Shown in pieces: positions 1 to 64,000 of a stretch of 64,000 nucleotides of DNA. The notes beneath the pieces are model-generated. The model saw only the letters and a list, made by a program, of their open reading frames with translations, searched no databases and was not told the DNA's origin. The stretch lies in NCBI GenBank assembly GCA_019843655.1, contig JACDQD010000008.1, forward strand, positions 13,426,442-13,490,441. Reading direction: 5' to 3'. Every line of letters begins with the position of its first letter. Positions within the stretch are counted from its first letter, which is position 1. The translations under genes and the position numbers were made by a program. This stretch comes from Lethocerus indicus (taxonomy: Eukaryota > Arthropoda > Insecta > Hemiptera > Belostomatidae).

Positions 1-2267
1 AACAATACAATCGTATTACGGACTGAAGTTTCGGAGGCGAAAAGTCGTTTAAGTGACGGGGGCGTTGCGTTCCTTTGTTGCGATAGAAAGGGCTTTTCTA
101 GACGACGTTTTAGACCGGGCTTGTCGCCGGTTCTATTAGACGGGGGCGGGGGAAGGGGGTGAGGGTTGGGTACACTGACAGCCAGCCGATATGATGCCAA
201 AGCCCACTCGTCCCCAAACCCTCCTCGGAGATAAACCAATCAGGACGCATCAGCACTTTCCGAAAACTTTTACGGGGCACCGAGCCCAAATAGAGGGCTT
301 CAGGGCGACGGCGAGGGCAACTTGGAGTTTATTTTTATTTATTTTTTTTACCTCGGTATCGGTTCATATAACTAGGTAAATACAGACGCTATAGATTATT
401 TCTTTCATCGTCAATAATTTTATCTTTATCTTTTCGCAAAAATTAATTTTATATTCTGTAATACGGCTCGATTCTCAGCGACTGCCGTACCCGTCGCCAA
501 ATGAGAAGGGGAAATTGATTCCTACTAAAGTTGACAATGGTGGGTCCTCAGCGTGAAAACTATGTTCGATAATAATGCAAATTCACTCAGCGTGACATTG
601 ATCAGTTTATTATCTATCATTATTGGATTCATTCCGATAGTTGGATTTAATAATGTTAGTTAAATGAGTTAACAAAAATCGCTTATAATTTTGTGAAAGA
701 AAACAGAAAAACAGTAAAATAGACTAATTATTGTTATTTCTTAACAATTTTGTACAAGTTCCATTGGTCTCAGATAGTAATGGAGGAAACTCTACAGCGC
801 AATCCCAGTCACATTCGTGATCGATATAACTTCTTCGAAAGTAAAATCAATGGCTGTTCACCCAGTTTCGGGGAACAATTCGAGAGTTGCGCCGCGAATT
901 GGCCAGAGAACTTCCTGGAAGCTAAGAATTTTCGGAGAGAGGGGCGGAGAACGGCATGTCTTATGGCATGTGGAGTCACGCCCCCGCACAGCCAGCCAGT
1001 CGTCGGATAACAGTCACGTTCACAACTTCCCGCCCTATTGAACGTTTCCGCTAGCGAAATAACCGTGTTCGACACTACGGCCTACTGCAACAATAGACGA
1101 ATGTGGGCGCCTATATTTACCTTGTATTTCGTAGAACCAATTAATTCGGTAAAGCATGCGGAAAGAGTATAATATTAGGAAACATAACTAAGGGAGTCTT
1201 TAGGTTACCCCTAACTACAACCCGTATAAGAATTAATCAAAATATAAATAATTTAAAAATTAATGAGCCATGCAAATTTTCATGATCCCACACTCATTAT
1301 ATAGGGGCATCTCGCCGTAAGTATTGAGAGAAACCCAAAGAAGTGAATTCTAATGAATATTAAGTTATACAAACTCCTCCAGTGATCAATTCTAATTTTC
1401 AATTCCAGAAATACTCGATCTACCACTTTTTCTAGATTTTATTCATTTCTGTTATCTAAATGCTTTCCCAGGTACGACGAGGTTATCGGATTCATTGAGT
1501 TGGAAGAGAGATGTCAATAATTTTTTCGATGTGAGACACGAGCATTTGATAAACGTGAGAGACCGGAATATAACTGAGTGACTTTACAGAAAAATAAATT
1601 CTTTTATCCGCGCCGTGTTGATATAATTGTGCAGAAAAAAATCTGCGGACAGACCCGCATATTGGCCACGCCTCGTTAATGACGGATGGTGACATCAAAC
1701 TGGCTTTGTTTCAAGCGGTTGACCCGTTTTCCAGTCGTGCACTTCATTATTTTCCCTTTCCAGTACAAAGGAAATGATTTATGTGTGTAAACGCGTTTAT
1801 TCTTCGAATGTCAAATTTTGCATCCATTACGCCGGAGGAAATTATAGTGAGAATAATAATAAGGAACAAATAGAACGGATTTTATTTATGGCGGGGTGAT
1901 ATAATAAAATTATATTATTTTTTCAGTCAATTATTAGGGTACTAGTATGTTAAGGCGTGGGGCAGAGAGGAATATCAGGGCTTGTAACCGGTGTTAGCAG
2001 AGATTGGGAACCAATTAGGTGGTAACAAGGGGGGTCGCGTCCCCTCACAATGTGTAGGGGGAGGACAGATAATTCGGCTTTGATTAGGCCGTTTGATCAG
2101 TCGCCAATTGTTTGCCAACTAATCCAGACCAAACTATGAATTACAGGCCACTATGGCAGAGAGTGTCTTCGCTGTGTCACCATTTCTAACCGGTAACCGG
2201 CTTTAATCGAAGGCCAAATGAGCTATTATTTGTTCAACAGTCCAATAGTATAATATAGACAGTAATT

Positions 2268-2311
2268 ATAGTAAATATAGTATAATTACATAGTAAATAT
2301 AGTATAATATA
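2268..2311. repeat. Tandem repeat, 22-bp unit, two copies
   Basis: The unit begins atagtaaatatagtata and occurs at 2,268-2,289 and 2,290-2,311, identical except in its last three bases. A degenerate partial copy follows. It is a simple AT-rich minisatellite with no evident function. Confidence 0.7.
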
Positions 2312-4132
2312 GATAGTAATTTGAGGAAGGCGTCAACAGGAAAACAAGGAAGGTTTTTCAACAAAAATTAAGGTTCATCAATAATAATATCGGGACAGAT
2401 ATTTTCATTTGTTTTAAGCCAGTACATGTTCAGCAAAATAAGTTTTCTCTTTAAGGTTGGTTATGATGGATGATTGTTGTGTTGTTGACTTTAGTCTACA
2501 TCCCGCCTAGATTTAGTTTCTCTCAAATGGGCGCTTTAAAATTTGCATCGGAACCCAGTGCTAATTGGTAGCCGGTGAAATTCGTGGAGTCCCGGAGCAA
2601 ACTGATTATGTTAAATGTCTAATCCTTTTAAGTCTGTCTCCGAGCTGCGGCCGACTGAGACATCAGCATGTAAATATTTGAGGGCGGCGGGAAGGCCGCG
2701 GCGAGAGGTCGCCGCTTGTTTGCGTATACCCGCCCGGGCAAGTGGATGGCCCCTCCCGACCGGTGGGCTCCGGATATTATTTTCTCCGCATTTTCGTCCC
2801 TCTGTGCCGAAAAGCCGAATGAATTTATAACTAGAGCTTTATCTGAAATCGATCCGAGGAGGCGAAACTAATTACCGGAACGATAATCCTCCTTCGGACG
2901 ATTCACCGCTCGCTGGTCCGATTCATCGACCGTTTCATCAACACCCGCTGTATTATTCAGTACACTGGATTCGCAGACGAGGATATTGGTTCAGCCGGAA
3001 AGCGGCTGTTTCTCCCCCTAGAGCGGGGCTAATCTCGCAGAAGTTCGACTTACGTGAAAACACCCTCATAAGCAATTCACCAAAAGCCCGAATCAATGAA
3101 ATAAAACCAATTAGGATGGCAACCGAGTATCTACTAGGATAACTTATCTAAAGTATGTTAAGGCCTTCAGCTGTCAAGTTACGAGACGTATTTTAAACTG
3201 ACTAAATAGAATGTGTAGACTTATGTTACATACAGAACTGAAGAATCAATATAGATAAATATGTTTAATAAATTTAACCATACATTTATTTATGTAATTT
3301 TACTACAATTATAATTATGTGAAGTTAAAAATAGAAACGCGCAATTCCACCCAGTGTGCTGATCGTATTTTGTTATTTATTGTGAAAACGCTCGCCTCTT
3401 TGGTAATCGTAATTGAATTCTGTTAGGAAAGGCTCCAATTACAGTATTTAATATTAGAGCTCCTTATTGTAAAGCAGAGACTTAGGGTGAAATGGCGTTT
3501 TGGTATCCGACGCCGAAATAGAATGGGTTAGTCCGGTAATGCGAGTCGATCGGTCTTTTAATTGCGCCTGAGCCTAGGCCCCCCGCTCCCTCTACAACTA
3601 ACAGCCCTTTACTCCGAGCGCCGAATTTTACTGATTGAAAGTCAATTCCCCTGATGCTCTCACAAATTCGATTATCGCCCATTAATAGACAGTGTTGTTG
3701 ACTCTAGACAGAGTTCAACATGTTTCCCGAAAACAAAATGTCGTTGCCAGTCAGTCCCGATACTGTTTTGGCAACTAATTTATCTTTATAAGATGTTCGA
3801 ACTTGACGAGAGTGAGAAACAGAAAGACGGACAAATAGTATATTAATGCTCTGTGAATGCCTATACATTTTAACCGATTGTTGCTGAAAAAAGCTAACAC
3901 TCCTTTTTGTCCCATTCACCCTGTGGCTCGGTTTCCAGGCAAACACTGTTGCAATCGAGTTTATAATAAATACTTCTGTATACTGCCATAACTAGAACCG
4001 GAAATATCAAGAAAATAATAAAATGATTAGTATTTGAAATTTAGCTCCCTTTGGTCTCAAGGTAAAAATCGTGGTGTCGTCAAATGCAGAGAGATTGTAG
4101 GCCTCTCGAAAAAATATAATCCAAGCAATATC

Positions 4133-4162
4133 CCTTTATTAAAGGCTCTTCCTTTATTAAAG
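4133..4162. repeat. 12-bp direct repeat with 18-bp period
   Basis: The string cctttattaaag occurs at 4,133-4,144 and again at 4,151-4,162. It is a small local duplication in non-coding DNA. Confidence 0.5.
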
Positions 4163-5798
4163 ACCCTAAAAAATGTTTAAATTTCAATCCTAATTGAAGC
4201 GAGGTTTTCCTACACATAATAACTTCGTTAATCCTTTCATTAAACTTACAGCAACACTTGTTTTTAAGTCGGCTTAAATGCCCCCAATAGCCTTCGACCA
4301 AATCAAATCGCGACTGTCTAATTAAAAATCATTAATTCGTAATTACGCCTCTGAAAGCGCTACTGAAAGAATTGTGTAATTATAAAAGGCATTCAATCAT
4401 AAATACTCCTGTAATTCATTACAGTACTTAACCACAAATTAAGAGTCAATATTGAAGGTCTGACTGAGGAAATAATTTAAATTAAACTGCCCCCTCTTAC
4501 AAATAATTAAATAGCAGTAGTAAATACGAAATCGAATCTGAAAAAGAGATGCAATAATGGAAGAGTTTGTAAATCAACGAATTAAATCGGTTTTACAAAC
4601 CCTAATTTCATACAAAGGGAGAAATATTTTTAATTGCTATATTAGGGCTGCGACGGCTGGCGGGATTATCAAAGTAATGATTGTGTGTAATGATTGAAGT
4701 AATGATGACCACTCTCATTTATTCTACTGTAATATATTAATATTGACTAATATAAATATTAATATAAAATATATAATTAACATGATACTTTTACAAGAGA
4801 CTGCGGTATTAGTAGTATTACCGGAGTTGGACAGCAGTAAAAGACACATTCATATTAAACACTGCAAGCAATTCAAACGAGATATCGAATATTTACATCA
4901 GCAGAATATATAGTTCATGACCGAAAATATATCTATAGGTACTGAGAACTAGTAGCAAAGACAAAGTAGTAGTAGTAGACAAAGTTTATACCAAGGAATA
5001 AACTGTCAACTAGTATATTTCATGCCGCTTAAAAAGTATATAGTCTAACAAAACCTAAATGTCTTATCATGTTTTATTATTAGAAACAGCGTCAAGGTCG
5101 GCTTTTTACTGGGGCGTCTGCTCTTCATCTCTTCACTTTTTCCTTTCGCTCTTGTCTGGCTTTATCTTTCGAATTTTCTTTACCGACTTTGTGTACAGTT
5201 CCTAATTAGCTGGGTTTTTATTCATATATTTGACTCAGGGACCTCTTTTCCATGTAACTAGTCATTTGGCCAGTGTTACAGAAGAATGGCAGATTCAAAA
5301 TTTTAATAATGACGAGAATGTGAGACATCATCCCACGCAGAGAACGAAACACTGGGAGAATTCTACTGGCGAGGAAATCGATACAGGCGGGTGAAGACAT
5401 GAAGTCCCATGAGTTACAATATTTCAAGATATTACGCATAAATTTAACCGGATATAAATACCCAATTTTTCAGCAATGGTTTCTGATAAGAAAAACATGA
5501 ACACTAATTAATCTCTCCTTATTTTTAAGGTCACCCATTCAGTCTCCCTAGAATATAATAAAATATTTTAATAAACACAAAAATTGTAAATATATTCAAA
5601 TCACTTTGCGAACCACTTGTGGTTTAGAGCGCCTTGGTAAGTGTTGTAGTTAGTGCTGACGGGAACACATAACCATCGGCGCAGACGTCCTGTGGGTTCA
5701 CCGGGGTACCGAAATAAAATCCGATTTTCCGATTTTCCCTGGGGTCGGTCAGCTATATGGAGCCGGTCGAGTGGTTCGGTAGCGACTCGCAGTAAACG

Positions 5799-6296
5799 GC
5801 CGCCTCCGAATATGATAAATTCTCCAGGGATGGGAGATTAGCCCGAGCTGGAGACAGACGGAGAGCGATGGGACCGGCAGATTGCCCTTAGGACGCTTCA
5901 CCGGCAAATAGACCCCGGCGAGATAAAACTATCTATTCTATTTTGACTGTAGACACTCTAGGCAGAAGTAAAACACCAATTTTTATCACTCGTGCAATAA
6001 CTTATTTGCATTACAAGACACAGTCGTATGTTTTTCCCGAACAATAAGAAGATGTCGAGGGTTGAATAGTTGTAACGAGTGCAATATACTCTTCCAGGTA
6101 TGCTATAAACAATAATTGCGGCGATTGAGCCGCCTCTAAATATGTTAAATTCATTTGTTGTGGCGGTTTATGGGGCGTCAGTGTTCGGTCGGGCGGGGAG
6201 TTGTTTGGTTCTCGGATGTATGAGATTAGACTGGAGACAGATGGAGACCGATGGGACGGGGAGATTTAGGCGAGGTGTCGCCCAGAAATAGAACTT
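5799..6296. repeat. Diverged direct duplication, three collinear blocks
   Basis: Three blocks recur in the same order. Block 1 (5,799-5,822 and 6,129-6,152) matches gccgcctc..aatatg.taaatt with three differences. Block 2 (about 5,832-5,880 and 6,220-6,266) shares GAGATTAG, ctggagacaga and cgatggga. Block 3 (about 5,903-5,927 and 6,284-6,308) shares aaatagaa-like and agataa motifs. The spacing between blocks 1 and 2 differs (about 35 versus 93 bp), so copy 2 carries an insertion or copy 1 a deletion. It could be an old tandem duplication or a duplicated regulatory element. No coding frame spans it. Confidence 0.55.
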
Positions 6297-6953
6297 TCAT
6301 AAGATAAGCTCAACCGGCCGGACTTAACTCCGACTTACCGGCCAGACCGCTAATCTTTTCCCTTCGAACTTATCTGCACATTTACCGAAACACATCGCAC
6401 TTCTCGCTTGCACGCTTTCACCCAGATTTGCGCACTAAACAGCGTCGCAAGTGTTTTAAAACGAACACTCTTTTCTGCACTATCCAGCAGTCTAATAATT
6501 GTGATGAAATTGCGACAGTTTTGATTCAACTCCTTTAAACTTGAGACGGGGGCCTATCAAATCCTAAATCATATTGTTGATTCTGGAGACAGTTTACTTG
6601 GAATGCAACTAATTCTAACTGTGGAACCCATACACAATTTTTGTTCGCATTTTTAGTATGTATAATTCATTTAATAGATTTAGGTAATTCTAGAGAAAAG
6701 AGATTTAAGAAGAATTACATAAGTTATTTGATATTGTAAAAGGTGTAAGTAAGCACCTTCAAAGTGAGCAGCTATATACACGAAATGGGATTATAGCAGG
6801 AGTGTTAAAATATCAAGCATTTTACAACAGAGTGATATCACCTTCCGTTTCGGTTTTTTTTGCATTTATGACCGTCTATCAACAAGACGATCGTTTGCAT
6901 AAATGCGCCAGCTATACCGGTTTTGGCTGAAGCTCAAAACGGCCGGCACTTAC

Positions 6954-7063
6954 ATGCTAATAGACCATTTGGAAAATGAAAACTCTGGCCGAGACCGGTG
7001 CGTTTGTACGCCCGTCGTTAATAACGGCGGCGGGTGGACGGTGGCTTGGGTGGATGTTGTCAT
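6954..7063 (-). CDS. Weak candidate first coding exon, unknown protein
   Basis: On the minus strand an ATG at 7,063 opens 36 codons plus two bases and ends exactly at a consensus donor (GTAAGTGCC, intron from 6,953 downward). An in-frame stop lies two codons upstream, so the ATG would be the start. The predicted peptide is rich in Thr, Pro and Ser and ends in a PEFSFSKWSIS-like string. I do not recognise it. The segment is more GC-rich than its flanks, which lowers the chance of stops and so weakens the argument. A chance open frame is at least as likely as a real exon. Confidence 0.18.
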
Positions 7064-8655
7064 CACTTAGATGATTAGTTGCAATTTGGACGGAAAAAAT
7101 ATTATTCCAAGTTCCAAGCGGAGCTGCCGCCCAATTAATGCAATTGGTCCGGCCCTAAGTCGCGGGTCCACATATTGTTTTCCTCTGAACATTACAATCC
7201 AATTTTCTCAGCCAATTCAATCCCATTTCGGGAATGTCGTCCCCGCCCTTACTATAAGTGCTAGTATACTCTCTTGGATCTCGCTATTACTACGGATAAT
7301 ATAATATATGGCCTGTTAATGGCCATTTTTTTTTAGCGTCACCTTAATTTGAGAAAGTGGTACTGCAGAGTGCATTGCAGTGGGAGCGACTATTTATTAA
7401 TCTTATTGATTTAAAAATGACAACAATATACGCGGCTGTTAGGCGCATAAAACGGAGTCAATTAAACTTCAGTGCTCCGAGGGGGCTTTTTAATCGCGTC
7501 GTCAGAGCAGAGTGCCCTCATTCATGTATTTCAATATGGTGCTAACAGAGGGCCGACAAAATTAACCCAGAGTAAGGTCCTCCATCCCTAGTACATGAAT
7601 TGTGACATGTTCACAAATAACGGAGTAGATCCGGGATAATGATCTCTTGAATGAACAGTTGGGCTTAGCCTATGGTGTTAATTAGAAGAATGATATTATC
7701 TTAATAATCATAACTACTTTTTGTTACTAATATTTGAGAGCAATAATATCTATCATTTCAATTTAATTAAAATATCTGTCCAGCTAAAAAAAAATACTCT
7801 TTTAAAATTACCAGAACATTGTAGTGATAGTGCTAACAGGGCGTTGAATGGGTATACCGTTAATAATAAACTATATTACGAACTGAATTCTAGTGAAGGT
7901 GGTGAAAAGCCAATCTCGGTCTAGATTAAAGCCAAATAGGTGAGGATAAAAAATGAATTAACTGATTATTAGTGTTTGGTTACGATGCTACCTACGTTGC
8001 CTAAATTACATTTTCCACCATTCGAAGCAGCTTATATTTCCTAAATGGCTCAAACTTCATAATGGTAATAGTCAGATTAACATCAGTTCGGTGAGGACTA
8101 ATTCGTGTATCTTGGCTGGCAATGTCTACTTCAAGCAATTTAATATCGGACGGAAGCTGAATTCTAGTATGAGAGAGGATTGGAGTAGGACACTCCTCGA
8201 CGGTTACTATTATGTAGCGGCCCAATTTATAAAATAAAATGTCGGCAATTTTATTTTAATTTGTTCCCGAGGAATATTTAACGGTGGAATCGAACGACCT
8301 TTGTGGAAACGACTGTTTTCGTTCGTGACTCAAAAGAAAGTCCCCCAGCAAAAACACGTTTTACAGCGGATACAAGTTTTTTTTTATTTGAGAAATTAAC
8401 CCGGTGAATACATAAAGGCGTTGGGGTGGAAAAATGATCTCGGACGGGGAAAACGACGGGCGCCGGCCCGCACTTAATTCCACGAAGGTCTCGCAGGTAC
8501 TTCGCAGTATTCCGAGTTTGGCGCTTGAAAGTAAAACGGGCGTCTAAACTCTAAACAGTCGAAATTGTTTGTACAATTTTATGCAAATGAGGCATGTCCA
8601 GTTGCAGTCGATTTATTATTTCCATACATACGAATAATGTGTTTTTAAATTACAG

Positions 8656-8712
8656 CGTCGCACGTTCTATTCCAGGGCATTCCGCAAATGTAAAATGCTT
8701 TGTTGCAAGAAA
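8656..8712 (+). CDS. Weak candidate internal exon, Cys/Lys-rich
   Basis: A 57-bp segment lies between an acceptor (tttttaaattacag) and a perfect donor (GTAAGTATT). Frame 1 is open for 19 codons and the length keeps phase 0. The peptide contains FYSRAFRKCKMLCCKK, which resembles the basic, palmitoylatable region after the seventh helix of some class A receptors, but no NPxxY motif or neighbouring exon is visible. It may be chance. Confidence 0.15.
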
Positions 8713-11700
8713 GTAAGTATTATTATTTTCTTCCAGATCAAGTATAAAAGAGAGAGTTTAAATCGTGTCTGAATTCTAATGTAAGAACATTAGCTTGTGT
8801 AGGTGAATAGACACCCAAGGCATGTCTGCCTTAATCGAAATCCATTTTCCAATAAGTTCGTGCGCGTTTCCAGATAAACTTTATAAACGAGGTGAAAACA
8901 TTAAATTTCAATCGACAGAATAGCTTCAGAGGTCTGATATTTGAGCTTAATTAACGGCCCAGCCGGAAGGAGAACTAATTTGTGGAGCCGACGGCGGGTT
9001 CCATTAGACCCGGTCGTAATAAGGTACCTCAAATGGGGGCTTTAACGGCATTTCGGGGTGGACCTCCGACATGCCAAATGAATTAATGCATCGCGTTTTA
9101 TGGATGAGTTCAAAATCGCCATTGAGTAGTGAGCCCTTTCAGCGCTGTATTGTTGCTTACATTTGCCACTGGAGCATTTGTGTACATAAGAAAATGGGAT
9201 TTATTACGGCGTAAAATGACTCAACTAGAGTAAATGAATTAACGCCGAGGAACTGGACTTCTGATCGTTTCATGTAGACAGTATGAATGCTATTACCGTA
9301 TGATCATTTTTATTATATTTCTTGTTCAATAAGAGGTTTACTGTAGAAACAAAAACACCTTCCTAGTAGCGGTCAAAATATCTCGGTTATTTATTGGGAG
9401 TTGAAATGTGAAGTAGCATTAATAAAAGGTGGCCGGAGGTTGGACGCCTACTATTTGAATTTCAAATATTGTTTGTCCCGGACTAAAACCCCATTATACG
9501 AAGTTAATGGATTTTCCAGGATATCGTTTTTATTAAGGAAACGGGGAGGCTCGAATGGGACTCGGAGTGGCCTCAACTCGAGTTGGGTCCGATATTTCGG
9601 GAATGGCCCGATTATAGTTTGCGATTTGAAAACGTCCCGCGGTTTGCATAATTTTGCCCAGTTTAAACTAAATTTGCATGCACGCCATCGAAATAAACTC
9701 AGTCATAAATCACTCGACATTTAAAGCCTTTATCAATCTACAGTAAAACTGAAATATCACTGTACGCATTAAAACATGGGCCAATCATATTGAACGTAAA
9801 ACCGGTAAACGTGGTTAAACTGGTAAAACTGAAAATAACTTGTGTTCTTAAATTTCCATAAATACATTGTGCAGAAATGTAACCCTTTAATAATAAATTA
9901 AAAATTATTCGATCCCAAAAGAAAGTGATTCAATAAAGAGTTGAGAGTATCCTCTTGTCTCATTTTATATGATTTTAGCTTCACTGCAGCAATAAACTCT
10001 AAGGCATCCATTTCATGTCGACCTTAATCTTCTGCCGGTCTGGTCTGAGGGAAATAATTAATGATCACGACGATCAAACTCGTGTCCAACAAATTAAAGG
10101 GAGGTGTAAATTTTGACCTATCATTAAGCTCCTGTCCTGTACCGGATAATCCGGTCCGCTAATGTTCCGAACACCGAACTGGCCATTGGCTTTACTAGAC
10201 GTCGCATAACGTCAAATCCGGTCTTGGATTAGACCGAATCGGAAACATGAAAGTGCAATGCCGGAATTTTGAAATATTTAACGTAACCTTTTTTTCCCAT
10301 TTGATTATGTATAACAATTGAACTTGATATAAATGATCCCTTTACCGCAGGATTCGTATTTTTTCTATTTTTTCGACACGAAAACCTCTGAATCAAAATT
10401 AGGCACCTTTTAAAGTTCTCACGATGAATTCAACATTTGTGTGAACGTCGGATTCCTCCTTATAACTAAATGCGGATGATTACGGCGCGGTATGATATTA
10501 CACCGCACAACTCAACTGTCTTGTTGGTTTGCCGCTCGCCCTTTCCCTTCTCCACTACATCCTTAAACAACGATACTGAATATGAATTGAGAACGTTTAT
10601 CTTTATACCTACTACTGACAAATATGTCCCGCATAAAGTCTTTAAAAACACTAGTCAATTGTATAGCACAATACAAGTGGATCTATTTCCCTTGTATTAA
10701 TAATTAGGAACAAAATATTTAGAATTTCCATCTTTGAAACTGTACTATTGACATTATTGTCGAATAAATCTGCGTGTGACAGTAGGAAATATGATTGTTC
10801 ATCGGTCTATATAATTTAACAACTATCCTCATTTAAATGGGAAACTAGTTTTGGAACGCTAATCCGTGTTCTGGAATTAAAACTTGTTTCTAACTAGAAA
10901 ATTTACATCTCAATTGCCCTTCAGATTCAAAGAGCTCATATTTTGTATTTTGCTTATATTCACATCAGATTGTTTGCCGCAATCAAATATATTACAGATT
11001 TGCCAACTGTTGCAATTGTATGTAGTTACTTTTCATTATGCTAATATATGGGACAATATATTCCCATATCTCTATGTCCAGGACGGTCCCAAACAACTGG
11101 ATTGTGAATCAACTGAGTACGAATCTCGAGCGAATTTTTTGCGAATCTAATTAAGTTGAAGCCGACGACCAGGTTTTTTTTAACGCAGACTTAAGGCGCG
11201 GCTTGAAAAGGGCGGAGGGAAAAATATAATTCCTTCGGCGAAATAAAAACCGAGCTGCGGCGGAAAGTGGACGACGGCCCCCCCCGTTAATAAAAGTCGG
11301 CCGGCGGAAGGCGGAAGGAGGGCCGACTGCCGAGTCAGGCGAACCTGGCCTGCCCCCGGATTTATTGAGAAATTAGCTGAGTAGACCACCCGTCTCGAGT
11401 GTCCCTCCCTACTCCATCTCTTTCCACGCTCCTTTTTTTCCCCTTTCAACCCGCCGCCTTTTCATAATCCCGCCCCATAATGAACCAATTAATTTGATGC
11501 TGAACAGGCGTGTGCGAAAATAGCCGGATGTTCGCCCGAAAGTGGGGGTTCACGCCTCATCCTATTGTGTCGGCGCTCAGCGTTACTGTAATGTAGCTGG
11601 CCGAAAATATAGTTCAACTACTTGGCGGACGAAGTAAGGCAATACATTATCAAATTTATGAAGTCAGTGGAATTTATTTATTATTTATTCAGTTTGTTTC

Positions 11701-14700
11701 TTTTTATAACATATATATTATACGGTATATTAAACCTCAGTTCAGTGCAGGAAAATCGTCCATAAGTGGGTGTGATATAAGTAGCACCGTAATATTTGCA
11801 CTCTCTTGAATAAAACATTTGAAAATATGTGTGCCAATGTGTCCTTGATTATATGTTATATGTTCTGCTAGTAGTTTTATCGGTGTTATCGAATATCTAA
11901 CCTAGCTAATGAATAAGCTTGATACATTGTTATAGTTTAACAAGTGAGAACATATTACTCGGGTAATATTATTGTTAATTTCTAACTAAAATAATAACTA
12001 TTATTTTTTATGTATTATTAGTTAATTTCAAATTCAAAACAATTTCAACAATGTTTGCTTATATAACTCGTTACACTTTTGGAAAAATAAAATATTCAAT
12101 ACCGAGGTAACATAGAATGGAGGGCCTGAGGAATGGAAGATCGACCGGCCCCTCCTTCTCTGAATCACCCACAACCGGTTTTGTGAGGGGCCATGGGGTT
12201 TCTCGGAAAAAGCCCGAGTTCAAATGGGATTTAGACAATGGGGATCAGGCTCAAGAAGAGGATAACAATTTTTGTCCTTTGTTACCCCCGTTTTCCTTCT
12301 TCCTTGTCCATCGGCCTGACGAGCAGAAACACTAGCAAAGGACTGGACAGAGTGCCAATCGAACAAATGGTCTTATATTCGATATCATTAATAAATATTA
12401 CCTCAAATTGAATATAAATAATGTGATTATATTATATTACTGACAGTTAATAAAATAAATCTTACATCGTATCAGAATTTCAGTTACATTAATGTTGATG
12501 CTAGATAATTCATAATCCACTTAGCTGAAACGCAACGTATCATGTGTTTACAAGCAATGAACAAAACAAAATTCCTCTCTAGTTTTTGTCTGCGATAAAT
12601 GTCTCTGTACTGTCATTATACTGAAATGAGTACTAAAAAGAGCTATTTCTCATTCCTAGTCCTTCATTCATTTATTTATCACTCCCTTACTTCATTATTC
12701 ATTTTTTTTATTGTACATGTCCTGATGTATAAGGAATAAATAAATAATTAAATGCAAGGCCGGTCAGGCTGTTGGCCGGCTCCTATTTATCCGGAAATTG
12801 ATGTTGGGGGAACCGGAAAAAGTGGGGACCGTGGGCCGACTGGCAGACGATAGATCTTTGCCGCCCTATATCCTATTATTGAAGGGCTCGGGCCCTCCCT
12901 CTCAACCGGCCGCCCGCCCGCCCAAAAACCCGGCTTTTATTTACCTGCGTAATACCCTCCAACTTTTTTTCCACCGAAGATTCCCCATTCTCGACAACGA
13001 TGGGCAAAAAATGGAAACGCGAGTGTCGCGATTTATGGAAGAAGAATTGATTTACGAGCTCCCGCTCGTATCGCGCCGAAAGAAAGTCTCCCTCGGGTGT
13101 GCCACACATATTTAGGCCGAGATAAATTTCGAACAAGAGACCGTAGCTCGCCGTCATCTCAAATCCGCCTCACCCAGTATACCGGCGGAATGCTACTGAA
13201 GGTGGCGGCAAGCTGAAACTGCCGAACTTGCTATTCCAAACACTCACCAACCACCAAACGAGACCGTCTTAACATACTTAGAGAACACACATATATTTCA
13301 GCCGAACTCAAATTTAAACATCATCACAGATTTTACAGCATTTTAATTACAAGTTGTATGGGATTTTTACGCAAGTGTTTGGAACTTATTTTACTTTCAA
13401 CGGATATTTGTCCTACTCGATGAGGTCGACTCTATCCCATCCGAATTCAATATTAAATTTCTTCGCGTACGGACAGAATGATTGGTGCATTGCCAGATAC
13501 AAATTGCCACAAGATCCCGAACAATCCTGAACGCGTTCTAACCGTTTATTCGGGAGAATTACCTCTCTGACGCGGCAGTTCGTGATGGTATCCGGGGTCG
13601 GGGGCTGTGAGCCAACTTGGGAGTTGGCGATCATTGAAAAATTCTCCAAAAGGGTCGCCTAGTATGGGCGATCTTTTATTCAATTGTTATTCGTCATTGT
13701 GCCCAGACAATAGTTTTCTCGTTCTTTTAAGGTAAATTATAATTGTATTTATTTTCAAACGGTGGGGACTGGAAGCAATCGGGATAAGCCAAACTGGGAC
13801 AAAAGAAGAAAGTAACGATAAATGGGAAATGATGGGTTAACGCCTGCCATAAATCCCCCTACCGTCCAATATATCCACGACAAATCGAACTCCACCATCC
13901 CAGCGACCTCGCTCCAATTCCACTCGGGGAAACAATTGCCAATTTGATCCCCAAACTTTTACCCCCTCCCCCCCCATATACTCTAAATTTATTTCGAGCG
14001 AGGCGGAATAGCAACGGGCCGCCCGCCTCCTTATAGGCTTATTTTGTGGGGGTGGAACCGATTTTCCAGATCGGGGCGTACAGAGAATAGAAAGGCCGGG
14101 TAATAAAAATGGGTTTTATAATTATTTCCGATTTTCGACCTCGTATTAGGTAGGAGGAATGTCGAGGCGGAATAACAAGATATATTGGGAGGTCTAGGGA
14201 AATCCCCTTCCTTCGGCTGGAACTAGGTTACATCATTATCTGTTTTTCCGTTGCCCCGGGGCTTGACCCTCTTTCCGCACAGACTTTTCTTGTCCTTGTC
14301 CCTAGGCCGCACCTGATCCTCTTTGTTGTAGTATTGTCTACTTTGGAAGGTCGCGAGGAACTTTATCCGATGGATATTCGACTGCGAAGCCGTAATACCC
14401 TCCTTGAATTTAAAGGGCCACGTTGAGCTCATGGAAAATACAATTTCACCTGTTGCTAAAGTATTTATATTACCTCAAGTATTTCTCGCCTTGTAAAATT
14501 TTGTCCACCTTCGTTAATAGTGAAATAATTTTCGGATAAACATTAACTTTAATTTACTGAGCGTATCATAATTATTTCTCATGATAAATCTCTTCAAATA
14601 TCATTTATGAGTATTTATTGTACATAAAATAATCTAATTGGATATTATTACGAAGAACTCATTTGATTGACATATTACTGCTGGATATTAGGACTTTTTT

Positions 14701-17700
14701 AGGAAATTTTTATCGATCCAGCGATAAAATCTTATTTAATTCATACAAAAATAGCGTTATATTAATATTGCAAAGTTAACTGGCACAATTCCTATTTACA
14801 GGGACCTTGACGGCTTACAGCGAAAACTAGAAATCTGTCTCCGTACAATCGGTTTAAAGATGCCGACCAGCCCAAAGATGAAATTAATTTACAATTACTT
14901 CCCCCGGAATATTCGGAGAAAAGTAACTTTGCCTGTCGGCCGTGGACTATTATAAATTACTTGGGAACAAAAGCCAGTGTTGAACAAAAGTCCTTCCGGA
15001 ACAGCTTAAATGTGAAACTGACTCAAAATTGGTTTTACGAAGAGCGGGCCAAATTCCCCCGCCCATTCGCTAATTCCCTGTATTTTCGCGTCTCTGTTTA
15101 TCCCCTCGGCCTGCTACTAAACCCATCTTTACATAAACTTAGCCGGGCTTAATCAATATCTTCTAATTTATATACTTTTTTATTATACGTGTCTTTTATT
15201 TCCTATTGGTACACTAAGATCAACGCGGGGTAGTTTATATCTTACAGGGGAGGCGAGTATATTAATACTTAAGCAATGTTAATTTGGTATTCAATGGTAC
15301 TACTACCATGTAAACGTCAAATTAAAAACTTTATATATAATTTAAAAAACGTCTCGGCGATGGAAGATATGGTATTGACGAGAATAAGAACGGTACAGTT
15401 GGTAACTCATATATTTAAATATATATATATATAATAAAGCCATGACTTTAACGAGTTGGCACCAAGCAAGAACACTCTAATTCAACTTTAACTCTAGTCA
15501 AACTAGTGTTCAAAATATTATATTCAAACGATTACATGAATCAATGCAATCAGAACCACGCAGAAAGAACCATCGCTTTTCAGTGCTAGGCAGTTACTCG
15601 GGAATTTCAGTTTCTAAGAGGGCTCCTACAGAGAGGTGTTCTCTTCGGGAAACGAACGCAGAGTCAGCTTTCAACAAAGGATTTCGCTTTGAACAGGTCG
15701 CCTGAAGTAAATCTGCGTTCCCCCGAATTCCAGCCGACGTTAGTACAACACGGCAGTCCCACCCAATATGTTGTAGGGTACCGACGGAGGTTGAAAAACG
15801 TTCGGCAAAAAAAACAAAACAAAAAGAACACACTCCGTATTTACAGATGGACGGGCGGCGACGTCCCATGAATAGATTTAAATCGAAAATAAATAGGAAA
15901 TAAATTCACGGCCGAATCCACCTTTATGCAGTCGGGCGGAACATTGACTGCCCGAGTGTCCTTAACAGTACAAACATGTTTGCAAAGAAGACTGGACTTC
16001 GGCCAATACGCCCTCCACCATGGTAAACAAAATTTAGGTCAAACAGCTACCCTTTTCCAGGAATAAATAAGTCCCTACTATGGATTTTATGGCCGTCATT
16101 TCCTTCAATCCGGAAGAAAAACACACTATATTATTGCAACCTTTAAACTGCGCTATCATCGCTTTATCATTGTCTACGTGGTATATCATACGATGAATTG
16201 GTGTCGCTGTTATCACATTAATTCAATCTGAGTATAAGTGAAACGACGACTGAATGACACGAATATACCAATTTTGGCCGAATAATCTGTCAAATAATTG
16301 GCCAGTAACACCTCATGGGAGAAGAAATCTTTCAACTGGAATACGGTGCAATTGATCTGAATTCATTAAATGAACATTTCAGTTAACATAAAAAATATGG
16401 ACTTGAAACATTTTATAACATACTCGCTATGATTAAAAACAGGCCAATTATTGGCAGCAATAGCCGCGAATAGAAATAATTAAATAGCGCTGTAAATCAC
16501 CAGTCTAATGAGATTGTATTGTAATTCATACCTTGGAAATGACAAAATACTCTTTACTGTTGAAACCGTGACACCGCCAATTAAATTCGCCATAATATAA
16601 ACTATTAATTAATCGCATAAAATAGCAACCTGCATCAACGGTATAAACGGACAATAATTCTGTATTCTCATTGATGGGTCTGAATAAGAGCGAGCAGTAA
16701 TTTTGCTGTCAGGGGAAGCCGCGTTAATTTGCATGCTGAAACCATTAGAGCTGAAAGGCGTTAATTTGATTTTATATATAAACACAGACCTCGAGTTGTC
16801 ATTATCGTCAACCGAATTACCGATTTTATAGGACAAATATGATAAGAGAATATTAGTAAACGTTTTTCCCTCATTTCTACAGACGTATATGTTGATCAAA
16901 TTTGTAATTACTTAAATCTCCACACACCCGGATATATTTCACAACATTAAATTAAAGTTATCGCAATGTTTCACTGATTAAATATCCGTATAATTCCAGT
17001 GAGTAAAATTGAAATGTTTCTGGATTCTTCGTGGAATCTTCTGCGTGGAGACAAAAGAAATCGATGGATCGAATAATTAGAAACCAGACGGAGCAATGTC
17101 AAAAGACAAGGACTAAGTGGACGGAACTTCAAACGAATTGGATTCCGCCCTAACGATGCCACCGAAACTGTCTGGATTTTGATCGCAATCAAACCTTTGA
17201 AGAGAGGGAGACGGAAGGCTACAAAAAAAGGAACGATGGCGGAAGTGTTTTGGACAAACTCTTCGTTCCATGATGCGGGTGTGAAGTTCACACATCGGCG
17301 ACAGTGATAATTCCGAACGAGCGGTAAAACGACAATTCCGGAAAAAATTAATCAGCCAGCAAATAATACCGGCCTATATACACGCATAATGGCGCTTAGA
17401 ACGCGCTAAATGTTTTGAAGCTGCTGCAGTGCTCTGAATACTCTTCGCGGTATAACACAAGTGTACGAATTTAAAGCTTGAAAAAACATTTTCGTCAAAA
17501 CGCGGAGACTGACAGAAACATTCGTGCGCCCCCACAATTGCTACCGACATTTTTTTTACAACGCTGCACCCATTCGAAAAATTCGCCGATTATATTAAAA
17601 CTAAATTATATATTAAAAACGGGAATTGGAATATTCAGATTCAGCCACGCAGTAATACTTTTAAAGATTGCGGTTTTCTTTCGGAGACAGCATTTAAATT

Positions 17701-18142
17701 TTTTTATATACAGGTACAATATTAATAAATAAACGTATTCGTAGGTTCTCTGTTGGATGGAGAGATATTGGACTAGTGATGCGGCTGTTATTGTAGGGCC
17801 GTTAGAGTGCAGAGAGTAGTGTGTGAGCTGGTGGCCGGTTCGGGGGTTTGACCCAATCATGTTAACACGGTCGCATAGTCCGGGCCCACGAGTCAAGTCA
17901 ACCTATCGATCACCGGCCCTACCTCAACACAAACACCGGCACACAGTCTTACAATCCAGATGAATTGAACGGTCAGCCGACTGTCAGCATTTCTAATTGC
18001 GCGTGAAACTTTAACCTTCACTATTAACCCCTTGACGTACAAATAAAATAGGAAACCATTTAATTTGGCTCAGTCGGGAAGACTCATATACAAGCTCAGA
18101 AACAGGGCGTTTTATTTTGAAATTTATATCGCTTTATAGCAT

Positions 18143-18412
18143 TCAATAAGGTTGATAATTAATCGAATAATACCGTAGAATAATAATTTCATAGTTCTGT
18201 AACGTGTTATACTGTTCAAAGCATTCAGGACTATGTAGTGGAATGAGGCATGTTTTACATTGCCAAGTCGTTTCACTTTTTATATTGTGTTTCATACACA
18301 CACGGAATCTTTTTGCAGGATGTTGCTTTTTGTCCTGTTTATATATTCTAAATCGATAGCAATACCCAGAATTGGATTCGCATAATTTATAAAATTTGAT
18401 TCCAAATCTCAT
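18143..18412 (-). pseudogene. piggyBac transposase fragment, C-terminal zinc domain
   Basis: This frame begins with RFGIKFYKLCESNSGY, the stretch that normally follows the GRL motif. After about 25 residues it jumps straight to the cysteine-rich C-terminal domain of piggyBac transposases (RFRVCMKHN, TTWQCKTC, LHSPECFEQY). The whole block between, including the second and third catalytic Asp residues, has been deleted in frame. The Cys/His pattern of the zinc-binding domain is mostly kept, but the terminal YHT-type histidine reads as Asn. It overlaps the upstream fragment in a different frame. It cannot encode an active transposase. Confidence 0.92.
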
Positions 18413-18671
18413 TCGTTCGGATGTAATTTAGTCGCCCTCTGAGTTTCACGAGGGATTCGTCTATGACGATATTTTCTTCCGGGGTGTATAACTCTTGGAA
18501 CCTGGCATTCAAGAAATCCACCACAGGTCGAACCTTTCTTATTCTGTCTTCTGCGGAAACCGCGCTATTGTCCACGAAATGAAGATAGCGCGATATGGCC
18601 AAAAAACGTTTACGAGGCATAACTTGCGAAAATACGGGTGTTTCTATTATTTTCCGTTTCGACCAATACAC
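18387..18671 (-). pseudogene. piggyBac transposase fragment, catalytic-domain start
   Basis: This frame matches the DDE_Tnp_1_7 (piggyBac transposase) family in the region leading to the first catalytic aspartate. Visible family signatures are YWS near the start, MPRKRF, YLHFVDN, RKVRPVVDFLN and IVIDESLVKLRGRL, where the D of IDESL corresponds to the first catalytic Asp. The N-terminal part of the transposase is missing. After the GRL motif the frame continues only a few codons and stops, because the following family sequence (RFGIKFYKLCES) is in another frame, implying a small indel near 18,400. The second and third catalytic aspartates are absent. Confidence 0.92.
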
Positions 18672-18709
18672 GTCTATTTAAGGTTTTTTTGTTTTTCATA
18701 CATGAAATG

Positions 18710-18732
18710 AATGACGTCTCAGAGACGTCATT
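18710..18732. repeat. Perfect 11+1+11 palindrome at piggyBac end
   Basis: The arms AATGACGTCTC and GAGACGTCATT are separated by one base, just inside and touching the right terminal inverted repeat. Subterminal inverted repeats are common in piggyBac-like elements as transposase-binding sites. The ACGT core also resembles a bZIP site. Confidence 0.7.
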
Positions 18733-18973
18733 GTATGTCAAGGGGTTAAATACCTCGCCTGTGCAGTCGGTACAATGTACCAACTGATTCCCCGAGCTGA
18801 TACAATATTTATTGTCAGTGGACGATTCAAACGGAAACTTAATTTAGAACCTTGTTCTATTTGATGATTTTTCCTTGTAATTTGTAAATGTGTGAATTCA
18901 ACGACTGTTAAAACTATTCAGAAAACTTGTACCGCGTTCCCCAACTAATAAGAAAAGAATAGTCCGCACTTAC

Positions 18974-19095
18974 GTTTTGTCTTTTCTTGCTTGTTTCCTC
19001 TTGCGGAAGACCCGTTTAACCCTGAGCAGTAGGAAGGCGGCCCGGTCGATGGTGAGCGCCGAGGCGCCCGTGTCTTTCCTTTCTTCACCACTCAT
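18974..19095 (-). CDS. Gene B first coding exon, basic N-terminus
   Basis: This 122-bp exon runs from an acceptor (ttttcag directly before ATG) to a consensus donor (GTAAGT at 18,968-18,973). Only one frame is open and it starts with the ATG, giving 40 codons plus two bases, so the next intron is phase 2. The peptide begins MSGEERKDTGASALTIDRAA, has a short hydrophobic patch (AAFLLL) and then a highly basic run, RVKRVFRKRKQARKDK, suggesting a nuclear signal, calmodulin-type helix or membrane-proximal segment. The exon is GC-rich against AT-rich flanks, as expected for coding DNA. I do not recognise the protein. The following exons are not identifiable and may lie beyond the window's left edge. 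The piggyBac element lies in the next intron, 225 bp away. Confidence 0.72.
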
Positions 19096-22000
19096 CTGAA
19101 AATGAAAGTAAATTAATATCTTTTTTCTTTATTTTTTCTTATAATAGTATACGATAACTGTCTAACTATTCCAATCCCTGAATCCTCGAAATATAGAACG
19201 TGTTGATTCGGCCGGAACGAAGAGTTGTTACGAGGGGACATATCTAACGTATACTCGAGAAACCTAATCAACTAACAACTCGAACCTATTTCAGTACGCT
19301 GAACCAGCTTCACAAATTTCATACCTCTCTAGTTTCTCACCCAGAATTCATTCGGTGTCGAATTTTCATACTCCGCCCGTCCCTTAGAACTTCCCCGGAG
19401 ATTAAAACGGCGCAACCGGTCTGTAGCGAGCTGCTTACCGACTCTGATTGCATAACTTAGAGTACAGGAAGTATTACTGCTAGGTTTACAGTCTTCCGTA
19501 CCGTCCTGATACCGCTAAAGCCCTTCCCTTCCTAAGCCGTATAATTAATTACTCGCTCACCACCGACCCATTTTGATTTTAGGAAATAAAATTAGGGAAG
19601 TGATACAATATATTATCCGGACATTTACACAAGGCTGTATTGTTTAAAAGGTCATCCTGCGCATCCATGCGAGACAAATATCATTAATATTAAACGAGGG
19701 AAGGTTTCCGCGACACAGAACAAATCCCTGAACAACCCCTGCTAACCGCGGGACTTCCTACAGTATTACACCTACAGGAAGTTAGTCAGTGATACATCAT
19801 TAATATTAAACATTCTGTCCATTTGTCCAACATTTTGTCCCCACACGTGATTTCTTGTTAGGTTAGACCGGTTTCGACTTTTCGCCATATTCAGTAGCAA
19901 CTGATAGATTAGTACCACAGTACTCTAAAGATAAGTCCATAGGTCCGGTGAAGTTTAACACAAAACCAAGTCATCGAGTGGAGATAAAAGTTTATAAGAA
20001 TGATGGTCTATAAGTATGCGGTAATATTATGATGATTTACTACATATTTATCGATTACTATTAATACTAAAATAGTAATAATTATTATTGCTAGTAATAG
20101 TTCATTATTGCCAAAGAGGATTGAAAGCAATGAATAGGCATTTGGGGACGGGGCCGTTTTTTCTGGCCTCCGTCAGGAACAAACTAGCTAAAATAAACCT
20201 AACTGTGAGTTTCAATTCCGAAATATTTGTTTGACTCCACTATAATTCGGTTCCCCTATTCAATATCCCCTGTAAATACCGAATTTCCGGAAAATACTGA
20301 GAATCACTCCCCTGTGTGTGGACCGATATTGTCTAACCCACGCCAACCGTTCATTTCCCAAAACACTACTCGAACGAAAAAGTTATTCAAATGAACAACA
20401 GTAATAGTTGCATGCATGCCAAATTATTTCAGTGAAAAAAAGTAAAACACAATTCCCATAACTAACGATATGCTTAAATTGCCATGCAAGTAGGAGTGAA
20501 TTAAATTCGAAAAATTACTTAGTAGTATAAATAATAGGCGTCAATGTAGTTGAGAAAGGCATAGTAGGCATATTTGAATACCGTCATTGTATTACGATTA
20601 AATATTATAATTATAATACTAGTAATAATAAACAAAAATCTTTATTATAATAATTTTAATAAACGAGTCTGAACGTGGTTGGACTTCACTTACAAATTCT
20701 CCAAAGATCTCATATTATCCGGAACAAAACTTTGAATAGAGTAGAAATCAAAAATATTGCGCTAGAGTTTAAATTGTTGAACAATATTGTAATCATCCAA
20801 CAAGAACAGTTCAACTTTTGTAGTTTGTATTGTTTGAGTTTGTAGTGGGGTATCTTGGACCTATAGTCGGACTTGTCGGAATTTGTCCCACTCGACTACC
20901 CCGGCTTTATCTACGAAATTATTTACGGAATAAGTTTTTCTCCGTTCGCGGAGGAAGGCTCTGGATGTGAGTTTTCACGCTATTATGACACAGCTTTACG
21001 ACGGCACCTCTGGGAAAAGGGGCGCGATGAAATCTCACCCTGAAGAATTCAAACAATGCACGGACCCGCGGCCCCCGTCGCCTCAATGAAGGGAGGCCGA
21101 ATTCACAGTCCTTCCGCTGAACAGTACTATGTCGACTGTTTCGAGTAAAAACCGAATTTTCAGATCTAAAAATGTCGAGAAAGCTGTTCGAGGCGGAGCG
21201 TAACTTCAACTCCGGCTCATATTGAATACCTCTCACAATGCCCTTTCATACGAATATTAATCCCTTTTGGCCCATCGTATGTATATCAGTAATTCATTAC
21301 AGTATCTATCCCGTACTAGTGATCAAAGCCTCGAAGGGCTGGTACTAATCAACTTACGGAGAACGCTACATTTTTCATACAGTCCGCCCTCAATAAAACC
21401 GCACTCAAGGACGGATCACGTTCGTTCTTCGATCTGACTGCTGTAAAGAATTATTTATTTTAATTCAGTTGTAGGGAATCTACTAAATTTTAGTGTGTCA
21501 CGTATATTTGGAGCGTATAGGGACTCTACGATTGTTGCCTAATGGGAAATGTGCGATAATATTGGGTTGGGAACTAAATAATTGCGGATTCTTCTCATCT
21601 TTGGGTGTATGCACCCTTATATCGTGCATTTTTTGGTACGCACGACGAATATTTGGCATGTAATAAACATTTCAGAATACTCTATAGGTTTGAAGATGTA
21701 AACACGAGTAAAAATACAAATAACGCCGTCTCCTACTAGCGACGAAACCCGCAATGACTTAGTTGCCGACCCAATATAATAATTTAGTTAAAATAAACGA
21801 TTAACGACGGGCCTACACATGACGTAAGAGTACTAATTTTCAATATAAGTTTATCTTTCTTGGAGCACAGCTTCCTGTCAAGACCATATTCCGCTGGCTT
21901 TACGACGGGAATAAACGACTCCCAAAAAATGATTTTCTAACAACCTGTAATGACTATGTAATGGTCAGAAACAAAAATGGATATTCGGGTCCAGGATGTA

Positions 22001-22407
22001 GCATCTTAATGGAAATGGTTGAATGAATATGCGAAAGCTAAGTTGATCCCTGCCGGGTGGAGGGGGAGGGGCCGAAAAATCGAACCCGCCACCTAAATTT
22101 CCACGGCAGTGAAATTACTTTTTCCGCGGCTCATTTAAATGAAGACGGCTTTGCCCCCCTCACCACAGCCATGATACAGCGATTATGCAAACGAGCTTTA
22201 TCGAATTTTCAATTGGAAATTGATTGCGGCAATCAAAACCAGGTTTCACTGATGGGTTAGGATCTTTTCCGTGTCAGTGGGCCGGAAAGGGGCCTCCCAG
22301 GCGTCGCCGCCATTTAACTCGCCCCCGGCACCAGTGACAGGCCCACTCAGCCAAACATAATTGATTCATCCTCGAAACAGAACGGGTTATGTGCGATCGG
22401 TGGCTTG

Positions 22408-22425
22408 TGGGGGGGGGGGGGGGGG
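22408..22425. repeat. Poly-G tract
   Basis: A G homopolymer of about 18 bases, followed by a purine-rich run. It creates a proline-rich chance frame on the opposite strand. Confidence 0.8.
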
Positions 22426-22489
22426 AAGAGGGGAGAGAATTCATAGTAAAACCACCCCTCATAGTTATTTCATTAGAGTACCGATACGA

Positions 22490-22509
22490 TTTACGATTTA
22501 AATCGTAAA
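22490..22509. repeat. 20-bp perfect palindrome
   Basis: TTTACGATTTAAATCGTAAA equals its own reverse complement with no spacer. A self-complementary site of this length could bind a homodimer, or could be chance in AT-rich DNA. Confidence 0.75.
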
Positions 22510-23683
22510 ATTTTTCATTCAAGTTCAATCTGTTGTGCCTCGAGCGTGTGCGAACTTCGTTCAAACAAACGTGATACCGCAAGTCCCATCTGTTCAATAA
22601 TGTACACTTAATCATGGGGTCCTGCTTTTCAGGGAAATGATATTCCTTATTTACTGCCACTACAACTACAACTACGGTTGATTAGTTCTACTACCGTGAC
22701 CTAGAACAACGGAGAGCATTCTCACTACTTGAATATTTTAAAGGGTCCGGAGGAAAAACAATTAAGCGACGTAAACCAAATTTATGTGTTCCATTCATCT
22801 AAAACGTAAAATGCGTTCAATTTTCATTCTTTTTTGGCAAATGTTTCGTGAGAATAATATTTCTCCTCTATTCTATCTAACTCTGAACGATATGGATGTG
22901 AATCGAAGAGCCAACTGCAAGTTACTCGAGCATTTTTACACAGTGCTATGCAAAAATTGTACGTTAGTTTTTCTGTGTTGTTTCCAGTTCGTCATTGTAA
23001 CAGTTTACCTTGTCTTGAGCCCTATCACGAATCACGAGTTTTCAAACTACGGTGCGATGACGAGTTCTTTCTCCTGCATATCAGTCGGGAATATGTCAAA
23101 AATTTAAATTGATATAATTATTAACGAAAAGGCACTTGACCGCGGTTGTTTTAAAATCCTTCGCGCATAAAATCGCCCGTGCTTAGAGTGCAGAGTTCCT
23201 AGAATTTACAGTTGAAATTGAGGTGATTACGCTTAGGAAAACGGTTGCGCGGGTTTTGCCTGCTTCCATTAAATTGATCGAACCCTCTCAACTAATGAAG
23301 TCAGGGTGGGGCCATTAGTGACTGTTGTACTGGAGGCGATGAATGCACCCCAACCCAAGAAATTCAGCCCCTGTATTTACCGAGAAAGGGTTTATCTCTG
23401 AATCGCCCCCAGAATTCGACCTTTAAAAGGGGCATCGGCAAAGCGTACAATCGGCCCGATAAGGCGGGATCGGTTGAAATTCCTGACGGCTATTGAATGG
23501 GTTCCCGCCGGCCCCGACTCGGCGCCGCTTTCAAGCTGTTTAAAAGAGTCTTGGAACCGATTTGGCCGCCACGCTCCCGGTCACATCCAACCGTAACTGC
23601 TCCCACTGAAACGGCGATACGGTCATTTGCCACGCGGATTGTCATTCTCAACGCTCACGTTCCAACTAAGTCACTCAGCTTGG

Positions 23684-23745
23684 CTATATATTAAAGGTAT
23701 ATAGTATGTATATACTATATATTAAAGGTATATAGTATATAGTAG
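23684..23745. repeat. 31-bp tandem duplication
   Basis: Two adjacent copies of a unit beginning ctatatattaaaggtata lie at 23,684-23,714 and 23,715-23,745, and a partial third copy (taaaggtac) follows. The last few bases of the unit differ between copies. Confidence 0.75.
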
Positions 23746-26700
23746 TAAAGGTACCCCTAGTATGGTAACAGCGTATTATAACCAGACGATTAATCGATGT
23801 ACTAGTAACTTAGGTTTTTATATTTTGGAATATGTCACACATTTAGAACGGTCCTTCCTGAATTTATTGTCATTTTATATAGGATAAGCCGCTGCTTTTT
23901 GTTTGTTTCTTCAGAAAATATTGAATAGGTTATAGGTAGTAATATACACCTACGTTGAATGGTATTGATAGCGGTACCTATTGCTACTCTATATCGGGAA
24001 AGAGTAGAAGGCAACGAACAGACCTCAGTTAAGCCTATCGGTATATATATTTGACATCAAATTGTTATGAATTAAAATTCGTTTCGTGGACTCCGGTTAG
24101 TGTACAAATCTACAAGTTTGTACAAATTTAATTCTGGCCGACAAACAGGCTTGTCCTGTAGTTCGGCCACCATTAGCTCGACACGTGTCCCCTTTGTTCG
24201 CCCAACAAACACAGGGACATTGTCCGTTTCGACCATGCACCCGTCGGTCGTATGTTCAACATTAGCTTGTCGATAAGCCCTCCACATGGAAAATGTATAC
24301 AGGATGAGAAGTCGGCGAAGATCGCGTCATGGACGCTAAACCGGCTCCTCCAGACACGTTTCTCCTAGTGAATAGGCAGAGCAACAGTAATCTCCAGTAC
24401 ACGCAATATATCGGTAGGTGTAACAGAATGACGAACTACTGGGATTTAGGTAACGCTAATATTCGCATAAATCATTCAACAATAGTCCAAAGCTTTTGAT
24501 GGGATACAAAGTTCAGGACAGCCATAAAAATAATAATGCATATTCAACGTATATCTATGCCATATGCCCCACGAAATGTTTGGCATTGGTACAAATAGGT
24601 CACATGAGTTATTCGACGGCTATGATCTAGAAATAACTTGTTCTTTCCCACTACGAAAAAGAAAATTTCATTGAAGAAGTAGCAGTTGCCGTTTCTAGAC
24701 ATCGAGATATAAAACAGTGAGGCGAAGTTCGTAATTCTTCCATCAAGCAAAATTCAATTTTCGGTTTTATGTTTCAACCAATTTACAGCCCAAATAGGTC
24801 ACATTTTCGATATAACAATACTTCCATTTCCACAAGGGTAGGAAAGCCAAAACGTTTCTAAAGAGCGACAGCTATATTTCCAATAGTACATTAACGAAAT
24901 GTTAAATTCCTGTAACAAAATGTTTCGATATGTTCAGAACAAAACGAAACGGTCTACCGTTGGTAAAGATGATCAACGAAACCGCAGATTAATTAGAAAC
25001 GTACAGTAGCTTTCAAAGAACAGGACCTGCCGAAATGCCCTTTCATTAGTCTAAATTAATTGCAACTGCACTCTGTCTGTAAACTGTAATGACCGGCCTC
25101 TCGGGTAGATTGGGCGGCCGCCACCATTTACTTTGAAACCAATTTGTTTAATCTCCTCCATTTAAAAATATAGAAATAAACGAAAATTGCACACGCGTCA
25201 CTTAAATGAGTCGCTGCAAATGACTGGCAGATGTCAGGAAAAAATTCCGCCGACAGCGGAATTTCAACAAAAATGAAAAGAGAAGAAATTTATATTTAAA
25301 ATACGGGTGAACGCAAACTTGAAGTAAGTTGAAACATTAAATCACCTCGGGTGGTTATTATTCCGTGTCATATATGTGAACAAAATCACATTAATCATAA
25401 TTTAGATAGTAATGCGATTTAAATTAGGCGTTAACACGATTAATTGGCCTTTTTGTAACATTCGCATATGTCATATTGGAAATAATTGCTACAAGGCAAT
25501 CAAATTAACATTTGAGAAGTACTAATTTACACAAAACCCTATTGATTTATCTGTGATGATACAGCAGGTATTATACATTCATCATATATTCAATTATTAT
25601 AACTTAATGCGGTGTAACACGGATTTGAATGTTAGCATTCCCAGAGTAAATTCTCTAAATACACTTTCCAAATTACTTGGACATATTTTGGTGACAAGAT
25701 ACACAAATTTGATTATATCTGTGTACCTTTCGGTAACAGTTTGTGGCAGGCATAAAATAGGCTTTGTTATGAATCCGGGAGTTGAACGTTTCCACCGGTA
25801 TTCCAGAATGGAATAGGCGGGCCTCTTCGGCCGATAGAAGCCCCACTTCAATTTCCTGATTGGAATCCCGGTCCCCTGAATCTGCCCGCAATGCCTATCC
25901 AATCTTACCGCTCTGACTACAGAGAGAACGCTACCGGTAACGTCTCCCACCCTACCCCCAATAAGCCTTCGATAATTACAATGATACACGCAATTATCCC
26001 ACGGGGATTATACATCCATTATGCCCCGAATAATGTTGTGGGTACATTATGTGCCGAGAGGGCACTATTACACACACTATTATCATTTTCTAATCGTCAT
26101 CTACCGGAGACCTGAAATGTTGAAGTACTCTGATGGTTGGGACATCGACTTTTGTGATAATTTTAAATAAAATTTTGCAACTGAAAACTGAGAGGATCCT
26201 GTCAGAATTGCGCGATTGTTATCCACCTTTGCAAAATGGCCCATCGTAGCGTTCGTAATATCAATCGTATTTAATATGTTAAAAATGTTACGATTTTTTT
26301 GTACGTTAGTTTCCAAGACCAGCAGAGGTTAACCTACTTGTAGATAGTTACCGAAAAATAGATTAATGTAGTCTTTCGATATACATGGCATATATGAAAT
26401 CTACCTCATTACTACAAATTTTTGAATTTCAATTTCATCCTGTCTCCGAACTGTATTGCACGCATTTAGATAAGAGTGTGTAAAGTGAGCGTTTTTCAGT
26501 GTTAATCCATGGGGAGCAACCCAAAGAGGTGTTTCTGTTTCCCCGATCGGCCTATCCTCCCAACAAATCCTCCCCCCCTCCAGTCCACCTTTGGAAACGG
26601 TAAAGGTCTCAGGGGCCGCCGTATCGATTGCTCTTCTCCCCTAAGCCCGGCCGGTGAAGGACCACGTGCACCACCGCAGCCGCCGCCGCTGGGGGTCCTT

Positions 26701-29700
26701 TATGCCTTTCGCCTCACCGCCCGGATACGGACGAGTGATCGGTCGGCCCAAACGCACGTTTGAAGCCGGGTCGAAGGCGTCAGAGACACGGCCCGGAAGA
26801 TTTACCTGCACCGTTGCCGGACTTGGAAGTCGTCGGTACTAAGGGACGCTGTCGACAACTAGCCTATCTGAAGTAAATGTCACAACAAACAAGCTACACC
26901 CATGGAAAACATATAATCTTTTTTAGCCTCATCCACGTTAATCGGTAATTTGAAATCAGAACAGTTATTTACGCCTAAAATAAATTATGAGCCTCAATTA
27001 TTGCTCATATGGTATGAACACACAATGTAATTAAATAATAGTAACCCATCGACACCCAAGATACGAACATTTTTTGTTTGTTTTATTGAATTATAATTCT
27101 CCGCTGTGAGGTTAATTTTAATCGTTCAAAATTAATGCGACTAAAATCCGAATAAATATGATATAACATGTTGTTAGATCAAGACCCTTCCCTAGTTTGG
27201 GGCCGGTTATAAAGATGTGTCTCATCGAAAATATTCCTCCTGGAGGGTTAAAAACCGGTGTTTATCAATATAATTCGGTTACCCTTCAATCCATCAGACA
27301 GGAAGGAGCCACTCACTCTATCTCCCTCTGTCCCCCACCCTATATCTCTCCCTCTCTCTTTCTCTTCTGCCAAACGGCTTTATAGGCTCCGACTCTAATA
27401 TTGGAAGCGGTCCAGTCATCTGGAAACCGTTCCAATATAATCGGTCCATCAACCGTCGTGGCCCCCGGAGTAAAAACAATGTAACGGAAATAATGTATCA
27501 TCAGGGCGTCGCGAAGTGGGGTTGAAGGGGGGTGTCACATTTCTGCGGCAATGGGATACGGCGCGGATTCAAAGTTCCGCCAGACCTCCTGTTCCATTGT
27601 TCATCTCCCGCGTATTGTTGCAATGCACTGTTCCTAACACTCTTGTCAATTTGATCCCGGTTACTTTTTCCGCGTTGCTTCTTACCCTACATTTCCGCTA
27701 CACTACAGGTGGATAGCGTGTAATTCGACTTAATAAAACGGCCATGACGGTCGGGTCAAATATTTCGTACAATGCATTGTGTGTTTAGTTAAAAAAAAAT
27801 TAAAATCTGGAGGCTAGTAATAACGGAAACATCTTGAGAGACATCTACATGTTCTTGATGTTCGGTGACATTGTAAATTGAGTTAAATACTAGGATAAGC
27901 CAAATTTTAACCAAATAAGGTCGATTTTATCTGCAGACATTTGTTAATTTTCTGAAACGTTTCTTTCAGTACAATTCTACTATTAATCAGTGCGAGTATT
28001 AATGATTAAAGAAGTATTTCCATTTTGAAGTCAAATAAGAAGTGACATCGAGGCGATGATATTTAACAGTTCCCTTTGAAGAGGGATACGAAATTCCGGC
28101 AAAAAACACAAAGGGGTGGGCTATTTTGGGCGGACCATATCTCTCGACTGGAATAGCCGGGATGTCATAGCTGTGCGATACATCTAGTACCGAATTGGCG
28201 TTATTCTAGGGCACCAGTCTAGAATTGTTTAAACAGCGCCGGATACAATTCGGACAACCATTCTTGGTCTAGTCGACAGTCGCCTAGTATTAATTTACGG
28301 TTGGAATGCCTGGAATGTTAACTGCTTGAACGACTGTCGCAAATTACAGAGAGTGAAAAACAAATGCATCTACCAAGCAATTATCTACCGTAGAAAAATT
28401 AAACATCACACAATTTCTGAGATGACGCATGGAATTGTGCAGTAAAATTTCACTGGGAATAACGGGAAATTCGAATGATCTTTTTCAAATTTTTCACCCC
28501 AATGGAATAATGCAATTGAATATAGAATGAGTGAGGTTATTACAATTATGTCCCATCTATGAAAATCATGCAATAGCGTTACACGGAATATACTCAGCTA
28601 TTTTATATCGGAAGGTTTCTCAAATTAGCCCCTAAAATATCCTTTATAACAAACCGAGAAAATGTCGTGCTCCACAAATTGTAATTAATACACTTTAATC
28701 AGGATATATTTCAGTATTAATGCTTGATTCCCTGATATATAGCACGTCATGGAAAGTTTTTCAAATGCGCATTAAGGATGATTTACAGCGAGACTGTGGA
28801 CAACAAGATTTATGATTTAAAAGTCGAGCCTTAGCTACCTGATCATAGAATCTCATCGCCCGGGCACTCAACTTCAAGCTAATTTATCAAAGTCGGGGAA
28901 GAAGCTCCTGGTTAGGATTTCAGATAAAGGGCAAGAATTTAATTGTTCACCTGTTGTTTTATGATGCAGTTTTACTGCACGGCAAAAGTGGTCTAGCTGT
29001 AGACCGCACAAGCGAAAACGGAATAGGAGGTAAGAAATTGGCCTCGGCATCCTGCGAGTTTCAAAGATAAACCTTAATTGGTCGGTAAATAATTGAAATT
29101 TGGTGTTAGCTCTAACATTCTGGAGGTTTCAAATCGGGATACAATTTCGATCAGAGGGGAATTTCCACTATCTACTTGTACGGCTGGTATCCGTTCACTA
29201 AGAGAAAGTGGTCCGGTTTCGGCCTCCTGGGTTCAATTCTCGGTGAGGTCGGAATTTCTAATATGCCAGGACCAATACGATGTCTCCAAGAACAAGATCT
29301 CCGGCGTTAATGATAACAGTTTTATTCATTTTCGTGTTTTTTTTTGTTTTCATTAATATGAGAAGAAGCCCCCGAATTGTTTATATTCAAAGTCAGTTTG
29401 TTATGATTTTCTTGCTAACCTGTCTGACGACCGATAGGTGCCCGCATATCCCTTCGACAATCCGGATCTGGGATGAAGAGTATTGTGAAGAAAGGGGGAG
29501 TTAACTCCCAATCCGATTTGGCTAAGACGGATCCCGGAAAACACTGTCATCCTTCCAACTCCCGTCTAACTTCCCTTTAGCCTGAAGGTGAAACTCGAGT
29601 TGGCAAAGACAAGAAAAAAAGGGAATTAAATTATTTCGGGGATCGACAATATGCGGCGGCCATTTTCGAGGGGGGACCGTCGCCCATGGCGACCGGAATA

Positions 29701-32451
29701 GCTGAATATTTTCGCTAGCTACAAGACAAGGTACTTTAGTCATTCCGACCGAAACGGAGAAAAAAATCGCTTTTCAGTCAAAGTTGTAATAGCAGTTCAT
29801 TATGCGCTGGGAGGTACGAAATTGAAGATTAACAATTTAAGAATCCATTCCGGCCTAACAAGAGAAAAGTTTTAATTACAATTTTCGGCTGATTATGTAG
29901 GCAAATGACAACGCCAGTTTTTCAAATCACCTTAAGACAATTTTCCTTCAATTTTTTAGTTCCAGCTGTAATTAATTAGGTTAGGTACACATTCAGAGGA
30001 GAAATAGAAAAACATTGCGCCCATCCTGTCTACATTCTATGCTAGACTAGATTTATTTAGTACTAAAATTAAATTACCGGCACTTAGTATTAATTTCATC
30101 AATATATAGTCGCAGAATTTCGGGGCTAATGTATCAGTCTTCATTTCCGAATGGTGACAGGATCACACGTGATCATTCACGTTTTCAAATTATTCAAATT
30201 ATTCACGTCTAAATTATCAACCGATTATAAGCCCTAAACTAAAATATGGAATCAACTTACAATCCTGGTCTCTTTTTTCTAGACAAATTGTAACTCACTA
30301 AAAGTCATTTGAATGCACTTGCGTATCTTGTATCGCTTCCAAATACCTACTGAATATTGTATTTCTGAATAAAGATTTCGTACAGTAGAATCAATAATGG
30401 ATGCACGAATTACTCTATACTTCTATTTTAAACTTGTAGCATTACCTTAGAATATTGCTATAAAATTCTCAGATTGCCAGGATATTTCATTTACTTATTT
30501 ATTTATTAAATAAATAAACTAAGATATATTGAATATCTCCAGATATGATAATCTATCATCAGACCAACTCTACAACACCATAATCTTTCAACCAGCTATG
30601 GACCTCTTTCTGGCATTTTCGTATTAATCATTGCAGAACCTCATAAATTCCGCCAGCGGACATCATCCCCTAAGTGACTGAACATTAATTTGCGAAACGA
30701 TATTTCCGAACATCAGAATAATATTGTCACTGCCCATAACCCAAAAAAATTCAAACTTTGATATGATTTTCATAGTCTTGGGATTTTTAAAAATAATTTT
30801 TTTTACACGATTACATATTGGATCGTCTGCGTCAGAGACGATCGACGAAGTGGAATAGTATTGGCATGGCAACAGATGTTACTGCGGACGGATAGCAGAG
30901 GGCCTACTACACACACATTCCCAGACAGATGTTTCTCGTTTATCGCGTTTAAGTACTTTGAAGCTGTTTACATAATGCAGAGGCTTGACACTTCGGGGCC
31001 AGTACATTTGGAAATACGGCAGTCCGATACGGCAGACACTCCATATTGAACAATTACAGGAGAATTTCATGCGCATTTTTAGCGGCCACCTAAAAGTTAT
31101 TTTGGAAACACCATTTCCGATCAGATTCGCCCGATTTTACAAACTGTACGCCGCCGAGATGAACCACTAACAGCCGCAGTGTCTATATTTAACCGAGAGA
31201 TTTCAGAAGACGATAAATTAAAACTGAATGTTTTGAAATTAGGATATATCTCAGTTCTTTTCGAACGATCGTGAACTGAAATCGAAGGAAATTAAGGAAG
31301 GCGTTCTTTCTTTCTTTCCCGAAAGTAATAGGAGAACGTATTGTATCATGTTTAATCGGGGGATGCCAGCGATTGGGATGGATTGGGAAGGACGTTCGGT
31401 CCCCTCATTGATTTTCGCAGGAAACGATATTTGGAACCGATCCTTTTGAAGGTCGAACCCTGCAAGATCTAAGACAGAAATGGCAACTGTTGCCCAGAAA
31501 AAGGACGTCACGAAGAAATAAATCGTACAATGGAAATGCCAAAACGTGGCAGTCGGCCAGTGGGTTAAAAAGACAAACGGACGTGTCTATTTTAATAGGA
31601 CAGTGTTCATTGAGTCTAAGTTTTATTAACAGTACTATATTTTAAGTGTAAGTTTTACTTTACTTTTTAATTTAATTAAGGATCAATAATTCGATAAAAT
31701 AATATATTTTAATGTGCTATTTGATACTCGATGATATAATAAAATTCAACGCACATATTGGGATTTGTATGTTGATAATTAAAACGAAATTTCTTATAGC
31801 GGATTATTTATCTTAGGCAAGTGCCCTGAACCACTCCTCTTCATATACAGGCAAACAACGCATAAATGCGTTCAGAATAATTCAAGGTATTTCCACTTTG
31901 AGTATGGAAACACGGCATAACAAAATATAAGGCGTTAAAATAAATGTATTAGTAAATTCTTGGAAGGATTACATACGAAACAACATTGATCCCAGGTCAG
32001 ATAATAAATTCCCTTCCTATACCAAAGATTCGAAAAGTAGAAAAACTTCTCTTACCGTATTTACGTTGGCATAACAGTCATATTCGCATTCCGAATAAGG
32101 TATTTTAATATTTGTTTATTTTACGGAAACTGTCATACCGCTATTAGGACTGTGAAAACACAAATCTGATTTTACTAAGGGAATTAAAAATAATATAATA
32201 AATAACTTGTAAATCATTAAGGAATTCTTCTCACTACGAAATAGGATATTTTTCACCATTTCCCTTACTGAAATATTTATAGATCTATTTCAGTGTTTTG
32301 TTAATGTATCAAGAGTCGCATTATCCACTCTTCGCTTCCCGATTTGTGTCCGTGAACATTTTTGAGGTATTCGCACTGTCGAAAGAAATTCTGCTCAAGA
32401 GACAACCTCATTCTCGCCTGCTCGGGGGACAATTATTAATACCGTACTCAC

Positions 32452-32700
32452 AGTGAAAACTTGAACGAAGCGTCGCCCGTTTTTTTCCCCATACTCACGT
32501 TTCGGCAATTAAAAACAGACTATTCTGTGAGGCGGCGATGCGGCGGTCGGGGTAGGGAGGGGGGGCGTCATGAGCGCGTATCGCGGCCCGAACCGTTTCT
32601 AAACAACTCGGACGGTATCGCACTGCGGCCGGCTGTCGTTCTCTGTCCTCCGATGGTCGGTGCCTGTGCGGGCGGACGGTGAGCGCGTCCAAGTCCGACT
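32452..32700 (-). other. Gene B probable 5' UTR exon, two donors
   Basis: The GC- and CpG-rich minus-strand segment starts at a TTCAGTCGGA initiator (A at 32,700). It ends at either of two consensus donors: GTGAGTATGG (exon end 32,499, 202 bp) or GTGAGTACGG (exon end 32,452, 249 bp). Both would splice to the acceptor immediately before the start codon of the exon ending at 19,095. No long open frame crosses either donor, which fits a leader exon. The same-strand link to the coding exon is inferred from order and splice signals, not shown. Confidence 0.45.
32509..32571 (-). other. Upstream ORF in gene B leader (20 codons)
   Basis: In the proposed untranslated first exon of gene B, an ATG at 32,571 opens a 20-residue frame that ends with TAA at 32,509-32,511, ten bases before the first consensus donor. 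It is the first ATG downstream of the initiator. The peptide starts MTPPLPTPTAASPP and shows no recognisable domain. If the exon model is right, this frame would be translated before the main start and could dampen expression. It could equally be incidental in GC-rich leader sequence. Confidence 0.35.
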
Positions 32701-32790
32701 GAAGTGTGCGTGTGTCGGCGCCCCGGGCCCCCCCTCGCCTCGCCGCAATGCGCAAGCCGCCCGCCCCGCACCCCTTTCCCACCGCCTCTT
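32695..32790 (-). promoter_or_regulatory. CpG-rich TATA-less promoter with TCAGT initiator
   Basis: TTCAGTCGG at 32,695-32,703 (minus strand) matches the arthropod initiator consensus TCAGTY. It lies at the edge of a markedly C/G-rich stretch extending to about 32,790. I see no TATA box about 30 bp upstream and no clear downstream promoter element. The island contrasts with the AT-rich surroundings and precedes two good donors, supporting a transcription start directed leftward. Confidence 0.45.
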
Positions 32791-32987
32791 AACTGATAAC
32801 AACCTCCCTTTTTTCCTCCCCTTCTCAATAAAACCGATCCATTAATTTAACCCGGTCTCGATTGGTTTCCCATCGACTCGAGTGCGGGCCCTCGTTCGGG
32901 TTTAACGCGCGAAGAAAACAAGTTTGGCTTGAGATAATTGTATAGAAGAGACTCTTTCTGCAACAATCCTTTTGTAATATAACAAGA

Positions 32988-33114
32988 CACTTTGAATACC
33001 TAGTTTTGTGGCCTGCGAGGGGTTGGAATACCGCAGATTTCGTCTGTTTCTGTCTCCTCCTTTTGCTAGAGCAAAAAACCAGCGAGAGGAGACGGAAACA
33101 CACGAAATCTGCGG
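32988..33114. mobile_element. Short hairpin-ended mobile repeat, copy 1
   Basis: This 127-bp segment is flanked by the perfect 10-bp direct repeat TATAACAAGA (32,978-32,987 and 33,115-33,124). It consists of a left part containing GAATACC and TGCGAGGGGTTGGAATACC, then a hairpin at its right end. The arms are 33,028-33,059 and 33,086-33,117, 32 bp with two mismatches. The loop contains a second small perfect hairpin (TTTTGCT/AGCAAAA, 33,061-33,076). It is about 24 bp shorter than copy 2 because part of the left arm (the counterpart of CAGCGAGAG) is lost. It has no coding capacity. Confidence 0.8.
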
Positions 33115-33538
33115 TATAACAAGATGTCATTCAATCGTAATAAGTCCAAATTTTATGTACAACTGCGGAATGCTTTAATGCATGCTCCCGATAATGAGCC
33201 CTCCCAGTGATAGCACTTTTGGACGTGTCCCTGGACTATAGACCGCGGAGATCCCTTTTGATGTCCATATTAGTAATGGTTCAAACCATGGGATTTCTTA
33301 AGTCGTTTGTGTTGTTGCTGGGTGGAGGTAGATATATTGTTAAATAATTGTGAAAGTGGCGACATTTTCAATTAACGCGGAAATCATTCAGTAACCCATA
33401 ACCGGGATCCGACTGAGCGGATGTTCATGCTGGAACTATTGAAGGGAGCATTATCGGCGGTTAATGAATAGTGATCGAAAATCATACTATATTATACTAA
33501 ATCCGTGCGCACAGTCAAACTAGCACCCTAAATTTTAG

Positions 33539-33682
33539 GAATGGACTTACACACGTTACCGATGTCTGCCGATGCAGCAACCGAAAGCATCATACATAAT
33601 TCAGGCTACAGTAAACACGGCACTAGCTATTCTACCAGTTCCAGTCCACTGACAGCTCCGACAAGACGCTTCATCGGCTTCC
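33539..33682 (+). CDS. Candidate first coding exon, Ser/Thr-rich protein
   Basis: An acceptor (aaattttag, 33,530-33,538) is followed two bases later by an ATG that opens 47 codons plus one base and ends at a consensus donor, GTAAGTGC (33,683). A stop lies in frame three codons before the ATG, so translation would begin here. The next intron would be phase 1. The peptide starts MDLHTLPMSADAATES and continues with a Ser/Thr/Pro-rich stretch (SYSTSSSPLTAPTRR). The amino-acid mix looks protein-like, but I do not recognise it and no further exons are identifiable downstream. If real, the gene is divergent to gene B, with about 840 bp between this exon and gene B's proposed start. Confidence 0.42.
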
Positions 33683-34646
33683 GTAAGTGCTTCCCCTTAT
33701 TACTAATAAGGGCCAAATGACGTATACTATGACGATACACTGCTAAAACCATTAACACCATCTACAAATTCTTGTAGATAACTATTCAGTTTTTCTAAAT
33801 TTTAATCCACTCTGTACAACATCTATTTTCATCAGTTCCTCCTCACTAAGGTTTCAGCGAAAGGGTAATTATCGGTGTTTAAACACCAAACCAATTTCAC
33901 AAATATAGTGTCAGTTGACGTCTTTTGTTCCTGGAAGTTTTAATAGCGACGACATGAACGATTTGGAGGCAACTTGCCATCAAAAGCAAGACCGACGCGA
34001 AAATTGCTTTTCAGGCTGGCTCGAGAGGTAGAATTTTCATCGGCCTTCCATCCGTTGTACGCCGGTGATTAAACTGGCTGAGTTTCACAATTTTTTTACA
34101 TTCTCCGTGGTTTCATTCTTTATGTAAATGGCACCTCCATCTAATTGTCACATTTTTAACATCATTATATTCGCGAAAAGCTACATTTCATCGGCAATCT
34201 GCTTCCTGCCCATTCACTAATTTCATTCGAGGCTTGTAGAAAACATTTAATTCAAAAATGACTGCCGAAGAATACTAAAATTTAATTACAGGTGAATCTA
34301 ATTAAAAAAATTATGATGTTCGGTTTCTTACATCGAATGTTATAAAACGAGACAAGTTTAGTACCCGGCACTTCTAGCAGCCGGGACATTAAAGGATGTG
34401 AGCACATAGAGATATTTTGTCTCAATTCTGCGAGCTGCAAAATGTATAAATCCGCTGATGGCCGCTTTTACGATCCATTCTTTACGGCGAGGCCAACCTA
34501 AAATCCGGTAGCAAGTAACCAAAAAAAAGAATTCAGTATCGAAAGGATCATAACGCAAAAATAAACCATTTGGGCGATAAACGAAAGTTTTTCACATTTC
34601 GTGATATTTAACAATTTATATTCAAATAACAAATAAATTCTATATT

Positions 34647-34748
<102 letters not shown>

Positions 34749-37700
34749 CTGCTGGGTTTTTTCAGATCATTCTATTTTCTGGGTGGCTTTTGTGAACGTT
34801 CTACTCTCAATGCTGCCGTTTTTTTCGGGAACACGAATTTTCCGAACCACATTTTAAAGTTATCCGACTGTATTTAAAGGACCGCTGGATCCGTTGCCGC
34901 TGTGCGATCCGCGTCATTCGGCCGGCTCAGTTCGCGTTATGAACACGACTTGAATGGGATTTGAATTGGTATCGGAATCCGATATTCCGAGATGGGAACA
35001 TCCACCGGGACCCGCGGAGTGTGATTCGGGTACAACAGGAATGGAACGGGGTGAAAAAAATATGAAAGGGAGAATCCGGGCGAGCTTTAGTCGGCCTCTC
35101 CGCTAAACAATGCGCCGATACGCGTTATACGTTTTGAATACAAGCCTGCATGGTTGTCTCCTGTACCGGTTAAACGATTAAAATCATCTCATTTCATTCG
35201 AACACTTTATAATCCTCAGTCTTTATGTCAATAATTTTGATTGCCCATAATTGAGTTTCGAAAATAGTGTCGATGTAAACGAACTAAGTTGTTCTTTGTT
35301 ATATCTTGTAGTCATTTACAAAAACCTTTCTGAAAAGAGAATGTTCCAAGTATAAGATAATCGATGGGGATCGACGAGGGCTTAGTGATCGGTCGTGATG
35401 CTATTTCTGTCTTAATTGTGGATAGTACCAATCATTTGTGTAGCGACATTTTCGACAGGATGTTTTATTGATTGTAACCTCACTGTAATACTAACGGAAT
35501 TTACTTAGGAAGCCGAAAAAGGCTCGACTGCTGGAGAAAGTACTAGCACAGATTGTGATTTTTCTTGTGTTCCTTCGCCTACTTTCTTGTTTGGCTAGAT
35601 CACTTTTTGTCCCCCCCCCCAATCACGATTGGTCGTATTTACTCAAAATTATTTCATCATATAGTTGTGTTCACCACTCTAATCTTCTGTCCTGTAAAGC
35701 GATCCTTCTGCAAAGTAGTAGATGTGATTAATACTAGAACCGTTAAACTGAAAATGTGAATAATGATTGCGAAACTTATAAATAATTATTGAAACGTTTC
35801 GTGAAGCCGTTTTCAAAGGAGCTCCTCAGCCTAGTTTAAATTCTGAACGTTCTTTACAAAGGAGGTAACAATGGATTTGAAATATTTGGCCGGCGATTTG
35901 AAGCCGGAGTTCATCATTGCCGTTTCGTTCGGGAATCCTCCCTCGGATTGCTTGCTGCTCCCTATTCAAGTCTGTACTAATAATACTGGGGCGGGCGGGG
36001 ACTCTCACCTCGCGTTCTTCATTACAGCCGAGCCGGGCTTTAGAAAATGAATGAATGGGCCCAGCCGTTCTGCACAAGCTAGACGTTGTCAGCCAATGGC
36101 AGTGAAGAATGAAAATGTAGGATGCTTAAGGTAAAACATGTAATTACAGTGAATTTAGGATACCCGATCGCAAGAATTATGTTAATTACAGTGCTTCATA
36201 GGCGACAAGCTTACTGTAACCGAATTCGAAATCCTGACTGTTATATTTTAGTTTAATTGGGTACAAATAGGACACCAGAAAAGACAAGTATCTAATAAGG
36301 GCTTGAGCAGGAGCCCTTAAAATTGCACTAATTATAATTTTTAAAATTGTATTCGTGGCTTAAAATAAAAATAGAAAAAAACACCATGAAGTAGGATGTG
36401 CTAGGGACGTGGTAGGGAGTACTGTTCCACATTCGGCTTTGAGGAACCATAGCAGCTCGTTTGACAGAGCTATACGAAACTGCTGTACAAATAACAAAAC
36501 AGGCGGCTTTTCGAACGGGTCGTCCCCCCCGAGTGTTTCAAAATCCCGAGAGTGCCTCTCTCTGTTCCCACCACCATCACATCACCATGAAGTACGGACA
36601 GAAACTAACCGTATTTCCGGCTCTTCTGGTGTAAAGTTTTTCCGCCGGCTTCAAAACAACCCCCGTACAGCACCCTAATGGTGTGCAAACCCAAGTTCGG
36701 AGAAGTTTCGGGTCTCGGCCGGTTCGGTACGACGGCGATTGAATCCGCCCAACTCCGGGTCCTTTTGTTCGAATTAAAATGATTAAGTATCACGCGAGGC
36801 CTTCGCAATTACAGAACGTCCGCTGTTTCAATGGACCTTTACCCTCTAATTCACGGCTGACGTGGTAGAGTCGAACCGACATTGGTATCCATTTATCGCC
36901 ACGTTGGAAACTCTGCGCTTTAGCCTCTCATCTTGCAGCATGGAAACTTGAAGCATCCGTTACTTCAAATGGAACCGAACGCGGACAATTATTCATTTCA
37001 TAACTCAAAATGTAGGTTAAATATAATAATTTTCCAACTTGGGATATACGTTTGAGTTTTATTTTTCTACCTAACTATACCCTGTATAAAGACTATGTAC
37101 TGAAACCGGTCTACCACTTATTATTCTTGAATGGCTATTCTGGATGTAATAATCTCGGAAAAGTCGAATGAATATTACGAATGTGACGTGACAACGTAAG
37201 GGGACGCTTGAATTTATTGAGCATAGGTATACAACATACTACATATGTCATTAGAATACGGTCGAGTAAAGTAATTTAATTATATTGAACCAATTTCCAA
37301 AACCGTTTTCAACACTCGCAAAGGCCGGCGTTGAATTTCACCCTTTCAATTTGTTAAGTAACAGGCAACAATAAATTGACATTATGAGGCAACGATAATT
37401 GGCAGGCAGTAATTATGCCCTCTGATTTCCAATTTGAAACACTCAATAATTCGTGAAATTACATGGATATTAGTTTTATTTTGCAGAGTAAAATTCAGTT
37501 TTCAGGTTGAACAAAATAAAATCTTAGGTTACTATATCAGCTGCCTTTCAGTCTAAATAAGTGTTTGAACAAAATATCATCTTCTAATTATAATTCAGGC
37601 AATAGATATCTCAATGGGGTTAACCGATTAAAAATTTGTAATAACGGCGAAAGAGAAGGCCGAGAGGATTTCAGAAGATAGGAGAGTTTTCAGGAAAGTC

Positions 37701-40652
37701 GAATTTGATGAGAAAAAAAAGAAGTATAAGTATACATTTTAAAGTAAGAATTTGTTTTATCAGAGCAAATTAAATTTAACATGATTAACAGCACCTTCAG
37801 GAAAACTATATTGGATTGTGTAAAAATCCGAAGATTATATATCTAGGAACTTTACTTTTTATCCATTGCCATTAAAATAGATTGGATCCAGGGTTTTCCC
37901 ACTCTAGATCTGTTTAGAGCGCTCATATTTCTGAGGGGTTATTCATGTGTATGACGTTAAGTCATACAATATTGTATTTATTTAATGAAACAGATAAATA
38001 AACATATTTCACTCTGAGCAAATACAAAGGTTCCTATTTATTACTGAATAAGGGCCTTCCAGATGAGGCTAAGTATTGAAGACTGTAATATTTAAATTTG
38101 CGAATAGACGGATGTACGTCTTTCAATTGTATAATTTGTGCGACATAGGGGATATATAGCGGTGGTTATGCATCGGTCAGATTATTTGAGATCAGAAAAT
38201 AATTTTAAAAATTCTAATCCGGGTCTATAGGCGACTGACAACAATATGGGCGGGCCGTTATTAAAGCATTCCACAGTTTATGGAAACCGTTGACGCCCAA
38301 GGGGGTCGTTACTTCGGATATTGCGATTCCCTTCTTCCTATTATTTTTTAAAAGCAGAACAAAAGCCCAGAATTTTACAAGCCGAAGCTCGTAACGTCTG
38401 AAGCCCCGCTCCGTAGTCGGCTGGCTATTTCGTATTTACGGGTTGTAATCGCGGTTCGAAACATAACTTCGAACTCGTTCAATCACTTGACGTTGAATCG
38501 ATGTTTAAAAGATTTGGAAGAGCTAAAATTCTTACATCGCCTCCCAGAAGAACCGCATACGCCTAAAATGGCAGAGGAATACATCGGCTAAACCAACAGG
38601 TTCGAGTGTGAAATCAACGTTCAAAACCTGGAGAAAAGGGTATTGGACGAAAAACTTCGGAAATCGAATTTACTCGACGGCTGCCTCCTGAGAATTTTAC
38701 TCTTTCGACGGAGAAAACCGGAAACCAGCCAATCGCGTTGGCCAACATTGAAAACGCTGTTAGATGGGAAACAAACTGGGCCGATTGAATACCGATTGAA
38801 TAAATGGACAGAAACGACGCTAAAGGAATAATATTTGTAAACGTTAAAACTGATACGATGACAATTCGGATAGTATGGGACATAACCTTAAATGTGACGA
38901 AGAGGAAAGAAAAGAAGACCATTGTTTATCGGCAATAGCAACCTTCTTCTTCAGTGCCTCGAGTGTATGAAATGCAATACGTTTTCATACTTGTGAAAGT
39001 GCAAACTAAAGTACCGTACGTTTTTTAAGTGTACGGGAGAGTGCGACTCTGTGAGCAGGGGCGTGACAATATATGGCATCGGTTTTTTTAAGGACGACAT
39101 TTTCTCGCCGGTACCTCTTGCTCTAGATTATAAAAGTGGATAGAATATACACGGCATAATATAAACATAGAAAGGCTTGTGAGTCAAAGCATGTTTTCTA
39201 CATTATATATTGTGAAAATACTGTTTTAATTTTGCAAAACAAGGATTATTGTAAATTGTAAATTGGCATAGCTCAGTACCTGCAGTTCGATTTTCCGTAA
39301 AGGATCGAATATTCTTCCTTATCAATTAATATGTACATAAAGCCTTATAGAGCATTGAGGAGCAGACGCCGGACAGTACTTAACATAACAAAGGGTTTAG
39401 GTGTGAATAGTGATCACCCCTTTGTAATCTGAGCTTGTACGAGATCAAACGGCCCAAAGAAAGAGCCTTTCCATGAGTGTAATATAACCAATCAACAGGA
39501 TGGTGGCATCATTAGCGGTTTGCGATACGAAGGAAACATCATCGTTTGAAAGTGGCTCTACTTTATTAATAATAGACATTTTTAATTTATCACAATTATT
39601 GGGGGGAATCGAAAAATCCTGCTGTACCTAATATAGATGCATGAGAAGTCATTTTAGAATATTACCCCGGAGATCTTGCTCTTGTGATCCCTTTTGTGGT
39701 ACGTTTTCGTTTATATATTTCGGTAAGTCCTATATGCAGTTATACGGAAAGGTACCCAATGAAGCACTCTGTAACTTCTCTAAATGTCATATGTTTTTCC
39801 ATTTCATTTGTTTCATTTTTTATTCACCATTTCCCCGAAAATTTCCGAGGTCCCGAAAATACCGGATTGTTTCGAACGACGAATTTCTAACAAAACAAAG
39901 AGCCTTTAACACAGCCAATGGAAGAACTGTTTTATATATGCTCATTCATTCATATCTTGCAAAGATAAAAAGAAGCGTTACAGATTATTCTACATTCTAA
40001 TTAGCATTTTAACTTCGTGTCACTACAGTCCAAATCAGGGACAAGTTTCTTCACAAGCCGATTAAATCTGTAGACGATTTGCTCAAAATTTCCAGAGACG
40101 ATAATATTAATTTGAAAATTGGAGCGGAAGAAAACAATTAGTAGAATGGAAACTTGCCTCGATAGTTGAAGGTTTTCGCCGGTCCTGTCGTCGGGTGGCT
40201 TTAGAAAACTTCATTTGAATCTTTGGACGACCTTTAAAACCGACAGTACTCCCAATTTGCACACAAATTGAAAAGTTTCAAATAAACTTTGAAAGTAAGA
40301 AAAGGAAGTCGGTTCCATGGAGAAAATACCTCGGGCGACGGTAGAAGGGGGGGTAACAAAGGACATCCGAAATTTCAATTAAAAATTCGCCCTTCGAATA
40401 ACCGCAGTTCGAATTATTCGAACGCATAAAAATGTAATCTGCCGTTAACATGTTCAGAGTTTGACCACATGAATCTGATCAATCACGTGAGTTTATAACC
40501 TTCAGAATGAAAAGACATTTTTCAAGGTATTCTGTTTAAAGATTTATTTTTCACCTTTTACAAAGAGTCTGAATGAAATTAGGAAATACGTTACCGTTTT
40601 TTTATTTCCGAACCGGTTGTTGAATGTTGGACAGCTTAGAGCATTGGCTAAT

Positions 40653-40655
<3 letters not shown>

Positions 40656-40685
<30 letters not shown>
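40656..40685. repeat. (GA)n microsatellite
   Basis: About fourteen uninterrupted AG/GA units. On the plus strand this creates a spurious Arg-Glu repeat in a short open frame. Confidence 0.92.
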
Positions 40686-40690
<5 letters not shown>

Positions 40691-43600
40691 TGTTGTGGCA
40701 CAATGGCCAATGCTTGTTGTTGACTGGCGCTGTGGTTGTACCTCAGAGAGTGCAACCTCAATTCATGACGTGGGCTAATTGTGTAGGTGTCGCCTTCATC
40801 CCACCAACAGACACCTTCTCACCCTCTCAATACCTCCAAAGTATCCGACCTTAGTTTATGTCAAATTTATATATCAATAAATTCGACGCCTTTCCTTTTC
40901 TCTGTTTGCTGTTATATCGATATATGCCGGTATATCCACAGGGTGTTCTTAATCTGTAGTTTTCTTGATCTATATTAATATCAATCACGTCCCCAAAATC
41001 CGTCTACTTATCACATCAAATAGGTTCTGCTCACCTATTCAGAACAGGCGATATTAATGCCCCTCATTTTATGCTACTATCAAGCATTAACATCTACAGA
41101 TAAGATTATTGTTCTCACTAAGGGTGCTGAGTGCTTGATATAAATTATAACTACTTACGGGGCATTAAGGAAATGCTTGCTAAAGTACTGTAAGTAATGC
41201 TTCTATTGTAATATGGCTCTAATAAACTCGGAAAATATGAAATTACTAAGTGCTGAACAATTCACTGTGAAATCCCTCACTGTTTCTCAGTATTAGGAGC
41301 AGTCTTACACCTATGAGCAGTGTTGCTGGGATTATTATAGCCACTGCAACCCAAACTATTTCACTACAATAGATTTTAAATGTTGATCTAGTTTTAAAGT
41401 AAATAATACAAATTTTAAACACTTGTAACTATTATAAAATGTTTGTTTGAATTCCCCTCCGGTAATACTCAAGGGGTGTTATCGAATACAATATACATTC
41501 GACCTCAAAAGAATTAGACCAAATGGAAATACTGAATCAAACTTTCTTCTTTTGGTTTTAATGCTTTGCTTATAAAATTAAAATGCATTTAAACATAATT
41601 TAATAACTTTTATCACTCACAGCAAATTAAATCAACACGACTATATTGATCAGCTTCCTACATTTTTCTTTCGACCAGAAGGGGTTTTTTAAATTCGACA
41701 TTAGAAGTCTGGGATGATGATTGTACTAATGTTGACGTGTTCCCAGATCAGCTTTTCTTTCTCTATTAGATGAGTTGGTGTGGGGGGGAGGGGGGAGGAT
41801 TGAAAGACGGACAATTTGGGATAGGAAGGAGAGCGAGCGGGACAGAGAGTGATAGAGGGTGGAGGGGGAGCGAATTTGAATAAAATCGATGTTGAGAGCC
41901 GGCTCCGGGCGACAACTGTCCGACGGGAACAGGATAAGACCAGTTCATCAAGCCGAAGTATCAATTAAACTTCGGTCAAGTTAATGGCCCGAAAATAAAC
42001 ACATTAAAATATTGCTTTCATTCTGGAGTCAAAATTAAACATCACTCAACGCTTAAATAACTAGTAAAATAAATAATTTGTATATTGCTGTTTCTCATAT
42101 TTTATTTCTCCAACTGCAAATCTCGCATAAACGAACGATTTATATAAAACCAAAACGTGCGTCCAATAACAATACATAAATAATTTAATCCTATAAATTT
42201 AAATACTTTGAGCTGAAAATATTACAAACTTAAGAATAGAAATGTAGAAATTTCTAATGGTTTGTTACTTAACATAAACATAAATCATATTATGTAAGTA
42301 TAAAAGACGTAGATTTCATTTTCATGAATGGGGTATATGAAACAAGAGAAAGCAAGACGTCCATGCTACCTAGCGGGAAAAGTATTAACTGCGTTATCTG
42401 TAATACAGAATCACATGTGCAATAATTTAGTACCAGACCTCAATATTTATAGATAATACAAAACTGTATGACATAATACAATATGAATTAAATTGAATGA
42501 AATTTATTATTCTGCTTTTGAAAAGGAAATTCTGCTGGTGCCACAATATAATACCATGATACATTAGAAGACAATTGTGCACATTCTATTTCTCTGACCG
42601 AATTTTATAATATGGCTATTATAAAATGCATTTTCCTTGTTAATTTGATTTTTAATTTATCAAAGAACATATATAGTTCATTTCAAACTGCGTACATAAC
42701 CAACTTCTAATAGGCAGAATATTTTACTGATACACTGGACAAAAATCATATTTTACTATGAAAGAAACTGTTTATTCATTTAAAATTATCTAACCTCATT
42801 TACATTTCCAAAAACAAAATTTGTATTCAGCAGTCAAGTTTCTAAAGCCATCTTCCTTCGGGTGGTGGAAATGAAAAATGGTGGTTTGTTCTTTTCTTAT
42901 TTAATAACCATAAATTAAAACAAAGTAATCCCTACTTTTTTAGGCACACCTATAATAATGAAATTATAACTCAGACTTTTAGGAATTATTATATTTCATG
43001 ATTCGTTTCCTGGATCTATTCTCATCCAAAGTAAATCTTGAAGCCAATACTTAAATGGTTTAAAGACACCATCTGTCACTGATGATTAATAAGATCAAAG
43101 TAGAGGATTTGGGATCAATCGAAGACCAGCACAATAGACTGTTTTCCAAAATGTTGAACACTGCTTCAGATTTTAGTTTTCGTGTTCTTGACACGAACGC
43201 TATCTGTTTAAACCGGCCAGAAGGAATTAGCGCTGCCTACCAGTCCAGTCTATAACTCACTCTGTACGTGTCCCGTTTACCCCATTTCGATTATCAATCA
43301 GAAGTGTATCATTCGTAATTTGACGTTAATATTGTTCTTGAACAGTATATATTGACAATGTAAAGGATTTTTTATAGCTAAATTAATTCCGCCACGAATA
43401 ACGTTAGTTTTAACAAAATAAAAACGTGTTCGACAAGTTAATTCTGAAAATGCCTTTTTAAATGGGTAATTATTTCATAGTAGAATGAATTACGAGCCGG
43501 TTTTAAGTGGCATAGGCAAATCTAAATGTATTAAAAAATATAATCTATCTTATAAATGACATATTTTTTTACATAACGCAATTCTTGATGGTATGTCATG

Positions 43601-45746
43601 GCTCATACGGTTACCTGTTTATACCTATGACGATTCATTTATAATGATTGTTCTATTACTACATTCTTTCATACATTTATGGTTCATTTGATTACTTCAC
43701 TTGATTAGTTGAACGCCGTATTATTTATTCATTTATGTTCTCAATATCTTTCCCTGTTTAGTACGTATTTCCTCAGTGCTCCTCTGCTGCCCTATTCTGT
43801 CTGTCAGTTTGGATATATCTTTGTAGTCAGGAAAGAAAGCCAACTAAAGATCTCGCCCCTTTTTATAAGTGTCCAGATTGAATTATGTACAGTATTTCGT
43901 CGTATTCGCACCGCTTCCAGAAAAAAGTGCATTCCCGAGTTCGAAACCGAGTGACGGTTTGAATCATTATTCAATTGCAAACTTGAACCCACGTTTCTAT
44001 TCAATAATATGCGATTTTTTCTGGCAAAACATTAAACATGCGTAAATAAATTTTGCAGACTAAGATTTATCATTTTGGGCTCCTCGTTAACTTCACAGTA
44101 ACTGCTATATGTCTCCAAAGATTAATTAGATAATTACCACCAGCATCATGTTAAATACCAGTTAACCTCATTGAAAGATTGCACCAGTTTAAAGTAGATA
44201 AGAAGCGAGATTATAGTGATTAGTTTCCCTAAAAGGTATATATGGCTGAGCGTCAAGTCGATTACCGTCGCCATTATAAATTCCTGATCCTATAAAAGCG
44301 GTTGTTAATCATTAGCAGCAAGCTTTCTTTTACCGACACAAAATGACTCATTAACGTACTATCAGAACGTAATTTTCCAATTCCTCACAATTATTAAACA
44401 GAATTGGAACATTATAAAAAACTATTTCAACGAATACATTACATTTATATATTACAGTGAATGGATAACGATTCGCTGTCATTATCACGGTATTCATCCG
44501 CTAAATTACATTTTTTTGCCATTTTACTGAATATTCAACATTTCTACGCAATAATAATATACAATTTCAAAACATTTAAGAACATAACAATAACTAATAT
44601 CTCGGCGAATACTAAACCGAAAAGACGACAGTGTGTTGCTGGTTTGCCGCTTGAAAAGCCTTCCAGTTCAGCAGGCTATGGCACATCGACAGTACGCAAT
44701 CAATGTTTCCCAATCTATATTCATTTTTATAAAATACCTTTTGAACTCTAATCTTGTAAATCGTGTTATGGTGTTTTTTTATTAAACAATTAAACACTTA
44801 CCTAGCAGCTTTTAGGAATGTAAGATGTTTTACAATCAAGGCTGAGTTTACAATTACATAACGTGAATATAAATAATTAATTACCAATCCCTTATTTGGA
44901 ATGAGGCATAAATGGAAACCCTACAGATCAGCATTCCTTTTTTTTCAATCTACACAATTTCATAGGAGATTTTATGATGAACCCCATTTGAAACGTAATT
45001 CATAATCAATTAAAATGATCATATTTTATATAATTTGTTCGCTAAATCGGGTCGGGTTGAGACAGGTTTCAACATTGAAGGGAGTCATTTTTGCCATTAG
45101 GAGCATTTATTATAAAATGATACATTTTTACAAAAATAAATATGACAGAAAGACACGCACCTAGAATTAACTCAATACATATTTACAGGGTAACCAATAC
45201 ACCATTACGGTACGTATGCCGTACTTGATAACGTCATAAACTTATACAGTATGTGCGTAACTTAAGTAAGGACAGAAGACGCAACTGTGTCCTTTGCATA
45301 CAGTAAAATGTAGACATAAATACAAGAACTTTTCAGGTACTAAAAAATAACAATTCCATTAGATCATTTGATTATGTAGGGGTGATAGAAAATATTTAAT
45401 ATTAAAAGTTAAACAACGTTTGGATCTTTTATTAATTAATTTGTCACACAATATAACAGCTAGTTACAACGTACAAAATAGTATTTCATATTAAAATAAA
45501 TTCAATCATCACTATTTTTTGGTCAACTAGAGAATTATAGTATTATATTTCATACTGGATGTTGAAAACGTTTTTGGTAACTCATGGTTTAGTTCTATCT
45601 AATAATTAACATTTACGATAAGATTAGATATGATTCTCGATATGAAATTATACTATCTGAAAGTTTGACTATAATTATTACATTCAAAATTCAGAATCTA
45701 CTAATGGAATTACAGGCGTCGGTGATAACAATAGTGTTTTTTCGCC

Positions 45747-45789
45747 TTTATTATTGAAGGAAATATTGTGTCCTGAACAGAATTTTATT
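45747..45789 (-). other. Candidate polyadenylation signals of gene A
   Basis: On the minus strand AATAAA hexamers occur at 45,784-45,789 and 45,747-45,752. The first is about 1.1 kb past the gene A stop codon, and I see no AATAAA between the stop and it. This would give a 3' untranslated region of about 1.1 kb. The hexamer is common in AT-rich DNA, so this is only a position-based suggestion. Confidence 0.25.
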
Positions 45790-46879
45790 AAGAAGAATTG
45801 TTTGGCACTCTTCTAAGAAACTTTATAACATAAAGTAGAAGGAATTCACACAATTTTCTGAAATATGAACAGTTGGTTCAACAATAGGAATTCCGAAGAC
45901 CAATTCCAGACGTAGTACATGTTTTATACCAATTGCATTTCACTGTTTTCAATGCGATCAACAAAATAAAAACAATATGTCATCTTAGATTGTTTGTACC
46001 AACAAATTCGGCACTTATTTTTAAATGGAACACGGGTTATTTATATTGAATGCAGAAATAATTCCAAATTGTGCCCAGAACGATTTCTTACAGAATGACT
46101 TTGCACTGCACACTTTTGACGTAGCGATTTAAAACTTTTAAAGCACTCTCAATCTAGAACTCAATATACTCGACACAATGGTCAAGTCCACGTCGCAAAT
46201 ATCAGTTGACAATGCCCTTTCCTCCTCGCACCGATTTCAATCCTCCTTTTCGATACGGCATCGGAAGTTGGCGGTCTTCCGAATACAGGGAACCGACTTC
46301 AGAATTCAGGAGGCGGGCGGACATAAGCGGTCTCTCGTTGTTGCTCACATCATAGCGACGGTTAAGAATTCGGGAATTATAAAATTGCTCCCGCGACAGA
46401 CCAAATACCCGTCGGCCAACACAAACAACAAATGTTCAGACATTTTTCCAGTATAAATGTCATTCAACCTATATTCGTTTCAAACCTATTTCATTAGTAG
46501 AATAATCGTTGTATACGTTTTTCCATATATTGGAATACATGCTTTAAATATTTTTAAATTATTCAACGCTCAAAGTGGCATGATGAGCGCAAGGTAATTG
46601 TGTCTTCTCAGAGGCCTGGAATAATTCTCCGTTTAGCACTTGGCTATCAACAGTGCAGGTTTATCGAGACCCTCTTATGGGCGCTATTTAGTAGAATGGA
46701 GTGAAATCAATGCCGCTTCAGTTGTGTGTGAAGGGGATGGGGATTTTTGCCGTAGATTGGTTAGGTCTCATCGACCGACTCTAACCGGAGCCGTTCTAGT
46801 CAGTTGCGTGTACTCCGTGGGGGGCCGCCAGCGGCTGGTGTACGGGGCGTTGTGAGGGGCGGGGCGGGGCGGTCCGGTA

Positions 46880-47096
46880 TTAGTCGATGAAGAGGAGCTG
46901 CTCCATGGAGTGTGACGGTGTCTTGCCCGGATGGCCAGTGGTAAGCCTTGCCAGGCTGTGGAGGGACATGAGGGAGCCCCGCCTGTAGCCGACCAGCAGG
47001 CCGCTGCACACGCCCTCGTCCTCCTCCTCGTCCTCATCCTCGTCCTCATCCTCTGTGCCCGTCTCGCTGCAGCTCTCGACCACCACCGACTCCAGC
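46880..47096 (-). CDS. Gene A last exon, acidic cytoplasmic tail
   Basis: This terminal coding exon follows an AG acceptor (gttgcag; weak pyrimidine tract). It begins with one base completing a phase 2 codon, then 71 codons and TAA (46,880-46,882). Residues in order are: LESVVVESCSETGT, an Asp/Glu run of about 14 residues from a GAGGAC-type repeat, GVCSGLLVGY, the PKA-like motif RRGSL, a Ser/Leu-rich stretch, and the C-terminus MEQLLFID. Following the transmembrane helix of the preceding exon, it would lie in the cytoplasm. Its GC content is far above the flanks. I recognise no domain. Competing open frames over this exon are shadows caused by the GC-rich repeat. Confidence 0.75.
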
Positions 47097-48224
47097 CTGC
47101 AACACCCCAACGCACTACACTTTATTACAGTTGCTCTTAAACTGAAGCACAGTGTCATTCTTATAATAATATTCTACTCAATACGGAAGAACCTGTTATT
47201 AGAGCTACATATTATACTGATAAATTAGAAAAAGGTTTCCGAGACCAGAACTGTAATTATCCGGTGGAATCGGATTTTTCCGATTTATCTCCTGTCGAAG
47301 GTATTTTGCCCTTTTCTCCTGGGCCCCTCAAGGGGGTGTTGCCTGCTTCTGACGTTTCGGAAAGCTTACTGATTCCATAATCAGCATCAAGCTGACAGTC
47401 TACCTACGATATGTTAGGGGATATTTTGGAATATCTTCATTCGAACATCTTTCTCGCGGCAGGAAACTGCAGGAGTGATAAATCGATGGCCCGATACTGA
47501 AAATCCTGTCGGCTACCCACTTGATGGTAGGATAGTAAACATTTCTGAACTCGAACAACTATTCCAAGAGTAACAGAAGTATCTTCCGATTTGATTAATC
47601 AAATTGAGTGCTACCGTTGTAAAACTAGCCGTTTGGTGAGCAAATACAATCGAGACGGAGAAAATGCGCTTAGTCCTTTTAAACAAGTTATTGGGATTGC
47701 ACTGATTACATTACAGGTTAACTTGAGTAACAAGAAGTTAGTGCCAAGTTTCGCACTGCCCTAACTTCAAATCGTGTTTAACTTTAGAACCAACTCTTCT
47801 GCGCCCACCGCTGTTGGCCGTAAATTCAAGTGCTCTTGCATAAATCGAGGGGATATTTAAATGGAAGCCGAACTGGGTGGATCTGGGTATCCGCGTGCGT
47901 TTGATAGTGCCCGAGCGTTGATTAGCAACGATTCAGAATGCACTGAAATTACACTTTGGCATCTGTTTTGCCGAACAAAGTGCAGTAAGATTCTTGACTT
48001 TTTCAAGGAATTTACCTTGACAAAACATGTTCATTTCTTTTAATCACCAGTAAAAGAGAATTTGGTGAACATGGTGTTAATAGTGTTTGGTGTAACTAAC
48101 CTGTACATCCCAACACATAAATATAATGTAATGTGATCGGCTCTCCTCTCTATATTAATTTTATATTTCACTATATTCACTAATACGTAATTTTATTAGT
48201 TCTGCACATTAGTGGCAGAGGTAC
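47097..48224 (-). other. Gene A intron, 1.1 kb
   Basis: The intron between the transmembrane exon (donor GTACCT) and the terminal exon is phase 2. The joined codon AG+G gives Arg. If it is retained, translation would end five codons past the junction, giving a protein that lacks the acidic tail. I see no other feature inside it. Confidence 0.6.
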
Positions 48225-48602
48225 CTGCACATCGGATCGGGCTTATAGAGCGGGTGCTGCCTATTGCAGTAGTGTACGCAGGCCATGACGAGGAGTATGA
48301 AGGCGAAGTTGAGGAGGCAGGTGAGACCTATGACAAGCAGTACCTCGTTGCCCGAGTAGCAGGGGTCCTGCTGGTGGACGAGTACCTCGTGGCGGGTGTC
48401 CCCCGGGCCCGTATTGGGCGTGAGCGGTGTACTGGCGGTGGTGGTGGTGGTGGTGGAGGTCGGGCCGTGGTGGTGCCTCACGTGGTGCTTGCCCTGGTGC
48501 CTCACGTGGTGACCGTCGACCGCCTGTTCCACCACTTCTTCGCCCTGCTCCTCGCCGGTCCACTGAAGCCTCCTCCAACTACCCCGCACCCTCGTGTGGT
48601 CC
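48225..48602 (-). CDS. Gene A transmembrane exon, His/Thr-rich stalk
   Basis: A 378-bp exon lies between an acceptor (tacgcag) and a donor (TGCAG/GTACCT). It holds one leading base, 125 codons and two trailing bases, so both flanking introns are phase 2. In order: a basic segment (DHTRVRGSWRR), an acidic stretch (GEEQGEEVVEQ), a His-rich duplicated motif (HHVRHQGK then HHVRHHHG, codons 31-45), a Thr run encoded by an ACC repeat (codons 50-55), a Pro/Thr linker, then Cys81, a single hydrophobic helix at codons 87-110 (VLLVIGLTCLLNFAFILL onward) and a Cys/Tyr/Lys-containing juxtamembrane segment (YCNRQHPLYKPDPMC). The order suggests a type I single-pass protein with a mucin-like stalk. The family is not recognised. 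Confidence 0.82.
48427..48460. repeat. Coding (GGT)n trinucleotide repeat
   Basis: About eight GGT units on the plus strand encode the Thr run of the gene A exon on the minus strand. Such repeats vary in length between individuals. They also generate a long spurious Gly- and Val-rich frame on the plus strand. Confidence 0.8.
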
Positions 48603-48956
48603 CTGCGTACAAATACAAATGTCAACCGAGTATCTTTCAAGATTATAGTTGATACACTAATAGGCAACCGGAATCATAACAAAACAATGTAAAAACGGCA
48701 TACAGAAAATATGTACTGCACTGCAGAAAAAAAGGTACTCCTCTGCACTATTCTAGATCTACGACACAGAAAGTTCATTTTCTGAAGCAGGATTTTGGCC
48801 ACCAAAATCGATGGCATCAGTTTTAAAAGCCTGAATAACCCCTCTCATAAATGCGCTATGTATTAAAGTAAATATCCCCCAAGATGGTTGGCAAAATCAT
48901 CTTCACCAATACAAGGTGATTGCGAAAGCATACCTTTTGCCTACTTGACGGGAATG

Positions 48957-49179
48957 TTATAATACTTGAACGCAGAGTTGAGTGGACAAGGTACCATACA
49001 TTTTATGGTTCTCGGAGTCGGTATTTGCCTTATATATAGATATATTTGGGGCCGGGCCCGGCTGACTGGGACCACTTGTCCCCAATATAGTGAGCACCTT
49101 TGTCACCGGCACCCCATCTATTGTTCGACCGCCGCGATGAAAAGGAAGATGCGCTTTTTGTTGTTGAGGATCCTGGCTT
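48957..49179 (-). CDS. Possible alternative terminal exon of gene A
   Basis: After an AG at 49,180-49,181, one base plus 73 codons and a stop stay open in exactly the phase that the 54,837-54,936 exon needs. The peptide (SQDPQQQKAHLPFHRGGRT, then DGVPVTKVLTILGTSGP) reads more like protein than most frames here. Used instead of the transmembrane exon it would give a secreted or soluble form with no membrane helix. Against it: the pyrimidine tract before the acceptor is poor, and no phase 2 donor lets it be an internal exon. Confidence 0.2.
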
Positions 49180-49543
49180 CTGGAATCCTCCTGATTCCGT
49201 ATCATCGCAAAACCCGTTCCTTAGCTTTGATAAAAATTAAAGACAATAATATTCGAATATATTATCTGGAAATATACAAATAGGTGGTACGGTGGGATGT
49301 TTAAAAATACTTGTATTATTCGAGATCGTATATATAAATTACGTTGTGTTCTATCTCTATTGATGCATGATCTCTATATTTCATAATGATAGATTTTGGA
49401 ATAAACTTCGACAAATTAAATCATTGCATTATTTATAATCATTATAAATCATTCGACAGCATTGATCTGTAATATTGTGAAACGAAATGCAGTCTTAAAT
49501 TATTTAGGCATGGAGGAATGAATGATGTCGCGTTTTGTACTTT

Positions 49544-49573
49544 AAACTTTATTCAAGGAAACTTTATTCAAGG
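49544..49573. repeat. 15-bp tandem duplication
   Basis: aaactttattcaagg occurs twice head to tail (49,544-49,558 and 49,559-49,573). Confidence 0.85.
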
Positions 49574-52500
49574 TTTTGTAACAGTGTTTCCAGTCTTCGT
49601 TTGAATTTCACCTTAGGACTTTTTAAATGATTAGACTGAATTCTTAAGCATTGATTTATACTCCTGTTGTTTTCTCATTCAATTTTCCAGTTTTCGCCAT
49701 CGTTAACAGAATAGTTTATCGGCGAGTGTACGGCCTTATTATTTAAAAACGTTCTATTTATTTATATAGGATATTATTTATAAGATGTTGAATGGAAAGG
49801 ACAGATTCAATCCGATAACGAATTTCAACCTTTCAGATCTACTCTCTATTATATATACCTTATGTCTGCACGGAAAGCAGTTCTTTTAGGGGCGAACCGA
49901 GCAATTGAATTGTGCAGAAAAGTGTTCTAGAGTTATTTGAGCCCAGCTCGTATTCAATTAAAATCCGCAATTGAATCGACTTTTCCCGAGTTCAATGCGT
50001 GGCGGCGGGCCAGGGGTCCATTCATACCTAATAAGTGAATAAGTGCAGCCCCCGGATTGAGCACCGGCTACGGAGAAATATGTCATCTAATTGCGACATT
50101 GAATCGATTGAATTGGACCCCAGAACGCTCGGTAGGAAGTAACTAAGTGTCGTTGTTCACTTTTAACCTCCGGGCACACTGGTTAGAGGCCGAAATCGAC
50201 CTAGACTGGGAGTGGAGACAGACAATGGACTTTTGATTAGATCCGATTGAAGCGATCGTGTGAATCAAGTTGAATGGCCGCCTGTTATACCCCGGTGCCG
50301 TCGGTGATTCGGGTCGGACCTTCGGCAAAGGGCACGGTCGCGCTTTTCTTGCCCCAACAATGGAGAGGAAGAAGATGCGCTCCCTAAAAGGGTTTCGAAA
50401 GGAGCGACCCGAAAATCCCTGGACCTCCGCTGCGTCACGCGACGATGTCCCAACACCGACCTCCGGCGTAATGGAGTTCCATAGTTAACACGAAAAGCTA
50501 TCTCCGTCGGTTCACGTAAATCCATTAGAGCTCGGTGGAAACGACATTATCGGATTTCAACATTTTTTTAGTGTCCATCCTTTAGTGTTTTTGTATTACG
50601 CCACAGTCCTTTTAGTGTCTTACAGGCTAAACGATCCGTCATCAAATAATCGACCACATATTTTCCATAGTATTCCTTTGGGGCTCCCTATTTTAGCCCT
50701 GGCCAAGTGAAGCGGTACGAAGAGAGTACGACTTTGGAGTAGTTAAGTCTCCAGGTCCAAACTTGATAATGACACGCAGCATCCGAACTATTGAAAGTGT
50801 GATCCTCCCTCCTGACTTTCAAAAACACAAAATTTCTAAAATCAGTAGGTTAATAAAGTCCTTCATGTACATTTTATCCGCGTACATTTCAATACGGCCA
50901 ATATTGCATTTGCTTTTTTTAAAAATATAGTCTACATTTAAGATCCGAGTTGCAGTTTGGTTTTGTTTGAAACTGACTTTCCGGCGAAATTAATGAGCGT
51001 AGTTCTGACGTTAACGTTAGGTCGCCTCATTAATCTAAAGCCTAACCAATTTAGTATGCGAGTGGAGTAGAACTCCGGGGAAAGCCAGTGCCCCTCGTCC
51101 CAAGTTGTTCGTAGTTCGTCATATATTTTAGCCTACCGCTGGTGATGCTAAACAATATATCACTTTATAGCGCTACAATAAAAAGCGACGTTATACGAAG
51201 CGAATATAACGAGGGCTAATGGCGGTAAATGGGCCGAATATTCATTATATATTCATTAATTTAAAAAAAAGAATGTGGGTTTGAAGCTTAACTGAGTAAT
51301 GACTCCCATTAATACGATCAATACTCCCATCGTTCTCATTTGGCGAGTTGTTGACAGTCAAAGTAAATTTTAATTAGGCAATTAATCTAGAACGCTGCAG
51401 CATAATTTTTCTTTGCACGAATATTGGCCACTCAGGCTTCTTTTAATTCAAACTAGGATTCTCCCATAATTGAATTCCGATTATGTTCCGAAAGGTCAAC
51501 AGCCATCGGTCGAGACATACACCTTCAGTAGGGAGCACGTTTGGCAAGGAGCATTTTCTGTCGGGTCCTTAAAATCGTCCAACTGCATTATTATCATAAT
51601 TATTTTAAGTGCGTTATAGGTAAAAAATAAAAATTTGGCAAATATTATATCTAGATACCCGATGGTCAAATCCGTGTATAGCTTCTTTCGCGTATAGAAA
51701 AGTGATAGATGTAATGACCTGAAGTAACGTGTTTGTAATTTCATTTTCTTCGTGTGCCCGTCCCCATCAACTGTTGCACACAATTGCTTCTGACAACTGC
51801 CTCTATATTAATTTCAAGTTGATAACTCGCAGCTGACAACTTCTCTATCCCGTTCGTAACTTATATTGGGGAATAAACTCTTCCAGTATAACGCCGTGCG
51901 GTTTCGTCCCATTTACAGACAATTTCGTTTCAAAGAAAAAAAACGAATGAAAGAAAGGAATTGGATAGATTAAGTCGCTGGACGTTGTTTATAAAGCTCC
52001 GGTGCCAATTTCACGACCATCAATCTTATGAGGTGGACACCTCAATAGGCCCGGCCCCGGTACGTTTTGACAAAAAGATGTTGGCCACGACTCCGAACCA
52101 TTAATAAGACCTCCTCACCGCTCAACCCCGCGGGACCTTTCAGTACCAACTTTCCCACTTAAACTACTACTGGAGGCGCAAGTTGGGGGAGCTCTAGTCG
52201 TCAAAAATTCATTAGAGTTGGAGAATCCCAATCGTTTGTCATCGACGCCGACGTACGAGGTGTCCGAGCGGACCAAACGACTTTCTCATACCATATTCGA
52301 GGTAAAACATGTATTAAAATGAAATAAATATTAAGGTATAAAAACTGCGATTGGTTTTCAGGATTTTCAATAAGGAATATGTCTAGCCCGGCTTGCGCGA
52401 CATCGACATAACTGATCTAAAAAAATTGGAACCGCTATCTGAGAATCCAAAACGTATTGCGAAAACGTACCTTTGGTGGCACTGTTGTTAACTTATATTT

Positions 52501-54836
52501 ACGGAATTTAAATATGAAATGTATGGTTTACTGTCTGTTGACTCTGAAACGCAAAATCGCCACCGCGTTTACAACGGAAAGTGTTTCTTTAAACGTGCGG
52601 TGTTGAATTTCCGAGGTAAAACCATCGTACATTTTCGTCTCCGAAGGAGGATGTGAGAAAACCGAAAAAATATTCAGAAAAGCCAAAGGGGAAAAAGACG
52701 AAGCCGGGACGGCCGGACAATAACGGCGTCGGCTTTGTCAATATTTCAACAGACTGAAACAAAAAAGAGACTCGCCAAGTCCAAGGAGGGGCCGGTGCAG
52801 GTTGCTTATAAAACGTTGAACTGAGTTAGAACAAATATTACTTTTATGTTGAAACTCTGGTGGACAAGAGGGACCGTATTTGCAGCCGAGCCCTTGAGCA
52901 AACTAAGGTAAATAAATCAGGGGCCCTGGACTCGGATGTTGTTGCCCAAATTTGAAAGAAGTTTCACCTGGTAAAAAATGCTTCTTTTGCGGCGTTTATT
53001 TTTTCCATTGGCTGGTTTTCTATGACAATCAGGCTGACAGGATGCCCCCTGGCAACACATATGCCCAAGTGATTCACCACTCATCATTGATGAAGATTTG
53101 CATTATCCCTAAACTATTACTGTTGGCAGGAGCGTAGAAGTAGTGTTTTTTTATCTGAAGTTACATACACCGTACTTATAAAGCTAAGTTTTAACATGGA
53201 CTGTACAAAAGTGTTTTCTTACATCATACATTTATCTAATTTATTTCGTTCATTTCTGCAAATGTTAAGTACAATATCGTCAATAATATTGCGGAATATT
53301 CTTCATAAGGATGTGTCGGTTGAATTAATAAAAGTGTATTCAACAAAAACGCTCCGTTTTTAATGCACTGAAATTCCGTGGCACCTGAAAAATGCCGTGA
53401 CGATGAAACTCAAAGCGTCGTTAATCCCTGTCTTTGGAGACAGGACTAACGAGAATCCCGCAGTATAATTCAATCTCCCTATAACAAGGCCCTTAGATAG
53501 CTTCTTAATACTTTAATGAAACCAATTTCGGTTATTAAACAGGGCTTTCACGGCGAATAATTGACACAATTAAAGAGGGGAATTCGTGACGCTTTTAGAT
53601 TGCCCCAAAGTCATTTACATTTGTTCAAAGTAAATTCACATTTGCATGATTCTTGACCACGATAAACGGGGAACTAAAAAGCAATTTTTAATTAAAAATA
53701 ATGTTCTATGAAATAGTTTCAATAACTCTGGCTTTAGTTTCTTAGTACATTATAAAAATTCATGAACAAGTTCGTTAAACTTATGCTCTTTACAACCTAG
53801 AAAAAACGTAATAGCCCACAATTATGGATATAATAACGAGTGATGACGAAAATTAATTCATCATTGCAAAAGACAAATGAAGGTGCTAGTTATCAGTTAG
53901 GTGCTAGAAACCTACAATTTTTAGTCATAATAAGACGTTTTAATCGTAATAAGTTTAAAAATATTATTCAATTTTACTTCAGGTATGGCATAAGGAACAC
54001 ATATTTACTCAGATTAATTCGTTTTGTAACATTAAAAAACTTTACCATTTGGATTTACACATTTAGTTTCACGATTATCACAGTTCAGTTCGTCAAGTTT
54101 TTTAGTTTCGGTTTCATTTTCTTTTAACGGAATGACGAAAAAGAAATTGTCATTTAATGGGTTGAAATTACCAACTAATAAAAACCAACAATGACGTCTG
54201 AAGTCCATTTTGCGCGTCCGCATACGTCCTGATTTTCTCTTCTGCCAACTGTGCCTCGCTTCATTTTACAACAAACAAAGTCTTTCCATAACCCGTTTTT
54301 AAAGTATCCAGAACAAAGGGACTAAAAGAGCCACGATGTTCAAAAGCCGGTGCTTGACGGGTGGAACAGATGGCTATTGTTGGACTTTAATTCTATTTTT
54401 TTTTAGAAGCCGTTATTTTAATATTCTCACTTTACATGCAAGAAAAAGCACACTACGACAACATTAAGAATAAATTCCTGATCATTGAAGTAATTTTACA
54501 ATTATATTTGTGATAATAAGGGACAAGTAATGGCTCGTTGACAGGTTCTAGATTATTGACGCATTTCATGTAGAAAATTTTGTGCCTTGATTAAGTTTTT
54601 CTCGAATAGATAAGTACTGCTTACATATTGAACATAACTTTAAAAAACATTAATGAAACTACTCATTAAAAAATCTAACAGCTTATATACCATTAATATA
54701 TCAATAGCTAATATACCAATTTATTACTATATTTTCTAGCATCATTTTTTTATACACATTCCCAGGTAACACAAGTAATAAAAAATTATTGCGACATAAT
54801 TAATTATAGGTCATAATATTTAATAAATATTTTTAC

Positions 54837-54936
54837 CTGGAATCTTCAGTCCGATTTACGCCTATTATCGCTGACGTTATGTCCGACATTTTTTCCGACA
54901 GGATTTTCCAAAGTTTGACTTCTTCTATTTTAGGTT
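54837..54936 (-). CDS. Gene A probable upstream exon
   Basis: A 100-bp exon lies between a strong acceptor (cttttatttttcag) and a donor (TTCCAG/GTAAAAAT). Only one frame is open: two bases, 32 codons, two bases, so it enters in phase 1 and leaves in phase 2. That exit phase matches the next minus-strand exon at 48,602 and makes the joining codon Arg. The peptide begins PKIEEVKLWKILSEKMSD and ends in a region with an N-glycosylation motif (NRT), consistent with an extracellular location ahead of the stalk. I recognise no domain. An open frame of this size between chance splice sites is not rare in such DNA, so this exon is less certain than the two downstream. Confidence 0.5.
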
Positions 54937-55267
54937 CTGAAAAATAAAAGAAAATGTCAGTCATATGCAATCTGGTCTGTCTTAGAATACACGGCGGGAC
55001 GATTTTCCGGAAGATGCCGGAGTGATGACATTTTTTCTCTCGGAATACTCTTTCTGTCGAAGGTCAGAACTATGCTCATATAAGTTGAATAATGACATGA
55101 AATAATAAACCAACGTAACAGGATTGGGACCAGCAGTATTCCGCCATGAAATACGAATGGAGCTCAGTTTGCAGAAACTAACGTCAGCTCCCCGAGGGAT
55201 GAAGGATAAGAACCTTGGCGGCCAGGGTCAGATCCCATTCCCTTCTATCCGACCGCTTTCAATTTAC

Positions 55268-55323
55268 CTTCCGCTTTGTTTCCAGGCGCAATATTGTTTC
55301 CGGCCAAGGAGAAAATGTGTTTC
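55268..55323 (-). CDS. Tentative gene A exon (phase 2 to 1)
   Basis: A 56-bp segment ends at a good donor (GCGGAAG/GTAAATTG). It contains one base, 18 open codons (KHIFSLAGNNIAPGNKAE) and one base. It enters in phase 2 and leaves in phase 1, which is what the exon at 54,936 needs. The acceptor (tttatgcgag) is weak. It is proposed only because it completes a phase-consistent chain. Confidence 0.2.
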
Positions 55324-55810
55324 CTCGCATAAATTCAATGCGAGGCGCGATCCGTTTCATATAAGATCGGGCTTCATACTAGCGGTGGCGATATTTCATA
55401 CGTAATGTAAACACAAATTACAACTGGCTCTTAAACAGTATCGGTTAAACATATCCTGGTGTCTAAGTTATACTACATGAAACCCCTGTAACATGTATGT
55501 TTTTTGTATGATTGGACAAACGTGGACACTGTAATATTATAAATATTATATTGAACATAATAAAAGTAAAATTATAAAAATGTTTATGTAAAGTATCCTA
55601 CAAAATGTAGCATACCTCCCAATGCCAGAGATCAAATATCTACTAGCCATTGGCAGGTGTAAAAAATAGTATTGATCGTTGTTTTTTTCAAAATTGATTA
55701 TATACAGGTAAATTAATATAGATTTACCAGCACTGGATCGTGCGGATTCGAGGTGAAATCACAACGTTGTTTGGGAAAAGCGAATTTTGCCCTCTGCAAA
55801 ATCTTATTTA

Positions 55811-55826
55811 CCCCCCCCCCCCCCCA
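55811..55826. repeat. Poly-C tract
   Basis: A C homopolymer of about 16 bases. Together with a C-rich block near 55,938-55,949 it produces overlapping proline-rich chance frames on the plus strand. Confidence 0.85.
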
Positions 55827-56488
55827 AAAGAAAATGGAACCATTCGGCTTTTTTCTCGGAAAGGAGCAAGTGTCTTGAAAATTTTACATATCACACCCCT
55901 AGCCCAAGGCTGCCCTCCAAAGCCACCCCTATCGCCACCCCCCCCCCGGGGGCCTTGGCCCTTTGTGCGGGCCACTCTCGCGTTCTCGCTTTCCGTCTTT
56001 CTTTCCGGCTCGTTTTTGTGTCGTCGTCGTCCTTTTCCAGTCGGCTTGTTCCAGTCGGAACCCTCTCGCCGGGCCCCTCCTCTTAATCAGAAACAATGGC
56101 CGCACAAAAGGGTCCGGCTCCCCGCTCCCCCACTGGCGTAGCCCCCACGTCGGCCCGCCACGTGGCATAAAGGAATGTGATGAACCAGAATTTTACCGGG
56201 TGTTCCCCATTATTAGAATCCGGCCCGGTTCCGACCTCTAATACGGTGAGGAGAAGTATTTTCTCAGGCCGATGCGCTGAAAAGTTTCGCGCTTTACTGA
56301 AATTTGCATAACACAAATAACGGTGACGGCGAGATCACGGGGATAATACCCTTAATATTGTTCGTATGATAATGTAGGTATGTAACAGGTCTTGAATACA
56401 AATATGGCAATGTTAAAAATTTTTTTGTCATGACTTTTGAGTGTTCATCTAGTTATTCAAAAACAATTATCCCTTCAAAAATAATTAC

Positions 56489-56532
56489 CTCCAGAAGGTA
56501 CGCGTTAAATTAGTTTCCTCCGTGAAAGGCGT
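56489..56532 (-). CDS. Tentative gene A exon (phase 0 to 2)
   Basis: A 44-bp segment sits between a strong acceptor (ttcgtttttttag) and a donor (TGGAG/GTAATTATT). Only one frame is open: 14 codons (TPFTEETNLTRTFW) plus two bases, including an N-glycosylation motif NLT. Its exit phase fits the 55,323 exon. The small size makes chance a real possibility. Confidence 0.22.
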
Positions 56533-57750
56533 CTAAAAAAACGAATAGGGGCGAAAGACAGCGGTAAATCTGTCGGATATGTGAGAGTGCGCTGGAGTGG
56601 GGATAAACGGTGTAAGATTAAACCCGCAATGCCAAAGACACGTGGCGAAGCTCTCCCATTTGCAGGGGCTTGGTTCAGTCAATTGGGACGCCTAATAGGG
56701 CGCTTCCAATCTGGGCCAGCAATTAAAACGCTGGGCCCTGCCGATCTGTCTACAACCTTCCGGACCCTATCAATATCCTCCAGGCAATTTTTCAATCCTC
56801 CGTTCCTTCGCCCCGGAAGTCAATTAAGTCTGATTAAACCTATGTTTCGGAACACCGATCGAGCAGTCACTTCCTAAAGTACCAGTGGAACGTTTCACTA
56901 AACGTCATATAAAAATTGTTATACCACTTTAAAACAATTGAAAATTATTCATAAGGCGAATAATGCTAAATATCAATTCCTCAATGATGTGACTGTGGTT
57001 TTGAAAAAACGCGAGTGGTGACAGACAGGTCGTATATTTTATAATTCCACTAACTCTCGGAGATCCCCCGCATAACCCTTTCAATTTATTTTCGGGCCTT
57101 CTTTCAACCTTTCATCTTGTACAACTGAGGTTCAACCCTAAAATAAATAGATTTGCGGTACTCCATCTCGTGCCAAAGACCTTTGACCGCGCGTTTGTTT
57201 CTGCCTCGGTACGGGCGGATTGTAGTGGGACGTAGGTAAAAGGTCAAACTGCGACAGAGCGCAAGGGCGTATTTCGAAAACCCTTTGTAGCGAACCTTAG
57301 TTTGTATGACATGTAATTTTTTACATCCAGCAATATTTCAGGGGACGAAATGATTACCGATAATTGATTTAATTCATGGCTGTTCAGCTTATCTATTATG
57401 TGCTAAAATCACCCAGCTGTAGCCGAGGACTAAATAGTGTTTTTAGCTCTTGGAAAAGTTTTTGGAAAACCAACATCAAAGGAGAGTATTACAACTTCAA
57501 TTTTAATAAAATCCTGCTAATGACTGAGAGATGCTGAATAGTATGTAGGTACGGACCAGTGCAGTAAGGGGATTTATACTATTGATTTCATTCTGTGTAC
57601 TAGAATTTCACCTATAACCGGTTATTAATTCTGATTTCAATGCATCTCAAAACGTATTTAATATATTTTCCTAATACACCTAACACGTGACGAGTATTTA
57701 ATAATAATATCATCAGAATCGAATCAGTTAGTCGTAAAAGAATGGCTCAC

Positions 57751-57813
57751 CTTTATGCAGAAGGTGGTAGTGGAATCATTTCGCGAAATGTACAACGGAT
57801 TCAGCGGGGCGTG
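57751..57813 (-). CDS. Tentative gene A exon (phase 0 to 0)
   Basis: A 63-bp segment ends at a consensus donor (AAAG/GTGAGCC) and follows an acceptor within a CA-rich tract (cacacacaag). One frame is open for 21 codons (HAPLNPLYISRNDSTTTFCI plus Lys), with an N-glycosylation motif NDS. It leaves in phase 0, matching the exon at 56,532. The same frame stays open for another 29 codons upstream, so the acceptor is uncertain. Confidence 0.22.
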
Positions 57814-60800
57814 CTTGTGTGTGTGAGGGCGCGTGATTCGCAGACAAAAGGCCCACACCCTTTGGGATTGGGTCGGGAGCGGCCGGAAGGAAGCCGAGGG
57901 TCAAGGGTTAGGGCCCATTACCGCCTAATGGCGTTTAAAAATTCATAGGGCGACCGCCCACCCCCTGACCTCGCGGCATCCCTTAACCTCCTATTAGTCT
58001 GCATATTCTCCCGGGGGGGCCAGATTCACGATAACTTTACGACGCATATAAAATTACGTACAATCCTAGCTTATGAAAAAAATAATTACTCTGGAGAGAT
58101 GCACCGGCGTTGTTGATCGGTGCTTCCGTTTCACAAAGCAGAAAAAATCCGTTCGCTATCCAAACAAATAAGTTTACATATGCTTAATGCTAGATTGGTA
58201 TATTTTAAATTTATTTAAATGGTAGGAGTACTCAAAATATAATACTAAAAGATTAGGCATGTACGATTAAATACAAGCTAATATTTTATATGAATCCATA
58301 ATATTTATATCTCATATTGTTTCTTTTACACGAGAACAACGATTGATGAATTTATTCAATCATTAAGGAGAAATGGTAATGCCAAACGGGGATGGGTAAA
58401 CAGTTTAAACTCGTTGATACTGATTGTTACTTTCGTTTTATATGCAAATGAATAAGCAGAAAATTGATTATCACGTTCACAACCCTAGAGAGTAAATGGA
58501 ATTCGAAGAGTTTCCCGTGCTATTTCAAAATATGAATATTCAGTATGAAGAAAAAACATGGTACATCAATTTATCGAAAAAACTCATTTTTTAAACACTA
58601 AACGGAAATATAGATTTCTAAATCGTACTTAAAATATTTCTAAAAAAAAGTGAATCTCTCTCTCTTTATCGCCAGCACGTGGCAGCAACTAATGTTGCAA
58701 TCTGTATTAATTATCTTTTGTCTTATGATTGTTTGCACCGATAAATTGTCTATCAAAATGTAAATGGGGGAACCCGGGGAATGAATAAATGAATGAGCCA
58801 TTGCTCTTTCAAAATAAGGACGTCAGCCGATCTTGCATCAAATCAATATCGACATCCTCGTTGTGAGGAAAATAGGATGATGACTCCTTAGGAAATTGAT
58901 GAATTTTCATTTTTCCTTCCAGACAGAATTTTATGATTGTCGCCAAACTAGCTTCAACGAACCTAGAATGTGCCTCTGCTCATTAAATTTATTAAATTAT
59001 AATACGAGAAATGATAAATATAGTGAGATCCTTTGCATCTGTCCAATCACCTGTTATCTTGAAGTAGCCCACAAAGAGGTTCGTTTTTAATTTTCACACA
59101 TTTTGACATTTGTCACAGGTAAATGTAAATTAATTTAATAAAATAATTTGTTTTTTCATCATACCAAATCAGTTTGGATCTGGTGGCTTGATGTAGAATC
59201 AGGGACGGCTGAATATATTGGCAAAAACCTGCGGTTATCCGTTAGCCATCGTGAAGCGAAGTCAAGAACTAACTCCGTATGGGGTGATGAATTGTTAAAG
59301 TTTTAAGTTGAAACAAATGTGACCATAATTCTCTGAACGCGCTGACGGTAATAAATCTAAGCTGCCCTTCTGTTCCAAGTAACATTTGGTTCACTGCTTC
59401 CACTCGGATTGTCGAGAACAATGGTGGGGCTATTGCTAACGGTACCATTTTTAAATTCGAGCTCGTTCCATTGGTATTTGCTTAAATACGAAAAATGCCT
59501 AAAAATATCGAATGCGATCGCAGGCAAAATTAAAACTATGTCCTTCCGCCGCCGGAAGGCGGTACAACGTGTAGAACGGTTGAAATTTTAACACGCGGGA
59601 GGGAATCGTTATTAAGAGGGACGCGGGCGATAAATCAGTGGGCATTAGACCAACCCGGCACTCGACTACAATATCGCATAGTTCATATATCAGAGCTGTA
59701 GAAAGATTCGAAGAATACGGCCCGTGCAAAATGACAGGAAAGGGAGAGATATGGCCGCGTTTATCCGTTACTATATGGTTGAAAGTTACACTTATAAAAT
59801 GCTACAGCAACAAAATTTTACTAAAACAGTCTCCGTTATACTGGTGAACAGTTGTTTCACCAATAAATTTAATTGCACAAATCATCATGTAATCGCCATC
59901 TCAGTAACAATCCGTTAGTGTAACCGTGTTCATTCAAGAATCGTTGAGGCAATTAAGAATTTTCAATCATAGTTAGTGATGAAGAAATCCAGCGAGAGAC
60001 GTTTATGCGGTAGGACGTTGACTTCGTGAAATATTGCGAGGGGTTGTTTGCACACATAAAAGTACTGGGGATCTGGTGTAAGGCTTGCTTCCATTGGTTT
60101 ACACGTCCTAATTCAATTTGCAGACCAATTTACAAATGCACTGCAATCCGGAAAATAGGGTCGCAGCATTCTCTCAGATAAGCAACTTGGGAAATCTGAT
60201 TTCGAGTGTAAACGGTCAATTGTAGGCCCATCGCTGCGATTCTAATAATCTGAAAATTTTTTCGCGTAAAATATTTTATTTTTCAGCCGTCTTACGTTTT
60301 CAAATCAAGGTTCATTTCCGAATCAGTAATTGATTGTTGAAATATTTCTAGTAAAAACCCAAATAAGTAAAGACCCCAATGGACAACGGTTAATTTAAAT
60401 ACTTAAATTTATCGCTTAACCGTTTTTAATTTTCCTTAATCCATCTTATCAATCAATCACTCAGCAGTATCTATGACAAATTTATGAGCAACATTCCGAA
60501 AACCTCCTTGGTTTATGTTGCCAAAGTAATGTTTGGGATTATTGCAGAAGATCGTTTTCTCGCCGTTAATGCTTTGATCACAAGAACATTATAGATTAAT
60601 ATTAGTTTTATATATAGAATGTGTCCATTCATGTTTTCCAGGGCTCAGAATAACCAATGAATTAACACGCCGACCAATGAGGGTTATCAATCCTCTGCTT
60701 TATCTTTTCTACCGGCTCTATTCCTTCAGTTGAAATGACGCTTCAGAATCGGCGCCCGCTTTAAATTTAATTACTGAAATGGAATTCCCATATAAGAGAT

Positions 60801-60865
60801 TAGTCTGTGTCGGTTCCCTCGCTTGTGAGGTTTCCACAAATTGAAACCCATTAAAAAGCAAACCC

Positions 60866-60877
60866 CCCCCCCCCCCT
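60866..60877. repeat. Poly-C tract
   Basis: A C homopolymer of about a dozen bases in non-coding DNA. Confidence 0.8.
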
Positions 60878-61275
60878 AAGAGAGGAGGAAGAATTCATTA
60901 AAACCGAGGGCGTTAAGTAATAAGAAGACCTCCAAAGCTCCAGCGAATTCCACATTAGAAGCATGAAATCTGAAATACTACTGCGCCCCCCTTCCGTCCA
61001 CTTCGAAACTTTATCAATGTACGAGGAAGTCATAAAGCTTCAGTTACAATCACTATGAAGTGGCATGAACAAGGTAAACGCTCGGTTTAAATTTGGAGTT
61101 TTTTTTATATCACAAAAATGATTGGGGCATTACACTACATTATACCTATTGATTCAAAGTAAAACATCTCCACATTTTGTATTCCGCAATGATTTATAAC
61201 CTGTAGAAATGATTACTGTAATTCTGCAGGTAGGTTTTTCGTCATAATTTTGAATTTTTGATGGAAATTTAATTT

Positions 61276-61311
61276 GAGCATATATATATATATATATATA
61301 TATATATGCTC
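61276..61311. repeat. (TA)n microsatellite inside a palindrome
   Basis: A TA run of about 28 bp is bounded by GAGCA on the left and TGCTC on the right, so the whole 36-bp unit is self-complementary and could form a cruciform or hairpin. It encodes a spurious Ile-Tyr repeat on the minus strand. Confidence 0.85.
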
Positions 61312-63830
61312 CTTGACTCTCTAGAACCTTGTCACCGCTGATTTGTGTGTGTACTCGGTCGGATTTGGCTTGTGGCCAACCCCTCGGTAACTTTTCTTTA
61401 GGGGTTAAAGTGGGGTACATGCGCAAATCTGTCGATGAAACACCCTTCAAGTACTCTATATATGATCTATTAATTTTTTTATCATACGCGGTTTTATATT
61501 TCTTTCGCAAATAGAAAAAATGCGCTGAAAATTTGGAAGTAATTGATGAAAACATACGCCCTCAAATATCATGGCCCCTCATGCATTCTAACCTAATGAC
61601 AGGGACGTCTGTGACAATCGGGTAATGAAAAGTAGGATACAAACGTACACAAGGTGAACAGGTTCCTCGGCCAAATTCCGACCGATCGGAGATGAGAATA
61701 AATATTCGGGTATTCAAACGAGGCGATAATAAAAATGGATGAAAATGATTTATATACTACTAAAACACTGGTGCAGCGACAACGCTTACACGATGTATTT
61801 TCAGCAGATGTTTAAGTTATTAAATTACGGCCCATTGTCAGTCTATTACCAAATCACTGTATTAGGACCAATTAGGCCGCTGTAAACAGAAGATTGATGA
61901 TATTTAAGCTGTCCTTCTGTAGCCAGTGGCGCATTAGTCGCAAAGGTTTCGAGGCCAATTACGTCACGGCCCACGCACATAACCCACTTCCGAACGCTGA
62001 CTGCCCACCAGCTTCTCCTGAAACATTGGGTTAAGCCCAGCGTTGTGTAATCCGAACACCCGATTGTTTAGAGTTTAATTAACAATTGTTAACCAATATA
62101 CAACCGCGGAGTCTCGCGCCTACTCTTTCAACTTGACACCGTTAATGTGACCTTTGCGCGAATTCCAAATTGGACACCCGGTTATAATTTGATTTTTCTT
62201 TTATAATGGCCTTTTTTCTAGTCCTACTGGGTCAGATTAGCGTGACCAAGAGATATTAAATAGTAGCAAGTGCTGACAAGACAGCTACCTATAATACTGC
62301 TTCGTATCTGATCATTGCCTAAACAATTTGATGAAAATCACAAAAGTTGCTAATAAGAGACACGTTTCATCTGACTGTGTTAGAACGGTAATTATTCGGT
62401 AGAGGCACTGCCGACTTGATGCTTTGGAGGCAATCCACATCATTAAGAACGTCGTTATACTTTTGTACTTTCTTTCCCTTTATTCGTGCAGCCTGTTGAT
62501 CTTAGAAATAAGCTCGAAGGTAATAACGCAACAAGTAATGAGATACAAAACAAAAATCATATTTGTAAATAAATTTGCATTAACGATTAAAGTGAAATTA
62601 TAATAGGCATTCGTGTCTTAAACTTAAATTCAGTCTTGTACTCGGGCTTTAACATATAATAATTGTATCAGGTCAAGCGGTTATGGCCTTAAATCGTGTT
62701 ACCCTACTTCATTATATGTTGGATATACTAACATAAGATGGTGGAGAGTAATAAACATAATTCGTACAATAATAACATAATACTAACAGTGGCTATCGGC
62801 GATATAAATAGATTAAATCAGCACTTTGGCTTTTGCAGAAATCGGTTATTGTTTAGGTACTTTTTAAATATTCAACTGTATCCTGCAATTTGAAAATACT
62901 GTATAAAATGTAATATATGCATAGCGTTTTCTCCTAAAGAAAATTGTATTACTTTTCGTACCACCTCCTTTGGCATTATGTGCATTGCATGAATTTACCA
63001 TTTCCCGCCCCAGTGTTTCAATATCAAAGAAACAAATGGTCGGGTCGGCGTAAGGAAGCAAAACCGTGTCGACAATCTCCGAGAAAAGGGTAAAAATATA
63101 CTTAAAATATAAATGAAACGGGTGAAACGGGCAGCGGGGGCCGGTACTCTGGAAATTGATAGGTTTCGTCAATTTGAGGTCTGGAAGGGCGCCGGGGTTT
63201 TTGTCCTGACGTAGTGGCCCGCATTAGGGGAGGCCCCCGGCGGGATCTGTCCGGAGAATATGCGAAAATCTGCTCCATTTATCTGACTAAATCGCCCCAT
63301 TTTTTTTTCCACCCCTACGGCGGTGGCGGGACCGTCCCGCATAAAATATAATGTTCCTCCTTCCCCGGGGATATAAATCGGTCTGGACAGTGGGGGGGGG
63401 GCCCCGACTGAGTGGCCCGTCCCTTCCGATTTTCTTTATAGTCGTTTTCGACGATTGCGGTTCAATATTGTCCCTCCTGACATTCCCTCCGGAACGCGTG
63501 GATGGGGGGTGTGTGGATCCTGCCCGCAAGGCCGGAAGATATATCGGTTCTCCGGCCTGCGTATCACCAGCCCGAATGTATCATCCTGCCTCTCGGGGCG
63601 GCCCCGTTTATTAAATATAAAGAGAGGCAACAAATCTCATAGACTATATGAACCTCGTATAATACATAAGCCGCTATTGTCTAATTAATCAACTATCGCC
63701 GGACGTTCATTTGTATCGGTACATAGTATTATCTAAGCAATTATTCTGTGAAATAAAATTTTTGCCACGTTTGCGAAGCTATTGGTTCACCGACCATTAT
63801 TTATTGGCAATGAATATCGTATAACATTAA

Positions 63831-63980
63831 TTTAGAATACCTGTTTTGTGGTTTGCGAGGGGTTGGAATACCGTAGATTTCGTGTGTTTCTGTCTCCTCT
63901 CGCTGGTTTGATCTTTTGTCTTTTTTTGGTCACAAAAGACCAAACCAGCGAGAGGAGACAGAAACACACGAAATCTACGG
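63831..63980. mobile_element. Short hairpin-ended mobile repeat, copy 2
   Basis: The better-preserved copy of the repeat at 32,988. It is flanked by the direct repeat TATAACATTAA (63,820-63,830 and 63,981-63,991; 12 bp if the preceding G is included). After a left part sharing GAATACC and TTTGCGAGGGGTTGGAATACC it forms a hairpin with perfect 43-bp arms (63,868-63,910 and 63,941-63,983). A further TCTTTTGT/ACAAAAGA pairing lies in the loop. The hairpin abuts the right flanking repeat, while about 37 bp of unpaired sequence precede it on the left, so this is not a symmetrical inverted-repeat transposon. It has no open frame. Confidence 0.85.
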
Positions 63981-64000
63981 TATAACATTAACGTAAATAA

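What the first reader, a model, noticed from the sequence alone, without database searches (positions are those of the whole stretch)
63819..63991. Hairpin-ended mobile repeat with TATAAC target duplications
Two copies 31 kb apart share a conserved left segment and a long right-end hairpin (43/43 and 30/32 paired). Each is flanked by its own direct repeat (TATAACATTAA here; TATAACAAGA at copy 1). The flanking repeats differ after TATAAC but match perfectly within each copy, which is what a target-site duplication of about 10 bp at a TATAAC-containing site predicts. The asymmetry (unpaired 37-bp head, hairpin touching the right junction) does not fit an ordinary inverted-repeat MITE. Mutator-like foldbacks make 9-11 bp duplications but should be symmetrical, and retrotransposed RNAs usually leave an A-rich tail. 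The mobilising enzyme is unknown to me.
Basis: partly seen in the sequence, partly recalled or inferred. Interest (0 to 1): 0.75.

Follow-up and report, generated by a model that had tools for sequence, protein, structure and literature searches.

The report
Fold-back copies of a Penelope retrotransposon
The hairpin with matching flanks is one of many short, gene-less copies of a Penelope-type retrotransposon, and its lopsided shape looks like the trace of two copying reactions that started at the two sides of the same cut in the DNA and were then joined.

Summary
In detail: both window copies have a ~38-41-nt head, a long hairpin reaching the right junction, and their own direct repeats. The 427-Mb eukaryote assembly has 4716 matches to the 46-nt head end (control 0; inflated by duplicate contigs). 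This is not an unknown DNA transposon. The head is the 'tail' and the arms are inverted pseudo-LTRs (pLTRs) of a Penelope-like element (PLE): pLTR and tail lie upstream of PLE reverse-transcriptase matches (L126, L128), and the pLTR follows RT plus a GIY-YIG-like stretch in L045. Among 80 tail-selected copies, 40 could be scored at both ends: flanking repeats (score >=8) occur in 24 versus 73 of 1560 mismatched pairs, none with TATAAC. The inner ends of the arms are uncorrelated and none of 780 copy pairs shares a junction; 2 of 57 have two tails. Best reading: both target nicks prime reverse transcription, at two sites ~40 nt apart on the RNA, and the cDNAs are joined. PLE origin is firm; the mechanism is inferred. 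No empty site was found.

The parts
63820..63830 (.). Target-site duplication, left (copy 2)
   Evidence: Exact repeat of 63981-63991; up to 12 bp with the preceding G
63831..63868 (-).
   Evidence: The same sequence follows the pLTR and runs on towards the RT in L126/L128; 4716 matches together with the arm start
63869..63919 (-). pLTR arm A, contiguous with the tail (element sense = minus strand)
   Evidence: Inverted repeat; pLTR reference 94% identical over 173 columns to L045
63920..63931 (.). Junction (loop) between the two arms
   Evidence: junctions differ among the 40 scored copies
63932..63982 (+). pLTR arm B, tail-less, ending ...CTACGGTA
   Evidence: arm B ends at pLTR coordinates 150-161 in 38 of 57 sampled copies with an arm B
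63981..63991 (.). Target-site duplication, right (copy 2); its first TA is also the end of arm B
32978..32987 (.). Target-site duplication, left (copy 1)
32988..33028 (-). PLE tail, copy 1 (diverged)
33029..33059 (-). pLTR arm A, copy 1
   Evidence: D2, I3
33060..33075 (.). Junction, copy 1
33076..33116 (+). pLTR arm B, copy 1
   Evidence: D4; aligned to pLTR 118-158
33115..33124 (.). Target-site duplication, right (copy 1); its first TA is also the end of arm B

Best explanation
Each copy is a gene-less, doubly 5'-truncated insertion of a Penelope-like element. The PLE protein cuts both strands of an AT-rich target with a stagger of about 10-13 nt. Both 3' ends prime reverse transcription on element RNA, inside the RNA and not at its end: one at the outer edge of the tail, the other at the pLTR end about 40 nt upstream. 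The two cDNAs run towards the RNA 5' end, stop independently, and are joined head to head; gap filling makes the target-site duplication. The hairpin is thus a by-product of copying the same RNA stretch from both sides, and the one-sided head is the distance between the two start sites. Shown here: the anatomy, the duplications, PLE genes with the same pLTR and tail, the independent inner ends and the tail asymmetry. Inferred: dual priming, two RNA molecules, end joining. (PLE origin about 0.95, dual priming about 0.6.)
For: PLE identity: L126 has pLTR+tail (93% over 169 columns) upstream of the RT match at C8:19191446; L128, upstream of the RT match at C8:10889609, agrees with it at 95% over 939 columns from within the pLTR through and past the tail. 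L045 has RT motifs and VYKIACGSCDGVYIGQTGR (GIY-YIG-like) followed by the pLTR at 94%. L044: RVT_1 E=3.3e-10, then pLTR end and tail 30/30. 68 PLE-RT matches from 112 candidates, all 112 scored. Duplications: 24 of 40 versus 73 of 1560 mismatched pairs; 27 of 57 versus 1.6% of 3192 in an overlapping, partly similarity-selected set. Inner ends: |a-b|<=10 in 5 of 40 versus 4.85 expected by permutation; 0 of 780 pairs share both ends within 3 nt; two tails in 2 of 57. Tail-bearing exact pLTR ends are 1420 of 3132, so both kinds of end are common. In vitro an anole PLE cleaves and extends both strands and starts at two adjacent internal RNA sites that bound the tail (PMC11167929, parts 1-2 of 4 and passages).
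Against: 16 of 40 copies show no duplication at score 8. No empty site: the 13 joined sites matched only their own filled loci and duplicate contigs. PF01541 found nothing genome-wide (0 of 3 candidates) and did not score on the L045 ORF, so the endonuclease rests on a motif and a 64-aa alignment. In vitro the start sites did not differ between strands (PMC11167929), whereas here one end of each kind is the rule. Arm B seems to stop before coordinate 145 in 15 of 57, so that start is not exact. Window copy 2 is itself symmetric. The PLE genes found are broken and of a related subfamily; one of three upstream stretches (L127) had no pLTR match.
Confidence: 0.7

Rival explanations
1. Self-priming: a single cDNA or antisense transcript folds back on itself and is extended, giving a head-to-head inverted repeat (proposed for Adineta vaga Penelope, PMC3846280 discussion).
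For: Published proposal. Arms of one copy agree more than permuted arms at five polymorphic sites (69 of 97 versus 0.616 on average; about 1% of 2000 permutations as high), so both come from the same or related RNA. Window copy 2 has equal arms.
Against: Fold-back predicts equal inner ends; they are no closer than chance (5 of 40 within 10 nt versus 4.85 expected). Arm identity within a copy (mean 0.870, n=28) equals that between copies (0.869, n=1231), although later mutation would also blur this. It does not explain the tail on one side only.
Confidence: 0.15
2. Centre deletions: insertions start as long symmetric inverted repeats and lose their middle afterwards, as palindromes do.
For: Would also give copy-specific, unequal inner ends (general knowledge of palindrome instability; no call).
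Against: Does not explain how the inverted repeat arose or the one-sided tail. The sample was chosen by an exact 46-mer, which favours young copies, and shows no shared junction and no excess of equal ends. Not excluded.
Confidence: 0.12
3. DNA transposon fold-back (Mutator/FB type) or MITE moved by a transposase.
Against: No fixed unit; ends are asymmetric; the ends belong to an element with a PLE RT. No transposase search was run.
Confidence: 0.02

Closest known systems
Penelope-like elements with inverted pLTRs and tail (Adineta vaga Pen2a and others, PMC3846280; passages and discussion)
   Same: Inverted pLTRs, a 31-bp tail on one of them, 8-10 bp duplications, a microhomology junction in one copy; here a ~38-nt tail
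   Different: Here gene-less fold-backs, truncated independently in both arms, are abundant; the host is probably an arthropod
Anole Poseidon PAc in vitro (PMC11167929; parts 1-2 of 4 and passages)
   Same: Internal start of reverse transcription at two sites bounding the tail, in an AC-rich stretch; cleavage and extension of both strands; AT-rich targets
   Different: In vitro no difference in start site between strands; here the two genomic ends are nearly always one of each kind. The passages read do not discuss inverted pLTRs
LINE-1 5' inversions by twin priming (mechanism recalled; only its title seen, in the reference list of PMC4245944)
   Same: Two primers at the two nicks copy RNA and the cDNAs are joined
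   Different: In L1 the second priming is upstream on the same RNA and the arms do not overlap (recalled); here both arms copy the same stretch, which needs two template passes or two RNAs; no poly(A)
Metazoan retrozymes (PMC7229834; passages)
   Same: Small gene-less retroelements suggested to depend on PLEs, with hammerhead ribozymes
   Different: Retrozymes occur as direct tandem units expressed as circular RNA; these are fold-backs, and the hammerhead-like motif here is unverified

Membership tests
Penelope-like element (as gene-less derivative) | PLE reverse transcriptase carried by elements with the same termini | tested here: met
   L126 and L128 (pLTR+tail upstream of RT matches), L044 and L045 (RT then pLTR); 1 of 3 upstream stretches (L127) had no pLTR. 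16 of 17 homologues of the L044 RT carry RVT_1. No RT tree was made.
Penelope-like element (as gene-less derivative) | GIY-YIG endonuclease | tested here: inconclusive
   Motif VYKIACGSCDGVYIGQTGR...RYKEH in L045; 64-aa alignment to P0016, whose residues 247-323 match PF01541; 2 of 4 rescanned homologues match PF01541, one below the cut-off; Pfam silent on L045; 0 of 3 candidates genome-wide
Penelope-like element (as gene-less derivative) | pLTRs, direct in tandem or inverted | tested here: met
   pLTR twice, ~1.69 kb apart, in the tandem array L045; inverted pLTRs in the copies
Penelope-like element (as gene-less derivative) | Short tail on one end, internal to the element RNA | tested here: met
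   ~38-nt tail; sequence continues past it in L126/L128 at 95%; two tails in 2 of 57. No RNA was examined.
Penelope-like element (as gene-less derivative) | Target-site duplication of variable length in AT-rich DNA | tested here: met
   24 of 40 versus 73 of 1560; these 24 are 79% AT, the window 61%
Penelope-like element (as gene-less derivative) | Hammerhead ribozyme in the pLTR | tested here: inconclusive
   Motif GCUA-CUGAAGA-U-GGC..GCC-GAA-ACC-GGU-C-UAGC in 61 arm segments (49 distinct): 92% of cells paired versus 13-36% slid, but only 4 double changes, 3 compensating. Against: an extra U at the base of stem II; L045 reads ACAGGU and L126 ACCGGGU at stem III; no hammerhead reported by Rfam at E<=1 in 8 loci. 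Absent from the two window copies.
Mutator-like or other fold-back DNA transposon / MITE | Symmetric terminal inverted repeats and a common unit | tested here: not met
   One-sided tail; 0 of 780 pairs share a junction
Metazoan retrozyme | Direct tandem hammerhead units | tested here: not met
   Arms are inverted, not direct

The most novel reading that the evidence does not exclude
PLE integration is a symmetric two-ended reaction: a dimeric RNP carrying two RNAs nicks both strands and starts one cDNA at each of two fixed RNA sites in an ordered, one-of-each way. The tail, the inverted pLTRs and these fold-backs would all be products of this one reaction, and the thousands of fold-backs its natural record.
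Probability: 0.45. Interest if true: 0.65.

Novelty: new member of a known kind. Interest (0 to 1): 0.5.

Why it matters
How PLEs integrate, and why they carry inverted pLTRs and a one-sided tail, is unsettled in the papers read (PMC3846280 discussion; PMC11167929 parts 1-2). A genome with thousands of very short PLE insertions, whose two ends and junction can be read together, turns that into a countable question: the sample here already disfavours simple self-priming and favours priming from both target strands.

Tried and rejected
Rfam on 8 loci gave microRNA hairpin models only, all below their gathering scores, mostly on the near-perfect stem. A duplication scan without anchoring the right end was noisy (10 of 40 at score >=9 versus 16 of 200 mismatched pairs), so the end of arm B was used as anchor. 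Comparing arms within and between copies does not separate the models well, because later mutation dominates. An excess of arm ends at the hammerhead-like cleavage point is weak: 6 of 120 ends at 104-108 and 10 of 120 at 101-108; ends upstream of about 0 depend on the reference used. Duplicate contigs could not serve as empty alleles: where both window copies were looked up they are filled in C8 and C99 alike. Host: one COX1 fragment in nuclear DNA, best named hits 85-88% to true bugs, flies and a prawn (120 of 7955 listed), so arthropod, probably insect, unproven. Literature searches for fold-back or twin-primed PLEs listed no title or abstract start describing this reading; most listed papers were not opened, and Cervera 2014, Schostak 2008 and Craig 2021 are not held.

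Full report
The sequence. The two window copies were confirmed: a ~38-41-nt head, an arm, a short loop, and a complementary arm that touches the right junction, inside short direct repeats that match within a copy. The window lies in a 427-Mb assembly of 209 contigs (G000:C8:13426442-13490441). A search with copy 2 scored only 40 of 2096 candidates and listed 81 matches. A 46-nt pattern over the head and arm start has 2335 + 2381 matches with at most 3 mismatches, control 0 + 0. Some contigs (C99, C100, C123, C133, C144) repeat blocks of other contigs at constant offsets, so this count is inflated by an unknown part.

What the ends are. Long copies (in L031-L043) show that the arm goes on into a longer sequence with the motif CTGAAGATGGCGAGCAGCCGAAACCGGTCTAGC. 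This, the duplications and the one-sided head suggested a Penelope-like element (PLE). PLEs are described with inverted pseudo-LTRs (pLTRs), a short tail on one of them, and 8-10 bp duplications (PMC3846280, passages and discussion), the tail being bounded by two internal start sites of reverse transcription (PMC11167929, parts 1 and 2 of 4 and passages). A composite PLE reverse-transcriptase query, typed from recall, found 68 matches (112 of 112 candidates scored). Stretches at five of these places were fetched. L045 is part of a tandem array with ~1.69-kb units: RT motifs, a GIY-YIG-like stretch, then a pLTR 94% identical over 173 columns to the reference of the fold-backs. L044 has an RT segment (RVT_1, E 3.3e-10) followed by the pLTR end and the tail, 30 of 30 nt. 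L126 has pLTR and tail, 93% over 169 columns, upstream of its RT match, and L128 agrees with it at 95% over 939 columns, from within the pLTR straight through the tail and beyond. L127 gave no pLTR match in the 3 kb fetched. So the tail lies inside the element. These genes are broken and belong to a related subfamily (L044, L126 and L128 read CACGAACCTACAG or close to it instead of CACGAAATCTACGG); an intact source of the window subfamily was not found, nor sought exhaustively.

Target-site duplications. Of the 100 exact matches listed, all on C1-C4, I fetched 80 (L046-L125). An arm B was located in 57; in 40 of them its outer end lies at pLTR coordinates 145-165, in 15 before 145, in 2 there is a second tail. 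The 24 matches are 8 to 18 long, 17 of them 10-14, the longest including chance extension. The other 16 show none at that threshold. In an overlapping set of 57 (32 of the first 40 sampled copies, 24 of 26 non-duplicate loci, and window copy 1; 10 dropped for lack of a right arm end) 27 reach 9 against 1.6% of 3192 pairs. TATAAC or its complement is in none of the 24 (32 nt at the arm-B side), but CGGTATAAC does stand at the right junction of L008 and L013 as well as of window copies 1 and 2. The 24 duplications are 79% A+T, the window 61%.

Independent arms. For each of the 80 copies I measured how far arm A (with the tail) and, where found, arm B (without) reach upstream in the pLTR. In the 40 with a clean arm B the two reaches are not significantly correlated (Spearman 0.24, p 0.14), lie within 10 nt of each other in 5 copies where permutation expects 4.85, and no two copies share both reaches within 3 nt (0 of 780 pairs). 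So these fold-backs are not copies of one master hairpin; each junction arose in its own copy, at or after insertion. Two tails were seen in 2 of 57 (L046, L082), which may be neighbouring insertions. Genome-wide, 3132 exact pLTR ends include 1420 that run on into the tail; this is rough, because mutation and early-ending arms remove members of both classes. If the two ends were drawn independently at such frequencies, many more two-tailed copies would be expected among tail-selected copies.

One RNA or two. At five polymorphic sites the arms of a copy agree in 69 of 97 comparisons, against 0.616 on average for permuted copies (about 1% of permutations as high); rarer changes of arm A are shared by the own arm B in 8 of 116 against 2.9% elsewhere; overall identity is the same within (0.870) and between copies (0.869) (47 arm B used, two extractions dropped; an earlier, less careful version gave 0.879 and 0.883). 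The arms thus come from the same or related RNAs, and a single self-copied molecule is not required by the data.

Mechanism. Two primers, one at each nick of a staggered cut, each copying element RNA from a fixed internal site, and joining of the two cDNAs, account for the outer ends, the one-sided tail, the overlap of the arms, the free inner ends and the duplication. The in vitro findings that an anole PLE cuts and extends both strands and starts at two sites bounding the tail (PMC11167929) supply the single steps, but not the order: there the start sites did not differ between strands. Self-priming (PMC3846280) predicts equal inner ends and is disfavoured as the general route, although window copy 2 alone would fit it. 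Centre deletion after insertion is not excluded.

Hammerhead. The motif in the long pLTR fits C3-U4-G5-A6-N7-G8-A9, G12-A13-A14 and three short stems, with one extra U at the base of stem II (core numbering recalled). In 61 segments (49 distinct) 92% of cells pair against 13-36% for slid partners, but most copies are close to each other and only four double changes occur, three compensating. The motif of L045 and of L126 departs from it in stem III, and Rfam does not report it in 8 loci. The short window copies end before it. I treat it as hammerhead-like and untested; PLE hammerheads are described as atypical minimal type I (PMC7229834, passages).

Limits. No empty site, no named host, no RT tree, no transposase search, weak endonuclease evidence, and a sample chosen by an exact tail match, which favours young, tail-bearing copies.

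Verdict. A known class of element (PLE derivatives) in an instructive, very abundant form. The identity is firm; the proposed two-ended integration is the most interesting part and is testable.

Noticed in passing
G000 contigs C99, C100, C123, C133, C144 versus C3, C4, C8, C9: Match positions in these contigs mirror those of other contigs at constant offsets (five C8/C123 pairs all sum to 11079360; L040 and L043 are identical over 8748 nt), C99 carries blocks of both C8 and C4, and C144 shows at least two blocks of C4: the assembly holds redundant sequence.
   Followed up: partly
G000:C1:10484780-10508735 (L045 is part): 14 PLE-RT matches about 1.7 kb apart: a tandem array of degenerate PLE units; the two units compared in L045 are 99% alike and hold an inverted piece of the RT region.
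   Followed up: partly
L069, L085, L104, L106, L108 between the arms; L031 near 6950: Another repeat (of the type AAGTTCGTTGGGTGCACTTGCACCGATAAACTAGCGCCCCC) recurs at the fold-back junctions; it may be an upstream part of some subfamily or a captured repeat.
   Followed up: no
G000:C2:2338820-2339434 (L129): Nuclear COX1 fragment with five TGA codons, a likely mitochondrial insert.
   Followed up: partly
L126 about 1-1533 and L128 1-1551; L044 about 1440-2230 and L127: The PLE parts sit beside long tandem-repeat (satellite-like) stretches of two kinds.
   Followed up: no
window 34684-34753 and 61277-61313: Long (AT)n tracts.
   Followed up: no
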